The notes beneath the pieces are model-generated. The model had not been told where the DNA came from. It searched no databases and saw only the letters and a program-made list of their open reading frames with translations. From Bradyrhizobium sp. AZCC 2262 (lineage in GTDB: Bacteria; Pseudomonadota; Alphaproteobacteria; Rhizobiales; Xanthobacteraceae): a stretch of 64,000 nucleotides of DNA. The position numbers were made by a program, and so were the translations under genes. The stretch covers positions 6,324,001-6,388,000 of the forward strand of contig NZ_JAZHRT010000001.1 of NCBI RefSeq assembly GCF_036924535.1, in the 5' to 3' direction. Below, one piece after another: positions 1 to 64,000 of the stretch (position 1 is the first letter of the stretch; each line of letters starts with the position of its first letter).

Positions 1-161
1 TTGATATGGCGACCCCCTATCTGCGCGAGGCGCTGCGCTTCATCGGCATCAGCGACGTGCGTTTCGTGCCGATCGGACCGACCACCGGGCCGCTAGAGCC
101 GATCCGCACCGCACGCCACGGTGCGCATCGGCGGTTGGCCGAGATGGCCGCGCGATTCTGA
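1..161 (+). CDS. FMN-dependent NADH-azoreductase, C-terminal fragment (cut by window edge)
   Basis: The reading frame is open from the left edge to a TGA at 159-161 and gives about 52 residues. The fragment contains PYLREALRFIGISDVRFVPI followed by a short charged tail. That matches the end of AzoR-type flavodoxin-fold enzymes, where a helix leading into 'F-x-G-I-x-D-V-x-F' is the last conserved block. AzoR enzymes are cytoplasmic dimers that use NADH and FMN to reduce azo dyes and quinones. Only the C-terminus is visible, so the flavin site cannot be checked. A quinone-oxidoreductase-like gene follows 72 bp downstream in the same direction, consistent with a small redox/detoxification unit. 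Other NAD(P)H-dependent flavodoxin-like reductases remain possible. Confidence 0.6.
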   Translation, partial: DMATPYLREALRFIGISDVRFVPIGPTTGPLEPIRTARHGAHRRLAEMAARF

Positions 162-233
162 TCCATAGGCTTGGCGGAACCGTAACATTTGCGGCAATAT
201 GGCACTTACCCGGCTGCGCCGAAGGAGGCCCCC

Positions 234-1247
234 TTGAAGTGTTACGAGCTACAGGGACCGAGCGGAATCGATGGACTCGCCCTCGTCGACAAGCCTGTGC
301 CGGAGCCCCGTGAGAACGAGGTGCTGGTTCGGCTCAGGGCGGCCACGCTGAACTATCGCGATCTTCTCATCGTCAAGGGCGGTTACGGTTCGCGTCAGAA
401 ATTTCCGCTTGTGCCGGTGTCCGACGGTGCGGGGGTGATCGAGCGCGTTGGCCCGGGCGTGCGGGAATTCGCCGACGGCGACCGCGTCATCGGCAGTTTC
501 TTCGAAAGCTGGATCAGCGGCGAGCCCAGCGAAGCAAAGATGCGCACAAACCTCGGCGGCGCCGTGGACGGCGTCCTTAGCGAGTATCGGATCTTTCCGA
601 AGCACGCGCTGGTCAGAACGCCGGAGCACCTCAGTGACATCGAGGCCGCAGCGCTACCCTGCGCCGCGCTCACGGCGTGGAGCGCGGTCGTCAAGCTCGG
701 TGGCGTGAAACCCGGCGAGACCGTTCTGACACAAGGCAGCGGCGGAGTATCTCTCTTTGCAATTCAGTTTGCGAAAATGTGCGGCGCGCGCGTCATCGCG
801 ACCTCGTCGAGCGATGCGAAGATCGAACGTCTCAAGATGCTCGGCGCCGACTTCACGTTGAACTACAAAGCGACACCCGACTGGGGAAAGAAAGCCCGCG
901 AATGGAGCGGCCACGGCGTCGATCTGGTCGTCGAGGTGGGCGGCGTCGGCACGCTGAACGAATCGATCCGGGCGACCAGGATCGGCGGCACGATCGCGTT
1001 CATCGGCGTGCTCGCCGGACCGCCGCCGTCCAACTCGCGGCTGCCATTGATGGTCATGCAACAGCAGCGGCTGCAGGGTGTCACCGTCGGATCGGTCGAG
1101 GACCTCAAGGCGATGGTGGATGGCATCGCGGCAAGTCGCATGAAACCGGTGATCGACAAGACCTTCTCGTTCGATCAGGTGAAACAGGCATTTGCCCATA
1201 TGGAAAGCGGCGCGCATTTCGGCAAAGTGGCGATCGAGATCGGCTGA
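234..1247 (+). CDS. zinc-independent MDR-family alcohol dehydrogenase / NADPH:quinone oxidoreductase-like protein
   Basis: This 337-residue medium-chain dehydrogenase has an N-terminal GroES-like domain (about 1-125) with NYRDLL and GDRV blocks, then a Rossmann domain whose nucleotide loop reads QGSGGVSLFA near residue 165. It ends with a C-terminal GKVAIEIG. The cysteines and histidines that bind structural and catalytic zinc in classical alcohol dehydrogenases are not present in the usual places. This points to the quinone oxidoreductase/zeta-crystallin branch, which reduces quinones or activated double bonds with NAD(P)H in the cytoplasm. I chose the TTG start at 234 because AAGGAGG lies 5 bases upstream. 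An in-frame TTG at 189 has no such site. It follows the azoreductase fragment. The physiological substrate cannot be read from the sequence. Confidence 0.85.
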   Translation: MKCYELQGPSGIDGLALVDKPVPEPRENEVLVRLRAATLNYRDLLIVKGGYGSRQKFPLVPVSDGAGVIERVGPGVREFADGDRVIGSFFESWISGEPSEAKMRTNLGGAVDGVLSEYRIFPKHALVRTPEHLSDIEAAALPCAALTAWSAVVKLGGVKPGETVLTQGSGGVSLFAIQFAKMCGARVIATSSSDAKIERLKMLGADFTLNYKATPDWGKKAREWSGHGVDLVVEVGGVGTLNESIRATRIGGTIAFIGVLAGPPPSNSRLPLMVMQQQRLQGVTVGSVEDLKAMVDGIAASRMKPVIDKTFSFDQVKQAFAHMESGAHFGKVAIEIG

Positions 1248-1662
1248 CCGCGACATTTCGCCATCGACTGCCGATTCCAGCGGGTGGTTCCCGCAGCAAG
1301 ATTTTGCCGGGTTTTGAGCGTATTTCCGCGATCGACAGGCCTCTCAGCGAAGGATCCTCGATGCGCATGGCCACAACTGGCAACACGGAGCGTACAACTC
1401 TTGCTGGTTTCCGGAATTGCCTCCGTCGCCAATAGGCTTTAAATTCGTGGTACACTCGCCTCGTCGAAAATCGGGCGCCGCCCGGCGCTCGCGAGAGCTC
1501 AACGGGATTACAACCGAGCTGGGGTCGCTGCCGTGCGGAAAGCTTGAGGCCTGCCCCCCTTCGATGGCGAGACATGTGAACCGGCTGTGAGCGAGACCAC
1601 CAGCGCTGGAGATGATGCCGCCCGCGCGAAAATTGCAGCGAGCAGCCGGATGGAAATGAATA
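1248..1662 (+). other. intergenic region upstream of the export operon
   Basis: This stretch of about 415 bases lies between the dehydrogenase and the adaptor gene. I see no open frame with a ribosome binding site or recognisable product on either strand. The only long frame across it is on the minus strand, antisense to the adaptor gene, and it looks like a high-GC shadow. It presumably carries the promoter of the four-gene export operon, but I could not identify convincing -35/-10 boxes. Confidence 0.5.
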
Positions 1663-2745
1663 ATGACCGACGACAAGAGCAAATTGCTGAGATCGCTTTC
1701 CATCGATCGCAGCGCCAACAAGGCCGAGCGATCCAGTCGCCGCTGGCTGCCGATTTCGGCTGCGATTGTTGCCTGCGTCGTCGCATTCGCGGCCTTTGGC
1801 GCTTACGAGTTCCGCAGGCAAGACCCGCCGAAAGAAACCGCATCGCAGATCGCGCAACAGTCCGCCGCGCAGCCACAGACACCTCAGCAACCTCCGCAGG
1901 CGCCAACGAATAGCAAGACGGCCGGCAGTCTGGCGGCTTCCGGCTATGTGGTGGCGCGCCGCAAGGCGACCGTCGCGGCCGAGATCACCGGCAAGGTGGT
2001 CGAGGTCTTCATCGACGAGGGCATGACGGTGACCGAGGGCCAGGTCGTCGCCCGGCTCGACAGCGTGCTCGCCGAAAGGGACTATGAGCTGGCCCGCTCG
2101 CGCGTCGAGACGGCTGATGCTGCGATCGCCGCGATCACCGCCGATCTGGAGGACGCGACCCGCATCATGACGCGGGTCCAGACACTGTCGCAGAAGAATT
2201 TCGCGACCGAGGCCGACCTGACCAAGGCGCAGGCCCGGGTCGGCGTGCTCAGCGCGCAATTGCGCCAGGCCCAGTCGCAATTCGAGACCGCCAAGATCGA
2301 CGCCAAGCGCAGCGCCTCGATGCTCGACAAGCATCAAATCCGTGCGCCATTTTCCGGCGTCGTCATCGACCGTAGCGCGCAGCCCGGCGAGATGATTTCG
2401 CCGATGTCGGTCGGCGGCTACACGCGCACCGGCATCTGCACCATCGTCGACATGGATTCGATCGAAATCGAAGTCGACGTCAACGAAGCCTTTATCGGCC
2501 GGGTCGTCCCTGGAGGCGCCGTGAACGCGATGCTGGATGCCTATCCGGACTGGACCATTCCCGCCTCGGTGATCGCGATCGTGCCGACCGCGAACCGCGA
2601 GAAGGCCACGGTGAAGGTGCGCATCCGCTTCGACAAGAAGGACCCGCGCATTCTGCCCGACATGGCGGTGAAGGTGAATTTTCTGGCCGACGCCAAAGAA
2701 AACGGCAAGACAAAGGGCGCCACCGAAACCACCGCCGCGAACTAG
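1663..2745 (+). CDS. HlyD/MacA-type periplasmic adaptor subunit of an ABC exporter
   Basis: This 360-residue membrane-fusion protein begins with a cytoplasmic basic stretch (1-25), one membrane anchor (about 26-47) and a Pro/Gln-rich linker. A split biotinyl-lipoyl domain follows, with one half at about 108-132 (GKVVEVFIDEGMTVTEGQVV) and the other at about 225-245 around the RAPFSGVV motif. They are separated by a helical hairpin of the type that contacts an outer-membrane channel. The C-terminal beta-barrel includes the conserved VxIRFDKKD strand. Family members bridge an inner-membrane transporter to the outer membrane. The ATPase and two permeases directly downstream make this the adaptor of a MacAB-like tripartite exporter. 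No outer-membrane factor gene is in view and the exported substrate is unknown. Confidence 0.88.
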   Translation: MTDDKSKLLRSLSIDRSANKAERSSRRWLPISAAIVACVVAFAAFGAYEFRRQDPPKETASQIAQQSAAQPQTPQQPPQAPTNSKTAGSLAASGYVVARRKATVAAEITGKVVEVFIDEGMTVTEGQVVARLDSVLAERDYELARSRVETADAAIAAITADLEDATRIMTRVQTLSQKNFATEADLTKAQARVGVLSAQLRQAQSQFETAKIDAKRSASMLDKHQIRAPFSGVVIDRSAQPGEMISPMSVGGYTRTGICTIVDMDSIEIEVDVNEAFIGRVVPGGAVNAMLDAYPDWTIPASVIAIVPTANREKATVKVRIRFDKKDPRILPDMAVKVNFLADAKENGKTKGATETTAAN

Positions 2746-2776
2746 CTTCCAGCCGGAATCCCTGAAGGAGACAAGC

Positions 2777-3475
2777 GTGACAGCCGAGCATCCGATGGTT
2801 CGCCTTACCGGCGTAGCTAAGCGTTTCACCAAGGGCAAGGAAACGATCTCGATCTTCGATCATCTCGATCTGGCGATCCCCCGCGGCGATTTCATCGCGG
2901 TCATGGGACCATCAGGTTCGGGCAAGACCACGCTGCTCAACCTGCTCGGCGGCATCGACCGCGCCGACGCCGGCGAAATTTCCGTCGCAGACCGCCGCAT
3001 CGATGGTCTCTCTGAGGGCGAACTAGCCGCCTGGCGGGCCGCCAATATCGGCTTCATCTTCCAGTTCTATAATCTGATGCCGATGCTGACGGCGGCGCAG
3101 AACGTGGAGCTACCGCTGTTGCTCACCCGATTGAACCGCAAGGAGCGCGCCGAGCGCGTTCATACCGCGCTTTCCGTGGTCGGTCTCGCCGATCGCATCA
3201 AGCATCGCCCGCGCGAAATGTCTGGTGGACAGCAGCAGCGCGTGGCGATTGCGCGCGCCATTGTCTCGGATCCGAACTTGCTGCTGTGCGACGAACCGAC
3301 CGGCGACCTCGACCGGCAATCCGCCGACGAGATCCTTTCGATCCTGCAACTGCTCAATGGCGAGCTCGGCAAGACTATCGTGATGGTGACGCACGATCCC
3401 GCCGCGGCAAACTATGCCAAGCGCGTCCTGCATCTCGACAAGGGCCGCTTCGTCGAACGGGAGCTTGCCGCGTGA
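2777..3475 (+). CDS. ABC transporter ATP-binding protein (MacB/LolD type)
   Basis: This 232-residue ATPase shows every expected motif: Walker [10 protein letters not shown] near residue 45, a Q-loop in FIFQFYN, signature MSGGQQQR, Walker [13 protein letters not shown], and an H-loop in [11 protein letters not shown]. The short length and [12 protein letters not shown] after Walker B are typical of the MacB/LolD/FtsE family, which powers mechanotransmission-type permeases rather than substrate channels. The start is GTG 2777 with AAGGAG seven bases upstream. Its last codons overlap the start of the next permease by four bases (GTGA), so the two are probably translationally coupled. It is the energising subunit of the 1663-5825 export operon. 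Confidence 0.93.
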
Positions 3476-4632
3476 ACGATTTCGACCTGGTCCGGAAAAA
3501 CCTGTTCCGCCGCAAATTGCGCGCGAGCCTGATGATCGTGTCGATCCTGATCGCCTTCATGATCTTCGGCGTGCTCGCGGGATTTTACCGCGCCTTCACC
3601 GCCGGCGAAGATCGCGCGGCCGCGGACCGGATGATCACCGTCAACAAGATCAACTTCACGCAGCCGATGCCGATTGCGTATTTCAACCGCGTGAAAACGG
3701 TCGAAGGGGTGCGGCAGGTGACCTTCGCCAACTGGTTCGGCGGTTATTATCAGGACCCGAAAAACTTCATCATGGCGCTCGCAATCGAGCCGAACACCTA
3801 TTTCGACGTATATCGCAGCGAATTCGAGGTTGCGCCTGACCAGCTTCAGGCCTTCACCCGCGACCGCGGCAGCGCGGTGGTCGGCGAAAAGCTGGCGCGA
3901 AAGTGGGGTTGGAAGATCGGCGATCGCATCCCTCTCAATAGCAACATCTTCAGCCAGAAGAGCGGCGGCCACACCTGGGACCTCACCATTGCCGGCATCG
4001 TCAAGGGCAAGGCCGAGCACGTCGACACCAACTTCATGCTGTTCCAGTACCCCTATTTCGACGAGACCCGCTCGTTCGGCAAGGACACCATCGGCTGGAT
4101 GATCCTTCAGACCACCTCGCCGGAAAACAACGATCGCGTCGCAAAGGCGATCGACGCAATGTTCGCCAATTCCACCGCCGAGACTTCGACCGACACCGAA
4201 AAGGCATTCGGCAAGGCGTTCGCCGCGCAATTCGGCAACATCGCGCTGATCGTGTTGCTGGTGGTCGGTGCGGCCTTCGTCACCATCCTGATGATCGTCG
4301 GCAACACCATGGCGCTGTCGATCCGGGAGCGCACCCGCGAGATCGGCGTGCTGAAGACGCTCGGGTTTTCAGGCCCGCGAATTTTGACAATGGTGCTCGG
4401 CGAATCGGTGCTGCTGGCGCTGCTGGGCGGCATTCCGGGGCTGGTGATTGCGGCGCTGATCGCAGTGGCGCTCCGCAACAGCCTCGCCAACGTCGCGCCG
4501 GCTTTTGCCGTATCGCCGACCATCGCCCTGCAAGGGTTGGCGCTGATGATCGCGCTTGGGCTGATCACGGGCATCATTCCGGCGCTCAACGCCATGCGCC
4601 TCAAAATTGCAACCGCGCTCGGACGGGGATAG
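3472..4632 (+). CDS. ABC transporter permease, FtsX/MacB_PCD type (first of two)
   Basis: This 386-residue protein has the FtsX-like architecture: one N-terminal membrane segment at about 20-42, a large periplasmic region of about 210 residues, and three C-terminal membrane segments ending in the RLKIATALGRG tail. The motif SIRERTREIGVLKTLGF before the third segment is the coupling-helix hallmark of MacB/LolC/E permeases. The start is GTG 3472, inside the stop of the ATPase gene (overlap GTGA). The frame stays open further upstream, but that part is antisense-like to the ATPase and has no initiation signal. It likely pairs with the permease at 4635 to form a heterodimer. The large periplasmic domain should contact the adaptor. 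Confidence 0.9.
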   Translation: MNDFDLVRKNLFRRKLRASLMIVSILIAFMIFGVLAGFYRAFTAGEDRAAADRMITVNKINFTQPMPIAYFNRVKTVEGVRQVTFANWFGGYYQDPKNFIMALAIEPNTYFDVYRSEFEVAPDQLQAFTRDRGSAVVGEKLARKWGWKIGDRIPLNSNIFSQKSGGHTWDLTIAGIVKGKAEHVDTNFMLFQYPYFDETRSFGKDTIGWMILQTTSPENNDRVAKAIDAMFANSTAETSTDTEKAFGKAFAAQFGNIALIVLLVVGAAFVTILMIVGNTMALSIRERTREIGVLKTLGFSGPRILTMVLGESVLLALLGGIPGLVIAALIAVALRNSLANVAPAFAVSPTIALQGLALMIALGLITGIIPALNAMRLKIATALGRG

Positions 4633-4634
4633 GC

Positions 4635-5825
4635 ATGCGTTCGCTTTGGCTTCAGGTGGCTGCCGTCACTGCCATCAATCTCAAGAGCATTGGACAGCGG
4701 CGCTGGCTCTCGCTTTCGACGGTGATCGCGATCGCGCTTGTTGTGATCGTGCTGCTCGCCTTCCTGGCGATGGCCAACGGTTTTCAGCGCACCATCGCAG
4801 GCTCCGGAGCTGATGACATCGCGATCGTGCTGCGGGCCGGCTCGCAGGCCGAAATCAACAGCACGGTCAGCCGCGATCAGGTGCGGCTGATCGAGGACGG
4901 TCCCGGCATCGCGCGCGGCGGCGACGGCAAGCCCCTGATCTCGCCGGAACTCTATCTCGTGGTCGACGGCATCAAGCGTTCGACCAGGACCAAGGCCAAC
5001 CTGCCGCTGCGCGGGATCGGCGAACAGGGCACCGCGTTGCGCAAGGACATCACCATCACCGCCGGCCGCATGTTCAATCGCGGCAGCAATGAGGTGGTGG
5101 TCGGCAAGGCCTTGCTGCGGGAATTCGAAGGCTTCGACATCGGCTCTACCGTGTCGTTCGGCGCCACGCGCTGGAACGTCGTCGGCGTGTTCGAGGCCGG
5201 CGGCAGCGTATTCGAATCCGAAATCTGGGCCGATCTCAACGTGGTGCAGAGCCTGTTCAACCGCAACAACGTCGTCCAGACCGTGCGCGCGCGCCTCACC
5301 GGGCCGGCCGCGCTCAATGAACTCAAGAGCTACAGCGACAACGATCCGCGGCTGAAGCTCGATGTCAAATCCGAAGCCGCCTACTTCGCCGAACAGGCCT
5401 CGCAGACCTCAGATCTGATTCAGAAACTCGGCTGGCCGCTGGCAATCGCGATGGCGCTCGGCGCGGTCGCCGGCGCGCTCAACACGATGTATTCATCGGT
5501 CGCAGCCCGCGCGACGGAAATCGCAACACTGCGTGCCATCGGCTTCGGTGGCTTTCCTGCGTTTGTCGGAACACTGGCCGAATCGCTGTTGCTCGCCGTC
5601 ATCGGCGGCGTGCTCGGCGCCGCCGCGACCTACCTGATTTTCGACGGCGTTACGGCCTCGACCCTTGGCGGCAACTTCACGCAGGTGGTGTTCGACTTCA
5701 AGCTCAGCCCCTGGCTGATCGCCGAGGGCGTTGCGCTTGCGCTGATCGTGGGCCTGATCGGCGGACTGTTTCCGGCCCTGCGGGCCGCGCGGTTGCCGAT
5801 CGTCGAAGGCCTTTACGCGCACTAG
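4635..5825 (+). CDS. ABC transporter permease, FtsX/MacB_PCD type (second of two)
   Basis: This 396-residue permease has the same topology as its neighbour: a membrane helix at about 25-50, a MacB-type periplasmic core domain, and three C-terminal helices with the SVAARATEIATLRAIGFGG coupling motif, ending in ARLPIVEGLYAH. It begins two bases after the stop of the first permease, so the two are almost certainly co-translated. Two non-identical permeases with one ATPase and one adaptor suggest a heterodimeric core such as LolCE-type systems, rather than the MacB fusion in which ATPase and permease are one chain. The gene ends just before a strong palindrome that may terminate the operon. Confidence 0.9.
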   Translation: MRSLWLQVAAVTAINLKSIGQRRWLSLSTVIAIALVVIVLLAFLAMANGFQRTIAGSGADDIAIVLRAGSQAEINSTVSRDQVRLIEDGPGIARGGDGKPLISPELYLVVDGIKRSTRTKANLPLRGIGEQGTALRKDITITAGRMFNRGSNEVVVGKALLREFEGFDIGSTVSFGATRWNVVGVFEAGGSVFESEIWADLNVVQSLFNRNNVVQTVRARLTGPAALNELKSYSDNDPRLKLDVKSEAAYFAEQASQTSDLIQKLGWPLAIAMALGAVAGALNTMYSSVAARATEIATLRAIGFGGFPAFVGTLAESLLLAVIGGVLGAAATYLIFDGVTASTLGGNFTQVVFDFKLSPWLIAEGVALALIVGLIGGLFPALRAARLPIVEGLYAH

Positions 5826-5862
5826 AGCCTTTCGGTTCTGATCGGATCAGAACCGAGCTCTA
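5823..5862. terminator. long perfect palindrome between convergent genes
   Basis: The arms TCGGTTCTGATC (5832-5843) and GATCAGAACCGA (5845-5856) are perfectly complementary. They are enclosed by a second complementary pair, TAGAGC (5823-5828) and GCTCTA (5857-5862). A T-rich run (TTCTTGTTTTG) follows. The position between the convergent permease gene and the Bug-family gene fits a bidirectional transcription stop. The sequence also resembles a dispersed palindromic unit, so it may be a repeat first and a terminator second. Confidence 0.55.
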
Positions 5863-5946
5863 GATTCTTGTTTTGACGCGTTTTCTTGACGCGAACCGGC
5901 GTCCACCCCGGATCAAGTCCGGGGCAGGCTTTCGCTCGAAAACGCT
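5861..5946. repeat. dispersed repeat, copy 1 (second copy at 38942-39003)
   Basis: The segment runs from TAGATTCTTGTTTTGACGCG through GCGAACCGG to TTCGCTCGAAAACGCT. The reverse complement of 38942-39003 has the same order of blocks: TTTGACGCGTTTTCTT, ACGCGAACCGG and TTCGCTCGAAAACGCT. This copy contains an extra self-complementary block, CCCCGGATCAAGTCCGGGG, that the other lacks. Both copies sit at the 3' ends of genes. No coding capacity is seen. Confidence 0.7.
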
Positions 5947-5952
5947 TTTGAG

Positions 5953-6930
5953 CTATTCCCCCTTGAGGCCTGCCGCGCGGATCACCTCGTCCCATCTGCG
6001 CGTCTCGTCGCCGATGAACTTGCCGAACTCGCCCGCCGTGCCGGGGCGTGCTTCCAGCCCCTGGACCAGCAGCTTCTGCTTCACCTCGGGATCGGCAAGC
6101 ACGCGAATAACCTCGGCCTGCAAGCGATCAACGATCGCGCCCGGCGTTGCCGCCGGCGCCATGAAGCCGTACCAGCCGGAAGCGATCACCTTGGAAAGTC
6201 CCTGCTCGCGCAAGGTAAAAGCCTCGGGGTAAATCGGGCTGCGCTCGGCCGATGCCACACCCAGCACACGTAACTGACCGCTCTGGATGTGCGGCAAGGC
6301 CGTGCTGATCGCAGTCAACGTGGCGTCGAGACGGCCCGCCAGCAGCTCCGTGTAGGCCATGTTGTCGCCGCGGAAGGGAACGATGAGGCCCTTGATGCCG
6401 GCGTCCCTGAACAGCAACTCGGCGGCGAGATGCGGCTGCGAGCCGGCGCCCGGAGAACCAAAGGTCAGGCCGTCGGGCTTCGACCTGCCGTAGTCGATCA
6501 TTTCCTGAAGGGTTTTGAAGGGCGCCTGCGCGTTCACCACCAGGAACAACGGCGCCATCATCGCCATCGCCACCGGCTGCAGATCCTTGCGGTTGTAGTT
6601 GAGTTTCTCGAACAGGGCTTCGGCCGTCGCAAACGGCGCGGCCGCATAGAGGAAGGTGTATCCGTCCGGCGCTGCGCGCGAGACCAGCTCGTTGGCGACG
6701 CGGGTGCCCGCGCCCGGCTTGTTCTCGACAATGAACTGCTGGTTGAAGCTGCGCCCGAACTGCTCGGCCAGGATACGCAACGAGATGTCGCTTGCCCCGC
6801 CCGCGCCGTAGGGCGACACCAGCCGCACGATCCGTGACGGCCAATCGCCTTCGGCAAACGCCTGATGGTGCGGAGCTGCGGCGAAGCCGGCGACGATGGT
6901 CCCCAGCAGGGATCGGCGGGTGATTTTCAT
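5953..6930 (-). CDS. Bug-family (TctC) tripartite tricarboxylate transporter substrate-binding protein
   Basis: This 325-residue secreted protein begins MKITRRSLLGTIVAGFAAA, a twin-arginine-like leader cut near residue 25. The mature part shows Bug-family landmarks: WPSRIVRLVSPYGAGGASD, an FxVENKPGAG block, PDGYT, LQEMIDYGRSKP, GSPGAGSQPHLAAELL and FRGDNMAYTELL. Bug proteins capture carboxylates or similar small acids in the periplasm, usually for TctAB permeases or as sensors. No TctA or TctB gene is nearby, so this is an orphan binding protein, which is common in bacteria rich in this family. The ATG at 6930 has AGGAGG six bases upstream. The LysR gene at 7150 is divergent and probably regulates it. 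The ligand is unknown. Confidence 0.9.
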   Translation of the reverse strand: MKITRRSLLGTIVAGFAAAPHHQAFAEGDWPSRIVRLVSPYGAGGASDISLRILAEQFGRSFNQQFIVENKPGAGTRVANELVSRAAPDGYTFLYAAAPFATAEALFEKLNYNRKDLQPVAMAMMAPLFLVVNAQAPFKTLQEMIDYGRSKPDGLTFGSPGAGSQPHLAAELLFRDAGIKGLIVPFRGDNMAYTELLAGRLDATLTAISTALPHIQSGQLRVLGVASAERSPIYPEAFTLREQGLSKVIASGWYGFMAPAATPGAIVDRLQAEVIRVLADPEVKQKLLVQGLEARPGTAGEFGKFIGDETRRWDEVIRAAGLKGE

Positions 6931-7052
6931 GAATGCCTCCTGGGGAAAAAGGAGCCGCCTGCAGTGGCGGCCAGTCCGTCCCGTCTTCGTCGGGCCGCGT
7001 TGGCGCGATCGCATTGCTGGACCGCCGGGCCTTCGTCTTATCGAGGCTGCAA

Positions 7053-7075
7053 CGATAAAGAGGCGCCTTCTATCG
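7053..7075. promoter_or_regulatory. candidate LysR operator between divergent genes
   Basis: An imperfect inverted repeat with outer arms CGATA and TATCG and a GGCGCC core lies in the 219-base space between the Bug-family gene and the LysR gene. LysR regulators commonly bind such dyads in a shared divergent promoter. The inner arms do not match well and no footprint is available, so this is a suggestion only. Confidence 0.3.
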
Positions 7076-7149
7076 AACAATGTGTATTTTTTGACCGATT
7101 GATAAGCCTGGCCTATGAATACCGAAACGGCGACGCCGGGAGGCTCGAC

Positions 7150-8094
7150 ATGGCGATGGACGTGACATTGCGGCAGTTGCGCGCCTATGTAGCCGTGCTG
7201 GAGAGCGCGAGCTTCTCGGAAGCCGCGAAGGCCATGCACCTGTCGCAGGCCGCGCTCTCGGGCCTGATCAAGGAGCTGGAAAGCCGCGTCGGCGTCCGCC
7301 TGCTGGACCGCACGACGCGAAAAGTTTCTGCATCTGCGGTCGGCGAGACCTTTGCCCCGATGGCGCGGCGCGTGCTCTCGCACCTGGACGAGGCGCTCGA
7401 CAACCTGACCAATCTCAAGGAGCTGCGCCGTGGCCTGGTGCGTGTAGCTGCCCCCGAAACGCTATCCTGCACGCTGCTGCCGGAGCTGATCGCCGGATAC
7501 AACAACAGCCATCCCGGCGTCGACGTCCGCTTCGACGACGTGCCGATCCAGGAGGTGCTGGCGGGCTTGCAAAGCGGCTCCACCGACATCGGCTTCGGCC
7601 CGGCCGGCGTCGTCCCCGATCAATCGGTCGAAGTGCACATGATTTGCGCCGACCCGCTCTTTGTGGCGCTGCGCAGCGATGACCCGCTGGCAAAAGGCAA
7701 GTCGGTCGCTTGGAAGGATCTGCGCGAGCGGCCGCTGCTCAACTACATGCCCAACATCGCCATCAACGTGTTGAGCAACGTCCCGTCCCGGCATCACCCC
7801 AGGGAGCTGGTGCCGGTGCACCGGGTGAACACCGCGCTGTCGATGCTGCGGGTCAGACAGGGCGCCGTGATCTGTCCTTCGATGGCGGAGCCGCTGGTGC
7901 GCGGCTTCGGACTGACGTTCCTGCCGCTGCTGCAGCCGGCCGTCAAATGGAAGATCGCGATGTTCGTAACGAACAGCGCATCGCTCTCGCCCGCCGTGGA
8001 GAGCTTTCGCGACTTCACGCTCGGTTTCAGCCCCAACTGGACGGCGATCGGCAACGAGCGCCGCCGCACGAGCGAACGGCGCAGGCGCATATAG
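7150..8094 (+). CDS. LysR-family transcriptional regulator
   Basis: This 314-residue regulator has an N-terminal winged helix (about 4-63) with LRQLRAYVAVLESASFSEAA, recognition-helix LSQAALSGLIKELE, and RTTRKVSAS. An effector-binding type-2 periplasmic-fold domain follows (about 90-300). I chose ATG 7150, which lies just before the first conserved helix. The frame is open further upstream but runs through the divergent promoter region. It is transcribed away from the Bug-family gene at 5953-6930, the standard arrangement for a LysR regulator and its target. The C-terminal tail is rich in arginine. The inducer cannot be inferred. Confidence 0.9.
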   Translation: MAMDVTLRQLRAYVAVLESASFSEAAKAMHLSQAALSGLIKELESRVGVRLLDRTTRKVSASAVGETFAPMARRVLSHLDEALDNLTNLKELRRGLVRVAAPETLSCTLLPELIAGYNNSHPGVDVRFDDVPIQEVLAGLQSGSTDIGFGPAGVVPDQSVEVHMICADPLFVALRSDDPLAKGKSVAWKDLRERPLLNYMPNIAINVLSNVPSRHHPRELVPVHRVNTALSMLRVRQGAVICPSMAEPLVRGFGLTFLPLLQPAVKWKIAMFVTNSASLSPAVESFRDFTLGFSPNWTAIGNERRRTSERRRRI

Positions 8095-8120
8095 CGAACG
8101 AGCGCGCGGCACACTCATGG

Positions 8121-8287
8121 TCGTCCCTGCGAACGCAGGGACCCATACCGCGTGATCCATCAAGGAAGCGCGGTCGCAGACGCCCTGCGTTGGCCGCCTA
8201 CTGTTGTGAGTTGCCGAAGCAAAGCCGTCTCCTCTCCTGCCCATTCCGACGGCCGCGGCGTATGGGTCCCTGCGTTCGCAGGGACGA
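8121..8287. repeat. MITE-like element with perfect 28-bp inverted repeats
   Basis: Positions 8121-8148 and 8260-8287 are exact reverse complements over 28 bases. Each arm holds its own short palindrome (CCCTGCGAACGCAGGG and its mirror). The 111-base centre has no open reading frame with a start signal. This element fills most of the 380-base gap 8095-8474 between the LysR gene and the fused monooxygenase. I see no transposase gene. The arrangement resembles REP/BIME-type doublets, and I recall CGTCCCTGCGAACGCAGGGA units from Bradyrhizobium genomes. Confidence 0.8.
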
Positions 8288-8474
8288 CGTTGAGAGAGTG
8301 CAGAGCGTTGCGGGTAAGTCGCTGCTTCGCACGAAGAAATTCGCCAAATCATGAACCTGGAGCCTCGGCACATCGCATTTGCACGAAACATCCAACGATT
8401 GCATTTGTCCTGATGACAAACTGAATACGCGGCAGTAGCCTGCCCCAAAATATAAAACACATGGGAGGAGTGGC

Positions 8475-11150
8475 ATGCCAGACGCAGCGGTCGCAGCACG
8501 TTCTTCTGAAACGACCAACAGCGGTGCAACGCAACAAGTTGACGTCGCGGTGGTCGGCGCCGGGTTTGCCGGCCTCTATCTCCTGCATAAGCTGCGCAAG
8601 GCCGGCTTCTCGGCTGTCGTGATCGAGGAGGCCGGCGACGTCGGCGGCACCTGGTACTGGAACCGCTATCCCGGCGCACGCTGCGACATCCAGACCATCG
8701 ACTACGGCTACACGTTCGATCCCGAACTCGATCGCGCCTGGACCTGGTCGGAAAAATACGCAACGCAACCGGAAATCCTGCGCTATTTCGGCTTCGTCGC
8801 CGATCGTTATGACCTCCGTCGCGACATCCGCTTCGGCACCAGGGTCAACGCCGCGAACTGGGATGCCACCAGCGAGCGCTGGCAGCTCGTCACCGATAAC
8901 GGCGCGAGCATTTCCTGCCGCCACTACATCATGGCGACCGGCTGCCTCTCCGCGCCAAAACCGCCGGAGATCGATGGCGTCAAGGATTTCAAGGGCGAGA
9001 TCTATTTCACCGGGCGCTGGCCGCATGATGGCGTCAATCTCGCAGGCAAGCGCGTCGCCGTGATCGGGACGGGATCATCGGGCATCCAGTCGATTCCGCT
9101 GATCGCGGAACAGGCGGCGCATCTCACCGTGTTCCAGCGCACGCCGAGTTTTGCGCTGCCCGCGCATAACGGTCCGGCGCCCGACGATCGCAAGACCTAC
9201 TTTGAGGCTGACCGCGCCGCCTATCGCGAGCAGGCGCGCTGGTCTCTCGCGGGCGTGCCGTATCCGCAGGAGATGGCGGTGAGCTGGCAACTGAGCGATG
9301 CCGAGCGCCGCGAGCGCTTCGAGAAAGCGTGGGCGGCCGGCGATCTCGTCCACATCCTGACCCAGCTCTGGGCCGACCAGGGCGTCGATTTCGACGGCAA
9401 CGCACTGATCGGCAAGTTGATTCACGAGAAGATCCGCGCGGTCGTGAAGGACCCCGAAACTGCCGCGGCACTGAGCCCGCATGACCATCCATTCGGCGCC
9501 AAGCGGCCGTGCCTCGATACCAACTACTACGCGACCTACAACCGTCCCAACGTCACGCTGGTGAATCTGCGGCAAGAGCCGATCAAGGCGATCACCGCCT
9601 CCGGCATCGCCACCGACAGGCGCAGCGTCGATGTCGACGTGATCGTGTTCGCGACCGGCTTCGACGCCATGACCGGCGCCATCAAGGCGGTGCATCCGAT
9701 TACGGGCCGCGATGGCAAATCGCTGTCCGACGTCTGGGCCGATGGCCCGCAGACCTATCTCGGGCTTACCGTGGCCGGCTTCCCCAATTTGTTCATGATC
9801 ACGGGCCCAGGCAGCCCCTCGGTGCTCTCAAACATGGCGGTCTCGATCGAGCAGCATGCCGACTGGGTGGTCGATCGCCTGGCGACGTTGCGCGACGCCG
9901 GCTTCACGACCATGGAAGCAACCGAAACCGCGCAGGCCGGCTGGGCGCAGCACATGGCCGACTGTTCGATGATCACGCTGCATCGGCTCGCCAACACCTG
10001 GTACACGGGCGCCAACGTTCCCGGCAAGGTGCAGGGCTTGATGCCCTACACGGGCGGCGTCGGCCCCTACCGCAGCATCTGCAACGAGGTCGTCGGACGC
10101 GGCATGCTCGGCTTCAAGCTGACCGGCCCCAACGTTGCCGGGCAATGCAACGATGGCGAGGTGGTTCGCTTGCAGCCGGATGTGCGGCTGGTGCTGGGCA
10201 TGCTGGCGGAGATGAACCTGCCGCAAATCGAGTCGCTGGGCGCGCAAGGCGCACGCGACTTCCTCACCGAATTCAACAAGGGCCGTCCCGCCGGCCGCCC
10301 GGTCGGCGAGGTCGGCAGCGGCGCGCTGCAAGGCGCCGAAGGCCCGCTGCCCTATCGCCTCTATCGGCCGGCAACGCCGGGACCGCACCCGATCGTGGTC
10401 TATTTCCACGGCGGCGGCTGGGTATTAGGTGATGAATTATCCGACGATCCGTTCTGCCGCGACCTCTGCCGCCGCAGCGGCATGATCGTGGTCAGCGTCG
10501 GCTACCGCCATGCGCCCGAGCATCGCTTCCCGGCGGCGGCCGAGGATGGCTATGCAGCGACGCGCTGGATCGCCGAGCATGCCGCTGACCTTGGCGGCAG
10601 GCCGGGACCGGTGCTGGTTGCAGGCTGGAGCGCCGGCGCCAACGTTGCCGCTGTCACCTGCCAGTTGGCGCGCGACCGCGGCGGTCCCCAGATTGCGGGC
10701 CAGCTCCTGGTATGCCCGGTCACCGATTGCCGGTTCGACCGTCCGTCCTACGCCGACAACGCGGTCGGCTATTTCCTGACGCGGGCGCTGATGTTCTGGT
10801 TCTGGGACATCTATTGTTCGCCCGCCGACCGCACCGACCCGCGCGCGTCGCCCCTGCGCGGCAATCTGGCGAACCTGCCCCCGGCGTTCGTTGCGACCTG
10901 CGAGTTCGACCCGCTGCGTGACGAGGGCATCGAATACGCCGAAGCGCTTGCTGCCGCCGGTGTCCCGGTCGAGCAACTGCAGGCGCGCGGCCACATCCAC
11001 TCATCCCTGGTGATGGTGGACGTGGTGATCACCGGCGTCAGCGGACGTGTGAAGATGGCGGAAGCGTTGCGCGGCTTTGCGGGTCTGCCCCGGAAATTGG
11101 AAGAGAGCGCGGACATCTCGCCGATCGCCGTGAACGCTGCCGCGGGATAG
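8475..11150 (+). CDS. fused Baeyer-Villiger-type flavin monooxygenase and alpha/beta hydrolase
   Basis: This 891-residue protein joins two enzymes. Residues about 20-545 form a flavin monooxygenase with an FAD loop (VVGAGFAG, 26-33), [15 protein letters not shown], a second nucleotide loop VIGTGSSG (196-203) and [11 protein letters not shown]. Residues about 610-875 form a hormone-sensitive-lipase-type hydrolase with oxyanion motif HGGGW (H645), nucleophile elbow GWSAG (S719), acid D812 in DPLRDE and H842 in GHIH. BVMOs convert ketones to esters with NADPH and O2, and the hydrolase half could cleave the ester product, so the chain may run two successive steps. The BVMO fingerprint is altered: it reads F172-x-G174-xxx-F178-xxx-W182-P, with Phe in place of the usual His. 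There is no signal peptide. The start ATG follows a GGAGGAG site. The substrate is unknown. Confidence 0.9.
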
Positions 11151-11202
11151 CGCGCAAGGCAATGATGGCCTGTCCTTTGAGCGGCCTCAAGGTGCGGGCC
11201 GC

Positions 11203-11610
11203 TCACGACGGACGTTTATGGGGCCTTGAGCCTTTGCGCTGACTTGACCCTTTGGGCTGCTTCGGCGCCGGCCTCTTCGCCGCAACCCGGTGCGCCGCCG
11301 CCAGCGCGGCGCGCGCCCAAATGATGAACTCGTCGGGCTCGTCGAACAGCCGCTCCGGTACACGCCAGAATGCGAGATCTATCGTCTCGCCCTGCTTCGC
11401 GTAATTGAGCGGCGGAAACACCTCGGCTTCCTTGAACGTCTCCCGGTTCTGATCGTCCACCCGGAAATAAAGCGTGTTCTCCGTCACCATCCCAAGCATT
11501 ACCCCATCGCAGAACACGCCGCTCTTGCCGAACATGCGCCGCAGGGTAACACGGCCGAGCGGCGCGAGCTGCTCGCGCAGAAACTCGGCATAGGTTTCGC
11601 TGGCAACCAT
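11203..11610 (-). CDS. TfoX N-terminal-domain protein
   Basis: This 135-residue protein carries a TfoX/Sxy N-terminal domain at about 8-100, with LAPLGRVTLRRMFGKSGVFCDGV and a block of alternating strands ending FWRVPERLFDEPDEFIIWARAAL. A Lys/Arg/Pro-rich tail of about 25 residues follows and is probably disordered. In gamma-proteobacteria full-length TfoX/Sxy controls competence genes. Single-domain relatives in alphaproteobacteria have no defined role. It is convergent with the fused monooxygenase and stands alone. The ATG at 11610 begins the conserved domain directly. Function beyond the domain name is not supported. Confidence 0.82.
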   Translation of the reverse strand: MVASETYAEFLREQLAPLGRVTLRRMFGKSGVFCDGVMLGMVTENTLYFRVDDQNRETFKEAEVFPPLNYAKQGETIDLAFWRVPERLFDEPDEFIIWARAALAAAHRVAAKRPAPKQPKGSSQRKGSRPHKRPS

Positions 11611-11786
11611 CCTTCCATCCGGCCTGGTTCAAACTCGGTCGCGCCGCTTATTTGCGGGATAAGGCAGACTGTCATGCAATAGATTTTCTACGTCAACCGC
11701 CCAATGAATTTCGCTTATTGTCGCCGTGACCCCGGGCTGCATCCGGGCTTCCTACCAAGATCGCAAAACATCGGAAATCAAATCTC

Positions 11787-12170
11787 ATGACCGCTACAGA
11801 CGACGCAAAAGCCATCGAAGGCGTGATTCAGTGTTACCTCGACGGTCTCCACGAGGGCGATCCAGCCAAGATCGCCAGCGCCTTTCATCCGACCAGCGCG
11901 CTGACCAGCATCTCCGAGGCAGGCGAGCTGGCGATCACGCCCCGCGACGCCTGGCTGGAGAACGTCCGCAACAGGCCATCACCGAAGCACCGGGGCCTGC
12001 CGCGGCACGATGAAGTCCTGTCGATCGACCTCGTCGGTCCGACGATGGCCTACGTCAAGCTCCGATGTGCGATTCCGCCGCGCTTCTTTACCGATCAGCT
12101 GTCGCTGTTGAAAATCGATGGCCGCTGGCAGATCGCGCAAAAAGTTTTCATGACCGAGCTGCGGGAATGA
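11787..12170 (+). CDS. NTF2-like protein, putative lumazine-binding family
   Basis: This 127-residue protein has a cone-shaped NTF2-like fold: an N-terminal helix pair (DDAKAIEGVIQCYLDGLHEGDPAKIASAFHP, shown in part), then strands ending LLKIDGRWQIAQKVF. The spacing of 'YLDGLHEGD', 'FHP' and 'DGRWQI' is that of the lumazine-binding-2/SnoaL-like group, whose members are small ligand-binding proteins or enzymes of diverse function. It is monocistronic between the TfoX gene and a repeat element. Nothing nearby fixes a substrate. Confidence 0.75.
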   Translation: MTATDDAKAIEGVIQCYLDGLHEGDPAKIASAFHPTSALTSISEAGELAITPRDAWLENVRNRPSPKHRGLPRHDEVLSIDLVGPTMAYVKLRCAIPPRFFTDQLSLLKIDGRWQIAQKVFMTELRE

Positions 12171-12190
12171 TCTCCGCAAGCTCTCTCCAC

Positions 12191-12355
12191 TCTCTCTCCC
12201 CGCCTCTTGCGGGGGTCGAGACGAGCGAAGCTCGCTCTTGGAGGGTCGGGGTGAGGGGCTCTATCCGCGAGCTCTGAACGACGTGAGACCTGTACCCCCT
12301 CACCCGGATTGCTTCGCAATCCGACCTCTCCCCGCAAGCGGGGCGAGGTTGAAGA
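12191..12355. repeat. dispersed palindromic repeat (CCCCGC...GCGGGG, GGGTGAGGGG type), copy 1
   Basis: The segment contains CTCTCCCCGCCTCTTGCGGG and GGGTCGGGGTGAGGGG, then the mirror blocks CCCCTCACCCGGATTG and CCTCTCCCCGCAAGCGGGGC. A second copy with the same layout lies at 26564-26705. It occupies the spacer between the NTF2-like gene and the ATC-hydrolase-like gene and ends about 35 bases before the latter's start. I recognise this unit as abundant in Bradyrhizobium genomes from memory. Confidence 0.78.
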
Positions 12356-12389
12356 GAACCGCGCGTCGCAACATGGAAGGAGGCCCGCG

Positions 12390-12890
12390 ATGAACGTACT
12401 CGACGATTATATGGTCGATCCCCGCCTGTCGCTCTTGGACAAGACGCGGATCCAGGCCCAGGTCCTTGTGCCGGTGCTGCGGGCGTTGCGCGCGGAACTC
12501 GGCAAGGAAAGAGCCGACGCGATTGCGCGACAAGCCTTGCGCGATTGGTCGAAGCAGCTCTTCGCCGCTGTGGGCGAGAGCGTCGAGGGTAGCTCGCGGC
12601 GCAAATGGGCGGCCATGCAGACCGCGCTGACCGAAATCACCGAGCGCGAAGTGACGGTGGAGATGCACCGGCACGACAAGGAAGCGCTGGAATTCGACGT
12701 CACGCACTGCCGGTTCGCGGAATTCTTTCGCGCGCTCGGCGAGCCGGAGCTCGGCGCGCTGCTGGTCTGCGCCACCGACTTCGATATCGTCGCCGCCGGC
12801 GGCAGCGACGTCGGCCTCACGCGCGACCAGACCCTGATGCAGGGCGCGCCAAGCTGCACGTTCCGTTACAGGTTCGCGCCGCGATCATAA
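12390..12890 (+). CDS. L-2-amino-thiazoline-4-carboxylic acid hydrolase-like protein
   Basis: This 166-residue protein resembles the ATC-hydrolase family, which in Pseudomonas opens the thiazoline ring during cysteine formation. Visible features are an all-helical N-terminal half (about 1-70) and then alternating strands with EALEFDVTHCRFAEFFRALG. The later block CATDFDIVAAGG and the final strand GAPSCTFRYRF carry conserved Cys and Asp positions. ATG 12390 follows AAGGAGG at 12378-12384, a clear ribosome binding site, so the open frame upstream is not translated. Many members of this family are of unverified function, so the product name is a family label. A decayed second copy of part of this gene lies at 14627-14706. 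Confidence 0.72.
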   Translation: MNVLDDYMVDPRLSLLDKTRIQAQVLVPVLRALRAELGKERADAIARQALRDWSKQLFAAVGESVEGSSRRKWAAMQTALTEITEREVTVEMHRHDKEALEFDVTHCRFAEFFRALGEPELGALLVCATDFDIVAAGGSDVGLTRDQTLMQGAPSCTFRYRFAPRS

Positions 12891-12972
12891 ATACCTCGTG
12901 AAAGTGCTCTCAATTGCGTATGATGCTTCCCAAAGAAGCCGTGGTCTTACCGGCTCGCAAGGGAGAGCGCCG

Positions 12973-13824
12973 ATGGCAGCGACAGCGGAGCAAGCGTCAC
13001 CCTGGCTCAAGGGGCGATCATTCGCCTCCTTAAGGGAAGAGTTCGACCGCAGCGGTTACCTGATCTTCGAACGCGTTCTGGCGCCCGAGCGCGTCGCTGA
13101 AATCCGCGCGGCGCTGGCGCCGCATCTGGCGCGCGACCTGCTCGGCCGCAACGATTTTGAAGGCACCAAAACCAACCGGGTGTATGCCCTGTTGGCGAAA
13201 TCACCTGTTTTCGCGGAGCTTGCGACCCATCCGCTCGCCATGGCCTTTGTCGAAGCCGAACTCGGCGAGAGCTGCCTGCTGTCTGCCATGCTCGCGATCA
13301 ACCTGCATCCCGGCGAGACGGTGCAGCCCTGGCACTTCGACGACGGCGGCGTCAAGATCCCGCGGCCCCGCCCTGCCCTTGGCATCAGCACGTTCTGGGC
13401 GATCGACGACACGACCGAACAGAACGGCGCCACCGAAATCATTCCGGGAAGCCATCTGTGGGACGGGCAATATATCGAGGGCGCGGTGCAGCCCGCCCAC
13501 TTCACCCACCAGGCCCATCACGATGAGGGCAACCGGCCGGACGCCGTCAAGCTGACCATGCCGGCGGGATCGCTGGCGATCACCAAGGGAACACTGTGGC
13601 ACCGTGGCGGCGCCAACTGGTCCGACCACCCGCGCCTGATCATCACGCCGCAATATTGCGTGGGCTGGGTGCGGCAACTCGAGAACATGGCGCTCGCCGT
13701 CCCTGCCGAAGTGGCCAGCCAATTGCCGGAGCGCGCCCGCGAGCTGATCGGCTACTCGATCCATCCGCCGTTCATGGGATATGTCGACGGCGTCCATCCC
13801 AGGCGCCTGCTTCGGACGCAATGA
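12973..13824 (+). CDS. phytanoyl-CoA dioxygenase family protein
   Basis: This 283-residue Fe(II)/2-oxoglutarate oxygenase has a double-stranded beta-helix core. The metal triad reads H-x-D in PWHFDDGG (about residue 122) and the distal His in TLWHRGG (about 213). The 2-oxoglutarate-binding Arg is likely in SDHPRLIIT. The N-terminal LREEFDRSGYLIFERVL is typical of PhyH proteins, and EIIPGSHLW is a family hallmark. Such enzymes hydroxylate lipids or small secondary metabolites. I chose ATG 12973 with GGGAGAG upstream. The frame also opens at GTG 12898. It lies 82 bp after the ATC-hydrolase-like gene, in the same direction, and may be cotranscribed. The substrate is unknown. Confidence 0.85.
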   Translation: MAATAEQASPWLKGRSFASLREEFDRSGYLIFERVLAPERVAEIRAALAPHLARDLLGRNDFEGTKTNRVYALLAKSPVFAELATHPLAMAFVEAELGESCLLSAMLAINLHPGETVQPWHFDDGGVKIPRPRPALGISTFWAIDDTTEQNGATEIIPGSHLWDGQYIEGAVQPAHFTHQAHHDEGNRPDAVKLTMPAGSLAITKGTLWHRGGANWSDHPRLIITPQYCVGWVRQLENMALAVPAEVASQLPERARELIGYSIHPPFMGYVDGVHPRRLLRTQ

Positions 13825-13865
13825 CGCGATGCTGGCGAAGGCACGAGCGGGACGATAGAACTCAT

Positions 13866-13942
13866 AGGATGGTTTGAGCTCTTGCGAAACCCATCGCCTG
13901 GCTTCTCGGAGGATGATGGGTTTCGCCGCGCTCAACCATCCT
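13866..13942. repeat. inverted repeat of the GATGGGTTTCGC family, left of the orphan membrane gene
   Basis: AGGATGGTTTGAGC...GCGAAACCCATC (13866-13895) faces GATGGGTTTCGC...GCTCAACCATCCT (13915-13942), forming an inverted repeat with a loop of about 19 bases. A related single arm occurs at 14713-14741 on the other side of the membrane-protein gene, and a more distant relative at 40328-40393. Confidence 0.75.
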
Positions 13943-13994
13943 GCGCAATTACGAAAATCAGCTCTAGCCTTGCCAAGCATGAACAGGAGCAACT

Positions 13995-14606
13995 ATGAGC
14001 GTGATCAAGTTGCTTTCGGCTCCAATCCGCACTGTCGTAAGGTTTCCCCTCTTTCAGCTCATTATCGTTATTGTCGTCATTCTGTGGCTCCAGGCTGCCG
14101 ATGATGCATCGACGTTCGGTCAGATATTCAATAGCCTCGATAAACTCGTCGACTCTACCGTGCAATTGTTTTCCAGAATTTTCACAGTGAAGTCTTTCAC
14201 AAAATCATGGCTTACGTCAGGATTCATGATTGCGTATGTCTATCTCGCCTGCTTGTTAATTCTGCTCCTTTGGCGCGTCATATTCAGAGCTGCAATCGAT
14301 TTGATGGGGAAACGGAATTTCTTGTGGTCAAGAAATCTCATTGCGCGGGATCGTGGCATTCAGGCTTACCGAGCCTGGCTGCCGCTTGAGAAAATAAGGC
14401 CGTCCGACATTCCCCAGAAAACCTGGGAAGAGCAATTTGCCTGGCCCGCGAACAATGAACCCCCATATCCGCCGCTAACGCGGCGGCTGCTGCGCGGAGC
14501 AGCAACTTATACAGCCTTACTTCTGATCGTCGTCGCTCTATTGGAAATCTTCGCCCCTTCGGTTTTGGCTTGGCTTGGCCAACTTACCAAAATGGGGTTC
14601 GGTTGA
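13995..14606 (+). CDS. hypothetical three-helix membrane protein
   Basis: This 203-residue protein matches no family I know. Hydrophobic segments lie at about 18-35, 76-98 and 166-190. Between the second and third is a soluble stretch containing RGIQAYRAWLPLEKIRPSDI and PYPPLTRRLLRGAA. Its base composition is visibly lower in GC than its neighbours (many AT-rich codons such as att, aaa, ttc, tta), which suggests acquisition from elsewhere. It is bracketed by repeats of the same family at 13866-13942 and 14713-14741. The ATG at 13995 follows a GGAGC site. Translation is plausible but not proven. Confidence 0.6.
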   Translation: MSVIKLLSAPIRTVVRFPLFQLIIVIVVILWLQAADDASTFGQIFNSLDKLVDSTVQLFSRIFTVKSFTKSWLTSGFMIAYVYLACLLILLLWRVIFRAAIDLMGKRNFLWSRNLIARDRGIQAYRAWLPLEKIRPSDIPQKTWEEQFAWPANNEPPYPPLTRRLLRGAATYTALLLIVVALLEIFAPSVLAWLGQLTKMGFG

Positions 14607-14626
14607 CGGTGGTCCTTCCCGCTCGA

Positions 14627-14706
14627 TTCGTGCGTTCGGCGAACTGGACTCGGCGCGCTGCCGATCTGCGCGACCAATTTCGATATCGTCGCGGCTGGCG
14701 CGGCGA
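14627..14706 (+). pseudogene. decayed fragment of an ATC-hydrolase-like gene
   Basis: This 80-base segment aligns with 12727-12806 inside the intact ATC-hydrolase-like gene. Shared runs include TTCGGCGAA/CTCGGCGAG, CTCGGCGCGCTG, TCTGCGC and TTCGATATCGTCGC. By eye roughly four in five positions agree, with one base missing near 14648 that breaks the frame. Read with that base restored, the translation gives RAFGELD-GALPICATNFDIVAAG, against RALGEPELGALLVCATDFDI in the intact protein. The homology stops just before the GATGGG repeat at 14713. It is the residue of a duplicated or paralogous copy. Confidence 0.65.
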
Positions 14707-14712
14707 GAAGAT

Positions 14713-14741
14713 GATGGGTTTCGCTGCGCTCTACCCATCCT
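14713..14741. repeat. GATGGGTTTCGCTGCGCTCTACCCATC-type repeat unit
   Basis: A palindrome-like unit begins GATGGGTTTCGCTGCGC and ends TACCCATC. It is the same family as the arms at 13915-13942 and sits between the ATC-hydrolase remnant and the stop codon of the minus-strand monooxygenase. It may also act as the end of that transcript. Confidence 0.7.
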
Positions 14742-14749
14742 GTCCAGAC

Positions 14750-16414
14750 TTACTCCGCGGCGATCGCGGACCTTACAGATGCCCGCGCGTCTGCATCGAA
14801 CATGATGCCCTCATAGCCCTTCTGTGCAACGTCGGTGATGGCGGCAACGTATTTCGGCGTGCCGCCATTATAAACGAGATAGCGCGTCTTGCCGTGCTCG
14901 TGGCCGGGGATGTTGGAATTGTAGCCGGTGAACCACGACTTGGCTTTGCGCATCAGCATAATGGCGTACATCTTGGTTACATGCGCGGTCCAGCGCGCCT
15001 GCGCTTCGGGCGTTGGCTCCGCCCGCGTGTAGCCCCGGCGCCAGATGTGCTCGAGCAGGCCCATGCACCAGCCGACGCCGTTCTCGATGCCGCGCGGAAA
15101 ATTGGTGGAAGCCGAACCGCTCTGCGGCCCGGTCGGCATCAGCAGGTTCGGAAAACCGTGGACCATCATGCCGAGGAAGGTCGAGGGTCCGTCGCGCCAT
15201 TGGTCGGCCAGCTTGACCCCGCCGACGCCGGTGATGTCGATCGCATCGAATGAGCCGGTGATGGCATCGAAGCCGGTGGAATAGACGAGGATATCGAGCT
15301 CGTAATCGCGTGCGCTGGTGCGCAGGCCGGTCGGGGTCACCCGTTCGATCGGGGTCTCGCTGATGTCGACGAGATGTACATTGTAGCGGTTATAGGCCTC
15401 GAAATAATTGGTCTCCAGCGGCACCCGCTGCACGCCAAAGCCATGATCCCTGGGGATCAGCTTTTCCGCCGTCACCGGGTCCTTGACGCGCCGGCGGATG
15501 CGGCCGGCGATGTAGGCGGAAAATTCGGCGTTGGCCGCCTCATCGGTAAAGATCTCGCGAAAGTTGCTCAGCCAGATGCCGAAGCCGGGCTCGTCATAGA
15601 GCTTGTCCCACAGCGCGATCCGCTCCTCGGCCGTAACCTCGTAAAAGCCGCGCCGGTCCGGCTCATGCTCGAAGCCGCCGGGCGTGCGGGTGCAGGCGGC
15701 AAAGATGTCTTCGTAGCGCGCGCGGATGTCGGCCATCTCCTCGTCGGAGATCGGGCTGTTGTTGAGCGGCGCGCTCCAGTTCGGACGCCGCTGAAACACC
15801 GTGAGTTCACCCACCTTGTCCGCGATCTCGCCGATCACCTGGATCGCGGTGGCGCCGGTGCCGATGATGCCGACCCTCTTGCCGGCCAGCTCGACCGGCT
15901 CGTGCGGCCAATGAAACGTGTGGAACGAGCGCCCCTTGAACGCGTCCATGCCTTGCAGCCGCGGCAGCGTCGGTATCGCCAGCAACCCGACCGTTAGAAT
16001 GACGAACCGGCAGGTCAGCTCAAAGCCGTCGTCGAGTCTGAGCCGCCACAGATGATTTGCTTCGTCGAAGACCGCCGCCGCCACCCTGCGGTTGAACCGC
16101 ATGTATTTGCGCAGGTCGAACTTTTCGGCGACGTAGTTGAGGTAGCGGAGGTTTTCCGGCTGCGCCGAAAACCGCTCCTTCCAGTGCCACTCGTTGAGCA
16201 GCTCTTTCGAGAAGGAATAGCCGTAGGTGTAGCTCTCGGAATCGAAACGCGCGCCCGGATAGCGGTTCCAGTACCAGGTTCCACCGAGGTCGGGGGCGGC
16301 ATCCAACACCAGCGCATCCACCGCGAGATCGGCCAGCCGCTTGATCTGGTAAATGCCCGACACGCCCGCGCCAACGACGACGACCTCGTAATGCGACTTG
16401 ATGTCCCCGGTCAT
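14750..16414 (-). CDS. Baeyer-Villiger-type flavin-containing monooxygenase
   Basis: This 554-residue class B flavoprotein has an FAD loop VVVVGAGVSG (11-20), [18 protein letters not shown], the canonical fingerprint F159-x-G161-xxx-H165-xxx-W169-P170, an NADPH loop GIIGTGATA (182-190), and LVYSTGFDAITGSFD. The length and motif set match cyclohexanone/cyclopentadecanone-type BVMOs, which use NADPH and O2 to insert oxygen next to a ketone in the cytoplasm. ATG 16414 fits the start of the conserved beta strand. The frame is open further upstream without a good start signal. Unlike the fused enzyme at 8475, the catalytic-switch His is intact and no hydrolase follows. The substrate is not inferable. 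Confidence 0.92.
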   Translation of the reverse strand: MTGDIKSHYEVVVVGAGVSGIYQIKRLADLAVDALVLDAAPDLGGTWYWNRYPGARFDSESYTYGYSFSKELLNEWHWKERFSAQPENLRYLNYVAEKFDLRKYMRFNRRVAAAVFDEANHLWRLRLDDGFELTCRFVILTVGLLAIPTLPRLQGMDAFKGRSFHTFHWPHEPVELAGKRVGIIGTGATAIQVIGEIADKVGELTVFQRRPNWSAPLNNSPISDEEMADIRARYEDIFAACTRTPGGFEHEPDRRGFYEVTAEERIALWDKLYDEPGFGIWLSNFREIFTDEAANAEFSAYIAGRIRRRVKDPVTAEKLIPRDHGFGVQRVPLETNYFEAYNRYNVHLVDISETPIERVTPTGLRTSARDYELDILVYSTGFDAITGSFDAIDITGVGGVKLADQWRDGPSTFLGMMVHGFPNLLMPTGPQSGSASTNFPRGIENGVGWCMGLLEHIWRRGYTRAEPTPEAQARWTAHVTKMYAIMLMRKAKSWFTGYNSNIPGHEHGKTRYLVYNGGTPKYVAAITDVAQKGYEGIMFDADARASVRSAIAAE

Positions 16415-16582
16415 GCGCGGCTTCCCCGTTGTTGTTTCTTGGACGATTTGGCGCAGTCGGGTTCGACTATACCGAATTATTCGCGCCATGCACTTGCGTC
16501 AGGATGCCGGTGGGCCTGCGGAAACGGGCGCTCAAACATTGTTTGAAAAGCGGCGCGTGTTGTCGCCTCCCCGCTAGCTGCT

Positions 16583-17353
16583 TCAGATATCCGGCGTGAC
16601 ACCAAGCTCGGCGTGGAGCTGCGCGACATAGGGATCCTCGATCCCCAGCGCGTCGAGTTGCGTCGCCAGTTGCACGAGGTAGTCCCTGTTGGTGCCGAGG
16701 ATACCTTTCCCGCTCGCAATCAGGCGCGCGGTCTCCGCAAACGGCAGTTCGCCGACATAGCTCGGGTGCGAAGGGTTCGACACGAAGGCCAGCGCCTCGA
16801 TCGGCCCCTGCGGCGTGAGCAACGGCACCATCGCCGGCGCATAGCCGCCGCGCAGCATCTCGCGACGCCACAGGATCGCGGTCTCTGTATGGACGGAGGA
16901 GGCAGCGATGCGGAACGCCAGTCCGTGGCAACGTCCTTCCTGCGGCTCCAGCGAAAGCATCAGCGCTGGATAGTCGTGCGACCCGCGGCCGAGATTGATC
17001 TTCAGCGTAAAGCGGCGCTGATAGCCCTCGACATCGGCGAGCCGGACTTCGGCGAAATGAAATCCGGGGTCCCACATCAGCGAGCCGTAGGAATAGATCC
17101 AGAGGTCGCAGCCCGCTCTGTGATCGCCGAGCACCGCAAGCCGTGACGCCTCGATCACCTCGTCCGGCAGCCGCCAGCCTTCCGGCCATCCCGCGGCGCG
17201 CGCACGCTGCTCCCACATCGCAAACATCTCCGGTGTCAGCCGCAGCAGCGATTTTTCCGGATGCGTCACCCGGGTCCGAAGCTCGGGCAAATGAATGAAT
17301 GCGTCCGCAGTCAAGCCGGCATGCCCCTTTGGTGACGCGACAATTCTCCGCAA
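16583..17353 (-). CDS. ChaC-like gamma-glutamylcyclotransferase
   Basis: This 256-residue protein is of the ChaC/GGCT fold. The substrate loop YGSLMW is at 89-94, RRFTLK near 113, RCHGLAFRI near 141, and the probable general acid/base Glu165 is in LWRREM. ChaC enzymes cleave glutathione to 5-oxoproline and Cys-Gly in the cytoplasm. The N-terminal 80 residues are longer than in minimal ChaC proteins and begin at a TTG. A shorter start is possible, so the first 15-30 residues are uncertain. It is divergent from a gamma-glutamyltransferase gene 161 bases away. Together they would supply cytoplasmic and enzyme-distinct routes of gamma-glutamyl bond breakage. Confidence 0.85.
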   Translation of the reverse strand: MRRIVASPKGHAGLTADAFIHLPELRTRVTHPEKSLLRLTPEMFAMWEQRARAAGWPEGWRLPDEVIEASRLAVLGDHRAGCDLWIYSYGSLMWDPGFHFAEVRLADVEGYQRRFTLKINLGRGSHDYPALMLSLEPQEGRCHGLAFRIAASSVHTETAILWRREMLRGGYAPAMVPLLTPQGPIEALAFVSNPSHPSYVGELPFAETARLIASGKGILGTNRDYLVQLATQLDALGIEDPYVAQLHAELGVTPDI

Positions 17354-17514
17354 TCTGCCATTGTCGGCCGCCCGGCGCCAACCATGAAGACGAACAGATG
17401 CGCTCCCCCTGCATGTTATTCTGTCATGGCTCGCCCAGGATTTTTAGGGTGTAATGAAGTCCACCTCGACCACGCCCTCCCCGCAAACTTCCACCCGATA
17501 TCGAAAGTCACCCG

Positions 17515-19107
17515 ATGCGCGACCAGTTTTCCAACACGCAAGCGATCCGCAAACCCGCCGTCACCTCCAAAGGCGGCATCGTCGCAGCGCAATCGAGCCG
17601 GGCCGGGCACGTCGGCGCCGAGGTGCTGGCCGCGGGTGGCGACTGCGTCGACGCCGTGATCGCGACCACGTTTGCGCTGGGCGTGCTGGAGCCCTGGATG
17701 AGCGGGCTCGGCGGCGGCGGCGCAATGGTGCTCTACCGGGCGCGCGAAGACCGCTATGAAGTGATCGACTACGGCATGCGCGCGCCGGCGAGCCTCAACC
17801 TTGCGGAATATCCGCTGACCGGCGACGGCGCGGCATCGGATATTTTTCCCTGGCCGCGGGTCAAGGACGACCGCAACCTTCATGGTCCCGGCTCGATCGC
17901 CGTACCCGGCGTGGTCGCCGGCATGGAGGAAGCGCATCGCCGCCACGCCAAACTGCCGTGGAAGGAATTGCTGGCGCCGAGCGTCAAGCTTGCCGACGAA
18001 GGGCTTGCGGTCGACTGGTGGACCACGCTGATGATTTCGAGTGCGGCTGCGGATCTGCGGCGTTACCCCGCGAGCGCCGCGGCCTATCTGCAGGACGGGC
18101 TGCCGCCAAATCCGCAATGGAGCATCAAGGCCAACGTCCGCATGCCCCAGGACCGGCTCAAGGCCACGATGGCGCATCTGGCGAGCGCCGGCCCGCGCGA
18201 CTTCTACGAAGGCGATCTGGCGCAAAACCTCGCCGCCGACATCCAGGCCGCCGGCGGCGCGCTGTCGGTCGAAGACCTCAAGCCGTTCCGCAGCGCTGTG
18301 CGTGAGCCGCTGGCGATTCCCTATCGCGGCGGCGAGGTGTTCGCGACACCAGAACTCACCGCGGGTCCAACGCTTTCGCGCACGCTCGGCCTGTTGCAGA
18401 ACGATCTCAAGCCCGCGCGCGGCGTACCGGATGCGGCGGCCTATGTCGCCTACGCCTCGGCGCTGCAGGCGGCCTATCGCGAACGGCTGAAGGACATGGG
18501 CGATCAAGACGGCAGGCGCGCGCTCGGCGCGGAAGCGCTGGCGCCGGCCTGCACCACGCATTTCTCGGCGGTCGATCGCGACGGCAACATGGCCGCGGTG
18601 ACGCAGACGCTGCTGTCGACCTTCGGCTCCAAATTCGTATCTAGCCAGACCGGCATCACCATGAACAACGGCATCATGTGGTTCGATCCGGCGCCGGGCG
18701 CGCCGAACTCGCTGGCGCCGGGCAAGCGCTGCCTGACCAATTACACGCCGGTGCTGGCGCAGGCCCACGACGGCCGCCGCGCTGCGATCGGCGCTTCCGG
18801 CGGCCGGCGCATCCTGCCGGCGGTGAGCCAGCTGCTGTCCTTTGTGATGGATTACGGCATGGACCTCGATGCGGTGATCCACCAGCCCCGCATCGATGCC
18901 AGCGAAGGCGCCGTTGTGATCGGCGATATGCGCCTGCCGCAGGCCGCGCGCGAGGCCCTGCGCACGCGCTTCGACTATGAGGAAGCGCGCGTCCAGACCC
19001 TGCCGATGAAATTCGCCTGCCCCAGCATCGTGCTGCGCGACGGCGACACCAACAGCGGCGCGACCGAGGTGTTCCAGCCGTGGAGCGAGGCGGTGGCGGA
19101 GGGGTGA
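17515..19107 (+). CDS. ggt: gamma-glutamyltransferase (glutathione hydrolase)
   Basis: This 530-residue Ntn-hydrolase precursor begins the conserved part with GGIVAAQSSRAGHVGAEVLA, then SGLGGGGAMVLY, GPGSIAVPGVVAGMEE and the autocleavage site before T347 in CTTHFSAVD. The small-subunit motifs MNNGIMWFDP and GASGGRRILPAV follow. GGT transfers or hydrolyses the gamma-glutamyl group of glutathione and related peptides. Many homologues are periplasmic, but I see no clear signal peptide here, which may mean a cytoplasmic or short-leader variant. The length is slightly below the usual 560-580. It is divergent from the ChaC-like gene. The ATG at 17515 is taken from alignment with the conserved N-terminus. 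Confidence 0.88.
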   Translation: MRDQFSNTQAIRKPAVTSKGGIVAAQSSRAGHVGAEVLAAGGDCVDAVIATTFALGVLEPWMSGLGGGGAMVLYRAREDRYEVIDYGMRAPASLNLAEYPLTGDGAASDIFPWPRVKDDRNLHGPGSIAVPGVVAGMEEAHRRHAKLPWKELLAPSVKLADEGLAVDWWTTLMISSAAADLRRYPASAAAYLQDGLPPNPQWSIKANVRMPQDRLKATMAHLASAGPRDFYEGDLAQNLAADIQAAGGALSVEDLKPFRSAVREPLAIPYRGGEVFATPELTAGPTLSRTLGLLQNDLKPARGVPDAAAYVAYASALQAAYRERLKDMGDQDGRRALGAEALAPACTTHFSAVDRDGNMAAVTQTLLSTFGSKFVSSQTGITMNNGIMWFDPAPGAPNSLAPGKRCLTNYTPVLAQAHDGRRAAIGASGGRRILPAVSQLLSFVMDYGMDLDAVIHQPRIDASEGAVVIGDMRLPQAAREALRTRFDYEEARVQTLPMKFACPSIVLRDGDTNSGATEVFQPWSEAVAEG

Positions 19108-19181
19108 GGTCTAAAACACGAAGATGCGCGCCAGCGCGACCGCCTCTTTAATTGGGCGAACAACATGCTATATTTGCTGGC

Positions 19182-19418
19182 ATGACAACCAAGATCCTTC
19201 AGGACGCATTGCGCCGTGTCGAGGCTTGGCCTGAGGCAGCTCAGGTCGAACTCGCAGAGATCGCATTGGAGATTGAAGCAGGCCTGGCTGCGGGTACGTA
19301 TCATGCGACACCGAAGGAACTTGAGGGTATCGATAGAGGCTTGAAGGCAGCGCGCGAAGGCCGCTTCGCTACCGACGATCAGGTCAAGCAGGTTTTTCAG
19401 AAACACCGCCCTGCATGA
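19182..19418 (+). CDS. ParD-like antitoxin of a toxin-antitoxin pair
   Basis: This 78-residue acidic protein is helical throughout: ILQDALRRVEAWPEAAQVELAEIALEIEAGL, then GTYHATPKELEGIDRGLKAA and a short basic end. The size, the 'ATPKELEGIDRGL' block and the four-base overlap (ATGA) with a ParE/RelE-like toxin gene are those of short ParD-like antitoxins found in rhizobia. These bind the toxin through the C-terminal half and autoregulate the operon. ATG 19182 is preferred to an upstream in-frame start at 19152, which would add residues without family support. Its toxin partner is frameshifted, so the antitoxin may be a relic. Confidence 0.72.
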   Translation: MTTKILQDALRRVEAWPEAAQVELAEIALEIEAGLAAGTYHATPKELEGIDRGLKAAREGRFATDDQVKQVFQKHRPA

Positions 19419-19688
19419 ACGTGGTGTATACTACCGAGGCGCTTGCTGACCTCGATGGTATCCTCGACTACATCGCTAACCATTACCCCGCCATTTCCGA
19501 TGCGTTCCAACATCGGCTTCACGCAGTCATTGCGCGCGTCGGCCGATGGCCAGAGAGCGCACAGGAAGTTTCCGAGCGACCAGGAGTTCGTGTCGCACCG
19601 CTGATCCGATATCCATACAAAATCTTTCTATCGGGTATCGGGTGACACGGTAGAAATTCTCCACGTTCACCATGCTGCTCGCGAATAG
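19415..19688 (+). pseudogene. ParE/RelE-type toxin with a C-terminal frameshift
   Basis: The N-terminal 70 residues read as a ParE-type toxin: YTTEALADLDGILDYIANHY, ARVGRWPESAQEV, VRVAPLIRYPYKIF. The frame then runs into a stop at 19643-19645. Removing one T from the run at 19625-19627 restores YRVSGDTVEILHVHHAARE with a stop at 19686-19688, exactly the C-terminal strand that this family needs. As written, the product (76 residues) lacks that strand. This is either a real inactivating mutation or a sequencing error. It overlaps the antitoxin gene by four bases. Confidence 0.78.
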
Positions 19689-19720
19689 ACGCGATGGTGA
19701 AGTCCGACGATCCGTTCCGA

Positions 19721-21013
19721 CTACATCCCCAGCCGGTCCCGCACCCGTCCCGCCAGCACCGCCGCGGTCACGCCGACGGGCCAGAACGCGTGCAGCGGCA
19801 TCGGCTTGATGGTGGTCACGGGCATGTCGATCGCGGCGTTCTTGCCGCCGATCAGACGGCGCGCGAGCTGCCCGCCCATCGCGGTCGAGAGTGCGACGCC
19901 GCGGCCGTTGCAGCCGAGCGAGATCAGGAGATGCTCCGCCGGCTCATGCACATGCGGATAATGATCGGGCGTGATTGCGAGCCGGCTGTTCCAGCCGTGC
20001 GTCCAGGTCGCACCCTTCACGCCCGGCCATAACCGCTCCGCATAGCGGATGAGATAGGCAACATCCGACGGCTTGCTGATCCAGCGCATCGGCCCGCGGC
20101 CGCCCATCAGTAGCCGGTTATGCGCATCGATGCGGTAATAGACCGTGATGTGGCCGCTTTCGTACAGCACCGGGCGCGTCGGCATGATCTCGCGCGCGAT
20201 CGCCTCGGGCAGCGGCGCGGTGGCCGCGATCGAGGAAAATACCGGCACGATGGTGCGGCGCAGGCCCGGCCACAGATCATCCGTAAAACCGTTGGTCGCC
20301 AGCAGCACCTTTTCGGCGTTCACGATTCCACGCGGCGTCTCGATGCGCCAGCCGGCACCTTCACGCGACAGCGAGAGCGCCGGCGTCTCGCCATGAACGG
20401 CAGCGCCGGCCGCGATCGCGGCGCGTGCCAGGCCGCGCGCATAACTCAGCGGATGCAGGTCGCCGCCGCGATTGTCCAGCATGGCGCAGAGATAGCGGTC
20501 GGTTCCGGTCATCTCGCGCATCTGCTCGCGACCCAAAAGCGACACAGGCATGCCGCGGCGGATGCATTGTTTTGCGGTGTTCTCGATTCCCGCCGCGCTC
20601 GCTTCATTGTAGGCCGCGCGCAGCGTGCCATTCTGCCGCGCCTCGCAGGGGATCTGGTGGCGGCGGATCAGGTCGAACGTGTAGTTCGTGGTGCCGTAGG
20701 AAAACGCGATCATGCGGTCGCCAAGCTCAGTGCCGAAATCGGCCTCGATCTGGTCAGGGTCGTGCTTCAGTCCCGGATTGACCTGGCCGCCATTATTGCC
20801 CGACGCGCCCCAACCCGGCTGCTGCGCCTCCAGCACGGTCACGTCGACGCCCTGCTCGGCGAGATGCAGCGCGGTGGACAGGCCCGTAAAACCGCCGCCG
20901 ATGATCGCGACCGAGATATTCTTGTCCGCATCGAGCGGCGGCGTCGGTGTCGGCGCCACCGCCGTATCGGCGTAGAGACTTGGCGGCAGCGGCAGCGAGA
21001 CAGGCGAAATCAT
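19721..21013 (-). CDS. FAD-dependent amine/amino-acid oxidoreductase (DAO fold, PuuB/OrdL-like)
   Basis: This 430-residue protein has an N-terminal FAD loop VAIIGGGFTGLSTALHLAE (about 35-53), GWGASGNNGGQVNPG, and the C-terminal FAD contact SLGCNGRGVALSTAMGGQLA. This pattern is that of gamma-glutamylputrescine oxidase and related D-amino-acid-oxidase-fold enzymes, which oxidise secondary or primary amines. ATG 21013 is 16 bases below the stop of the ABC ATPase gene, so it is the last gene of the operon 23238-19721 (binding protein, permease, ATPase, oxidase). The transporter probably brings in the substrate that this enzyme oxidises. The identity of that amine is unknown. Confidence 0.88.
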   Translation of the reverse strand: MISPVSLPLPPSLYADTAVAPTPTPPLDADKNISVAIIGGGFTGLSTALHLAEQGVDVTVLEAQQPGWGASGNNGGQVNPGLKHDPDQIEADFGTELGDRMIAFSYGTTNYTFDLIRRHQIPCEARQNGTLRAAYNEASAAGIENTAKQCIRRGMPVSLLGREQMREMTGTDRYLCAMLDNRGGDLHPLSYARGLARAAIAAGAAVHGETPALSLSREGAGWRIETPRGIVNAEKVLLATNGFTDDLWPGLRRTIVPVFSSIAATAPLPEAIAREIMPTRPVLYESGHITVYYRIDAHNRLLMGGRGPMRWISKPSDVAYLIRYAERLWPGVKGATWTHGWNSRLAITPDHYPHVHEPAEHLLISLGCNGRGVALSTAMGGQLARRLIGGKNAAIDMPVTTIKPMPLHAFWPVGVTAAVLAGRVRDRLGM

Positions 21014-21029
21014 GGACAGCAACCCAAGT

Positions 21030-21761
21030 TTAGAGCGGATGCAGCACGCGCCGCAAAAAGTCCTGCGTGCGCGCATGCTGCGGCTGGTTGAGAACGGATT
21101 TTGCCGGCCCCTGTTCGACAATCACGCCGCCGTCGATGAACAGCACGCGATCGGCGACGTCCTTGGCAAATGCCATTTCATGGGTGACGACGACCATGGT
21201 CATGCCGTCATCGGCAAGTTTGCGCATCACGCCCAACACGTCCCCGACCAGTTCCGGATCGAGCGCGGAGGTCGGCTCGTCGAACAATATCGCCTTCGGC
21301 TGCATCGCCAGCGCGCGGGCAATCGCAACGCGCTGCTGCTGCCCGCCCGAGAGTTGCGGCGGATGGACATCGGCCTTTTCAGCCAGCCCCACCCGCGCCA
21401 GCAGCGCGCGGCCACGCTCCAGCGCCTCGGCACGCGGCTCCTTCTTCACATAGACCGGCCCCTCGATGACGTTTTCGAGCGCCGTGCGGTGCGGAAACAG
21501 GTTGAAGCGCTGGAACACCATCGAGACCTGCGTCCGGACCGAAACGATCGAGGCCGCGTTGCGGTCGACCCGGGCGCCCTCGATGCGGATGTCGCCGCGA
21601 TCGTAGCTTTCGAGTCCGTTGATGCAACGGAGAATGGTCGACTTGCCGGAGCCCGAGGGGCCGATGATGCAGACGACCTCGCTCTTGGCAATCGATGCGG
21701 AGATTCCCTTGAGCACCTCGACCTTGCCAAAGCTCTTATGGACGTCCTGGAGCTCGATCAT
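21030..21761 (-). CDS. polar amino-acid ABC transporter ATP-binding protein
   Basis: This 243-residue ATPase of the GlnQ/HisP type has Walker [10 protein letters not shown] near residue 35, the Q-loop [11 protein letters not shown], signature LSGGQQQR, Walker [15 protein letters not shown] and switch His in [16 protein letters not shown] 21761 overlaps the permease stop by four bases. Members energise uptake of polar amino acids or opine-like compounds from a periplasmic binding protein. Its partners are the permease at 21758 and the binding protein at 22468. The coupled FAD oxidase follows. Confidence 0.95.
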
Positions 21762-22411
21762 TTCCGGTTCGCCTTCTTCTCGAAATGCCGAACCAGCAGG
21801 ATGAGTGGAATGCTCATGGTCAGATACATCAGCGCCACCAGGGTGAATACGCTGGTGTTCTTGAAGGTGGAGGAGGCAATCAGCTTGCCCTGCAGCGCCA
21901 GCTCGGCGACCGTGATCGTCGAGGCCTGCGAGGAATCCTTCAGCAGCATGATCATGATGTTGCCGTAGGGCGGCAGCACGATCTTCACCGCCTGCGGCAA
22001 CACCACCCGGCGCATGGTGAGCCACCAACCCATGCCGATGGTCTGCGCCGCCTCGATCTGCCCCTTGTCGATTGCCTCGATGCCAGCGCGGAAGTTTTCC
22101 GACTGGTAGGCGGAATAGGCGATGCCGAGCCCGAGGATCGAGGCCTGTAGCGCCGTCAGCGCGATGCCGAAATCCGGCATCACAAAATACAGGTAGAACA
22201 GCAGCACAATGATCGGGATGCCGCGGATTACGTTGATCAGCCCGGCAGTCAAGCCGGCGAGCACGCCTATGCCGGACACCCGCATCAGCGCCCAGAACAG
22301 CCCGAGCACGGTCGACAACGCCAGCGAGCCGATTGTGACGACGATCGTCAGCCAGACGCCCTGTAGCAGGATGGGCACGAACTCGACGGCGTCGCTGAGA
22401 AACTTCTGCAT
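21758..22411 (-). CDS. amino-acid ABC transporter permease (HisM/GlnP type)
   Basis: This 217-residue inner-membrane protein has about five hydrophobic segments. The conserved 'His/Glu/Gln/Arg/opine' cytoplasmic loop appears as [20 protein letters not shown] followed by [13 protein letters not shown], which docks on the ATPase. Only one permease gene is present, so the pore is probably a homodimer. It lies between the binding-protein gene (56 bases away) and the ATPase gene (four-base overlap). The type of substrate, polar amino acids or amines, is inferred from the family. Confidence 0.93.
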
Positions 22412-22467
22412 CGGCTCAGATCAGGGTTGCGTCCTGCCAAGGGAATGTTGCGGCGCGCTGCAAGATA

Positions 22468-23238
22468 TCAGGAGGCGTCGGCCTTCTGTCCCCATTTTTC
22501 GAGAATCTTGGCGATGGTGCCGTTTGTCTTGAGCTTGGCGAGCGAGGCGTTGACCTTGGCCAGCAACTCGGTGTCGCTCTTGCGGATTCCGATCGCCACG
22601 GTGCCAACGGTGACGGGCTTGTAGGAATCGACCAGACGCACCTCGGCGAAATTGCCCTGCTTGAGATTGTAGGCGAGGATCGGATAGTCGGCGAAGCCGG
22701 CCTTGAGGCGGCCCGCATTCACATCGCGCAAGATATCGGGAATGGTGTCGTAAACCTTGACCTCGCTGAACAATCCCGTCTTCTTCAATGCGTCGACGAA
22801 GGCGGTTCCGACCTGGGCGCCGACAGCCTCGCCCTTGAGGTCTTGCTGCGAAGCGTAATTCCTAGCGTCGGTCTTCGGCACCACGAGCCCTTCGCCATAG
22901 GTGTAGACGGCGTCGGAGAAGTCGATCACCTCCTTCCGCGCCGCCGTTGCGAACATCGCGGCCGAGATGATGTCGATCTTGTTCGAGGTCAGCGACGGCA
23001 CCAGCGCGGAGAACTGCATCGGCTCGATCTGCACGGCAAAGCCGGCATCCTTGCCGATCTCGGTGATGAGATCGACCATGATGCCCTGAATGCTGTTGGT
23101 CTTGGTGTCGAGGAAGGTAAAGGGGATGCCGGTCGGGGTCGAACCGACTTTCAGCACCTGCTGCGCGGATGCCGGTATTGCAGCAGCGGCGACAACAACG
23201 GCCGTCATCGCGGCCTGGACGAGACGTTTGAAAGCCAT
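22468..23238 (-). CDS. amino-acid ABC transporter substrate-binding protein
   Basis: This 256-residue periplasmic protein has an N-terminal signal peptide MAFKRLVQAAMTAVVVAAAA cut after about residue 25 (ASA-Q). A type-2 binding fold follows, with VGSTPTGIPFTFLDTKTN, IMVDLITEIGKDAGF and YGEGLVVPKTDA. It belongs to SBP family 3 (HisJ/GlnH). It is the first gene of the minus-strand uptake and oxidation operon and is divergent from an XRE-cupin regulator 152 bases away, which is the likely controller. The ligand is unknown. Confidence 0.92.
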   Translation of the reverse strand: MAFKRLVQAAMTAVVVAAAAIPASAQQVLKVGSTPTGIPFTFLDTKTNSIQGIMVDLITEIGKDAGFAVQIEPMQFSALVPSLTSNKIDIISAAMFATAARKEVIDFSDAVYTYGEGLVVPKTDARNYASQQDLKGEAVGAQVGTAFVDALKKTGLFSEVKVYDTIPDILRDVNAGRLKAGFADYPILAYNLKQGNFAEVRLVDSYKPVTVGTVAIGIRKSDTELLAKVNASLAKLKTNGTIAKILEKWGQKADAS

Positions 23239-23390
23239 TGCACCACTCCTGGATCGAACACCGCCGCCCGCATCAGACCAAAGAGTTGCGGGAAACGCCG
23301 TTCCGGCCTACTTTCACCATTATGAAATTGTGGTCACACTTCCCAGGGCATTGCAAGCAATTTTCATGCACATGAAGGAAGCAGGCTGAC

Positions 23391-24074
23391 GTGAGTGGTG
23401 GCAGGAGAATCAAGAAGCCGGCGCCCAAGGCCAAGGCAAGGGCCACGGCAAAGCCGGCGCGCAGGCCGAAGACGAAGGCCGCCGCGCGGCCGGCCGAGCC
23501 GGCGATGGATCTTGCGGTCGGCCGCCGCATTCGCCAACTGCGCCATGAACACAAATTGTCGCTGGAGACGATCGCCGATCGTGCCGATCTGTCGATCGGC
23601 TTCCTCAGCCAGATCGAGCGCGGGCTGTCGTCGCCTTCGCTGCGCGTGCTCGCAACGTTGGCGGATGTGCTCGGCGTCGGCATCGCCGCGCTGTTCGGCT
23701 CAAAGCCAAGCGATGATCCCGCTTCCGGCGGCGTGGTGACGCGCCAGTTGCAGCGCGCCGAGTTGAAACTGTGGCGCACCGGCATATCAAAACAATTGCT
23801 GAGCCCGGCGGGAACGGAGAACCGCCTCAATCTGTTTCTCGTGCACCTGGAGCCCGGCGGTAACACCGGCGATGAGCTCTACACGCATGATGGCGAGGAA
23901 GCCGGCTTGGTGCTGGAAGGCGAGATGACGCTGACGGTGGACGCGGAGTCCTGGTCGCTGAAGACGGGCGACAGCTTTCGCTTCGCCAGCCGCCGCCCGC
24001 ACCGCTTTTCAAATCCGGCGGAAGATGCGAAAGCGGTGGTGCTGTGGGTGAATTGCGTGACGGCGGCGCCATGA
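23391..24074 (+). CDS. XRE-family regulator with C-terminal cupin
   Basis: This 227-residue protein starts with a Lys/Ala/Arg-rich tail (about 1-38). A helix-turn-helix (about 42-100) follows with IRQLRHEHKLSLETIADRAD and LSIGFLSQIERGLSSPS. A cupin domain (about 125-220) contains HDGEEAGLVLEGEMTLTVD and a final GDSFRFASRRPHRFSNP. This is the PuuR/SutR-type layout, in which the cupin senses a small metabolite. It starts at GTG 23391 after AGGAAG. It is divergent from the amino-acid ABC operon, and its stop overlaps the start of the molybdoenzyme gene (ATGA). It probably controls both transcripts. Confidence 0.9.
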   Translation: MSGGRRIKKPAPKAKARATAKPARRPKTKAAARPAEPAMDLAVGRRIRQLRHEHKLSLETIADRADLSIGFLSQIERGLSSPSLRVLATLADVLGVGIAALFGSKPSDDPASGGVVTRQLQRAELKLWRTGISKQLLSPAGTENRLNLFLVHLEPGGNTGDELYTHDGEEAGLVLEGEMTLTVDAESWSLKTGDSFRFASRRPHRFSNPAEDAKAVVLWVNCVTAAP

Positions 24075-26392
24075 GCGACAGTCTGGAACAAGAAATGGAT
24101 CAAGCCCGAGAGGATTGGAGCCCGCATAGCGCGCATTGGGGCGCGTTCTCGGCGCGATGGAACGGCGCGACGCTGGATATCAAGCCTTACGCGGAGGATC
24201 CTGCGCCCTCCTCGATCCTGCAGAACTTCACCACGGCGATGCGCCACAAGGCCCGCATCGTGCGGCCGATGGTGCGCAAGGCGTGGCTGGACCGGAGCGT
24301 ACGCAGCGAGCGCACCTTCGACCAGAAATTCGTCGCGTGCCCCTGGGACGAAGTGCTCGACCTGCTCGCCAACGAATTGTCGCGGATCCGAACCGAGCAC
24401 GGCGCCGCCGCGGTCTATGGCGGCTCCTACGGCTGGTCCAGCGCCGGACGTTTCCATCACGCGCAGAGCCAGGTTCATCGCTTCTTGAACATGGCGTTCG
24501 GCGGCTACATACGCTCGGTGAACAGCTACAGCGCCGGCGCCTCGGCGGTGATCCTGCCGCATGTCATCGGCGGCTACGAAGACGTCTCGCGTCGAAACGT
24601 GACGTGGGACCAGGTCGCCGAGCATACCGATACCGTGCTGGCCTTCGGCGGCATGGCGCTGAAAAATTCGGATGTCGCCAGCGGCGGCATCAGCCGGCAC
24701 ATCGAGCGCGGCGCGATGCAGAGGGCTGCGCAACGCGGCGCGATATTCTACGGCATCACGCCGTTGCGCGACGACATGCCGGAGGAAGCCGGCGCCCGAT
24801 GGCTGCCGATCAAGGTCGGCACCGATGTGGCGCTGATGCTGGGGCTCGCGCACACGCTGCTCGTCGAAAACCTGTGGGACAGCACCTTTGTCGCCCGTTA
24901 TTGCACCGGCTTCGACATCTTCGAACGCTATCTGCTCGGCCGCGACGACAAGACGGCAAAGGACGCGGCGTGGGCTGCCGATATCACCGGCATTCCCTCG
25001 GCCCAGATCGCCGGCCTCGCGCGCCGGCTGCCGCGCGGGCGCACTCTGATCACGGTCTCGCACTCATTGCAGCGGGCGCAATATGGCGAGCAGCCGGTGT
25101 GGATGGGCGCGGTGCTCGCGGCCATGCTCGGCCAGATCGGCCTGCCCGGCGGCGGATATAATTACGCGCTCGGTGCGCTCGGCCACACCGGCCGCCGGTT
25201 CAACGCGGTCCCGATTCCGACGCTGTCGCAAGGCAAGAATGGCACCGCCGATTTCATCCCGGTCGCGCGCGTCGCCGACATGCTCCTGCACCCGGGCGAG
25301 GCGTTCGAATATAACGGGCGCTCGATGCGGTATCCCGACATCAAGCTGGTCTATTGGGCGGGCGGCAACCCTTTCCATCATCACCAGGACATCAACCGGC
25401 TGCGGCGCGCCTTCAATGTCCCGCAGACCATCGTCGTGCACGAGAGCGCCTGGACGCCGATGGCGAAATTTGCCGACATCGTGCTGCCGGCGACCATGAC
25501 GCTGGAGCGCGACGATATCGGCGCCGCCGCCACCGATCCAAGGCTGGTCGCGATGCGCAAGGCCATAGACCCGGTCGGCGAAGCCCGCGACGATTTCGAT
25601 ATTTTCGCCGCGCTGTCGCAGCGATTGGGCATCGAGCAGGCTTTTACGGAAGGCCGCAACAGCCGGCAATGGCTGGCCTCCCTCTACGAACCGACGCGGC
25701 GCGCGCTTGCCGATGCCGGTTGGGATGCGCCCGACTTCGATGAATTCTGGCGGCGCGGCGAACTCACACTGCCGTCGGCCCCCGATGACGGCGGCTTTCT
25801 GCGCGCCTTCCGCAACGACCCCCTCAACAAAAGACTGCCGACACCAAGCGGCAAGATCGAGATCTATTCGAAAACCATCGCAGGCTTCGGCTACGACGAT
25901 TGCCCGCCCCACCCCGCATGGCTGCCGTCGACCGAACCGCCGGATTCGCGCCACCCGTTGACGCTGATCGCCAACCAGCCATCGACGAGGCTGCACAGCC
26001 AGCTCGACTTCGGCGCCTACAGCCAGTCCAGGAAAATTGCCGGCCGCGAAGCTGTCCGTCTCAACCCCGACGATGCGGCGCGCCGCGGCATCGCCGATGG
26101 CGACATCGTCCGCCTCTTCAATGATCGGGGCGCGTGCCTGGCCGCCGCTGCGGTCACAGATGACGTCATGCCCGGCGTGGTGCAGTTGTCCACCGGCGCC
26201 TGGTACGATCCGCAAGCCGGCGCAGCAGAGCATCCGCTCTGCATCCATGGCAATCCGAACGTGCTCACCCGCGACATCGGCACCTCGCGACTAGCACAGG
26301 GTTGCTGCGGTCAGGTGACGGTGGTGGAGTGCGAGAAGTACCAGGGCACGCTGCCTGCGATCCGGGCCTTCGATCCTCCAGATCAGCGGTGA
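24071..26392 (+). CDS. BisC/TorA-like molybdopterin oxidoreductase
   Basis: This 773-residue enzyme of the DMSO-reductase family lacks the N-terminal Cys cluster, so it has no Fe-S centre, like biotin-sulfoxide reductase BisC. Landmarks are HWGAFSARWNG at the start and GGSYGWSSAGRFHHAQSQVH. The probable Mo-coordinating Ser lies in NSYSAGASAV. Further landmarks are WAGGNPFHHHQD, and the C-terminal guanine-dinucleotide domain with LIANQPSTRLHSQLDFG and VQLSTGAWYDP. There is no twin-arginine leader, again as in cytoplasmic BisC. BisC-type enzymes reduce biotin or methionine sulfoxides and other S- and N-oxides. ATG 24071 overlaps the regulator's stop, an unusual tight coupling. The actual oxide substrate is not known. 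Confidence 0.88.
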   Translation: MSDSLEQEMDQAREDWSPHSAHWGAFSARWNGATLDIKPYAEDPAPSSILQNFTTAMRHKARIVRPMVRKAWLDRSVRSERTFDQKFVACPWDEVLDLLANELSRIRTEHGAAAVYGGSYGWSSAGRFHHAQSQVHRFLNMAFGGYIRSVNSYSAGASAVILPHVIGGYEDVSRRNVTWDQVAEHTDTVLAFGGMALKNSDVASGGISRHIERGAMQRAAQRGAIFYGITPLRDDMPEEAGARWLPIKVGTDVALMLGLAHTLLVENLWDSTFVARYCTGFDIFERYLLGRDDKTAKDAAWAADITGIPSAQIAGLARRLPRGRTLITVSHSLQRAQYGEQPVWMGAVLAAMLGQIGLPGGGYNYALGALGHTGRRFNAVPIPTLSQGKNGTADFIPVARVADMLLHPGEAFEYNGRSMRYPDIKLVYWAGGNPFHHHQDINRLRRAFNVPQTIVVHESAWTPMAKFADIVLPATMTLERDDIGAAATDPRLVAMRKAIDPVGEARDDFDIFAALSQRLGIEQAFTEGRNSRQWLASLYEPTRRALADAGWDAPDFDEFWRRGELTLPSAPDDGGFLRAFRNDPLNKRLPTPSGKIEIYSKTIAGFGYDDCPPHPAWLPSTEPPDSRHPLTLIANQPSTRLHSQLDFGAYSQSRKIAGREAVRLNPDDAARRGIADGDIVRLFNDRGACLAAAAVTDDVMPGVVQLSTGAWYDPQAGAAEHPLCIHGNPNVLTRDIGTSRLAQGCCGQVTVVECEKYQGTLPAIRAFDPPDQR

Positions 26393-26466
26393 GGCGGAGA
26401 CAACGACATCCGCCGATGACGCCAGCGCGGCGGGTGAATTGCGCGACGAGAGCGAGCTAGTTCCAC

Positions 26467-26550
26467 CGTCATTGCGAGCGCAGCGAAGCAATCCATGCCG
26501 CCGCGTGCTGAGGCATGGATTGCTTCGTCGCTCCGCTCCTCGCAATGACG
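26467..26550. repeat. dispersed inverted repeat of the CGTCATTGCGAGCG type, copy 1
   Basis: CGTCATTGCGAGCGCAGCGA followed by AGCAATCCATG faces CATGGATTGCTTCGTCGC and ends CGCAATGACG, giving an imperfect inverted repeat of about 84 bases. A degenerate copy lies at 41876-41986. It fills part of the 318-base gap 26393-26710 between convergent genes. The unit is familiar to me from Bradyrhizobium and Rhodopseudomonas genomes. Confidence 0.8.
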
Positions 26551-26563
26551 GCCTGCGCTTTAC

Positions 26564-26705
26564 TCTCCCTCGCCCCGCTCTTGCGGGGAGAGGGTCGGGG
26601 TGAGGGGCTGCTTCCGCAAATTCGATAGACGGGAGTACGCGGAGAGTCCCCCTCACCCGTCGCTTCGCGCCGGCCTCTCCCCGCGCGCGGGGCGAGGCTG
26701 AGCAC
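26564..26705. repeat. dispersed palindromic repeat (CCCCGC...GCGGGG type), copy 2
   Basis: CTCCCTCGCCCCGCTCTTGC and GGGTCGGGGTGAGGGG face CCCCTCACCCGTCG and CCTCTCCCCGCGCGCGGGGC. The layout is the same as at 12191-12355. It lies directly after the CGTCATTGCG repeat, so two unrelated repeat families are stacked in one convergent gap. Confidence 0.8.
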
Positions 26706-26710
26706 CGCCA

Positions 26711-27976
26711 CTACCCGAACCGATGATCGTACCGGCTCACCGTGAGTTCACTCACATCGATATCCGGCTTCCGCCCCGACATCAGATCCGCCAGCACCCT
26801 TCCCGATCCGCAGGCCATGGTCCAGCCGAGCGTGCCGTGGCCAGTGTTGAGATGCAGATTGCTGTAGCGCGTGGCGCCAATGACAGGCGGTCCGTCCGGC
26901 GTCATCGGGCGCAGGCCGCTCCAGAACGTGGCCTTGCCGAGGTCGCCGCCGCGCGGAAACATGTCGGTCAGGGAATGATCGAGCGTCGCGCGCCGCGCCG
27001 CGTCGAGCGTATCGGAATAGCCCGAGATTTCCGCAGTGCCGCCGACACGGATGCGGTCGCCCAGCCGCGTGATCGCGACCTTGTAGCTCTCGTCCATCAC
27101 GGTGGAAACCGGCGCGCCGTCGGGATCGATGACCGGCACCGTGATCGAATAACCCTTCACCGGATAGACCGGAACGGGAATGCCGATGGGTTTGAGCATC
27201 CGCGGCGACCAGCTCCCGAGCGCCGCGACATAGGCATCGGCCTGCAGCAGCCCCGCACTGGTGACGACGCCGGTGATCTTGCCGCCATCCGCAACCAGCC
27301 GCTCGATGCCGGTGTTGAACTTGAACTGAACGCCAAGCTTTGCTGCCTCCTTGGCAAGCGCCTGCGTAAACATGTGGCAATCGCCGGTCTCGTCCTGCGG
27401 CAGCTGGAGACCGCCGACGAACTTGACCTTTGCAGTAGCGAGCGCGGGCTCGACGGCAATGCAGCCGGCAGGATCGAGCACTTCGTAAGGCACGCCATAT
27501 TGCTTGAGCACCGCGATATCGTCACCGGTGCCGTCGAGCTGCTTCTGCTTGCGAAACAGCTGCAGCGTGCCGCGGCTGCGTTCGTCATACTTGATGCCGA
27601 TTTCGGCGCGCAGCGCCCGCAGGCAGTCGCGGCTGTATTCGGCAATCGGAATCATCCGGCTCTTGTTGATGGCATAGCGCTCCGCCGTGCAGTTGCGCAG
27701 CAGCTTCATGCCCCAGATCCACATCACGGGATCGAGCTTGGGCCAGATCACCAGCGGCCCGTGCCGCATCAACAGCCATTTGATGGCCTTCACCGGCACG
27801 CCCGGGCCGGCCCAGGGCGAGGAATAGCCGGGCGACACTTCGCCGGCATTGGCAAAGGAGGTTTCCTGCGCGGGCTCAGATTGGCGGTCGATGACCGTTA
27901 CCTCATGGCCGGCGCGCGCCAGATAATAGGCCGTGGTGACGCCGATGACGCCACTGCCGAGAACGATTGTCTTCAC
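26711..27976 (-). CDS. dadA: D-amino-acid dehydrogenase
   Basis: This 421-residue flavoprotein has [20 protein letters not shown] (residues 5-24) as its FAD loop, [20 protein letters not shown], and the C-terminal block [28 protein letters not shown] (quoted only in part here: TPDGPPVIG and [16 protein letters not shown]). These are signature regions of DadA small subunits, which deaminate D-alanine and other D-amino acids and pass electrons to the respiratory chain at the inner membrane. Rhizobia carry many DadA paralogues. An alanine racemase partner is not in view. The adjacent omega-aminotransferase at 28038, in the same direction, suggests an amine or beta-amino-acid catabolic unit. Confidence 0.92.
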
Positions 27977-28037
27977 GATCCCTCACGCATCCGCCGCGGG
28001 ATTGTCCCGCGGCTTCTGTTGCTCTTGCGAGCAAGGA

Positions 28038-29366
28038 TCAGGCCACGCGCTTGATGGCGTCGCCCAGGATCGAAACGATATCGTCGATATGGCTTTTCTC
28101 GACGATCAACGGCGGCGACAGCGCAAAGGAATCGCCGCTCATGCGCAGATAAAGCCCACGATTGAAGCAATCGACCATGACATCATAGCCGCGCGCTCCG
28201 ACCCCTTCCTTGCGTGGCGCGACTTCGACGGCGCCCATCAGGCCGACGTTGCGGATATCGACCACGTTCGGCAGACCTTTCAGCGAATGCAGTGCATCAC
28301 GCCAGTATTCGGCCATCGAAGCGCCGCGCGTCAAAAGCCCCTCGTCCTTGTAGATGTCGAGCGTCGCAAGGCCCGCCGCGCAGGCGGTCGGATGCGCCGA
28401 ATAAGTATAGCCATGGAACAGCTCGATCGTGCCTTCCGGGCCGTTCATCAGCGCGTCGTGGATCTTGCGGCTGGCGAACACCGCGCCGCAGGGCACGGTC
28501 CCGTTGGTGATGCCCTTGGCCGTCGTCATCATATCGGGCGTGACGCCGAAATAATCCGCCGCGAACGGCGCGCCGAGCCGGCCGAAGCCGGTGATGACCT
28601 CGTCGAAGATGAGCAAGATGCCGTGCTTCTCGGAAATTTCGCGCAGGCGCTTCAGGTAGCCTTTCGGTGGCGGCAGCACCGCGGTCGAGCCCGGCACCGG
28701 CTCGACGATGACGGCGGCGATGGTGTCGGCGCCATGCAGCGCCACCATCCGCTCGAGATCGTCGGCGAGCTCGGCGCCGTGTTCCGGCTGATCCTTCGCA
28801 AATGCATTGCGGGCGAGATCATGGGTGTGACGGATGTGATCGACGCCCGGCAGGTGCGTTGCGAACGCGCGGCGGTTCGCCACCATGCCACCGACCGACA
28901 TGCCGCCGAAGCCGACGCCGTGATAGCCGCGCTCGCGGCCGATCAGGCGCGTCCGCGTCCCCTGTCCGATGGCGCGCTGATAGGCCAGCGCGATCTTCAG
29001 CGCGGTGTCGACTGACTCCGAACCCGAATTGGTGAAGAAGATACGATCGAGTCCCTTCGGCGCGATCTCGGCCAGTCGTTCGGCAAAATCGAACGCCAGC
29101 GGATGGCCCATGTTGAACGAGGGCGCGAAGTCGAGGTTCGTCAACTGCCGCTCGACGGCGGTGGCGATCTGGCGGCGGCCGTGGCCGGCATTGACGCACC
29201 AGAGGCCGGCCGAGCCGTCGATCACCTTGCGGCCGTCGACGGTGGTGTAGTGCATGCCCTCGGCGGAGGCGAACAGCCGCGGCGCCTTTTTGAACTGCCG
29301 GTTGGCCGTGAACGGCATCCAGAACGAATCGGTTTGCAGGGTGTTCGGCTTCTGATGGAGGGTCAC
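28038..29366 (-). CDS. class-III omega-aminotransferase (beta-alanine:pyruvate type)
   Basis: This 442-residue PLP enzyme includes FWMPFTANRQFKKAPRLF at the N-terminus and FFTNSGSESVDTALKIA for the phosphate cup. GYHGVGFGGMSVGG, LIFDEVITGFGRLG (the Asp that contacts PLP) and TTAKGITNG (the Schiff-base Lys) follow. These match omega-amino-acid:pyruvate aminotransferases that act on beta-alanine, putrescine-derived or other terminal amines. The start is GTG 29366, with AGGAG about seven bases upstream. The frame runs on without a good start. It is divergent from a PuuR-like regulator gene. Together with dadA it suggests polyamine or omega-amino-acid degradation. Confidence 0.92.
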   Translation of the reverse strand: MTLHQKPNTLQTDSFWMPFTANRQFKKAPRLFASAEGMHYTTVDGRKVIDGSAGLWCVNAGHGRRQIATAVERQLTNLDFAPSFNMGHPLAFDFAERLAEIAPKGLDRIFFTNSGSESVDTALKIALAYQRAIGQGTRTRLIGRERGYHGVGFGGMSVGGMVANRRAFATHLPGVDHIRHTHDLARNAFAKDQPEHGAELADDLERMVALHGADTIAAVIVEPVPGSTAVLPPPKGYLKRLREISEKHGILLIFDEVITGFGRLGAPFAADYFGVTPDMMTTAKGITNGTVPCGAVFASRKIHDALMNGPEGTIELFHGYTYSAHPTACAAGLATLDIYKDEGLLTRGASMAEYWRDALHSLKGLPNVVDIRNVGLMGAVEVAPRKEGVGARGYDVMVDCFNRGLYLRMSGDSFALSPPLIVEKSHIDDIVSILGDAIKRVA

Positions 29367-29520
29367 GGCTCTAGCTCCTGTGCTGGCAGCGCAAGGTAGC
29401 ACCGGGCCACGCTCGGAAAGCCACAACAAGTCCTTTTCTTCGCTCCGGCAACCCATTGATTTTACTGGTCTCGCTGGGGCATATTTGTTCGATCCGAAAC
29501 ACTTGCAACAGGGATTTCCG

Positions 29521-30070
29521 ATGAGCGTCGATATCGGTGGGCGACTCCGCTTCGTTCGCGCCCGCCACAAGCTGTCGCAGCGCGAGCTCGCCAAGCGCTC
29601 CGGGGTGACCAATTCGACGATCTCGCTGATCGAATCCAACCAGATGAACCCCTCGGTCGGCGCGCTCAAGCGCATCCTCGACGGGCTGCCGATGGGCCTT
29701 GCCGAATTCTTCGCGATCGAGCCGGAGCGGCCGCGCAAGGCGTTCTACCGTTCAGACGAATTGACCGAGATCGGCAAGAAGCCGATCTCCTATCGGCAGA
29801 TCGGCGACAATCTGTTTGGCCGGAGCCTGCAAATCCTCAAAGAACGCTACGAGCCGGGCAGCGACACCGGCCGGGTGCCGCTGACACATGACGGCGAGGA
29901 AGGCGGCATCGTGGTTTCTGGCCGGCTGGAGGTGACCGTCGATGACGAGCGCCGTATCCTCGATCCCCGGCGACGCCTATTATTTCGAAAGCCGGAGGCC
30001 GCATCGCTTCCGCTGCGTCGGCGGAAAGCCGTGCGAAGTGATCAGCGCCTGCACGCCGCCGACGTTTTGA
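29521..30070 (+). pseudogene. XRE-cupin (PuuR-like) regulator with a frameshift in the cupin domain
   Basis: ATG 29521 opens a helix-turn-helix domain with VRARHKLSQRELAKRSGV and NSTISLIESNQMNPSV, followed by a cupin with LTHDGEEGGIVVSGRLEVTV. At the CCCC run 29965-29968 the frame leaves the family and ends in an Arg-rich tail at 30105. Dropping one C gives PGDAYYFESRRPHRFRCVGG and then KPCEVISACTPPTF with a stop at 30068-30070, the normal end of a PuuR-type cupin. So either the gene is broken or the base is a sequencing error. PuuR-like proteins repress polyamine catabolism. This one is divergent from the omega-aminotransferase. Confidence 0.8.
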
Positions 30071-30115
30071 GGGAGCAAGGGCGTATACTCATCAACCCGT
30101 CGTAGCGCTGCGATG

Positions 30116-31408
30116 CTAGACACAGGAAGTCAAAAGCGTCTCGCGGATTGATTCCAGAAGGCCCGATATCGGCTCGTAGCTCTGGTGAACCATACGAAGC
30201 TGGCCGCCACACGTGCTGACGCCGATCGTTTGCCGGTCGGCTGGAAGATTGGTCAACATCGCTGGTCCCCAGACCGCCCTGAGCCGTAGTTGCCCATATT
30301 CAACCGCAAGCGGCAGGACTCCCAGATTCGAAATGACGGCGGAGCTTTGCGGCTGGGAGGCAAAATACGCCGCCGCGCTGTCTTTGGCTGCGGTTGGCGG
30401 CATCTCAGCCGCGATCCACTGCAACATTCCAGCCGCCGTCGCGGGTAACCGCGCCATCCGCAAGTTGTCGACGACACAGCGGGCGTCCTCCCAGAGCTTT
30501 CGGCCCCCGGCAGGGACCTCGACAATGCCGGCGCCGATAAACACGCCGCACCCCGTGGTCTCAATTCTCGTTATCCTGGACAGGTCGATCGGACAGTGCA
30601 TCCTGATGATATTGTTGTCCGAGGCTGGAAGGTGACGAGAGGCGGCTGCACAGATTGCGCCATGCACGGTCGTTCCATTTGCCTTGCAGAATCGCAGGAG
30701 GCGAGCGGTCTGTTCCCGGTCCCACTCCGCAATCGCCAAATTCGCGGCGGGCATTTCGGACCCCTGTGCAGCCCGGCTGCCGGCTTTCGAGATATCGTGG
30801 GAAGTCGCCTTTTCGACCACGATCGGATGAGAGGCAACCCTCGCGATCATCTCTTCAAGCAAAGGAGGCGGCGGCAAGATCTCAAGACAGTCGTCCGCGA
30901 GCGCGCGCATGACATCATGGAGAATGCGCATTCCGGACAATGCGTCCACTATCGCATGATGAAAAGTGAGAATAATCGATGCGCCATCGGATGCTGACAC
31001 GACCGTTGCCCGCATCAGCGGGCCCGGAAAAGTACTGAAAGGCAGACTGAGCTCGCTTTCGACCACCTCGCGCCAGTCTGCGCCTGTTTCGGCCGGTACC
31101 TCGTTCAGTTCGATCGGGCTGTCGGTGCGACAGAACGTCGGTCCAGTTTCTGCATCGTCGACGATGCAGAGCCTTAGCGCCGAATGCCGGTTTCGAACCT
31201 GCTCGAGCGCAGCTCCAAGCTTGGTGGAATCCAATGCGCCTTCGATTTCTGCGGCGAGACAGAAATGCACGGGAAAGGCCAACGAATAGAGATAAAAGAA
31301 CCGCTCGCAACTGCCTAGTGGGCGGACAAGGGCCAACTCTTGCTTCTTCGCCGCCCCCATTCCAGGTGCGCGGCTACCTGCAAAAGCTCTGTTGTACATT
31401 GTCATCAT
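30116..31408 (-). CDS. stand-alone condensation-domain / acyltransferase-like protein
   Basis: This 430-residue protein has the two-lobed chloramphenicol-acetyltransferase-like fold of NRPS condensation domains and PapA-type acyltransferases. The active-site motif is FHHAIVDALSG near residue 155, an HHxxxD with Ala in place of the usual Gly. A second lobe holds HGAICAAASRHLP and a C-terminal strand pair ending MVHQSYEPISGL. There is no adjoining adenylation or carrier domain and no biosynthetic cluster nearby, so it may acylate a free substrate. Its GC is lower than that of the surrounding genes, a hint of transfer. The start is ATG 31408, with a second ATG directly after. The substrate is unknown. 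Confidence 0.75.
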   Translation of the reverse strand: MMTMYNRAFAGSRAPGMGAAKKQELALVRPLGSCERFFYLYSLAFPVHFCLAAEIEGALDSTKLGAALEQVRNRHSALRLCIVDDAETGPTFCRTDSPIELNEVPAETGADWREVVESELSLPFSTFPGPLMRATVVSASDGASIILTFHHAIVDALSGMRILHDVMRALADDCLEILPPPPLLEEMIARVASHPIVVEKATSHDISKAGSRAAQGSEMPAANLAIAEWDREQTARLLRFCKANGTTVHGAICAAASRHLPASDNNIIRMHCPIDLSRITRIETTGCGVFIGAGIVEVPAGGRKLWEDARCVVDNLRMARLPATAAGMLQWIAAEMPPTAAKDSAAAYFASQPQSSAVISNLGVLPLAVEYGQLRLRAVWGPAMLTNLPADRQTIGVSTCGGQLRMVHQSYEPISGLLESIRETLLTSCV

Positions 31409-31413
31409 CGTTT

Positions 31414-31695
31414 TCAGCAGCCGCGGCAGATGACGAGCTTGCGATCGATCGCTGCATCCTCCGGAGCGAGGCGCTCGATCTCGGTTGGACTTTGCAGCGG
31501 CACGTCGCGGGCGCGCGGTTGACGGTGGCCTACCGGCGCTTCGTCGATTAATCGCGTGCGCTGCGCCAGTGAAAGCGGGCCTGCCGCGGTGGAGGAAGAC
31601 ACGACGGATGATCTCGCGGGCCCCACCGTCTCCGCAATGGCGTCGCGGCTGCCAAGTAAAGCCAATATCGTTACGATCTTGATCATGTCTCGCAT
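31414..31695 (-). CDS. small secreted hypothetical protein ending ICRGC
   Basis: This 93-residue protein has a hydrophobic N-terminus (MIKIVTILALLGSRDAIAE) that looks like a signal peptide cut after Ala. A low-complexity Ser/Ala stretch follows, then DEAPVGHRQPRARDVP and a final ICRGC. I remember short secreted proteins with GHRQP and ICRGC blocks in Bradyrhizobium, but no function is known. I chose the start MRDMIK (31695) because GGGAGAG lies eight bases upstream. The two C-terminal cysteines could pair in the periplasm. It follows the condensation-type gene at low GC. Confidence 0.55.
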   Translation of the reverse strand: MRDMIKIVTILALLGSRDAIAETVGPARSSVVSSSTAAGPLSLAQRTRLIDEAPVGHRQPRARDVPLQSPTEIERLAPEDAAIDRKLVICRGC

Positions 31696-31963
31696 GTCCA
31701 TCTCTCCCGAAATGCGTGCGTCACCCATCGGTCAGGCGACCGCCGTGTGGTTCGAGACGCTCACCTTGAGGAGGCGAGATTACGGGTGGATGTTGTGGAG
31801 ACGTGAAACGGCTACAAACGTAACACGGAACTTTTGGGGTCTGCTCTTCCGGACACGACCAGCCTGGAAGCAGGACATGTCGGCTCATTGCCTGTCTGCC
31901 TGGCCGCAAAATCGGATATGGTTTCGCCTATGAGTACACGACCCGAATTCCAGAGAGAGCAAC

Positions 31964-32836
31964 ATGATGCGAAAAGTCTGGATCGAGGCGGCGCTGAATG
32001 GCCCCTGGAGCCGCGCGCTGCAGCCGGGCATTCCCGATACGATTGAGGCGATCATCGCCGAAGGCGTCGCCTGCGCACGCGCCGGCGCCACCATCATTCA
32101 CACCCATGCCTATGATGGCGGCGGCCCGCAAACCCACGACTGGCAGGTCTATGCACGCATCATCGAAGGTATTCGCAGTCAGGTGGACGTCCCCGTCTAT
32201 CCCTCCTACCCGGCGTTCATGACGGACGGCGACGCCGCTCTTGCGGATATATCGGTTCGATATGCCCATATCGAAGCGCTGGTCGAACGCGGCCTGATCG
32301 ACTTCGCGTTCGTCGACCCCGGCAGCGTCAATTTCACGCTCACAACGACGACATCGGCTGCAAAACCCGCCGGCACCTACATGAATTCCGAAGACCATGT
32401 CCGGTATGTACTCGACTTTGCCGCGCGATACGGGCTGCATCCTGATTTCGCGATCTACGAACCCGGCTTCCTGCGCGCCGGCGCGGCGCTGGCCCGCGCG
32501 GCCGGCACCAAGGCTCCGATCTACCGTCTCATGTTCTGCAATGTGATCGCGGTCGGCTTTCCGCCAAAGCCATATGCGCTCGCCGCCTACCTGGCGCTGC
32601 TGGAAGAGGAAGCGCCCGGCGCGCCCTGGATGATTGCGGGCGTGAGCGCCGATATCCGTCCCCTGATCGAGGAGACGGTCAGGCGCGGCGGCCATATTCG
32701 CGTCGGCCTCGAGGATGCGCCGCTGGGGACAAAAGCGAGCAACTTCGAAATGGTTGAAGAGGCCGTGCGCATGATGCGCGATCACGGCGGCGAACCCGCC
32801 ACTCCGGCCGAGATGCGGCAGGCGCTGGCTGGCTGA
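31964..32836 (+). CDS. BKACE family protein (beta-keto acid cleavage, DUF849)
   Basis: This 290-residue TIM-barrel enzyme has the Zn motif IIHTHAYDG near residue 45, FVDPGSVNFT in the middle and a later RRGGHIRVGLED that supplies the third metal contact and a Glu. BKACE proteins condense a beta-keto acid with acetyl-CoA and release acetoacetate plus a CoA ester. 3-Keto-5-aminohexanoate cleavage in lysine fermentation is the prototype, but substrates vary widely. The start is ATG 31964, second ATG at 31967, preceded by GAGAGAG. It appears to be monocistronic. Which beta-keto acid it uses cannot be told. Confidence 0.88.
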   Translation: MMRKVWIEAALNGPWSRALQPGIPDTIEAIIAEGVACARAGATIIHTHAYDGGGPQTHDWQVYARIIEGIRSQVDVPVYPSYPAFMTDGDAALADISVRYAHIEALVERGLIDFAFVDPGSVNFTLTTTTSAAKPAGTYMNSEDHVRYVLDFAARYGLHPDFAIYEPGFLRAGAALARAAGTKAPIYRLMFCNVIAVGFPPKPYALAAYLALLEEEAPGAPWMIAGVSADIRPLIEETVRRGGHIRVGLEDAPLGTKASNFEMVEEAVRMMRDHGGEPATPAEMRQALAG

Positions 32837-32914
32837 TAATCCGTTCCTCCCAGCGAACCTAATCAAAACGCGGCTCGATGACCTGCCGAACCGGCCCAAT
32901 CAATAAGATGAGGT

Positions 32915-34471
32915 TTAATCGGGAAGGCCCGCATCGCGGAGACCCTTGGCGAAGGTGGCGAAGTCCTCCTTCCGATGAAACAAATCTCTCAGATTGGCGG
33001 CGCGCAAATCGGGATCACGTTCGAGTGCTCGTGATATCGCTCGTTGTGCCAGGTCAAGTCGCCCCGCAACCGCATTGCTCGCTGCAGAAACGCATGTTGC
33101 CAGCAGGAAATTCGGATTGAAGCGCAGAGAGCTTTCGGCGCATGACGACGCCTCGTCATAGCGGCCTTTGAGAAAATGGGCATAGGCCATGGCCCCGTGC
33201 ATGGCGTACGTGGAAGGATCGAGCGGGCTCAAGCGCATGGCATGCGCAGCGTGCTCAAGTGCCAGGTCCGGCTCACCTCTCCAAACTCTCAACCACGCAC
33301 TAAGGCTCCAACTTCGCCCCAAGTTGGGATTTACCGCAAGTCCCCTGTCCATAAACGCCGCCGCGTCGTCGAACTCACGGGCTATCAAGGCGAGTGCATA
33401 TCCACCCATACACAGCGCAACAGGGTCATCTTCCCCCAGCAGCACCGCCTTCCGAGCCAGCCGTACAGCTTCCGCGCTTTCCTGAATGGGTTCGTCCATC
33501 CAGCCACGCGCTTTCCGCCGCACGTAGCACCACGCAGCCATGCCATAGCCGCAGGCCAGACCGTGATCGAGCTCGACTGCCTTGCAAAACAGCCGGAGTG
33601 CATCGGCGTTCGCCTCCCTGGTCCACCGACCAGCGCTGGCCAGCCCACGCAGATAATAGTCGTATGCATCCAGATTTTCAGTTGGTTTGCGCTTTGCCCG
33701 CTTGATTTCCTCGCGCTGCAGCTTTGGTGCGATTGCACCCACCACGCTGGAAGTCACATGGTCCTGCAGATCAAACACATCCTCGAGCGCGCCGTCAAAG
33801 TGGCCGGCCCACAGATGTGCTCCGGTTTCGGCATCAATAAGCTGCCCCGCGATGCGCAGGCGACTTCCCGCCTTGCGCACGCTGCCTTCGAGTACGTAGC
33901 GCACCCCAAGCTCGCGGCCGACCTGCCTCACGTCCACACTTCGGCCTTTGTAGGTGAAGCTGGAATTGCGTGCGATCACAAAGAGCCAGTGAAAGCGCGA
34001 CAGTGCCATCGTGATGTCCTCCACGACGCCGTCGGCAAAATACTCCTGTTCTGGATCCAGGCTCAGGTTGACGAAGGGGAGGACGACGACTGACGGCCTG
34101 GTGGGCAGCGTCAGGGAGCTTTTCGGCGGTTCTGCCCCGTTGTCGGGCGCTGCGTCGCCTCGCTCTTCCTGCACTTGCCCGACAAAACGGAAGCCCCTTC
34201 GCGCCAGTGTCTTGAGCAGGCGCTGCTCTTCGCCGGAATCGCCGATCGCATTCCGGACGGCGTTCAGGCGGGTCGTCAACGCAGCATCAGATACGATGCG
34301 TCCATTCCAAACGGCACTAATGAGGTCGTCCTTGCTGACGACGCGCTCCCTGTTTCGAATCAGGTAATCGAGCAGGTCAAAAACCTGCGGCGTGATCGAC
34401 ACTGCATCCGCCCCGCGGTGCAGTTCACGCTTTTCAGTATCAAGCGCGTAATTCTCGAAGAGAAAACGCAA
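32915..34471 (-). CDS. winged-helix / TolB-like / TPR regulator (CadC-like DNA-binding domain)
   Basis: This 518-residue protein has an OmpR/CadC-type winged helix at about 1-97 (FDLLDYLIRNRERVVSKDDL and RLLKTLARRGFRFVG). A TolB-like FlgO domain follows at about 120-230 (VVVLPFVNLS, YFADGVVEDI, ARNSSFTYKGR, YVLEGSVRKAG). A run of TPR repeats fills 265-518, with hallmarks such as ALERDPDLRAANLRDLF. No transmembrane segment is seen. In alphaproteobacteria this layout is common and usually uncharacterised. A TTG at 34471 is the start, with AGGAGG nine bases upstream, inside a hairpin (34482-34511). It is divergent from a DUF1127 gene. Confidence 0.88.
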   Translation of the reverse strand: MRFLFENYALDTEKRELHRGADAVSITPQVFDLLDYLIRNRERVVSKDDLISAVWNGRIVSDAALTTRLNAVRNAIGDSGEEQRLLKTLARRGFRFVGQVQEERGDAAPDNGAEPPKSSLTLPTRPSVVVLPFVNLSLDPEQEYFADGVVEDITMALSRFHWLFVIARNSSFTYKGRSVDVRQVGRELGVRYVLEGSVRKAGSRLRIAGQLIDAETGAHLWAGHFDGALEDVFDLQDHVTSSVVGAIAPKLQREEIKRAKRKPTENLDAYDYYLRGLASAGRWTREANADALRLFCKAVELDHGLACGYGMAAWCYVRRKARGWMDEPIQESAEAVRLARKAVLLGEDDPVALCMGGYALALIAREFDDAAAFMDRGLAVNPNLGRSWSLSAWLRVWRGEPDLALEHAAHAMRLSPLDPSTYAMHGAMAYAHFLKGRYDEASSCAESSLRFNPNFLLATCVSAASNAVAGRLDLAQRAISRALERDPDLRAANLRDLFHRKEDFATFAKGLRDAGLPD

Positions 34472-34481
34472 GCTGCCATTC

Positions 34482-34511
34482 CTCCTGGGGGCACCTCTAG
34501 GGCCCCCGGAG
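34482..34511 (-). promoter_or_regulatory. 5'-UTR hairpin that pairs with the Shine-Dalgarno sequence of the wHTH-TPR gene
   Basis: In the minus-strand RNA the order is CUCC, GGGGGC, a nine-base loop, GCCCCC, a bulged A, then GGAG. The GGAG is part of the AGGAGG ribosome binding site of the gene at 34471. The ten pairs are almost all G-C, so the site would be largely hidden in the mRNA. This would lower translation unless the helix is opened by a ribosome, protein, temperature or ligand. Confidence 0.6.
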
Positions 34512-34619
34512 CACGAAGAATAAGCTGCCGGTAAGGGAAATGTAAGCCACGAGTTAAGCGCGCCGGCGCATCTTGCGGCAACTTCGCCTGGTCAAGAAAT
34601 CCAGACAGGACACACCGCA

Positions 34620-34877
34620 ATGAGCACGATCTACGGGCCTACCGAGCTGGGACCGGCAACCGCAAAGCGGCAGGTCTACAGTCCTCTCGAAGCATACTGG
34701 AATGCGTTTCAGGCGTGGCGCAAACGCGAGAAGCTGCGAACCGAGTTGTGTCGCCTGACGGACAGCGAGCTTGCGGACATCGGTATCACGCGCGGCGAGA
34801 TCGACTACGTCACCTCAAACCGCTCAAGCTCGCCCGATCCCCTCCATTGGATGTCCGGCATCGGCACTCGAAGGTGA
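34620..34877 (+). CDS. DUF1127 small protein
   Basis: This 85-residue basic protein carries the C-terminal DUF1127 (YjiS-like) helix: WRKREKLRTELCRLTDSELADIGITR (quoted in parts: RTELCRLTDSELADIG and ITRGEI). Short DUF1127 proteins in alphaproteobacteria bind RNA and affect small-RNA and carbon or phosphate metabolism in Agrobacterium and Rhodobacter. Longer ones like this have an N-terminal extension. ATG 34620 has only a weak AGGAC site. It is divergent from the wHTH-TPR regulator, with about 148 bases between. Its own role is unknown. Confidence 0.82.
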   Translation: MSTIYGPTELGPATAKRQVYSPLEAYWNAFQAWRKREKLRTELCRLTDSELADIGITRGEIDYVTSNRSSSPDPLHWMSGIGTRR

Positions 34878-34888
34878 TACATCCCGGC

Positions 34889-35500
34889 CTACTTCGGCAG
34901 CGCGCTCGAAAGCACCAGCTCGAGCTCCTGCCTGACATCTTCGAGCGGATGGACGCTGCGCGCGGCCCGGCACATTGCGACCGTGCCTTCCAGCGATGCG
35001 ATGACCAGCACCGCAAGCCGCCGCGCGCGCGCCGCGGTCACGCCCTCGCGCCGCATCGCCGTGATCATGATGCCCTGCCAATCGGCGAACACGCCTTCAG
35101 CCAGATCGAGTAAGCGCTTTTGTGCCGCTTGGTCCGGCATGCCGTCTTTCTCCGTCGCATCGTTGACATATTGCTCGACCGCGACCGCCAGCACCGGACA
35201 GCCGGCCTGGAATTTCGATCGCTCCAGCGTCTGGCGCCACCAGGCAATGAAGGCGCGGAGCCCGCTGATCGCGCCATGTTGCTCCGTCAAAGACTTAAGC
35301 GGTCCCGAGACCTGGCTGCCTGCAAAGACCAGCGCGTCCTCGATCAGTTGCTGCTTGCCGCGCGGAAAATGATGGCCGATCGAACCGCGCGGCGTACCGG
35401 TATGGCGGACCACGTCGCGCATGCTGGTGGCATTGACGCCACGCCGGCTCATCAGGTCGGCGGCGCCGGCCACCATCTTGGCGCGGGTATTGGACGACAT
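34889..35500 (-). CDS. TetR/AcrR-family transcriptional regulator
   Basis: This 203-residue repressor has an N-terminal helix-turn-helix at about 8-55 with NTRAKMVAGAADLMSRRGVN and a recognition segment GTPRGSIGHHFPRGK. A ligand domain follows with AGCPVLAVAVEQYVND. The 'C-P-V' motif and PRGSIGHHFPRGKxQL are typical of the YxaF/LmrA-type subgroup. The start at 35500 follows GGGAGAG. It is divergent from a short gene at 35603 and the enoyl-CoA hydratase gene at 35817, which are its probable targets. The inducer is unknown. Confidence 0.9.
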   Translation of the reverse strand: MSSNTRAKMVAGAADLMSRRGVNATSMRDVVRHTGTPRGSIGHHFPRGKQQLIEDALVFAGSQVSGPLKSLTEQHGAISGLRAFIAWWRQTLERSKFQAGCPVLAVAVEQYVNDATEKDGMPDQAAQKRLLDLAEGVFADWQGIMITAMRREGVTAARARRLAVLVIASLEGTVAMCRAARSVHPLEDVRQELELVLSSALPK

Positions 35501-35602
35501 CGGAACTCTCCCTTGAGTCGCGCCATTGTAGAATATGACGCTTGACATAGCCAGCCCGCCGGCACTATGCCACCTGTCATAGCGGGCGGGAGGTAACGAT
35601 CG

Positions 35603-35770
35603 ATGACGTTTATCCATATGATCAATTTCCGCGTCATCGAGGAAGGCAGCTGGGGCTCGCGCGGCGGCGTGCTATCGTTCCTCGATCTGCTCGACCACGG
35701 CGCATCGCACTTTTCGCCGGAACGCACTGCTGCGATCCGCACCGCGCTTGCCGTCAAATACGAGCGATAG
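35603..35770 (+). CDS. small unrecognised protein (55 residues)
   Basis: A 55-residue frame begins MTFIHMINFRVIEEGSWG and ends TALAVKYER, with a TAG at 35768-35770. GGGAGGT at 35588-35594 gives a strong ribosome binding site eight bases before the ATG. Codon choice is GC-rich and consistent with the neighbours. It stands first in the transcript divergent from the TetR gene and 46 bases before the enoyl-CoA hydratase gene. I do not recognise it. It could be a real small protein or a leader peptide. Confidence 0.55.
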   Translation: MTFIHMINFRVIEEGSWGSRGGVLSFLDLLDHGASHFSPERTAAIRTALAVKYER

Positions 35771-35816
35771 CCGCGCGGCGGCATTTGAGACATCCAGGAC
35801 AGAGGAAACCAGCATC

Positions 35817-36596
35817 ATGAGCACCGAAGGAAAAATCCGCACCGAATCCCATGATCGCATTTTCAGGATCATCATCGACAACCCCGCCAAGAAGAACGCG
35901 TTCTCGCCGGCCATGATGGAGCAATTGTCGGACGCGCTGACCGAACTGCACAACAACGACAGCTATTGGGTCGGCGTCATCTGCGCCGAGGGCAAGGATT
36001 TCACCGCCGGCCTCGACATGCCGAAATTCTTCGGCCCCACCGCCGAGAAGCGAAACTTCAAGGGGGGCAACGTCGACGCATTCGGCCTGCAAAAGCGCTG
36101 CAAGAAGCCGATCGTCACCGCCGTGCAAGGCATCGTCTTCACCATCGGCATCGAATTGATGCTGGCGGGCGACATCGTCGTGGCCGCCGACGACAGCAGG
36201 TTCTGCCAGATGGAATCCAAGCGCGGCATTGCGCCGCTCGGGGGCGCGCATTTCCGCTTCCTGTCGCGCACCGGCTGGGGCAATGCGATGTATCATTTGT
36301 TCCTGTGCGATGAATTCACGGCAGCGCGCGCCCGCGAGATCGGGCTGGTTCAGGAGGTGGTGCCGGCGGGCCAGCAGGTCGAACGCGCGATGACGCTCGC
36401 CGCGATCATTGCGCAAAATGCGCCGCTCGGCATTCAGGTCACCAAGGAGGCCGCCCTGAAATATGTCGAACAGGGCGAGACGGCAGCCATCGCCTACATT
36501 CCGACCGTTCGCGAGCGGGTGCTGAACAGCGCCGACGCGCGCGAGGGCATTCAATCCTTCATCGAGCGGCGCGCCGCGGTGTTTCAGGGGCGGTGA
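35817..36596 (+). CDS. enoyl-CoA hydratase/isomerase family protein
   Basis: This 259-residue crotonase-fold protein has IDNPAKKNAFSPAMMEQL, oxyanion-loop elements EGKDFTAGLDMPKF and QGIVFTIGIELMLAGDIVVA, plus a catalytic-side ESKRGIAPLGGAHFR in place of the usual E-x-x-x-G-L-x-P. Family members hydrate or isomerise enoyl-CoA esters in fatty-acid or aromatic degradation. The start ATG follows AGAGGAAA. It is transcribed away from the TetR regulator and followed nine bases later by a truncated hydratase gene, so the locus looks like a partly eroded catabolic operon. Confidence 0.9.
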   Translation: MSTEGKIRTESHDRIFRIIIDNPAKKNAFSPAMMEQLSDALTELHNNDSYWVGVICAEGKDFTAGLDMPKFFGPTAEKRNFKGGNVDAFGLQKRCKKPIVTAVQGIVFTIGIELMLAGDIVVAADDSRFCQMESKRGIAPLGGAHFRFLSRTGWGNAMYHLFLCDEFTAARAREIGLVQEVVPAGQQVERAMTLAAIIAQNAPLGIQVTKEAALKYVEQGETAAIAYIPTVRERVLNSADAREGIQSFIERRAAVFQGR

Positions 36597-36603
36597 GACG
36601 AAC

Positions 36604-36858
36604 GTGAAATCAATCTCCGGAAAACAGGAAGAACTGGCGAACCTGCTCGTGCAGGCGCGGCGCAACGTCAGCCAATTCCCCCTGCCCGATGATCTCGTGC
36701 CGGCTACGGCCCTTGAAGCCTATGCCGTCAACCAGACCGTGGCGGAACGTCTCGGCTGGGAGCCGCTGGGCTGGAAGATCGCCGGCACAACGGACGCGGT
36801 GCGCGACAAGCTGCAACTGGACGGACCGATCTACGGCAGGACCTTTCGGCGACGATAG
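36604..36858 (+). pseudogene. truncated 2-keto-4-pentenoate hydratase-like gene (N-terminal third only)
   Basis: The 84-residue product matches the start of MhpD/2-keto-4-pentenoate hydratase proteins: helix pair, LPDDLVPATALEAYAVNQTV, then the conserved GWKIAGTTDAVRDKL and GPIYGRTF. Family members have about 260 residues, and the active-site and C-terminal parts are missing. The frame ends in TAG at 36856-36858 and the next 110 bases show no recognisable continuation. It follows the enoyl-CoA hydratase gene by only seven bases, so it was once cotranscribed. Confidence 0.8.
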
Positions 36859-36971
36859 AGATTATGATCGATCCCTAGCGGCCCCGGCGGCCAGCTGAAC
36901 TGAACCGAGACAGCGCGACGGCCGACCGCGAACGCGGACGGCAGCGTTACGGCCAATGGCTACTTCGATCC

Positions 36972-37862
36972 TTATCCCGTCAGGATCGGTTTCAGCGCAT
37001 CGCGTTGCTCGATGATGTAGTCGAAGAAAGCGGCAATGCGCGGCACGCGGCGGATGTCGGGATGCGTCAACAGCCGCCAGCTTCGCGTCAATTCCGGCAC
37101 CGGCCCGAGCACGCAGACCAGATCGGACTCCGCATCGCCGAGCGCGGTCGGCAGCGGCCCCAGCCCCGCGCCGGACTTCACCGCGGAGACGAGGCCAAGC
37201 ACGCTGTTGTTGCGCACCGGCATCCTGGCATCGGGTGCGACATCCTTCAGCCACTTCGCGGCGCGGTGATTGGCCAGCGTCTCGTCGAAGCCGACGAGAA
37301 GGTGCTGCGACAAGTCCTCGACGCGGTCGGGCTTGCCGTGACGGCCGACATAGTCGCGGCTGGCATAGACCGCCCAGAACGAGTCCGCGATCTTGCGGCC
37401 GATCAGCTCGTCGTCGGTGTCACCGGAGCGGAACGCTATGTCCACCTCCCCTTTCGACAGGTCGAGATAGCGGTCGCTGGTGATGAATTCGACGCGCAGA
37501 TGCGGATGGCGGGCATGAAACCGCTCGATCAGGCCCGACTGCGTCATGCGGATGACGATCGGCTCCGGACAGGTCACGCGGATCGCGCCCTTCATGTCCT
37601 GCTCGATGTCGGTTGCCCGCCGCTGGAAATCCCCGACCGCGGCCTCGATGCGTTCGGCGAACGGTAGCAGCGTGGTGCCGTATTCGGTAAGGCGATAGCC
37701 GCTCGCTTGCCGCGTCACCAGCGCCCGCCCGATCCTGCGTTCGAGCTCTTCGAGCCGGCGGTGCACTGTCGACTGGCTGGTGCCGAGCGCCTTGCCGGCG
37801 GCAATCGTGCTGCCGTGGCGCGCAACCGCGAGGAAATACTTTAAATCGTTCCAATCGAACAT
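36972..37862 (-). CDS. LysR-family transcriptional regulator
   Basis: This 296-residue regulator has a winged helix at about 1-60, MFDWNDLKYFLAVARHGSTIA and STVHRRLEELERRIG. An effector domain follows from about 88, with VTCPEPIVIRM, FITSDRYLDLSKGEVDIAFR and a C-terminal SAVKSGAGLGPLP. The start at 37862 begins the canonical first helix. Upstream codons belong to the divergent promoter. It is 119 bases from a divergent cupin-protein gene, the likely target. Its closest group is the LysR set with 'DWNDLKYFLAV', often local autogenous regulators. Confidence 0.9.
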   Translation of the reverse strand: MFDWNDLKYFLAVARHGSTIAAGKALGTSQSTVHRRLEELERRIGRALVTRQASGYRLTEYGTTLLPFAERIEAAVGDFQRRATDIEQDMKGAIRVTCPEPIVIRMTQSGLIERFHARHPHLRVEFITSDRYLDLSKGEVDIAFRSGDTDDELIGRKIADSFWAVYASRDYVGRHGKPDRVEDLSQHLLVGFDETLANHRAAKWLKDVAPDARMPVRNNSVLGLVSAVKSGAGLGPLPTALGDAESDLVCVLGPVPELTRSWRLLTHPDIRRVPRIAAFFDYIIEQRDALKPILTG

Positions 37863-37981
37863 GCGGCCATTATGCACTTTTGGAGCGGGTCCTCGCAATC
37901 TTGCGGCTCCCGCGGCGCGGCCGGCTTGCCTAGGTTTTTGCACCGAAATAGCGCGGTGATTGGCTAACAAAGGAGCGATAC

Positions 37982-38413
37982 ATGCGCAGCCATCTCGTCC
38001 CCGGCATCACCCTGCTCGTCAGCGTCGGCGCGAGCGATCCGGCATTGGCGCAACAACACGGCGCCGCAGCGCCTAATATCGCCAAGCCGAATATGGTGCT
38101 GCAGCAAGTCGTCGAGGGATTGCCCACAGATGAGAAGCAGACCGTGCGGGTCATGACCGCAACGTTCAAGCCAGGCGACAAGACCGTCTATCACACGCAT
38201 CGTTTTCCGGTCACGGTCTATGTGCTGGAAGGCGCCTTCACCCTCGAGCTCGACGGCCGCCCGCCGCTTACCGTCAAGGCTGGCGAAGCACTGGTCGAAC
38301 CGCCGAAAGTGCCGATGACCGGCTATAACCGCAGCGCCACCGAGCCGACCAAGGTCGTCATCTTCTATGTCAGCGCCAACGATACGCCATTTCTCGACAT
38401 GATGTCGCACTAG
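37982..38413 (+). CDS. secreted cupin-domain protein
   Basis: This 143-residue protein has a signal-like N-terminus (GITLLVSVGASDPALAQ, cut near residue 23). A single cupin barrel follows: TVYHTHRFPVTVYVLEGAFT, PPLTVKAGEALVEPP and a final strand in VVIFYVSAND. The HxH pair and a later Glu are placed for metal binding. The ligand or reaction is unknown. It is divergent from the LysR gene. Related small periplasmic cupins are often induced by organic compounds. Confidence 0.82.
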   Translation: MRSHLVPGITLLVSVGASDPALAQQHGAAAPNIAKPNMVLQQVVEGLPTDEKQTVRVMTATFKPGDKTVYHTHRFPVTVYVLEGAFTLELDGRPPLTVKAGEALVEPPKVPMTGYNRSATEPTKVVIFYVSANDTPFLDMMSH

Positions 38414-38537
38414 GAGAGAACTTCCGGACCGGCTCGCGCGGAATCGGCATCGACGCCGCGGGCCGTGATTTGCTTGCCCTTTCCGGCCGGTGTAACTTTG
38501 CTTCCGCTGCACCAGCGCGACCAACGGGAGCACATCC

Positions 38538-38939
38538 ATGCGCGTCGTCCTGCTTCTCGTATTTCTGTTCGGCCTCGCCGCACCCGCATTCGCCGACGAC
38601 GTCGCCGCTGCACAAAGCGTGATCCGCGCGCAGGAGCAGGCGTTCAGCCGCGACGATGCCGCGACGGCCTATTCCCATGCCGCGCCCGAGATCAGGCAGC
38701 TCTTCCCGCAGGCCGACATCTTCATGCAGATGGTCCAGCAGGGCTATCCGCCGGTCTATCGCCACAAGAGTTTTGAATTCGGTGAGGCGCGCACGGCCGG
38801 CGGCCAGATTGCCCAGCGCGTCCACATCGTCGACGACAATGGCGAAGCCTGGGAAGCGATGTATACGCTGGAGCAGCAGCCTGACGGCAACTTGAAGATC
38901 ACGGGCTGTTCACTGCTGAAGGCGGGACAGGCGGTATAA
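38538..38939 (+). CDS. DUF4864 secreted protein
   Basis: This 133-residue protein has a clear signal peptide (MRVVLLLVFLFGLAAPAFA). An NTF2-like domain follows with AAQSVIRAQEQAFSRDDAAT, SHAAPEIRQLFPQADIFMQM, and WEAMYTLEQQPDGNLKI. The 'Q-x-x-A-F-x-x-D-D' and 'YxLExxxDGxWkI'-like pattern is DUF4864. These are periplasmic or exported proteins of unknown role. It lies 124 bases after the cupin gene in the same direction, with a repeat (38942-39003) directly after its stop. Confidence 0.82.
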   Translation: MRVVLLLVFLFGLAAPAFADDVAAAQSVIRAQEQAFSRDDAATAYSHAAPEIRQLFPQADIFMQMVQQGYPPVYRHKSFEFGEARTAGGQIAQRVHIVDDNGEAWEAMYTLEQQPDGNLKITGCSLLKAGQAV

Positions 38940-38941
38940 CA

Positions 38942-39003
38942 TAGCGTTTTCGAGCGAAGTGGATTCCGGTTCGCGTGAAGAAAACGCGTCAAAAAAGATT
39001 CTA
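38942..39003. repeat. dispersed repeat, copy 2 (reverse orientation to 5861-5946)
   Basis: AGCGTTTTCGAGCGAAGTGG, CCGGTTCGCGTGAAGAAAAC and GCGTCAAAAAAGATTCTA match the reverse complement of the repeat at 5861-5946 block by block, without that copy's extra hairpin. The right end supplies the TAG stop of the minus-strand MFS gene. It lies between convergent genes. Confidence 0.7.
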
Positions 39004-40236
39004 CACCATCGCCAGCCGTTGCCGTGCGCGCATCAGCAGCAGCAGCATGATCGCAATGTTGAGCGCGTTCCACGCCAGGCCATTGGCAAAGGCGGCGCTG
39101 TAGGAACCTGTCGCGTCGAAGATCGCGCCTGAAACCCAGCCGCCGAACGACATGCCGAACACGGAAGCGAAGATCACGATGCCCACGCGTGTCGCGGCCT
39201 CAGAGGCCGGCATCGCCTCGCGCACGATGATGGCATAGCTCGGCACGATGCCGCCCTGGAACAGGCCGAACATCGCCGAGATGACGTAGAGCGAGGTCAG
39301 GCTGTCGAAGAACAGATAGAACAATAGCGCGGTGCCCTGCGCGACCGAGCCGATCAAGAGCGTGCGGATGCCGCCGATCCTGTCGGCGAGGAAGCCCGAG
39401 CCGATGCGGCTGATAATGCCAAAGCCGAGCATCAGCGACAGCATTTCGGCGCCGCGCGCCACGCCAAAACCGAGATCGCTGCAATAGGCCACGATATGAA
39501 CCTGCGGCATCGACATCGCCACGCAGCAGGAAATTGCCGCGAGCGACAGGATCACGGTCAGCGCATTGGTGGAAAGCCGCAGGTCGACGCGCGGCGGCGG
39601 CGCGTTCTGATGGTCACGCTGCGCCCCCGCCCCCATCAGCATCCGCAAGCCGATCAGCGCCAGCGTCATCGCCACCGCCGTGAAGATGCCGATCGCGATG
39701 TGGGTGGTGCGCCAGCCCATCGTCTCGATGCCGTGGTTGATCAGCGGCGGCCAGATCGCGCCGCCGATGTAATTGCCGCTGGCGGCGACGGCGACCGCGA
39801 GCCCGCGGTAGCGGTCGAACCAGTGCGAGGCCTCCGCCATCAGCGGTCCGAACGTGGCCGACGAGGACAGCCCGATCGCGAAATGCACCAGGATGAATTG
39901 CCAGATCGAGGATGACATCCCCGCGACGACATAACCCAGGCCCAAAATGCCGATGCCGAGCCCGATGGCGGTGACGATGCCGTAGCGGTCAGTGATCTTG
40001 CCGGTCAGCACCGCGCCGGAACCGAATCCGAGCATGATCATCGTGAACGCCAGCGAGGCGGTGCCGCGGCTCGCGGCGAACTCGGTCTGCACCACGGGAA
40101 GTGCCACCACCACCGACCACATGCCGACGCTGCCGAGCGAGCCGATCAGCACGGCGACGGCAAGCCGCAGCCATGCCCGGCGCGAGTCGGGAATGAACAG
40201 GTCGGAATCTCGGGGAAGTTCAGAAGAAATGACCAC
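39001..40236 (-). CDS. MFS transporter (oxalate/formate-antiporter-like)
   Basis: This 411-residue membrane protein has 12 hydrophobic segments and the MFS signatures GKITDRYG after helix 2 and ADRIGGIRTL in the second half. GLSSSATFGPLMAEASHWFDR matches the OFA/monocarboxylate subgroup. These carriers exchange small carboxylates across the inner membrane. I chose GTG 40236 (MVISSELPRDSD) because the conserved part begins soon after. In-frame ATGs at 40281 and 40299 would add residues and are not excluded. The C-terminus lies in a dispersed repeat. The substrate is unknown. Confidence 0.85.
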   Translation of the reverse strand: MVISSELPRDSDLFIPDSRRAWLRLAVAVLIGSLGSVGMWSVVVALPVVQTEFAASRGTASLAFTMIMLGFGSGAVLTGKITDRYGIVTAIGLGIGILGLGYVVAGMSSSIWQFILVHFAIGLSSSATFGPLMAEASHWFDRYRGLAVAVAASGNYIGGAIWPPLINHGIETMGWRTTHIAIGIFTAVAMTLALIGLRMLMGAGAQRDHQNAPPPRVDLRLSTNALTVILSLAAISCCVAMSMPQVHIVAYCSDLGFGVARGAEMLSLMLGFGIISRIGSGFLADRIGGIRTLLIGSVAQGTALLFYLFFDSLTSLYVISAMFGLFQGGIVPSYAIIVREAMPASEAATRVGIVIFASVFGMSFGGWVSGAIFDATGSYSAAFANGLAWNALNIAIMLLLLMRARQRLAMV

Positions 40237-40327
40237 GGCGCATGGAACTTCGTAGGCAAATCGCCCAAGGTCAAGCCACATTGCCGCGATATTGGGCATG
40301 CAGTTGTGGTGGGACAACATCCTTCAT

Positions 40328-40393
40328 AGGATGGATGAGCCAACGGGTCCGGCCTTCGGCCGGCTCGATGATAAACTCCGCGAAATCCATCAA
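40328..40393. repeat. GGATGGAT...ATCCATC repeat with central hairpin
   Basis: AGGATGGATGAGCC and GAAATCCATC enclose GGTCCGGCCTTCGGCCGGCT, in which CCGGCC-TT-CGGCCGG is self-complementary. It appears to be a distant form of the GATGGGTTTC family at 13866 and 14713. It lies at the 5' side of the MFS gene, so an influence on that transcript is possible. Confidence 0.55.
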
Positions 40394-40487
40394 TAGGCTG
40401 CCAGCGCTCCCGCCCCAGGCGCGCTGTGTACACTAGTGAACTGACTTCCCGTTCGATGGGGGCCTAGGCTCAATCATCACCGCGTCC

Positions 40488-40742
40488 ATGGCAGCCATCG
40501 GTGACGAGAACGCCAGCCGTGCTGCCTTGTGGAGTAGCGCCGTGCAGCAACGACGCCGTGTAATACAAACCTCGCCACTGGATCAACGCTTGGCCGATCA
40601 CGCGCAGCGCCTGCGCAAAGAGGCGAGAGGCACCCCGCCCGGCATTGCGCGCGAACAGCTTCTCCGCAGAGCGCGACAGGCCGAAGCGGCTGCCGACATG
40701 GAGCAATGGCTCGCGTCTCCCGGTCTGCGAAAGCCGAACTGA
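40488..40742 (+). CDS. conserved hypothetical small protein
   Basis: This 84-residue basic helical protein contains LDQRLADHAQRLRKEARGTP, GIAREQLLRRARQAEAAADM and a C-terminal WLASPGL. I recall similar short proteins ('RLREEA...PPG..RE.LLRKARQAETAAHM..WL.SPGL') annotated as hypothetical in Bradyrhizobium, which is why I keep it. The N-terminal 25 residues vary and the start is uncertain. No domain or function is known, and it is alone between the MFS and GNAT genes. Confidence 0.6.
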   Translation: MAAIGDENASRAALWSSAVQQRRRVIQTSPLDQRLADHAQRLRKEARGTPPGIAREQLLRRARQAEAAADMEQWLASPGLRKPN

Positions 40743-41002
40743 GAACTTCTCGCGGTAGCGCCAGGCATCAATTTGGCGACCGCCGCTTCATCGGGCTGCG
40801 ACCCGCAGCAAAAGTGCTTGCTGGGGCGGACCTTCCGGTTGCAATCCCGGCGTTCCCAGCGCAAACGCGGTCACCAGCAGCAGGGTGCTCGCGCAGATGA
40901 TCTGAAGACAGAAGCGATCCATCGGCGTTAACAAGCGAGTGCGCTCCCCGTTCCCTGGGAACTGGATGGTTGGGGCGAGTGTTCCCGGTCGATCCCGGCA
41001 AC

Positions 41003-41845
41003 CTACCCCAGCTCAAAGCTGGTGACGCCAAACACCCGCCCCAGCCGCAGCAGCGGGGTAGCGCCGGTATACATGCGGGCCGTCTCGAACACCGGCGCGA
41101 GCCCAAAATCCTGTGCGAGCGCGATCGCCTCACGGTTGACGCCGGGCACATCCAGAAAAATCTCGCCGCCGCCGACCTTGGCGAGCAACGCTGACAGCAC
41201 CGTTTCGGCGGTGGCGCGGTCGTCGGCCACCAGCGGACCGATCTTGAAACCCTTCAGGCATGGACGGATCACGCCCCAGCCGGCGGGCCTGCCATCGCGC
41301 ACGACCGCGCAACCGGCATGTCCGGGTGCGCCGATCCACGCCCGCAAAAACGCCGGCCGCGGCGCCGGAAACACGGTTGCGTCGTCCGCCTCGATCGCTG
41401 CCATCGCGACATCGGACAGTGCCATGACGTCAGCCCGAGGCGCAGCGGGCGCGGCAACCGTGCCGCCGTAGCGGACATTGGCGTAAGCGAGCTGAAAGCC
41501 GGATTTTCGGTAATTGTCCTGCTGCGCCACCACGCCATCCAGTCCGATCACGCGCGAACCAGCATGGGCGGTCGCCGCATTCCAGATGCGCAAGCCGTAA
41601 CCTCTGCCGCGCAGATCCGCGCGCACGATGTAAAAGCCGAGAAAGGAAAAGCGCGCGTCGTAATTGACGCAGGAGATCGTCGCGGCCGGCGCGCCGTCAA
41701 GCTCGGCGATGAAAAAGCCTTCCGGATCGACGGAAGCGAAGCACGCGTCATCGGCGAGGCCCGGATTCCACCCCTCGCCCGCGGCCCACTCCACGGCCAA
41801 TGAAATTTCGTCTGGCCGCATCGGCCGTATTGTGAAGGTGTTCAT
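41003..41845 (-). CDS. GNAT-family acetyltransferase (YitH-like, two-domain)
   Basis: This 280-residue protein has an N-terminal GNAT domain. FTIRPMRPDEISLAVEWAA opens it, and RADLRGRGYGLRIWNAA at about 83-99 is the acetyl-CoA pyrophosphate loop (R/Q-x-x-G-x-G/A). A C-terminal half (about 140-280) contains VAMAAIEADDATVFPAPRPA and FLDVPGVNREAIAL, matching the Acetyltransf_18/YitH layout. Such proteins probably acetylate small amines. The target is unknown. ATG 41845 starts the conserved strand. It is a single gene with repeats on its upstream side. Confidence 0.85.
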   Translation of the reverse strand: MNTFTIRPMRPDEISLAVEWAAGEGWNPGLADDACFASVDPEGFFIAELDGAPAATISCVNYDARFSFLGFYIVRADLRGRGYGLRIWNAATAHAGSRVIGLDGVVAQQDNYRKSGFQLAYANVRYGGTVAAPAAPRADVMALSDVAMAAIEADDATVFPAPRPAFLRAWIGAPGHAGCAVVRDGRPAGWGVIRPCLKGFKIGPLVADDRATAETVLSALLAKVGGGEIFLDVPGVNREAIALAQDFGLAPVFETARMYTGATPLLRLGRVFGVTSFELG

Positions 41846-41875
41846 GGGGACGGTCCTCGAATATGTGTCTCCAGC

Positions 41876-41986
41876 CGTCATTGCCTGCGACAAACGCGAA
41901 GCGTTTGCGCAAGGGAGCGAAGCGACGAAGCAACCCATCGATCCTCGCGCGCGGAAAGATGGATTGCTTCGCGGAGCCTGTCATCA
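41876..41986. repeat. dispersed inverted repeat of the CGTCATTGCGAGCG type, copy 2 (degenerate)
   Basis: CGTCATTGCCTGCGACAAAC, GGAGCGAAGCGACGAAGCAA, CCCATCGATC and GGATTGCTTCGCGGAGC follow the order of the copy at 26467-26550 but with insertions. It lies in the 316-base gap 41846-42161 upstream of the GNAT gene. No gene is seen in that gap. Confidence 0.65.
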
Positions 41987-42161
41987 CTGTGCGAGCGCAA
42001 TTGCGCAATGCTTGGGCCCTCAACTCACAATGCGGATGCAGCTGTGCGCAGTCCAGAAATGGCACACTTCTTCGCGCAGAATATCCTTGTGCTGTGCGGT
42101 TTGTTTAGCGAAAATTAATCATGCTGTGGCTGGCGGGGCTGCGTAGTTGGAGGTTTCACAC

Positions 42162-42602
42162 ATGTACCGATCATCGCTGACACTGGCGTTCGTTGTCCTG
42201 TCCTCGACGGCCGGCGCGGCCAGCGACCTGTCGTCCGTCTACGTGGCGCCCGGCGGAATCTACGCGCCTTCCGCTGATGTCTATGTTCGTCCCGGACCGA
42301 GCTATCGGCAACCGCCTTACGCGGAACCTGGTTACGGATATCGGCAGCCCTCTTATGCGCCGGGCCCCGCTTACCGCGCGCCGGCAGCGGTCTATGGCGA
42401 CTACGAACCGCCCTACGCCGCGCGGCCGGTCTACGTCGACCGCGCGCCCGCGTATCCCGAGCGTTACTACGCCCGGGAGCGCTACTCCGCGCAGGAGTAC
42501 GACTATGAATATGCGCCGAGGCCGCCGCTGCCCGTGCCCTATCGCACGCGGGCGCGGGCACGATGCGACGACGGCTATGGCGGGTGGTCCTACTGCGATT
42601 GA
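42162..42602 (+). CDS. secreted Pro/Tyr-rich hypothetical protein
   Basis: This 146-residue protein has a signal peptide (MYRSSLTLAFVVLSSTAGAA). A low-complexity body of repeated Pro-Tyr motifs (YRQPPYAEPGYGYRQPSY, PPYAARPVY) follows, then a short C-terminal RCDDGYGGWSYCD with two Cys. ATG 42162 has GGAGGT seven bases upstream. Similar tyrosine/proline-rich exported proteins occur in many rhizobia and may sit in the periplasm or cell wall. No function is known. Confidence 0.7.
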   Translation: MYRSSLTLAFVVLSSTAGAASDLSSVYVAPGGIYAPSADVYVRPGPSYRQPPYAEPGYGYRQPSYAPGPAYRAPAAVYGDYEPPYAARPVYVDRAPAYPERYYARERYSAQEYDYEYAPRPPLPVPYRTRARARCDDGYGGWSYCD

Positions 42603-42680
42603 AGCTGCCGGCGTGGCGCGGGTTTGCTGCCGCAAATGGCGGTAGTGAGCCCGTCGCCTCTCCGCGCACGCGTTAGAATA

Positions 42681-43961
42681 CTACCATTCCTTGAATGTCG
42701 GCTCGGCGCATCCGCCGCAAACCCAGGGGAAGGTCCAGTCGGCGGTAAGTCTTGCGCTCTCGGGAATATATCTGCTCCAGACCGAGGCCTTGATCGGGTT
42801 GATCGATCGCCAGACTACATCAAAGGTGCCCGCGGGATTGAGCCTGCCGATCATGGCCGGCTTGGAAAGGTGGTGATTGGTGTTCATCATCACCTCGAAA
42901 CCACTCGGCGCCTTCACTCTCTGACCGTACATGGCTTGCCGTACCGCGTTTACATCGGTCGTGCCGGCCTGGGTCACCGCCTGGGCCCACATCCTGAAGC
43001 CGATAAAGGTGGCTTCCATCGGGTCATTTGTCGTCTTGTCCCGTTGCTCGGTGAAGTCCGCCCACATTTTCACGAACGTATCGTTTTCCGGTGAGCTGAC
43101 GGATTGGAAATAATTCCAGGCCGCCAGATGGCCGGCCAGACCGCTCACGCCTATGTCGCGCATTTCGCGTTCGCCGACCGAGAGCGCCATCACGGGAAGG
43201 GTGTCGGCGTTCACCTGTTGGGCTCTGAGTTCTCTGTAGAAATGCGTGTTCGCGTCTCCGTTGATGGTTGAGATCACCGCGGTCCGTTTTCCCTCCGAAC
43301 CGAAAGCCTTGATCCTTGCAACGATCTCGCGCCAGTCGGAATGCCCGAATGGCGTGTAGATCGTCATGATATTCTCGGCCGCCACGCCTTCGTTGGCGAG
43401 ATAGGCGCTCAGGATCCGGTTGGTGGTCCGCGGATATACATAATCGGTGCCAAGCAAAACCCAGCGGCGAATCTCGCCACCTTCCTTGCTCATCAGATAG
43501 CGAACGGCCGGAATGGCCTGCTGATTTGGCGCAGCACCGGTGTAGAAGACATTGCGCGAGCTTTCCTCGCCTTCGTATTGAACGGGATAGAAAAGCAGAC
43601 CGTTGAACCGCTCGAAGACAGGAACAACTGCCTTTCGGGAGCTGGAGGTCCAGCACCCGAATACTACCTCGACCTTTTCCTTTGCGAGCAGTTCATATGC
43701 CTTGTCCGTAAAGGCGCCCCACTCCGACGCCGGGTCGACGATGACAGGCTCGAGTTTCCTGCCGAGCAACCCGCCCTTCCTGTTCTGGTCGGCGATCAGC
43801 ATCAGAACCGTATCCTTGAGCACGGACTCGCTGATGGCCATGGTGCCCGACTGGGAGTGCAGAATGCCGACCCTGATGGGTTCCTCGGCGGCATGCGCCG
43901 CCGATGCATGGAGAACGAGCAGCGCCGGGAGGAGCCTGCGCAAGGTCCAGGCCAGGTTCAT
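42681..43961 (-). CDS. UrtA-like (urea/amide) ABC substrate-binding protein, orphan
   Basis: This 426-residue periplasmic protein has a signal peptide MNLAWTLRRLLPALLVLHAS. A type-1 binding fold of the UrtA/FmdD group follows, with IRVGILHSQSGTMAISESVL, VVFGCWTSSSRKAVVPVFE, LLFYPVQYEGEESSRNVFY and VLLGTDYVYPRTTNRIL. UrtA proteins bind urea or short amides for the UrtBCDE transporter. No permease or ATPase genes of that system are near. Instead, its start overlaps the stop of a membrane adenylate cyclase gene by four bases. This suggests it reports a ligand to the cyclase rather than feeding transport. ATG 43961 begins the signal peptide. Confidence 0.88.
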   Translation of the reverse strand: MNLAWTLRRLLPALLVLHASAAHAAEEPIRVGILHSQSGTMAISESVLKDTVLMLIADQNRKGGLLGRKLEPVIVDPASEWGAFTDKAYELLAKEKVEVVFGCWTSSSRKAVVPVFERFNGLLFYPVQYEGEESSRNVFYTGAAPNQQAIPAVRYLMSKEGGEIRRWVLLGTDYVYPRTTNRILSAYLANEGVAAENIMTIYTPFGHSDWREIVARIKAFGSEGKRTAVISTINGDANTHFYRELRAQQVNADTLPVMALSVGEREMRDIGVSGLAGHLAAWNYFQSVSSPENDTFVKMWADFTEQRDKTTNDPMEATFIGFRMWAQAVTQAGTTDVNAVRQAMYGQRVKAPSGFEVMMNTNHHLSKPAMIGRLNPAGTFDVVWRSINPIKASVWSRYIPESARLTADWTFPWVCGGCAEPTFKEW

Positions 43962-45856
43962 GCCGATACTCCGACAAGTTCGAAGATGCGGGTTTCCTTT
44001 GTCATGCCCTTGGCAACAACTGCATCCAGGGCGTTGAACTCGAACTGATCGCGAACGCGCAAATATACGTCCTCGCTGACGAGGACAGCGGTGCCGGCCT
44101 GCTTGTTCAGCCCTTCGAGGCGGGCGGCGAGGTTCACGGTGTTGCCGAGAGCCGTATAGTTCATGCGCTCGGTCGATCCGACATTGCCGACGACGGCTTC
44201 CCCGACATGAATGCCGAACCGCGTGAAGAAGGCCGCCAAGCCTTCGGCCTCGAATTCGGCGTTGAGCCTCTCGCCGGCTGCCTTGGCCGCAAGGACCGCC
44301 CGGCAAGCGCGCGCAACATGGTCTGCTTGCGGATTGGGAGCATTCCAGAACACCATGACCGCGTCGCCGATAAACTTGTCGACCGTTCCGCCTTCCGCGA
44401 GGAACGCCTCCGTCAGCACGGAGAAATATCGCGACGTCTGCTGCATCAGCATATCGGGATCGGCCGACTCCGCGATCGTCGTGAATCCGCGAACGTCGGT
44501 GAACACCAGCGTGATCTCCTGCTTGACGCCGCCGAGCCTGGTAGAGATGGAGTTGTCGATTACCCCGCGCACAATCTCCTTGGGGACGAAGTGCGCGAAC
44601 GACCAGATGGCGCGCTGGGCGAGATTGACCGTGGTTCCGAGTTCGTGAATCTCCCGAATATGCGAGGTAACCGGCGCGAGGCTGGGCTCCGCGAGCCGCT
44701 GAAGCTGGCTTGCCTGCTCCGTAATGCGTTTCAGCACTTGCGCCATCGTGCTGCCGAACATCCAGACAGCCGGAATAAACGCAGCGCCAACGATGATCGC
44801 AAGGACTAATCCCCTGAATTGGAGATTCCGAACGTTCTGGACAAAGTCATCCTGGGCGGCCAGCAGCAGTATGCGGCCGCCATAGCCTTCGCCGAGGGCG
44901 AACTTCGTCAACCTGAACAGATAATCCCGTCCATCGTCATCACGGACGATCCCTTCGTCTTTGTCGAGATTGTGTGACGTTCGCAGGACCGAGGCCACGA
45001 CGCCGGACTTGACCTCGTCGATGCCAGGCAATTGTGATTGGGAAGGATGCGTCATCGCAGCCGCGACGAACTGCGCAAAATCGCGATGGGCGATCAGCGC
45101 TCCCGCCTCGTCGAAGATCGTGACGGTGCCATTCTGTCCGGGCCGCTGGGCCTGGACGAAATCGCTGAAGGTGTCGAGCTTGAGATCGGCGGCGAGCACG
45201 CCGGGCACTTTTCCCCGCAAGGGTGCGCTGACCGTGATCACCGGCGCGCCAATGCTGAAGGCGAGATAGGGCGCCGAGACATACGGACGGTCCGTTCTCA
45301 TTGTTTGCCAATACCAGGAGCGCTTGCGGGCGTCATATCCGTACTTCCACAAATCGATTTCATCGAGCTCGTTGTCCTGTCGATCCCAAAAAACCCGCCG
45401 CATCGGCAGCTCGCCATCGGGGGCCGGACGAACCAGGCTGATCATCAGGTCGGAATGCGGCGGTGCACGTAACCGATTGCGCTGATCTACGGTAAGGTCG
45501 CTGATCCGCCGCACCTGCAGCCATGCGCCGTTCTCGAAGCCGGCATAGATGCTGTCCATCTGCGGCAGTTCCCGCAAAGCCGCCTTGAACAGCGGAATCG
45601 CGCGACCTGTCTCCGACCTCTCATCCGAATCAGCCACGCTCGAGCTGGTCGCGAGCACGTTCACCAGCGATGCAATCGCGTTCAGTTCGCCCTGCAGGCG
45701 ACCCAGCGCCTTGTTGCTGGCGGCGTCCATATAGGCGGACGCCGCTTCCCGCGTCGCCCAGTGCAGGGACTGGACCTGAATGGCAATCAGCAGTGCCGCA
45801 AGCGCGACGACAAATATCATCACCGTGAGAGTGATCGATGCACGAAATGTAAACAT
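43958..45856 (-). CDS. membrane class-III adenylate cyclase with a dCache-type sensor
   Basis: This 632-residue protein starts with a membrane helix (about 8-28). A periplasmic dCache/PDC region follows at about 30-345, with ERSETGRAIPLFKAALRELP, YGYDARKRSWYWQTM and YVSAPYLAFSIGAPVITVS. A second helix (about 352-375), a HAMP-like linker and the cyclase domain (about 430-610) complete it. The metal Asps are in LVFTDVRGFTT and IGDAVMVFW, the adenine-selecting Lys is in TVDKFIGD, and YTALGNTVNLAARLE closes the site. These residues favour ATP over GTP. Translation is coupled to the downstream UrtA-like gene, whose product could be a ligand carrier for the sensor. The start is ATG 45856 and no cognate regulator is adjacent. 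Confidence 0.9.
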   Translation of the reverse strand: MFTFRASITLTVMIFVVALAALLIAIQVQSLHWATREAASAYMDAASNKALGRLQGELNAIASLVNVLATSSSVADSDERSETGRAIPLFKAALRELPQMDSIYAGFENGAWLQVRRISDLTVDQRNRLRAPPHSDLMISLVRPAPDGELPMRRVFWDRQDNELDEIDLWKYGYDARKRSWYWQTMRTDRPYVSAPYLAFSIGAPVITVSAPLRGKVPGVLAADLKLDTFSDFVQAQRPGQNGTVTIFDEAGALIAHRDFAQFVAAAMTHPSQSQLPGIDEVKSGVVASVLRTSHNLDKDEGIVRDDDGRDYLFRLTKFALGEGYGGRILLLAAQDDFVQNVRNLQFRGLVLAIIVGAAFIPAVWMFGSTMAQVLKRITEQASQLQRLAEPSLAPVTSHIREIHELGTTVNLAQRAIWSFAHFVPKEIVRGVIDNSISTRLGGVKQEITLVFTDVRGFTTIAESADPDMLMQQTSRYFSVLTEAFLAEGGTVDKFIGDAVMVFWNAPNPQADHVARACRAVLAAKAAGERLNAEFEAEGLAAFFTRFGIHVGEAVVGNVGSTERMNYTALGNTVNLAARLEGLNKQAGTAVLVSEDVYLRVRDQFEFNALDAVVAKGMTKETRIFELVGVSA

Positions 45857-46204
45857 CGTGTTCAGCCTCCTCGTAAGCGAGGGATAGCTCGAAGGCGCTT
45901 AACCTCCGCGCGGCTTTCGCTGTCGTAATCGGGATCGAACAGGTCTCAGCGAACGAGGCAGTAAGCGAAACCGCATTTGGGCAAGCAGCGCGAGCCTGCG
46001 CTCCTCGTCGTGGCCAATCAAGCTGTCCTAACGGGCAACATCCGCCGCCGAACAGCCGTTAAGCGCCTGTTTACCCTTTCGCCCGGTAAAAACGGCTCCA
46101 CAGCTAGAAACTGAGCCCTCATGCAGGCAAGGGAACTCAACCGAAGTTGCGCTGTTTAAGCGTTGGAGCCGTTGGGCAAGAACGCTTATCCAGGGAGAAG
46201 CGGC
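45857..46204. other. intergenic region between the cyclase and VOC genes
   Basis: This 348-base stretch holds the divergent promoters of the cyclase and VOC genes. No open frame with a start signal was seen. GGAAC at 46132-46136 and TGTT at 46153-46156 are spaced 16 bases apart, a near-match to the EcfG promoter (GGAAC-N16/17-CGTT) about 50 bases before the VOC start. Confidence 0.5.
46132..46156 (+). promoter_or_regulatory. possible EcfG-type promoter of the VOC gene
   Basis: GGAAC (46132-46136), a 16-base spacer and TGTT (46153-46156) deviate by one base from the alphaproteobacterial EcfG consensus GGAAC-N16/17-CGTT. The start codon is at 46205. The case is weaker than for 47800 and 52201. 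Confidence 0.35.
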
Positions 46205-46594
46205 ATGGCTGTCCATTTCAACCACACGATCCTGTCGGCAAGCGACAGCAAGGCCTCGGCGAAATTCCTCACCGAGATGTTGAACCTTCCAGCCCCGAAG
46301 CACTGGGGACCATTCGAGATGGTTGTCACCGAGAACGGGGCCTATCTCGATTACATGGACACCCACGAAATCACGCCACAGCATTACGCCTTTCTGGTCA
46401 GCGAAGCTGAATTCGATGAGATTTTCGGCCGAGTCCGGCAACGCTATCTTGCCTACTGGGCCGATCCGGCGCGGAAGCAGCCGGGCGAGATCAATCACCA
46501 CGACGGCGGACGCGGCGTCTACTTCGAGGATCTCAACGGTCACCTCCTTGAAATCATCACCCGCCCCTATGGCAGCGGCGGATGGAATCCGTGA
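46205..46594 (+). CDS. VOC-family (glyoxalase/dioxygenase fold) protein
   Basis: This 129-residue protein has two beta-alpha-beta-beta-beta modules. Metal-ligand candidates are His in HFNHTIL, His in QHYAFLV and Glu in HLLEIITRPYG. The sequences KFLTEMLNLP and FEDLNGHLLEI are family hallmarks. VOC proteins range from glyoxalase I to fosfomycin resistance enzymes and extradiol dioxygenases. The reaction cannot be assigned. ATG 46205 follows AGGGAGAAG. A possible stress-type promoter lies at 46132. Confidence 0.85.
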   Translation: MAVHFNHTILSASDSKASAKFLTEMLNLPAPKHWGPFEMVVTENGAYLDYMDTHEITPQHYAFLVSEAEFDEIFGRVRQRYLAYWADPARKQPGEINHHDGGRGVYFEDLNGHLLEIITRPYGSGGWNP

Positions 46595-46650
46595 AGGCCT
46601 GCGGCGAGACACGGCTTGTTAGAAGCCAGCTTCCAAGCCGTTCCAATAAA

Positions 46651-47127
46651 TCAGATTTTGCAGTCGACTGAATTCAAAGCCTTACGCAAGCCACCAAACG
46701 CGCTTAGCCGGCAGGGCTCGGTGTCGCTAGCGGCCTTTCGCTGCCCGGAAATGATGGTTCGCTTGATATCGGTTGTCTTTGGCTTCGTCTTGGGAGGGGC
46801 CGCGGTAGTGACCTTCTTTGATTTGGGTTCGTGCCGATGGCGGTTGATCACCCTCGGCGGCTCCGAAGGACCGATATTGATGCCTTCCGACGGAGAAATG
46901 CGTTCGTCGACTGGAGCAGGCTGCGCTGGCGCCTCGCTGCTCGCAGCAGTAATTTCAAGTCGATCAGCCTTCGCCAACGCACCATGTGAATCGGAAATGC
47001 CGACGGTTGTCTCGCCAGGGGACTGGACGACCACTACTGCATTGCGCGCAGGAGTTCTGAGTTCCATGGCCGCGAGCACTCCTACGCCCAATGGGATGAG
47101 GAGGCCCAACAACATCATTCTCAGCAT
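46651..47127 (-). CDS. hypothetical membrane-anchored/secreted protein
   Basis: This 158-residue protein begins MLRMMLLGLLIPLGVGVLA, a hydrophobic anchor or signal. Low-complexity Ala/Pro stretches and a basic Lys-rich part (HRHEPKSKKVTT) follow, with a C-terminal RLSAFGGLRKALNSVDCKI block. ATG 47127 has GGAGG close upstream. I do not recognise a domain. The hydrophobic leader and disordered body suggest an envelope-associated protein. It precedes a small two-helix membrane gene in the same direction. Confidence 0.5.
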   Translation of the reverse strand: MLRMMLLGLLIPLGVGVLAAMELRTPARNAVVVVQSPGETTVGISDSHGALAKADRLEITAASSEAPAQPAPVDERISPSEGINIGPSEPPRVINRHRHEPKSKKVTTAAPPKTKPKTTDIKRTIISGQRKAASDTEPCRLSAFGGLRKALNSVDCKI

Positions 47128-47270
47128 GATGCTCCTCCACTTGTTCAGTGGCGGAGACAATTCTCCGGTCTAATGAGGCAACTTGGCGGCGGCTCACGTA
47201 ACAACTCGACCCACGTACAGCCCGTTTGCCGACAGGGTTAACGCCAGCCCGTATATCCAGCATCAAATTG

Positions 47271-47537
47271 CTATCGAACGCGGCGTCGTTCGAAGGCGTC
47301 CTGCAAAATTGCGGTAACCTTGCGATCCAGGACTTCAAGACGGCTGCGAAGCTCCAGCTGTTCGTCCGATATGACACGCCTGACTGTGACTGAAACGATA
47401 ATAGACAATACGTAACAGACGAATGCTGCTGCCAGGATCGAGGAGACCAGCGGCCGAAAGTCAGGAGCCACGTTCCAGCCAACAAGACCTGCGACGATGA
47501 CCGCGATCCAGATAACGACCTTAAAAAAAGCTTTCAT
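47271..47537 (-). CDS. small two-helix membrane protein
   Basis: This 88-residue protein has hydrophobic helices at about 5-23 and 33-53, then a charged helix QLELRSRLEVLDRKVTAILQ that could form a coiled coil. ATG 47537 follows a GGAGC site. The hairpin-plus-coiled-coil layout is seen in small membrane-stress proteins, but I cannot name a family. It is upstream of, and may be cotranscribed with, the gene at 46651-47127. Confidence 0.55.
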   Translation of the reverse strand: MKAFFKVVIWIAVIVAGLVGWNVAPDFRPLVSSILAAAFVCYVLSIIVSVTVRRVISDEQLELRSRLEVLDRKVTAILQDAFERRRVR

Positions 47538-47799
47538 CCAAAGTGCTCCCGTAGAAGCCTGTGCCGTCCACTTCCAATTGCCCTGCCTCAATAGGGCGAT
47601 GGATCCAGCACAGGAACAATCGATTTTCGGGCACGCAGTTCCCGCAACTAATGCAGCGTTCCGCTGGAACAATTTGGGCAAGGGCCGACAGGAACGGCGG
47701 CGGTAGCGCTTGCACGCAAAACCATTTCTGGATGCGCTTCTGCGGTGCGCAATAACCAACCGCTTCGGCACATCGCATCATTTGCCATGAGGGCGATCG

Positions 47800-47824
47800 G
47801 GAACAAGTGGCAATAGCTTGCGTT
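47800..47824 (+). promoter_or_regulatory. EcfG-type stress promoter of the gene at 47861
   Basis: GGAAC at 47800-47804, a 16-base spacer and CGTT at 47821-47824 match the alphaproteobacterial EcfG promoter consensus exactly. The start codon lies 36 bases downstream, a usual distance. This implies control by the general stress response (PhyR-NepR-EcfG). Confidence 0.65.
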
Positions 47825-47860
47825 TATGGATGAGGTCAGTCCGATGAGGAGGAGACCTAC

Positions 47861-48067
47861 ATGCCATGGGAAGGCCAGCCGGGCTTTTCCTGGCCGTCTT
47901 CGGAAGGACGCTTTGCGATGGCCGACAAGCGCGCTCTGAAATTGATTGGCATCATGCTTGCCGCTTTGACCTTGATGGTTAGCTCGACGGCAGCTGTAGT
48001 GGTGGCCAGTCACGCCGCGAGCAGCGCCAATGGCGAATATCTCAAATTGGTCGACCTTCGTGACTAG
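47861..48067 (+). CDS. small single-helix membrane protein
   Basis: This 68-residue frame is MPWEGQPGFSWPSSEGRFA, then MADKRALKLIGIMLAALTLM and SSANGEYLKLVDLRD, with a hydrophobic helix at about 28-51. AGGAGGAG lies about seven bases before the ATG, a very strong ribosome binding site. The EcfG-type promoter at 47800 supports real expression. No family is recognised. Codon use is like the neighbours. Function is unknown, perhaps an envelope-stress peptide. Confidence 0.6.
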   Translation: MPWEGQPGFSWPSSEGRFAMADKRALKLIGIMLAALTLMVSSTAAVVVASHAASSANGEYLKLVDLRD

Positions 48068-48874
48068 TTCGCGGGAATGGCTGATGCAGTGCGCGAGCGC
48101 GGCGATACTTTTCGCATTCGCAACGGGCATGTGGATAGCAGGGCAACGCTTCATTCAACACGGGGCTAGCAAGCAGCCTACGCCTATTTCGATCTTGGAA
48201 TCGGCATTGCCTTGCGGCGATCTCGCTCTCACTGGTGATGATCGGACAGGGGTTACACATCGGAAGGTCACTTCTTGTCGATCTGGATCGTGAACCTCAG
48301 GTGCAGCGATCTTGATGATCGCGCGCGCACCTCTCCTCACAAAGAGCAAGCCCGTAGACCTACGGGTGTGCGCGGGAGTAGATAGAGTTTCAGCGCATGC
48401 TGATCGATGCCGGCGAAGTGCTTCCAGTAACGTCCGCGCGATCATCGGAGACGCGCCAAGCTGCCACTCCGACGCATACAGTAAGCATCAGCGACGTCAC
48501 GAGAAGAAGCATGGAAGAAAACTGGCTCACGCCTTGGCCCCGCTACCAGCACTCAATTTTTAAGAACGAGCACGGTCTGTCGAGTCGGAAAATGCAGTTG
48601 CACTGACCTAAACAGGGTTTTCCCCACGGGATTGTTTTTTTAGCGCAAATCGGTTTGAGGATGCTTCATGGGGTTTGAACACCAGACCAATGAAAGCCGC
48701 TTCGCCGTTGGCGGGCGCTGCCAGTGCTTGGCGGCATCGGCAGGCGGATGAACGAACCTTTGTGTTTCCGCGGATGCGTTTGGCGGCGCGGCTCTGTCCG
48801 GTGCACGATGGCCAGGGCGAGCGGTCCTGCAGGACGATGCACGATGGGACGAATTTCTTCAAACCATTCAACGC
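48068..48874. other. no recognisable gene
   Basis: About 800 bases without a supported gene. Several short frames exist on both strands, including one overlapping the end of the 47861 gene, but none has a good start signal plus a family-like sequence. The composition is more mixed than in the surrounding genes. It joins the repeat block at 48875. Confidence 0.5.
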
Positions 48875-49390
48875 GATTTGCCCCGTCCAGTCCTGCCTGA
48901 AAAAATAAACCTCTTCGCGCTAACCCCAAATCAGTCCTACAACTCCGCCCGTTCCGGCCCGCCAAGAGGGGCGTATCGCGATCGTCACGGACGTTGGGTC
49001 GGAATGCGGTGGACGCGGCAGCATCCGCTGCGCTTGAAGCGGATCGCAGGGCGGGCTTTGGCCCGTGAGCGATCGGCGGCGCGGCAGACGAACGATGCTG
49101 AAGCGTACGGCAAAACCGTGTGGTCCTGGCGCCCGTGGCTGGCGTCAATTCGGCGGAGGCGTTGCGAGCCCGACCGGGTGCGCGATGCCGTCAATTCGCC
49201 GATGACGGAGGCAAGAGGAATTCGTCTCCGGGGAGAGCGCGGCATAAGCCGTAAAACCATTGCGCAGGGAATGCCGGAATGCTCCGGCTGGACCTGTATG
49301 CTCGTGTGCGCCTCTACCCCCATCTCTTGCACACGGGACCGCGGGTGCTAGCCAGCACCCGGCATTCCCTGCGCCCTCTTCCCTGGGCGA
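48875..49390. repeat. long dispersed repeat of the Bradyrhizobium type
   Basis: The segment, read on the minus strand, runs from CATTCCCTGCGCAATGGTTT and TACGGCTTATGCCGCGC through TCCCCGGAGACGAATTCC to GCAGGACTGGACGGGGC. I recognise this order of blocks from many places in Bradyrhizobium genomes, where short frames inside it are annotated as hypothetical proteins on both strands. I consider it non-coding. The frames here (for example 48985-49332) show the same shadow character. Confidence 0.7.
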
Positions 49391-49453
49391 AACGGTTGGC
49401 AAAGCCCGGGCGAAACGCGCCGCGGGAATGCGGAGGTGTGTGTGTCCACGGTC

Positions 49454-49554
49454 GTCATTGTCCGCGAAGGCGGACGATCCAGTATTCCAGAGACGAGTAG
49501 CGATAGAGCCGATAGGCCGCGGCGTACTGGATACCCGCCTTCGCGGGTATGACG
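49454..49554. repeat. inverted-repeat element flanked by CCGCGAAGGCGG / CCGCCTTCGCGG arms
   Basis: GTCATTGTCCGCGAAGGCGG followed by ACGATCCAGTA faces TACTGGATACCCGCCTTCGC and GGGTATGAC. The arms are imperfect reverse complements about 40 bases apart. It lies just after the long repeat and before the flhA promoter. No transposase is seen. Confidence 0.75.
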
Positions 49555-49652
49555 GGTTGGGTGCGGGGCGAGATTCTCCGATGTGCACGTGCACATCGTA
49601 GTTCGCTTCGCGCCCCCGGAATGACGGGCGCCAAACCACAAACCACCCCCCG

Positions 49653-49667
49653 TTAACCCTTTGCTAA
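49653..49667 (+). promoter_or_regulatory. candidate CtrA box upstream of flhA
   Basis: TTAA-N7-CTAA (TTAACCCTTTGCTAA) differs by one base from the CtrA consensus TTAA-N7-TTAA. It lies about 80-185 bases before the possible flhA starts. The ctrA gene is in the same window. The match is by eye only. Confidence 0.45.
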
Positions 49668-49837
49668 CCATACACCCGGCAAGAATTGCCGGGTGAAGTC
49701 GAGTGTCGTCGGCCGCGTAGAACGGGAGGAACCCCGTGGACGCCAGTGCGGTGCCTCACTTTCGGACCGGTGGCCCTTCGGCCGCCGCGCAGACGTTTGG
49801 CGCCCGCGGGCGTCAATCGCGAGGGGAAGCGGCTACC

Positions 49838-51973
49838 ATGGTCGATGTCACGGCGGGTCAGGGCGGCGCAGCGCCCAGCACCAAATTTCCAAGCCTCAGC
49901 GAAATCGGCGATATCCTAAAGCGCGGCGATCTGGCGCTGGCGTTCGGCGTTCTCACCATCCTGGTGGTGCTGATCCTGCCGCTGCCCTCGCTGGTGCTCG
50001 ACCTGTTCCTGGCGATCTCGATCACGGTGTCGATCCTGATCCTGATGACGTCGCTGTTCATCCAGACGCCGCTGGAATTCTCGGCGTTTCCGACCGTGCT
50101 CCTGATCTCGACCATGCTGCGGCTGTCGCTGAACATGGCCTCCACCCGCCTGATCCTGTCGCATGGCCATGAGGGGACGGCCGCGGCCGGCCACGTCATC
50201 GAGGCCTTCGGCAATTTCGTGATGAGCGGCAATTTCGTCATCGGAATTATCGTGTTCGCGATCCTCGTCATCGTGAACTTCGTCGTCATCACCAAGGGTT
50301 CGGGCCGCATCGCCGAAGTCGCCGCCCGCTTTCAATTGGATTCGATGCCGGGCAAGCAGATGGCGATCGATGCCGATCTCTCCGCCGGCCTGATCGACGA
50401 GGCGACCGCCAAGTCCCGCCGCAAGGCGCTGGAAGACGAAAGCGGCTTCTTCGGCGCCATGGATGGCGCCTCGAAATTCGTCCGCGGCGATGCGATCGCG
50501 GGCTTGCTGATCGTCTTCATCAACGTCATCGGCGGCATCATCATCGGCGTGGCGCAGCAGGGCATGAGCTTTGGCGACGCCGCCCGCACCTATACCGTGC
50601 TCACCGTCGGCGACGGCCTCGTCACGCAGGTGCCGGCGCTGATCGTCTCGACCGCGGCAGGCTTGCTGGTGTCGAAGGCCGGCATCACGGGTGCGGCCGA
50701 CAAGGCGCTGATGAAGCAACTTTCCGGATATCCGCAGGCGCTCGGCATGTCGGCCGGCGTGATGCTGGTGCTGGCGCTGCTGCCGGGTATTCCGATGCTG
50801 CCGTTCCTGGCGCTCGGCGGCGGCGCCGCGGCGCTGGCCTGGAAGGCGCGCAACCACAAGCGCGTCACCAAGGCTGCGGAAGCGGCCGAGGCCGCGGCAC
50901 CCGGCCTTGAGGCGGCAGCCGCCCAGGCCGCCGCCGAAGAGCCGATTGCCACCGCGCTCAAGATCGACGACCTCAAGATCGAACTCGGCTACGCGCTGTT
51001 GCCGCTGGTCAACGGCCCCGACGGCACCGACCGCCTGACCGAGCAGATCAAGGCGCTGCGCCGCTCGCTTGCGATCGAAATGGGCTTTGTGATGCCGGCG
51101 GTCCGCATCCTCGACAACGTCCAGCTCGAGGCCAACACCTACGTCATCAAGATCAAGGAAGTGGACGCCGGCACGGGCAAGATCTGGCCGAACCAGTTCA
51201 TGGTCATGGACCCCGCCGGTAACCAGGTCGGCGTGCCCGGCATCCATACCGTCGAGCCGACGTTTGGCCTGCCCGCGACCTGGGTCGACGCCGCGCTGAA
51301 GGAAGAGGCGTCGCTGAAGGGTTATACCGTGGTCGACGCCGCCACCGTGCTGTCGACGCATCTGACCGAGCTGCTCAAGAACAACATGAGCGACCTGCTG
51401 TCCTATGGCGAGGTGCAGAAGCTCCTGAAGGACCTGCCGAAGGAACAGGGCGAGCTGGTCAAGGACATCGTGCCGAGCCAGGTCACGGTCTCCGGCATCC
51501 AGCGCGTGCTGCAATTGCTGCTGGCCGAGCGGATCTCGATCCGCGATCTCTCCACCATTCTCGAAGGCATCGCCGACGCGCTCGCCTTCTCGCGCCACCC
51601 CGCCACCATGGTCGAGCACGTCCGCGCCCGCCTGGCGCGGCAGATCTGCGCGCAGAACACCACCTATAACGGCTATCTGCCGCTGATCGCGCTGTCGGCG
51701 CGTTGGGAGCAGGCGTTCGCGGAATCGATCGTCGGCACCGGCGAGGACCGCAGCCTCGCCATGCAGCCCTCAAAACTGTCGGAGTTCATGACTTCGATCC
51801 GTAACGCCTTCGAGCAGGCCGCCCGCGAAGGCGAGGCGCCCGTGCTGGTCACCTCGGCGACGATCCGCCCGTTCGTCCGCTCGCTGGTCGAGCGCTTCCG
51901 CTCGCAGACCACCGTGCTGTCGCAGGCTGAAATTCATCCGCGCGCGCGGCTGAAGACGGTCGGCAGCGTGTAG
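49838..51973 (+). CDS. flhA: flagellar biosynthesis protein FlhA
   Basis: This 711-residue integral membrane protein has eight hydrophobic segments in the first 340 residues and the FHIPEP-like FlhA hallmarks STMLRLSLNMASTRLILSHG and KGSGRIAEVAARFQLDSMPG. A cytoplasmic domain with CQYLP-like spacing carries IQRVLQLLLAERISIRDLST and ends ARLKTVGSV. FlhA is the export-gate core of the flagellar type-III secretion system in the inner membrane. I chose ATG 49838 (MVDVTAGQGG), with GGGGAAG upstream. A GTG at 49736 with GGAGGA is an alternative. A CtrA-like site lies upstream. It is alone in this direction, as in Bradyrhizobium. Confidence 0.96.
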   Translation: MVDVTAGQGGAAPSTKFPSLSEIGDILKRGDLALAFGVLTILVVLILPLPSLVLDLFLAISITVSILILMTSLFIQTPLEFSAFPTVLLISTMLRLSLNMASTRLILSHGHEGTAAAGHVIEAFGNFVMSGNFVIGIIVFAILVIVNFVVITKGSGRIAEVAARFQLDSMPGKQMAIDADLSAGLIDEATAKSRRKALEDESGFFGAMDGASKFVRGDAIAGLLIVFINVIGGIIIGVAQQGMSFGDAARTYTVLTVGDGLVTQVPALIVSTAAGLLVSKAGITGAADKALMKQLSGYPQALGMSAGVMLVLALLPGIPMLPFLALGGGAAALAWKARNHKRVTKAAEAAEAAAPGLEAAAAQAAAEEPIATALKIDDLKIELGYALLPLVNGPDGTDRLTEQIKALRRSLAIEMGFVMPAVRILDNVQLEANTYVIKIKEVDAGTGKIWPNQFMVMDPAGNQVGVPGIHTVEPTFGLPATWVDAALKEEASLKGYTVVDAATVLSTHLTELLKNNMSDLLSYGEVQKLLKDLPKEQGELVKDIVPSQVTVSGIQRVLQLLLAERISIRDLSTILEGIADALAFSRHPATMVEHVRARLARQICAQNTTYNGYLPLIALSARWEQAFAESIVGTGEDRSLAMQPSKLSEFMTSIRNAFEQAAREGEAPVLVTSATIRPFVRSLVERFRSQTTVLSQAEIHPRARLKTVGSV

Positions 51974-52302
51974 GCCGGGCCTGCGCGCGGGGGCAAATCA
52001 GCGGCGGAAAAGGCGAAGCTTTTTCGCCACATGCAAATAATTTGTTAACATCGCACCGATCGGCAGGCATTCGCCGCACGCGCCGCGGCTTATGTCACAA
52101 CATATTATAACATATAGGAAAATTTCGATTTCAGCCCTCAACGCGCGGTCCTTTGATCGCGATCGTTCAAGTCTTTTCACCGCCTTGTGATCGCCACTTG
52201 GGAACTATTCCCCGGATTCCTACGTTTCCTGACGCGAGATGTTGAACCGGTCTGTGAACGACATCGACGAATTCACAGGACGGAAGGCGGCAGGAGACTT
52301 CC
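51974..52302. other. intergenic region with an EcfG promoter
   Basis: These 329 bases contain an AT-rich stretch (ACATATTATAACATATAGGA) and the stress promoter at 52201-52226. I see no gene in it. Confidence 0.6.
52201..52226 (+). promoter_or_regulatory. EcfG-type stress promoter of the gene at 52303
   Basis: GGAAC at 52201-52205, a 17-base spacer and CGTT at 52223-52226 exactly match the alphaproteobacterial EcfG promoter. The start codon of a 68-residue protein lies 77 bases downstream, with a ribosome binding site AGGAG. Confidence 0.65.
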
Positions 52303-52509
52303 ATGAACCACTCGATTTACAGCGCAGACCGCATGACCCATCTCAAGGTCGTGGTTGTTGCGTTGATTGCGGGTATCACGGTCGCTGGTTTCAGCATCTC
52401 CGCGCGCAACACCTCGGATGAAGGTCTGACGCAGACCGCGAGTACGCGCGTGATGAAGGCCGGTAAGCCGGTCGTGATTACCAGTTCAGGCAACTCTGTC
52501 GTACGGTAA
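52303..52509 (+). CDS. small membrane protein under a stress promoter
   Basis: This 68-residue protein has an N-terminal cytoplasmic segment MNHSIYSADRMTH, a hydrophobic helix LKVVVVALIAGITVAGFSI and a short periplasmic tail with VMKAGKPVVITSSGNSVVR. CAGGAGAC gives a good ribosome binding site. I recall similar 65-70-residue proteins ('NTSD...VMKAGKPVVVTSSG') in Bradyrhizobium, all hypothetical. The EcfG-type promoter at 52201 and a strong terminator at 52601 make it a monocistronic stress gene. Confidence 0.75.
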   Translation: MNHSIYSADRMTHLKVVVVALIAGITVAGFSISARNTSDEGLTQTASTRVMKAGKPVVITSSGNSVVR

Positions 52510-52600
52510 AGGAGAATTCACGGAATTCACGTGGCTCTTTACAGCCCCCAAAGTGGCCACGTGGATAATTAAGACCCCAACTACCCCCAAGTTGACTACG

Positions 52601-52633
52601 AAAACGCCCGCTCCCCACGGGCGTTTTCTTTTT
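52601..52633 (+). terminator. Rho-independent terminator after the small stress gene
   Basis: AAAACGCCCG-CTCCCCA-CGGGCGTTTT forms a ten-base stem with a seven-base loop, followed by CTTTTT. It works for the plus-strand gene at 52303 and, because of the A-rich left arm, probably also for the minus-strand sigma operon. Confidence 0.9.
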
Positions 52634-52644
52634 GTCGGGGCGTC

Positions 52645-52806
52645 TCAATGTCCAGAGTGCCCATCGCCGCCGGTCGAGCCGTCACCGCCTGTCCACGGCT
52701 CGCTTGAATCGCCGCTCCGCTTGACCTTCGTGCCTTGCCTGAATGCAAACCCGATGAATCCCGCAAGGAGCAAGAAAACGAGAAGTGGCCCCAGCCAATT
52801 CGGCAT
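52645..52806 (-). CDS. small membrane protein in the sigma/anti-sigma operon
   Basis: This 53-residue frame is MPNWLGPLLVFLLLAGFIGF, then AFRQGTKVKRS, with a Gly/Ser/Asp/Glu-rich end (DGSTGGDGHSGH). A single hydrophobic helix at about 5-23 is followed by a basic and then an acidic low-complexity tail. The ATG at 52806 has GGAG about six bases upstream. It lies 27 bases after the anti-sigma gene, so it is probably the third gene of that operon. No family is recognised. Confidence 0.6.
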   Translation of the reverse strand: MPNWLGPLLVFLLLAGFIGFAFRQGTKVKRSGDSSEPWTGGDGSTGGDGHSGH

Positions 52807-52833
52807 GGTGAACTCCGTTTGGATCGCCTCGGC

Positions 52834-53745
52834 TTACCGCGGCGCCGCCGCAGCCGGCACGGTCTCGATCAGCTTGCCGGTATAGATCGGCGCCGAGGTC
52901 GGCTGGCCGCTCGGCGATCCGCCGGCCGGCTCGACGGTCACCGCGTAGAGCGCGGAATTGATCGTGCCGGCGTCGAAGTCGGCGAGCACCGGGCGCGCGG
53001 TGAAATCGCTGCCGCCGATCACGCCGAGCGAGCGCGGCTGCGGCAGCTTGTCGGAGATCAGCCAGAGCTCAAAGCTCTTGCCGGGCTCGGCATCGGCGCC
53101 GACCTTGCGGACGGTGAAGTTTTTGGTCGCGGCGTCGACCGTCAGGATGAAGGCGGGCGAGCCGCCGTCACGCTGCAATAGCGCAACGTATTGCGCCGAG
53201 GGCACGGGCGATGGCGCCGGCGTCTTGACCTCGACCGTCTGGATACGCGGCTTCGGCCGCAGCGCTTCCGGCAGCAGTTCCGGCCGATAGACCTGCACCG
53301 CCAGCATCCCGACCAGGGCTGCGGCAAGCGCAGTGGCGACGGAGGCGACATTGCGCCAGCGCTTCGCCCGATCAGACAATCGGATGACGTTCGAATTGTC
53401 AGTGGCGACCGGCGCCGCCTCGGCGACCACGGGGGCCGTAACGGGCTCGACCCGAGACTCGGTTGACGGCCGAGGCGGAGACAGCAGCGCCTCGGGCAAC
53501 ACCAGCGGCGCCTGTTGTCCGCTGGAATGGATCGCGGCCTTGATGTTTTCCCACACGATCGGCCGCGGCTCGACCGAGCCGACCATCTGGTTCAGCGCGC
53601 CGAGCCGGTATTCCCAGGCATGGACGAGCGCGGTGTATTCGGTGTCGACGGCCATCATGGTCTCGACCTGCGCGCGCTCGTCGGCATCGAGAGTGCCGAG
53701 CGCATATTCCGCGGCGAGCGCGATATGGTCTTCGCTATAGGCCAT
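52834..53745 (-). CDS. anti-sigma factor (RskA-type, membrane)
   Basis: This 303-residue protein has an N-terminal cytoplasmic anti-sigma domain (about 1-72: HIALAAEYALGTLDADERAQ and EYRLGALNQM), an Ala/Pro-rich linker, and a membrane helix near 132-152 (VASVATALAAALVGMLAVQV). A periplasmic anti-sigma-K domain (RskA) follows at about 185-290 with FELWLISDKLPQPRSLGVI. RskA proteins hold an ECF sigma factor until proteolysis. It lies 17 bases after the sigma gene, so the pair is an operon. The signal is unknown. Confidence 0.9.
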   Translation of the reverse strand: MAYSEDHIALAAEYALGTLDADERAQVETMMAVDTEYTALVHAWEYRLGALNQMVGSVEPRPIVWENIKAAIHSSGQQAPLVLPEALLSPPRPSTESRVEPVTAPVVAEAAPVATDNSNVIRLSDRAKRWRNVASVATALAAALVGMLAVQVYRPELLPEALRPKPRIQTVEVKTPAPSPVPSAQYVALLQRDGGSPAFILTVDAATKNFTVRKVGADAEPGKSFELWLISDKLPQPRSLGVIGGSDFTARPVLADFDAGTINSALYAVTVEPAGGSPSGQPTSAPIYTGKLIETVPAAAAPR

Positions 53746-53762
53746 CGTTCAAGATCCGGACA

Positions 53763-54308
53763 TCAAAGCCCGAGACACTCCCTTATGTCCATCATGCTGC
53801 GGCGCAGCCACGTCTTCACCGTATTCACCGGCGCCTCGAACTTGAGGGCAAGCTGCTCGCGGCTCCAGCCGTTGTAATAGGCCAGGAGCACCAGCTTCTG
53901 CCGATCCGGCTCGAGGCGGCCGACGCATTCCAGCAACCGCTTCAACTCTTCCGTCATTTCGCGGCGCGCCAGCGGATCGGGTGAATCGGCCGCGACTTCC
54001 ATCGCGGTCGGCTCCTCCTCGATCGAGACTTCGCTCTTCTTGCGCACCACGTCGATCGCCCGGTTGCGCGCGATCGACGCCATCCATGTAATCGGCGAAG
54101 CGAGCGCCGGGTTGAACTGTCCGGCATTGTTCCAGATCTTGACGTAAGCCTCCTGAATGACCTCCTCCGCAAGGTCCTGACGGCGCAAGATACGGAGCAC
54201 GACGCCGAAGAGTTTCGCGCGCGTGGCGGCGTAAAGGCGCTCAAAAGCGGCCTCATCCCCCTTCGCTACCGCGGCAATCAGCCAGACCAGCTCCGCTGGC
54301 GTCAGCAT
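53763..54308 (-). CDS. ECF RNA polymerase sigma factor (SigK-like)
   Basis: This 181-residue sigma factor has region 2 at about 20-90 (FERLYAATRAKLFGVVLRIL, EVIQEAYVKIWNNAG and ITWMASIARNRAIDVVRKK) and region 4 at about 120-175 (LDPDRQKLVLLAYYNGWSRE, VNTVKTWLRRSMMDIRECL). It is the partner of the RskA-type anti-sigma factor downstream and presumably autoregulates the operon. This is not the EcfG general-stress factor, because its regulators are of the SigK/RskA type. The ATG at 54308 fits the family. Confidence 0.92.
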   Translation of the reverse strand: MLTPAELVWLIAAVAKGDEAAFERLYAATRAKLFGVVLRILRRQDLAEEVIQEAYVKIWNNAGQFNPALASPITWMASIARNRAIDVVRKKSEVSIEEEPTAMEVAADSPDPLARREMTEELKRLLECVGRLEPDRQKLVLLAYYNGWSREQLALKFEAPVNTVKTWLRRSMMDIRECLGL

Positions 54309-54430
54309 TCAGCGTCCCCCAAAACCTCGATCCTCCACCCGCGTCTTACGCCGGAGCCGTCGAGAAGTTTCGTAGCATACCCTGCGCCAGAGGGGCCACC
54401 AAGTCGCCGGTTTCGGGGAATCTGGACAGG

Positions 54431-54459
54431 AAAAACCCGGGCCTTGCAGCCCGGGTTTC
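54431..54459 (-). terminator. terminator downstream of fliJ
   Basis: AACCCGGGC-CTTGCA-GCCCGGGTT is a nine-base stem with a six-base loop. On the minus strand it is followed by TTTTT, the right order for a Rho-independent end of the fliI-fliJ transcript. Confidence 0.85.
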
Positions 54460-54489
54460 GTTTCGTGCAACCGATGAGTGTGAGAAGCG

Positions 54490-54906
54490 TCAGGCGACGC
54501 CAAGCCGGGCGCGCATCAGGCCGATGGAGTCCATGTCGGCCTGCTCCCGGGCGCTCTCCTCGGCGCGCTCACGCGCCTGGTCACGCTCGTCGAGCAGTTC
54601 CACCTTCTTCAGCTCCTCGAACGCTTCGCTCAACAGGCTCTTGGCGTCCTCAAGCTGGATGCGCAGTTCGTCGGCGGAGCGGGTCAGGTTTTCCCGGCGC
54701 TGGATCGCGGCCTTGGCGTAGGTCGGGTAGGCGAAATGGGAGGGATCGTTGATCCCGGCCCGCTCCTGCTCGGTCTGGATTTCGCGCTCGAGATCGACCG
54801 ACATGCGCTGGAAGTCGGCGATCATGCCCTCGATCTGGGTAACCCTTCGGCGCTTCTCATCGACCTGAAATTTCTTCAGGCGGATCAGCGTTTCTCGTGA
54901 CTTCAT
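54490..54906 (-). CDS. fliJ: flagellar export protein FliJ
   Basis: This 138-residue protein is nearly all coiled coil, with MKSRETLIRLKKFQVDEKRR at the start, then RRENLTRSADELRIQLEDAK and FEELKKVELLDERDQARERA. The length and two-helix antiparallel layout are those of FliJ, which rotates inside the FliI hexamer and helps chaperone export in the cytoplasm. The start at 54906 fits the family N-terminus. It lies about 108 bases after fliI in the same direction and ends at a terminator. Confidence 0.9.
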   Translation of the reverse strand: MKSRETLIRLKKFQVDEKRRRVTQIEGMIADFQRMSVDLEREIQTEQERAGINDPSHFAYPTYAKAAIQRRENLTRSADELRIQLEDAKSLLSEAFEELKKVELLDERDQARERAEESAREQADMDSIGLMRARLGVA

Positions 54907-55014
54907 CGACTCATACTCCCCAGAAGTCCCAATCTGAACGCGGGACGGTGCCGGCACCCCGGGGGGCCCTACCGGCGTCATTAATCATGTGACGCGGATG
55001 ATGGCCTGACAAAG

Positions 55015-56340
55015 TTAGCGTTCCGTTTCCAAATTGGCGAGGATTTGCGCCAACTGGCGGTAGCCGTCATCCAGGCTCGATTTTTCGTCCTTGGCCTGGC
55101 GCAGGAAAGCTTCCAGCGGCTCGTGCAGCCGGATCGCCTCGTCGACTTCGGGGCTCGAACCCGCCCGGTAGGCGCCGAGCCGGATCAATTCCTCCATGTC
55201 GGCGTAGGTCGCCATCACCTGCCGGCCCCGCATGATGACGGGCAGATAGTCCGGATTGGCCGATCTCGGCATGGTGCGGGAGACCGATTTGAGGATATTG
55301 ATCGCGGGAAACCGCCCGCGCTCCGCAATCGAGCGTTGCATCACGACGTGGCCGTCCAGAATGCCACGGACCGCGTCCGCGATCGGTTCGTTATGGTCGT
55401 CGCCGTCGACCAGCACCGTGAAAATGCCGGTAATGGTGCCAATACCGGTGCCCGGCCCTGCCCGCTCCAGGAGTTTCGGCAATTCGGTGAACACGGTCGG
55501 CGTATAGCCCTTGGCCGTCGGCGGCTCGCCGGCCGACAACCCGATCTCGCGTTGCGCCATCGCAAAGCGCGTGACCGAATCCATCAGGCAGAGCACGTCC
55601 TTGTCCTCGTCGCGAAAATACTCCGCGATCGCCAGCGTCAGGTAGGCCGCCTGCCGCCGCATCAAAGCGGGCTCATCCGATGTCGCCACCACCACGACCG
55701 AGCGCGCCAGGCCCTCGTCGCCGAGATCCTCCTGCAGAAATTCCTGCACCTCGCGGCCGCGTTCGCCGATCAGGCCGATAACGGTGACGTCGGCATCGAC
55801 GTTGCGCGCCAGCATCGACAGCAGCACCGATTTGCCGACGCCGGAACCTGCGAAGATGCCGAGCCGCTGGCCGCGGCAGCAGGTCAGGAACGTGTTGAGC
55901 GCGCGGACGCCGAGATCGAGCGGGAGGCCTACGCGCTTGCGCGAATGCGCCGGCGGCGGGGAATTGCGGTAGGGCATCGGCGACGGCCCCTGCATCAGCG
56001 GCCCCTTGCCGTCGATCGGTTCCCCCATCGCGTTGACGACGCGGCCGAGCCAGGCCGGTGACGGCCGCACCTGGCTGGCCGCCGTGGCTATGACCGCGCG
56101 GCAGCCGCGCCTGACACCTTCGAGTCCGCCGAATGGCATGACGACAGCGTTGCTGCCGGAAAACCCGATGACCTCAGCCGGGATGAAACGGTTTCCGCCG
56201 GTATCGATGACGATCCTCGCGCCGACCGACATCGCATGAATGGGCCCCGCGATCTCGACCATCAGCCCGCGCACGCCCACAACACGGCCATATATATTGA
56301 CGCCGTCGATATCGCCGATCTGCTCCGCGAGCGCCTTCAT
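55015..56340 (-). CDS. fliI: flagellum-specific ATP synthase FliI
   Basis: This 441-residue ATPase is related to F1-beta. Walker A is [17 protein letters not shown] near residue 165, Walker B is [13 protein letters not shown] and the export-ATPase signature is [16 protein letters not shown]. FliI provides energy for substrate unfolding and delivery to the flagellar export gate. ATG 56340 starts the family N-terminus ([13 protein letters not shown]). A CtrA-like site lies 40 bases upstream and ctrA itself is divergent. fliJ follows. Confidence 0.96.
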
Positions 56341-56379
56341 TGCGAAAACCTTAAGTTTTCACGCATTTGAGCCCGCCGC

Positions 56380-56394
56380 TTAACCTCGTGTTTA
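56380..56394 (-). promoter_or_regulatory. candidate CtrA box in the fliI promoter
   Basis: TTAA-N7-TTTA (TTAACCTCGTGTTTA) is one base from TTAA-N7-TTAA and begins 40 bases upstream of the fliI start. The box is palindromic enough to be bound on either strand. CtrA controls flagellar class-II genes in Caulobacter. Confidence 0.45.
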
Positions 56395-56464
56395 CCCGCA
56401 TCATTAATCATTGCGTCACTGTCTTTGGTGACTGAGAGCGCTCGCCCAGAAGGGCGAAACGGGG

Positions 56465-56625
56465 GAGTCGGTTAGGTCCGTCTCTTAATCTGGAGCTTGA
56501 GTAGACACGGTAGAGAAAAGCTGCTTCCGAGCAATATCTTAGGGCGATTCGCTAAAAATTGCACTTAAAGAGCTTGCGAACCGGAATCAGATTTTGTTAA
56601 CCATATGTCTGTCAGGATCCGAATC
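56465..56625. promoter_or_regulatory. cluster of four GANTC (CcrM) sites in the ctrA promoter region
   Basis: GAGTC at 56465-56469, GATTC at 56546-56550, GAATC at 56584-56588 and GAATC at 56621-56625 fall within 161 bases upstream of ctrA, where fewer than one would be expected by chance. In Caulobacter a GANTC site in the ctrA P1 promoter links transcription to methylation by CcrM and to GcrA. The arrangement here suggests the same. Confidence 0.55.
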
Positions 56626-56700
56626 AGTTGTTAAAGGCGTTTTGAGTGCCGCAAGTGCGGCCGACCTGACGCCCGGAGCGGCGGACTAAAGGGGACTGGC

Positions 56701-57402
56701 ATGCGCGTTTTGCTGATTGAAGATGACAGCGCTGTCGCGCAGTCGATCGAGCTGATGCTCAAATCCGAGAGTTTCAACGTCTATACGACGGACCTCGGAG
56801 AAGAAGGCGTCGACCTCGGTAAGCTATATGATTACGACATTATCCTTCTCGACCTTAACCTGCCCGACATGTCCGGCTACGACGTGCTCAAGCAGCTCCG
56901 GGTTTCGAAGATCAAGACCCCCATTCTGATCCTCTCCGGCCTCGCCGGCATCGAGGATAAGGTCAAGGGTCTCGGCGTCGGTGCCGATGACTACATGACC
57001 AAGCCCTTCCACAAGGACGAACTGGTTGCCCGCATCCATGCGATCGTGCGCCGTTCCAAGGGTCATGCCCAGTCGGTCATCCAGACCGGCGATCTCGTCG
57101 TCAATCTCGACACCAAGACGGTCGAGGTCGGCGGCCAGCGCGTCCACCTGACCGGCAAGGAATACCAGATGCTGGAGCTGCTCTCGCTCCGCAAGGGAAC
57201 CACGCTGACCAAGGAAATGTTCCTCAACCACCTCTATGGCGGCATGGACGAGCCCGAGCTGAAGATCATCGACGTCTTCATCTGCAAGCTGCGCAAGAAG
57301 CTCGCAAACGCCTCCGAAGGCCGCAACTTCATCGAAACCGTGTGGGGCCGCGGCTACGTGCTGCGCGAGCCGCACGAGGCGGACGAGCGCATCCCCGCCT
57401 GA
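56701..57402 (+). CDS. ctrA: cell-cycle response regulator CtrA
   Basis: This 233-residue OmpR-type regulator has a receiver domain with the phospho-acceptor D51 ([15 protein letters not shown]) and K101 in [11 protein letters not shown] winged helix follows at about 125-225 with [20 protein letters not shown] and the recognition-region [20 protein letters not shown]. These match alphaproteobacterial CtrA almost throughout. CtrA controls the cell cycle, division and flagellar genes. The C-terminus here is EADERIPA. The ATG at 56701 follows GGGGAC. The gene is divergent from fliI and ends at a terminator. Confidence 0.97.
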
Positions 57403-57446
57403 TCAGGGTTTAAGGCGAGTCGCAAGGCTCACTCCTCCCGACTGGA

Positions 57447-57472
57447 CCCCGCCGCAAATGGCGGGGTTTTTG
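57447..57472 (+). terminator. terminator of ctrA
   Basis: CCCCGCC-GCAAAT-GGCGGGG followed by TTTTTG is a typical Rho-independent hairpin, 45 bases after the ctrA stop. Confidence 0.92.
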
Positions 57473-57575
57473 TTTGGGGAGGTCGCCCCCGTCAACCGCG
57501 CGATCGACAAAGCCGCCGACAGCACGCTGCCTAGCCGTCCGGCGCAGGCCGGACGGCACGACGCCCCCTGAAAAT

Positions 57576-58730
57576 TCAGGTGCGCGCGAGCGTGTCGAGC
57601 TTGCCTCGAAGCTCATCAATCGCCGGCTTCGCAATATCGCCGGCGCCGGGCGTTGCCAGCACCTTGTCACACATCTGGTTGATCGTTGGGGTCGCGACCA
57701 CAATCAGCTTTACGAGGGTGCTCTTTCCTTCAGGAGGGAGCTGCGTTGCGCGGGAGCTGACTTCATTCAGTTGAGCTACTGCCTCCTTCAGCTTGGGCAG
57801 AGCGGCCTGGGCCGAAGCGGCATCGGTGATGCCGGGAAGCAAGGTCCTGATGGAACCAACCGACGCGTTGATCTGGTTCGCCAGATTCATCCCTCCGACC
57901 GTCAAATCCGCCGGAGCCTTGCCCACGGTACCGGTCGCGGTCCGCGTCGTGGCGGGAGGCGACACCTGAGCGACTGTGTCCTCCCCTGAGCGCCCAAGGG
58001 CGAACCAGACCAGACCGCCCAATACTACCGCGGCGACCAACCAGTACGGCCATTGTGGTACCGCTGTTCTGCTGGCCAGCGCAGAGGCCGCCTGACCAGC
58101 CCCGGAAATGGTCCGCTCCGAAGCCTCTGCAATTCGGCCGCCAGCCGCGCTGGCTGCCGCCGCGCCGCTGCGCAAGCTTTCAGTCGCTCCATCGATGAGA
58201 CCGGCTGCATTCAACTGACTGGCAAGACCGGACGGTATTGCCGCGGCGATCTGATCCTTCTGTGAAGTGAGAAGGGATGCCAGCCCGCTTGCATCGAGAC
58301 CCATGCTGCGTTGCTGCTGACCTAACGAGCCGAGAACCACGGGGCCAAGCATGCCGAGCATCGACTTGCTGGTGCCCTCGCCGATCCCCGCGAACTTGCC
58401 TATCGTCTGGGCCATTGTATCCAGCGCTCCGCCACCGAACAGGCCAGAAAGCATGTTCGATCCGGATTCCGCCAGCAGGTTCTGGCCGGCACCGCCGACG
58501 AGATTCTTGAGGCTCTCGAGCGAACCGGATTGCTGCGTCAGCGTGTTGGTAAGCTGGCGTGCCCCATTGGGAGTGGAGGCAACGTCAGCGAGGCTTGCAA
58601 GAAGGGCGGGAACTGCACCCGCGATGGCTTTTTGCGCGATATTGCGATCAAGACCCAGAACAGAAGCGATCTTCGCGATCATGTCCGGCGTGAGGAATTG
58701 CATCACTACAGAGACCAGATTCGTCGCCAT
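57576..58730 (-). CDS. DUF937-family protein
   Basis: This 384-residue protein has an N-terminal DUF937 region (about 1-165: FLTPDMIAKIASVLGLDRNI and KAIAGAVPALLASLADVAST) rich in short helices, an Ala/Ser-rich middle, a membrane helix at about 223-243 and a C-terminal helical part. DUF937 (YidB-like) proteins have no established function. ATG 58730 has GGAG upstream. It is convergent with ctrA and divergent from a GlsB-type gene. No partner genes define a process. Confidence 0.8.
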   Translation of the reverse strand: MATNLVSVVMQFLTPDMIAKIASVLGLDRNIAQKAIAGAVPALLASLADVASTPNGARQLTNTLTQQSGSLESLKNLVGGAGQNLLAESGSNMLSGLFGGGALDTMAQTIGKFAGIGEGTSKSMLGMLGPVVLGSLGQQQRSMGLDASGLASLLTSQKDQIAAAIPSGLASQLNAAGLIDGATESLRSGAAAASAAGGRIAEASERTISGAGQAASALASRTAVPQWPYWLVAAVVLGGLVWFALGRSGEDTVAQVSPPATTRTATGTVGKAPADLTVGGMNLANQINASVGSIRTLLPGITDAASAQAALPKLKEAVAQLNEVSSRATQLPPEGKSTLVKLIVVATPTINQMCDKVLATPGAGDIAKPAIDELRGKLDTLART

Positions 58731-58911
58731 GGCGATTCTCCCGAGCAAGGGTGTAGTTGCCTGCTCAAGCTAATCCGTCCCCTCCGGATTGCGCCCCAAA
58801 GTTTGATCACCTTATATTACAACCTCGCCGGATTAATCGAAGTTCCGTAAAAACTGCTACGATTTGGCCTCTCAACGAAGATTTCGCTCCTCAACGCAAG
58901 GAGTTGCGCGA

Positions 58912-59169
58912 ATGGGTATTCTCTGGACGATCATCATCGGCTTCATCGCCGGCGTCATCGCCAAATTCATTATGCCGGGCGATAATGAACCATCAGGCTT
59001 CATCATGACGACGATCCTTGGGATCGTGGGTGCTTTCGTTGCATCGTATCTCGGACGAGGCCTCGGCTGGTACAGCCCGGGTGAAGGTGCAGGACTTATC
59101 GGAGCGGTCGTCGGGGCGATCATCATCTTGTTCGTCTATGGCCTCATCACGAGCCGGCGAACGACTTGA
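58912..59169 (+). CDS. GlsB/YeaQ/YmgE-family membrane protein
   Basis: This 85-residue protein has three hydrophobic segments with the family's pattern MGILWTIIIGFIAGVIAKF, GFIMTTILGIVGAFVASYLG and GAGLIGAVVGAIIILFVYG. Glycines and prolines mark the turns. E. coli YeaQ/YmgE proteins are induced by stress, but the function is unknown. AAGGAG lies eight bases before ATG 58912. It is followed by another membrane protein gene in the same direction. Confidence 0.9.
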   Translation: MGILWTIIIGFIAGVIAKFIMPGDNEPSGFIMTTILGIVGAFVASYLGRGLGWYSPGEGAGLIGAVVGAIIILFVYGLITSRRTT

Positions 59170-59291
59170 AAGGCGCGTTCATGGCGGGCGATGTCGGATC
59201 GCGGAAACATCGCGGCCGATAACGCCGATCAGTACACGTCACCGCTGATCCTTCACGCTGCGCTGAACTGCGGCCGATGGAGCCTGAGCAG

Positions 59292-59876
59292 ATGTCGAAC
59301 TTCGATCTGGCACTGTCGGTTGCGCTTGGCATCGGGCTTGCCGCCGCAACCGGCTTTCGGCTGTTCCTCCCGTTGCTGGTTCTGAGCGTCGCGGCTTACA
59401 CCGGACATGCAAGCCTGAACGAGGGCTTCGCATGGCTCGGCACGCCAGCCGCCGTCATCATGCTCGGCACGGCAGCCATCGTGGAGATTGCCGCATTCTA
59501 TGTTCCGGGCGTGGACAATCTGCTCGATACGGTAGCGACGCCGGGCGCCGTCGTCGCAGGGACGATCGTATCCGCCGCTGTTATGACCGACCTGCCGCCG
59601 ATGCTGAAATGGACGGCAGCCATTATCGCGGGAGGTGGCGTTGCCGGTATCACGCAAGGTTTGACTGCAATGCTCAGGGCAAAATCCACCGTCTTTACCA
59701 GCGGCCTTGGGAATTCGGCAGTTGCCACGGCCGAACTCGGGAGCGCCTCGCTGATCTCGATCCTGGCGCTGACCGCGCCGATCGCCGCGCTCGCTCTGGT
59801 CATCCTCTTCTTCTGGCTGGCATTCCGGCTGCTTCGGGGCTTGGCTCGGAGATCGCATCAGCCAAACCAGCAATAA
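59292..59876 (+). CDS. DUF4126 membrane protein
   Basis: This 194-residue protein has about five hydrophobic segments and the DUF4126 signatures ALGIGLAAATGFRLFLPLLV and VDNLLDTVATPGAVVAGTI. The conserved Arg and Asp in the membrane parts are typical, but no activity is known. I chose ATG 59292 (MSNFDLALSV) because GGAG lies nine bases upstream. An ATG at 59277 is an alternative. A terminator at 59896 separates it from the next cluster. Confidence 0.82.
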   Translation: MSNFDLALSVALGIGLAAATGFRLFLPLLVLSVAAYTGHASLNEGFAWLGTPAAVIMLGTAAIVEIAAFYVPGVDNLLDTVATPGAVVAGTIVSAAVMTDLPPMLKWTAAIIAGGGVAGITQGLTAMLRAKSTVFTSGLGNSAVATAELGSASLISILALTAPIAALALVILFFWLAFRLLRGLARRSHQPNQQ

Positions 59877-59895
59877 GGCGAGAACACTCCTCGCA

Positions 59896-59925
59896 AGCTC
59901 CGCCGGCGATGGCGGGGCTTTGTTT
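59896..59925 (+). terminator. terminator after the DUF4126 gene
   Basis: AGCTCCGCC-GGCGAT-GGCGGGGCT forms a nine-pair stem (one G-U) with a six-base loop and is followed by TTGTTTT. Confidence 0.75.
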
Positions 59926-60008
59926 TCGGGGGATTGAACCGCCACCTCCCGTGCACCGACTGACAGATCGTGCGAACCTCTCGGAACGCACGAGTTGGGG
60001 CAGATTTA

Positions 60009-60413
60009 ATGATCCTTCAATCCCTCGCCGGGCTGCCGGCGTTCCTGGTCTATTTCTGCACGGCGATAACAGCCGTGGTGGCCTACCTCTTCGTCTATAC
60101 CCGCGTCACGCCGCATAACGAGTTCGAGCTGATCCGCGCCAACGAGCCGGCGGCGGCGATCGCGCTGGGCCTGAGCCTGCTCGGCTTCGTACTGCCGCTG
60201 GTCAGCGCCATCGCCCATTCCGCCAATGTCTGGGATTGCCTGATCTGGGCCGCGATCGCGCTGATCGTGCAGATCATCGTCTATTTCCTCGTCAGGGTTC
60301 CGGTGCCGAAATTGTCGGAGCGAATCGCTTCCGGCGAACTCGCCGCCGCGATCTGGCTCGGGCTGTCCTCGCTCGCCGCCGGCGCCCTCAACGCTGCCTG
60401 CATGATCTACTGA
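60009..60413 (+). CDS. DUF350 membrane protein (YjfL-like)
   Basis: This 134-residue protein has four hydrophobic segments and the DUF350 hallmarks TPHNEFELIRANEPAAAIAL and SGELAAAIWLGLSSLAAGAL, two half-repeats of one unit. In E. coli the homologue YjfL lies beside YjfM (DUF1190) and YjfC (glutathionylspermidine-synthase-like), as it does here. The start is ATG 60009. The next gene begins two bases after its stop, so the genes form an operon. Confidence 0.88.
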   Translation: MILQSLAGLPAFLVYFCTAITAVVAYLFVYTRVTPHNEFELIRANEPAAAIALGLSLLGFVLPLVSAIAHSANVWDCLIWAAIALIVQIIVYFLVRVPVPKLSERIASGELAAAIWLGLSSLAAGALNAACMIY

Positions 60414-60415
60414 CC

Positions 60416-60814
60416 ATGGCCAACAAACCAGACCAGGAATTCGGCAAGCGCAAGCCGGTGTCGGTGCCGGCATCGCCGCGCCCCGCTCCGCCGCCGGCGA
60501 AGCGCTCGGGCCACGTTGCGCTGCTGCTGATGGGTACGTTCGCGGTCGGCAGCGCCGCCTACACGCTGATGCCGAACCGCAATTGCGAACAATCGCCGAA
60601 TGCAGCTTCGTCGAGCGATACCGAATGCTCGTCGCGCGGGTCGTCATCCAGCAGCCGTGGCGGCTCAGGCGGCGGCTCGTCGCGCAGCAGCTACTACAGC
60701 AGCGATTCGTCCTCGAGCCATTCATCGTCAGGCACATCCGATTCCGCTTCGCACAGCGTGCAGCGCGGTGGCTTCGGCTCGTTTGCGCATGCCTTTGGTT
60801 TTTCCGGCGGCTGA
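60416..60814 (+). CDS. DUF1190 (YgiB/YjfM-like) protein
   Basis: This 132-residue protein has a basic Pro-rich N-terminus (KRKPVSVPASPRPAPPPAKR), a hydrophobic segment HVALLLMGTFAVGSAAYTLM and a Cys in NRNCEQSP. A long Ser/Gly-rich region follows (SSSSSRGGSGGGSSRSS) with a short GGFGSFAHAFGFSGG end. These are DUF1190 features, in which the low-complexity middle is typical. The function is unknown. It is coupled to the DUF350 gene and followed by a His-rich gene. Confidence 0.85.
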   Translation: MANKPDQEFGKRKPVSVPASPRPAPPPAKRSGHVALLLMGTFAVGSAAYTLMPNRNCEQSPNAASSSDTECSSRGSSSSSRGGSGGGSSRSSYYSSDSSSSHSSSGTSDSASHSVQRGGFGSFAHAFGFSGG

Positions 60815-60917
60815 TCCCAGCACGATGCCGTGAAAGGGGCCGGCTTTCGCTTGCTTCCGCGGCCGGAGGTGATGGAGACTGACGTCTCCCCAAAAGTCTC
60901 AGGACAGGATCGCAACC

Positions 60918-61136
60918 ATGAAACGCTCGCGTCGTGTGGTGCTGACATTGATGGGAAGCGCCGCGATCGGCGCGGTGTCGATGGGCCTGGTGCCGCGGCA
61001 GGATTGCGGGCCCGGTAGCGGGCCGGTCGTTGGTCCGGACGGCAGACTGTACTGCCGCCCGACCTATCGTGGCTTCGGCGGCGCACCGCACCGGCTGCAT
61101 GGCCACGGCCACGGCGGCCACCATGGTGGCGGTTAG
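60918..61136 (+). CDS. small His/Gly-rich hypothetical protein
   Basis: This 72-residue protein has an N-terminal hydrophobic segment RRVVLTLMGSAAIGAVSMGL and a Cys pair in PRQDCGPG and YCRPTYRG. The C-terminal GHGHGGHHGGG is a possible metal-binding tail. The ATG at 60918 lies between the DUF1190 and ATP-grasp genes (8 bases before the latter), so it is part of the operon. The start of its sequence resembles the DUF1190 anchor, which suggests a shortened paralogue. No function is known. Confidence 0.7.
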   Translation: MKRSRRVVLTLMGSAAIGAVSMGLVPRQDCGPGSGPVVGPDGRLYCRPTYRGFGGAPHRLHGHGHGGHHGGG

Positions 61137-61144
61137 AGCGCTCC

Positions 61145-62302
61145 ATGCAACGCATCGTCTGCCCCGAACGCGATGACTGGCGCGCGACCGCCGAGAACGC
61201 CGGATTCGACTTTCACACCATCGATGGCGAACGCTATTGGGACGAACGGGCCTACTACGCATTCACGCTGGATCAGATCGAACGTGGAATCGAGGAGCCC
61301 ACCGCCGAAATCGACGCGATGTGCCTCGAACTGGTCGGCCATGCGATCGACGACGAACAGTATCTGCGGCGGTTGCGAATACCCGAAGCATTCTGGCCGC
61401 TGATTTCCGAAAGCTGGCACCGCGACGATTCCAGCCTCTACGGCCGGCTGGACCTGAGCTTCGACGGCCGCGGTCCTGCGAAACTGCTGGAGTATAACGC
61501 CGACACGCCGACTTCGATTTTCGAAGCCGCGGTTTTTCAGTGGACCTGGCTCGAACAGGGGATCGAGCGCAACATCATCCCGAAGCGTGCCGACCAGTTC
61601 AATTCGATCCATGAACGCCTGATCGATGCCTGGAAGAAATTCACCCACGCAAGGCATCTCCATCTCGCGGGCATGACCGAGAGTGAGGAGGATGCCGGCA
61701 CGCTGGCCTATCTCGAAGACACCGCCAGCCAGGCCGGACTGCAGACCACGCTGATCGACGTCGAAGACATCGGACTGCGCGAAGACGGCAACTTCGTCGA
61801 TCTCGACAACCGCAACATCGAACTCGCCTTCAAGCTCTATCCCTGGGAATGGATGTTTCACGACGAATTCGGCGCAAAACTGTTGAGCGCGCCGACGCGC
61901 TGGATCGAGCCGCCATGGAAAGCGATCCTCTCCAACAAGGGCATCCTTCCCCTGCTATGGGAGATGTTTCCGAACCATCCCAATTTGCTGCCGGCCTATT
62001 TCGAGGACGATCCGGACGCGGCCAGGCTCGGCACCTCGTTCGTGCGCAAGCCGCTCTATTCGCGCGAAGGCGCCAACGTCGCGCTCGTCAGCGCCGGCAC
62101 CACGCTGATGGAACAGCAAGGCCCGTACGGGGCGGAAGGATTCATCCGGCAGGCTTTCGCGCCGTTGCCGAGCTTCGCCGATCAATACGCGGTGGTCGGC
62201 AGCTGGCTGGTCGATCACACGCCATGCGGCCTGTCGATCCGCGAGGACGAGAACCCGATCACCGGCAACACGTCACGCTTCCTGCCGCACGCGATCGTGT
62301 AG
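61145..62302 (+). CDS. glutathionylspermidine-synthase-like ATP-grasp protein (YjfC/YgiC type)
   Basis: This 385-residue protein resembles the C-terminal synthetase domain of glutathionylspermidine synthase. Landmarks are FWPLISESWHRDDSSLYGRL, LLEYNADTPTSIFEAAV, GMTESEEDAGTLAYLED and the ATP-binding end SFVRKPLYSREGANVALV. The E. coli homologues YjfC and YgiC are ATP-grasp ligases of unproven specificity. The amidase half is absent. The DUF350, DUF1190 and His-rich genes upstream form a conserved-looking cluster with it. The start is ATG 61145, and the gene is convergent with cheR. Confidence 0.88.
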   Translation: MQRIVCPERDDWRATAENAGFDFHTIDGERYWDERAYYAFTLDQIERGIEEPTAEIDAMCLELVGHAIDDEQYLRRLRIPEAFWPLISESWHRDDSSLYGRLDLSFDGRGPAKLLEYNADTPTSIFEAAVFQWTWLEQGIERNIIPKRADQFNSIHERLIDAWKKFTHARHLHLAGMTESEEDAGTLAYLEDTASQAGLQTTLIDVEDIGLREDGNFVDLDNRNIELAFKLYPWEWMFHDEFGAKLLSAPTRWIEPPWKAILSNKGILPLLWEMFPNHPNLLPAYFEDDPDAARLGTSFVRKPLYSREGANVALVSAGTTLMEQQGPYGAEGFIRQAFAPLPSFADQYAVVGSWLVDHTPCGLSIREDENPITGNTSRFLPHAIV

Positions 62303-62342
62303 CGCGGCTGGGCAAGCGGACGCGGTGAGGAGAGGACCAGGC

Positions 62343-63221
62343 TCAGCGCGCCGCGGCGACGGCCCGCAGGGTTTGCGGCACCAGGGTCGACGCCCCCACC
62401 CGTATCACCGGTGCGATGTTCGGACGATAAAGTCCGCGCCGCTCCGGATAGGGCTTGAACGTGTTGGTAATGCCGACCACGGATTCGGCCGCGCCCAGCG
62501 CCAGCACGCCATCGGGCTCCAGCATCCGGGAGAGCCGCTCGAAGATATTGGTCTTGGTATTCTGATCGAAATAGATCAGCACGTTGCGGCAGAAGATGAT
62601 GTCGAACACGCCAAGATGGGAGAAGTCCTGCAGCAGGTTGAGCTGACGATGCTGCACCATGCTGCGGATCTCGGCATTGATCTGCCAGAGCTCGCCGTTC
62701 TGGGCGAAATATTTCACCAGCAACCCGATCGGCAATCCGCGCTGCACCTCGAACTGGCTGAAGATGCCGGCCTTGGATTTTTCCAGCACCGCCTGCGACA
62801 GGTCGGTCGCGACGATCTCGGTGCGCCAGCCGGACAGCAGGGGACCTGCTTCCTTCAGGCACATCGCGATCGAATACGGCTCCTGTCCGGTGGAGGACGC
62901 CGCGCACCAGATGCGTAAGGCGCGACGGGCCGCACGCGCCTGCGCCATCGCCGGGATAACCGTCTCCCGCAAATGATCGAACGGAATCTTGTCGCGGAAG
63001 AAGAACGTCTCGTTGGTGGTCATCGCCTCGACCACCTCCGCCGTCTGTGCTTCCGCCCCGCTCCTCATCTTCGCGACGAGTTCGGAAATTCCCGGCAGGC
63101 TGGCCTTGCGCGCCAGCGGCAACAGCCGGCTTTCGACCAGATATTGCTTGTCGGCTGACAGATCGAGCCCGGAGCGCTCTTTCAGAAGCTTACGCAGATA
63201 CTCATAGTCTGAAGGCGTCAC
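62343..63221 (-). CDS. cheR: chemotaxis protein methyltransferase CheR
   Basis: This 292-residue SAM-dependent enzyme has an N-terminal helical domain (about 1-75) with [20 protein letters not shown] at the beginning. The methyltransferase fold follows with [30 protein letters not shown] (SAM loop), [11 protein letters not shown] and [13 protein letters not shown] [13 protein letters not shown]. CheR methylates receptor glutamates. GTG 63221 overlaps the stop of cheB by four bases, so the two are coupled. There is no C-terminal TPR or kinase. It supports an ordinary chemotaxis operon entering from the right edge. Confidence 0.94.
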
Positions 63222-64000
63222 GAACGATCTCCCGAAAACAACCGAACCAGTTTTGGCGCAATCTGAGTGAGCGGCAGAACCGCCGCGCAAATACCTGCAT
63301 TGGCGGCCGCGCCTGGCATGCCCCACACAACGCTGGTCGCTTCATCCTGGGCAATCACGCTGCCGCCGGCGGCGACGATGTCCTTGCCGCCGCGCATGCC
63401 GTCGGAGCCCATGCCGGTCAGAATCACCGACATGATGCCGCCCTGCCAGACGTCGATGGCGGAGTTGAACAGCGGATCCACCGCGGGTTTGCAGAAATTG
63501 ACCGGCGGCCCGTCGTCGAGCGCGATCGCAGTCTCGGCGCCATGGCGCACCGCGCGCATGTGGCGGCCGCCCGGCGCCAGATAGATCCGGCCGGGCTTGA
63601 CGATCTCGCCATCGACGGCTTCATGCGCCGGCCGGCGGCTCGCGCGCGCCAGATGCTCGGCGAGAATCGTGGTGAAGGTCGGCGGCATATGCTGGGTGAT
63701 CAGCACCGGGAAACGATCGATCACCGGGCCGATGTCGGCAACCAGCGTCATCAGGGCCTGCGGGCCACCGGTCGACGAGCCGATCAGGAGCACCCGCGGC
63801 GCCAGCATGCTGAAGGGCTGGCGCGCCAGTTGCAGTTGCGCCACCGGTGCAGCGACCGGCTGGACCGATACGCCGCGTGCCCGCTCAGGGGCCGGCGCGA
63901 TGGACGGGCTTGCGGCCGGCGACGCACGCCGGCGGGCCCTGGCGCCCAGATGACGAATCTTCTGAATCAGATCGTGGTGGAAGGTCTCGGCCGCAGATGC
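63218..64000 (-). CDS. cheB: chemotaxis protein-glutamate methylesterase CheB (N-terminus beyond the window)
   Basis: The frame is open to the right edge. The visible part is an Ala/Pro/Arg-rich linker (63845-64000) and the complete methylesterase domain. The catalytic Ser is in [10 protein letters not shown], the His in TQHMPPTFT and the Asp in [27 protein letters not shown] lies in the substrate cleft. The receiver domain should lie outside. CheB removes receptor methyl groups and is activated by phosphorylation. It is coupled to cheR. A GTG at 63844 is inside the protein, not the start. Confidence 0.94.

Follow-up and report, generated by a model that had tools for sequence, protein, structure and literature searches.

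A BVMO-like half and an HSL-type hydrolase fused in a single chain in Bradyrhizobium: a probable two-step ketone-cleaving protein

The window analysed here, a 64,000-nucleotide stretch of the genome of Bradyrhizobium sp. AZCC 2262, encodes in a single open frame (8475..11150, + strand; 891 residues plus stop) an N-terminal half related to Baeyer-Villiger monooxygenases (BVMOs) and a C-terminal serine hydrolase of the hormone-sensitive-lipase type (HSL-type). We put at roughly 0.6 the probability that the fused protein is a two-step catalyst that converts a ketone via an ester into an acid and an alcohol. The fusion is conserved and recurrent; ketone oxidation followed by cleavage of the resulting ester is its most likely chemistry, an order of activities that we infer together with any local hand-over of the ester. 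In the proposed mechanism, the N-terminal FAD/NADPH half would insert oxygen beside the ketone via Asp71 and Arg344, yielding an ester or lactone. The C-terminal hydrolase (Ser719, Asp812, His842) would then split this ester, and the ketone would leave as acid plus alcohol. By analogy with the nearest solved structures, we infer bulky or aryl ketones as the probable substrate class.

Rereading of the open frame returned exactly the coordinates, the 891-residue length and the uninterrupted frame that an earlier sequence-only reading of the window had given. The gene is likewise a single open frame in most of its orthologues, and a ribosome-binding site, GGGAGGAG (8463..8470, +), precedes the ATG at 8475. 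The BVMO-like half (residues 20-550, 8532..10124) and the hydrolase half (residues 562-870, 10158..11084, Abhydrolase_3), both on the + strand, were delimited by Pfam, alignment and structural match; the linker (residues 551-561, 10125..10157, +) is the gap between the two structural matches. In a Pfam search of the 891-residue protein, Pyr_redox_2, Pyr_redox_3 and FMO-like all scored above their cut-offs within residues 23-227. The AlphaFold2 model (pLDDT 89.7, pTM 0.86) superposes on the whole of phenylacetone monooxygenase (PAMO) and the whole of the esterase Est8, at 1.6 Å each, and thus predicts two whole folds within a single chain.

The N-terminal half of the predicted structure has the BVMO fold. 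Motif reading confirmed the previously claimed FAD loop GAGFAG (residues 28-33, 8556..8573, +), whose glycines are conserved among BVMO domains, and NADPH loop GTGSSG (residues 198-203, 9066..9083, +). The first type I fingerprint, [A/G]GxWxxxx[F/Y]P[G/M]xxxD as printed in the available text of PMC4498894, is present at residues 57-71 (8643..8687, +) and includes Asp71 (PAMO D66). Alignment to PAMO also places the catalytic Arg344 (9504..9506, +; PAMO R337), so that both the catalytic Asp and Arg of type I BVMOs are in place; the Arg344 position is invariant in 430/430 distinct BVMO domains and the Asp71 position is kept in nearly all. The second fingerprint, FxGxxxHxxxW[P/D], is altered at residues 172-183 (8988..9023, +), where the alignment puts Phe178 (9006-9008) opposite PAMO H173. 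The full BVMO motif set claimed by the sequence-only reading is therefore not there, and because the second fingerprint is broken we call this half BVMO-like and keep it out of the full type I BVMO class. The profile of neopentalenolactone D synthase PtlE (NF045818) scored 307.5 bits, below its curated cut-off of 1100. Two further proteins of this kind occur in the same genome. A second, standalone BVMO of 579 aa (14750-16489, - strand) lies in the same window at 3.6 kb from the fused gene; it has the histidine in its fingerprint (FKGRSFHTFHWP) and is a natural control. An 851-residue FMO/BVMO-like protein (L097:6492-9047, -) has no Pfam match in its first 350 residues.

The hydrolase half matches Abhydrolase_3 at residues 641-843 (E 1.7e-74; 250.5 bits against a curated cut-off of 25). 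It holds the HGGG oxyanion loop, the GxSxG elbow and the Ser-Asp-His triad of HSL-type hydrolases, and motif reading and alignment of fused hydrolase halves bear out the residues named before: the loop HGGGW (residues 645-649, 10407..10421), the nucleophile Ser719 (10629..10631) in GWSAG (717-721), Asp812 (10908..10910) and His842 (10998..11000), all on the + strand. Each of the three triad residues is kept in 279/280 hydrolase halves of fusions with the BVMO first. The elbow position 718 is Trp in 164 of these 280, Asp in all 75 fusions of opposite order, and Asp or Glu in 73 rows of other hydrolases. The LipP1 profile (NF058653) scored 331.3 bits, under its curated cut-off of 350.

The fusion was found (E = 0 match) in 126 of 146 genomes of the genus and is absent from 20. 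In 121 of the 126 carriers the match runs stop-free at least as far as residue 871, and in five (G053, G045, G016, G041 and G071) it is shorter. The hydrolase half is damaged in G053 (L091:9242-11689, +; frame break near residue 783) and in G045 (L090:5960-10960, -; no match after residue 695), and in G016 the fusion is spread over two contigs. One genome, G137, holds two copies (L084 and L085), 84% and 83% identical to that of the window. Wider samples yielded the fusion in 16/248 genomes at the family level (15 of the genus, among them G053 with its damaged hydrolase half, plus G901 from another genus) and in 9/297 at the order level, all of the genus; at the class level, 5/289 genomes matched over both halves, three of them with one or two stops counted inside. 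A query with the hydrolase half was run against 60 relatives, 36 of them genus genomes. In these 36, intact halves were never seen as separate genes, and every hydrolase match above 50% identity sits inside a fused frame, with the two-contig G016 as exception; the fusion-less genus genomes G012, G015, G020 and G031 gave zero such matches. Median dN/dS was 0.141 for the BVMO half and 0.125 for the hydrolase half (38/38 orthologues tried), 0.105 for residues 549-565 spanning the linker (38 orthologues) and 0.198 for the tail (37 pairs); in a subset of 21/38 orthologues the two halves gave 0.140 and 0.137, respectively. The fusion is maintained and both halves are equally constrained.

A search for the genomic spread of this domain order had been proposed by the sequence-only reading; beyond the 126/146 genus genomes, fusions of the two domains, in this order and in reverse, also occur elsewhere. 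Among proteins of similar total length, the hydrolase half matched 2749 of 7996 scored candidates at E ≤ 0.001, and the best 120 of these 2749 (121 with the query) were taken to analyse the window's type. A BVMO stretch of at least 420 residues lies ahead of the hydrolase in 113/121 of the query and the matches listed. A second type with the same order shows 38-44% identity over the aligned set and carries names such as Zavarzinia, Nevskia, Panacagrimonas, Pseudonocardia, Nocardia, Streptomyces and Bradyrhizobium, among others; 112 of its 118 new identifiers among the matches listed are BVMO-first fusions. In a third type, with names including Henriciella, Hyphomonas and Pyruvatibacter, the hydrolase comes first. 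This type accounts for 71 of the 120 matches listed; the remaining 49 are mostly proteins of ~600-660 residues for which no BVMO domain is listed, and the three that were examined (P0131, P0159 and P0163; 619-654 residues) hold two tandem Abhydrolase_3 domains. The opposite order was read directly as single frames at L095:6533-9202 (+) and L096:6250-8871 (+); the model of this type is weaker (pLDDT 85.2, pTM 0.72).

A BVMO tree was built from 88 domains, each representing one cluster at 70% identity. It groups the window's type with opposite-order fusions and standalone BVMOs in a supported set of 17 rows and gives the second same-order type a 30-member clade of its own. A single clade of all fused hydrolase halves was rejected (AU p = 0.0006; 44/53 rows, six fragments and three long rows being left out). 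On this sequence evidence the fusion probably arose at least twice, and more events are possible. One clade for both same-order types was not rejected by AU testing (p = 0.442 for the BVMO half and 0.16 for the hydrolase half), and the inter-domain gap is similar in the two (median 11 and 8 residues); we therefore do not claim three origins. A common origin of these two types is possible and would lower the number of independent fusion events.

In BVMOs the fingerprint histidine has a role in catalysis or in domain motion. It was counted over 430 distinct BVMO domains, after exclusion of 63/359 listed proteins in which the BVMO stretch was too short, and is present in 38/259 BVMO-first, 16/73 hydrolase-first and 78/98 standalone domains; most standalone rows stem from a search with one protein of the L099-L108 type as query, and this set may be biased. 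The 113 of 121 window-type proteins that hold the stretch have 110 Phe, two Leu and one Tyr, with His in none, and Phe occupies the position in 39/39 genes of the dN/dS set. By clusters, the histidine is missing from 35/41 fused versus 7/47 standalone (Fisher p 1.8e-11, ignoring kinship), so that by cluster counts its loss correlates strongly with fusion; on the tree this comparison comes down to only four independent pairs, with a median p of 0.5. The loss also reaches beyond fusions, because Val or Leu stands in its place in ten standalone BVMOs of Caulobacter, Phenylobacterium and their relatives (L099-L108).

The window and 15 other loci, with neighbour tables for five, revealed no operon partner common across clades that would name a pathway. 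The window's neighbours recur in near relatives only (L079, L080, L081, L091 and L098), and the tables of other clades have just the fused gene in common with the window, besides 30-40% matches of paralogues; the neighbourhood thus gives no pathway clue. None of 80 standalone BVMO loci is fused, and at four of them a hydrolase of this type lies no more than ~3.5 kb away (many contigs being short), directly upstream of the BVMO in two of the four (L130 and L163). On a Chloroflexi contig (L130:3-2975, +), the hydrolase gene ends 66 bases before the same-strand BVMO gene, a pair that resembles an unfused form of the opposite-order fusion.

We favour the two-step catalyst on four grounds: the two catalytic sets are both retained, with equal constraint on the halves; the hydrolase half was met in the sampled genomes of the genus only as part of the fusion; fusion has joined the pair in either order, with two or more origins likely; and separate enzymes are known for these two steps (in the available text of PMC12724174 and PMC9836352). 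The lack of a common neighbour that could supply a missing partner in the clades compared also counts in its favour; the replaced fingerprint histidine, the damaged hydrolase halves of G053 and G045, the possible common origin of the same-order types and the missing pathway clue count against it. The fused ketone-to-acid-plus-alcohol reading offered from the sequence alone thus stands as the best supported, with catalytic sets kept and a recurrent fusion, yet it had missed the absent histidine, which leaves the monooxygenase step on less sure ground than first assumed. That absence, in all 113 window-type proteins and far more often in fused than in standalone clusters, is what speaks for a flavin half of changed function, which would oxygenate N or S or mainly produce hydrogen peroxide and leave the protein primarily an esterase carrying a redox module. 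We consider this unlikely, since Arg344 never varies, Asp71 hardly does, the BVMO half is constrained as strongly as the hydrolase half and some standalone relatives also lack the histidine.

It is also rather improbable that both halves work on separate substrates, with the fusion tying their expression or place and the hydrolase acting on other esters. HSL-type esterases are often broad, and the absence of pathway genes near the loci compared would suit such an arrangement; the occurrence of both fusion orders, with at least two likely origins, speaks more for a shared reaction path than for a chance pairing. A sequencing or annotation artefact is next to impossible: the same frame, without internal stops, continues over the junction to residue 871 or beyond in 121/146 genus genomes, as the sequence-only reading had it for the window, which rules out a frameshift or assembly artefact, and the linker itself is constrained (median dN/dS as given above). 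Returning to the two-step catalyst, we advance a bolder and doubtful extension: bacteria may repeatedly have built single-chain BVMO-esterase ketone cleavers, in both orders, that pass the ester internally and in which the fingerprint histidine is dispensable, perhaps since removal of the product by the fused hydrolase loosens control over the catalytic cycle.

If the two-step reading is right, the protein would form a natural cascade, within one chain, that leads from a ketone to an acid and an alcohol and whose steps are in print as separate enzymes, and an enzyme of 126/146 sampled genus genomes would gain a testable role. The fused group also bears on the need for the histidine by which type I BVMOs are recognised. 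In its available text, the survey of PMC4498894 accepted BVMOs by both fingerprints and would thereby have missed the window's group.

The solved structures nearest to the N-terminal half are PAMO and steroid monooxygenase (type I BVMOs; PDB 1w4x and 4ap3), which share with it the whole fold, the cofactor loops, the first fingerprint and the catalytic Asp and Arg, at ~49% identity in superposition. These are single-domain proteins with the fingerprint histidine, whereas the window protein has Phe178 and a fused hydrolase. Similarly, the HSL-type esterases Est8 and EST2 (PDB 4ypv and 1evq) share the whole fold, the HGGG loop and the triad with the hydrolase half (44% identity over 309 residues for Est8), but stand alone and have the elbow GDSAG instead of GWSAG. 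According to the available text of PMC12724174, the BVMO BpfC of Sphingobium yanoikuyae DN12 turns a ketone into an ester, which the alpha/beta hydrolase BpfD splits; these are the same two steps as proposed here, carried out by two separate proteins. In Sphingobium sp. AntQ-1, a type I BVMO gene is clustered with a lactone hydrolase gene and successive action has been proposed (available text of PMC9836352); these pairs are neighbouring genes, in contrast to the fused gene described here, and 'BVMO-hydrolase' in that text denotes gene clusters. No natural BVMO-hydrolase fusion was found in the literature searched, with most subscription journals outside its scope. This agrees with the sequence-only remark that the two are met as neighbours and not as a commonly described fusion, but the protein family is common in sequence databases. 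BVMOs and hydrolases are known as neighbouring genes or successive enzymes.
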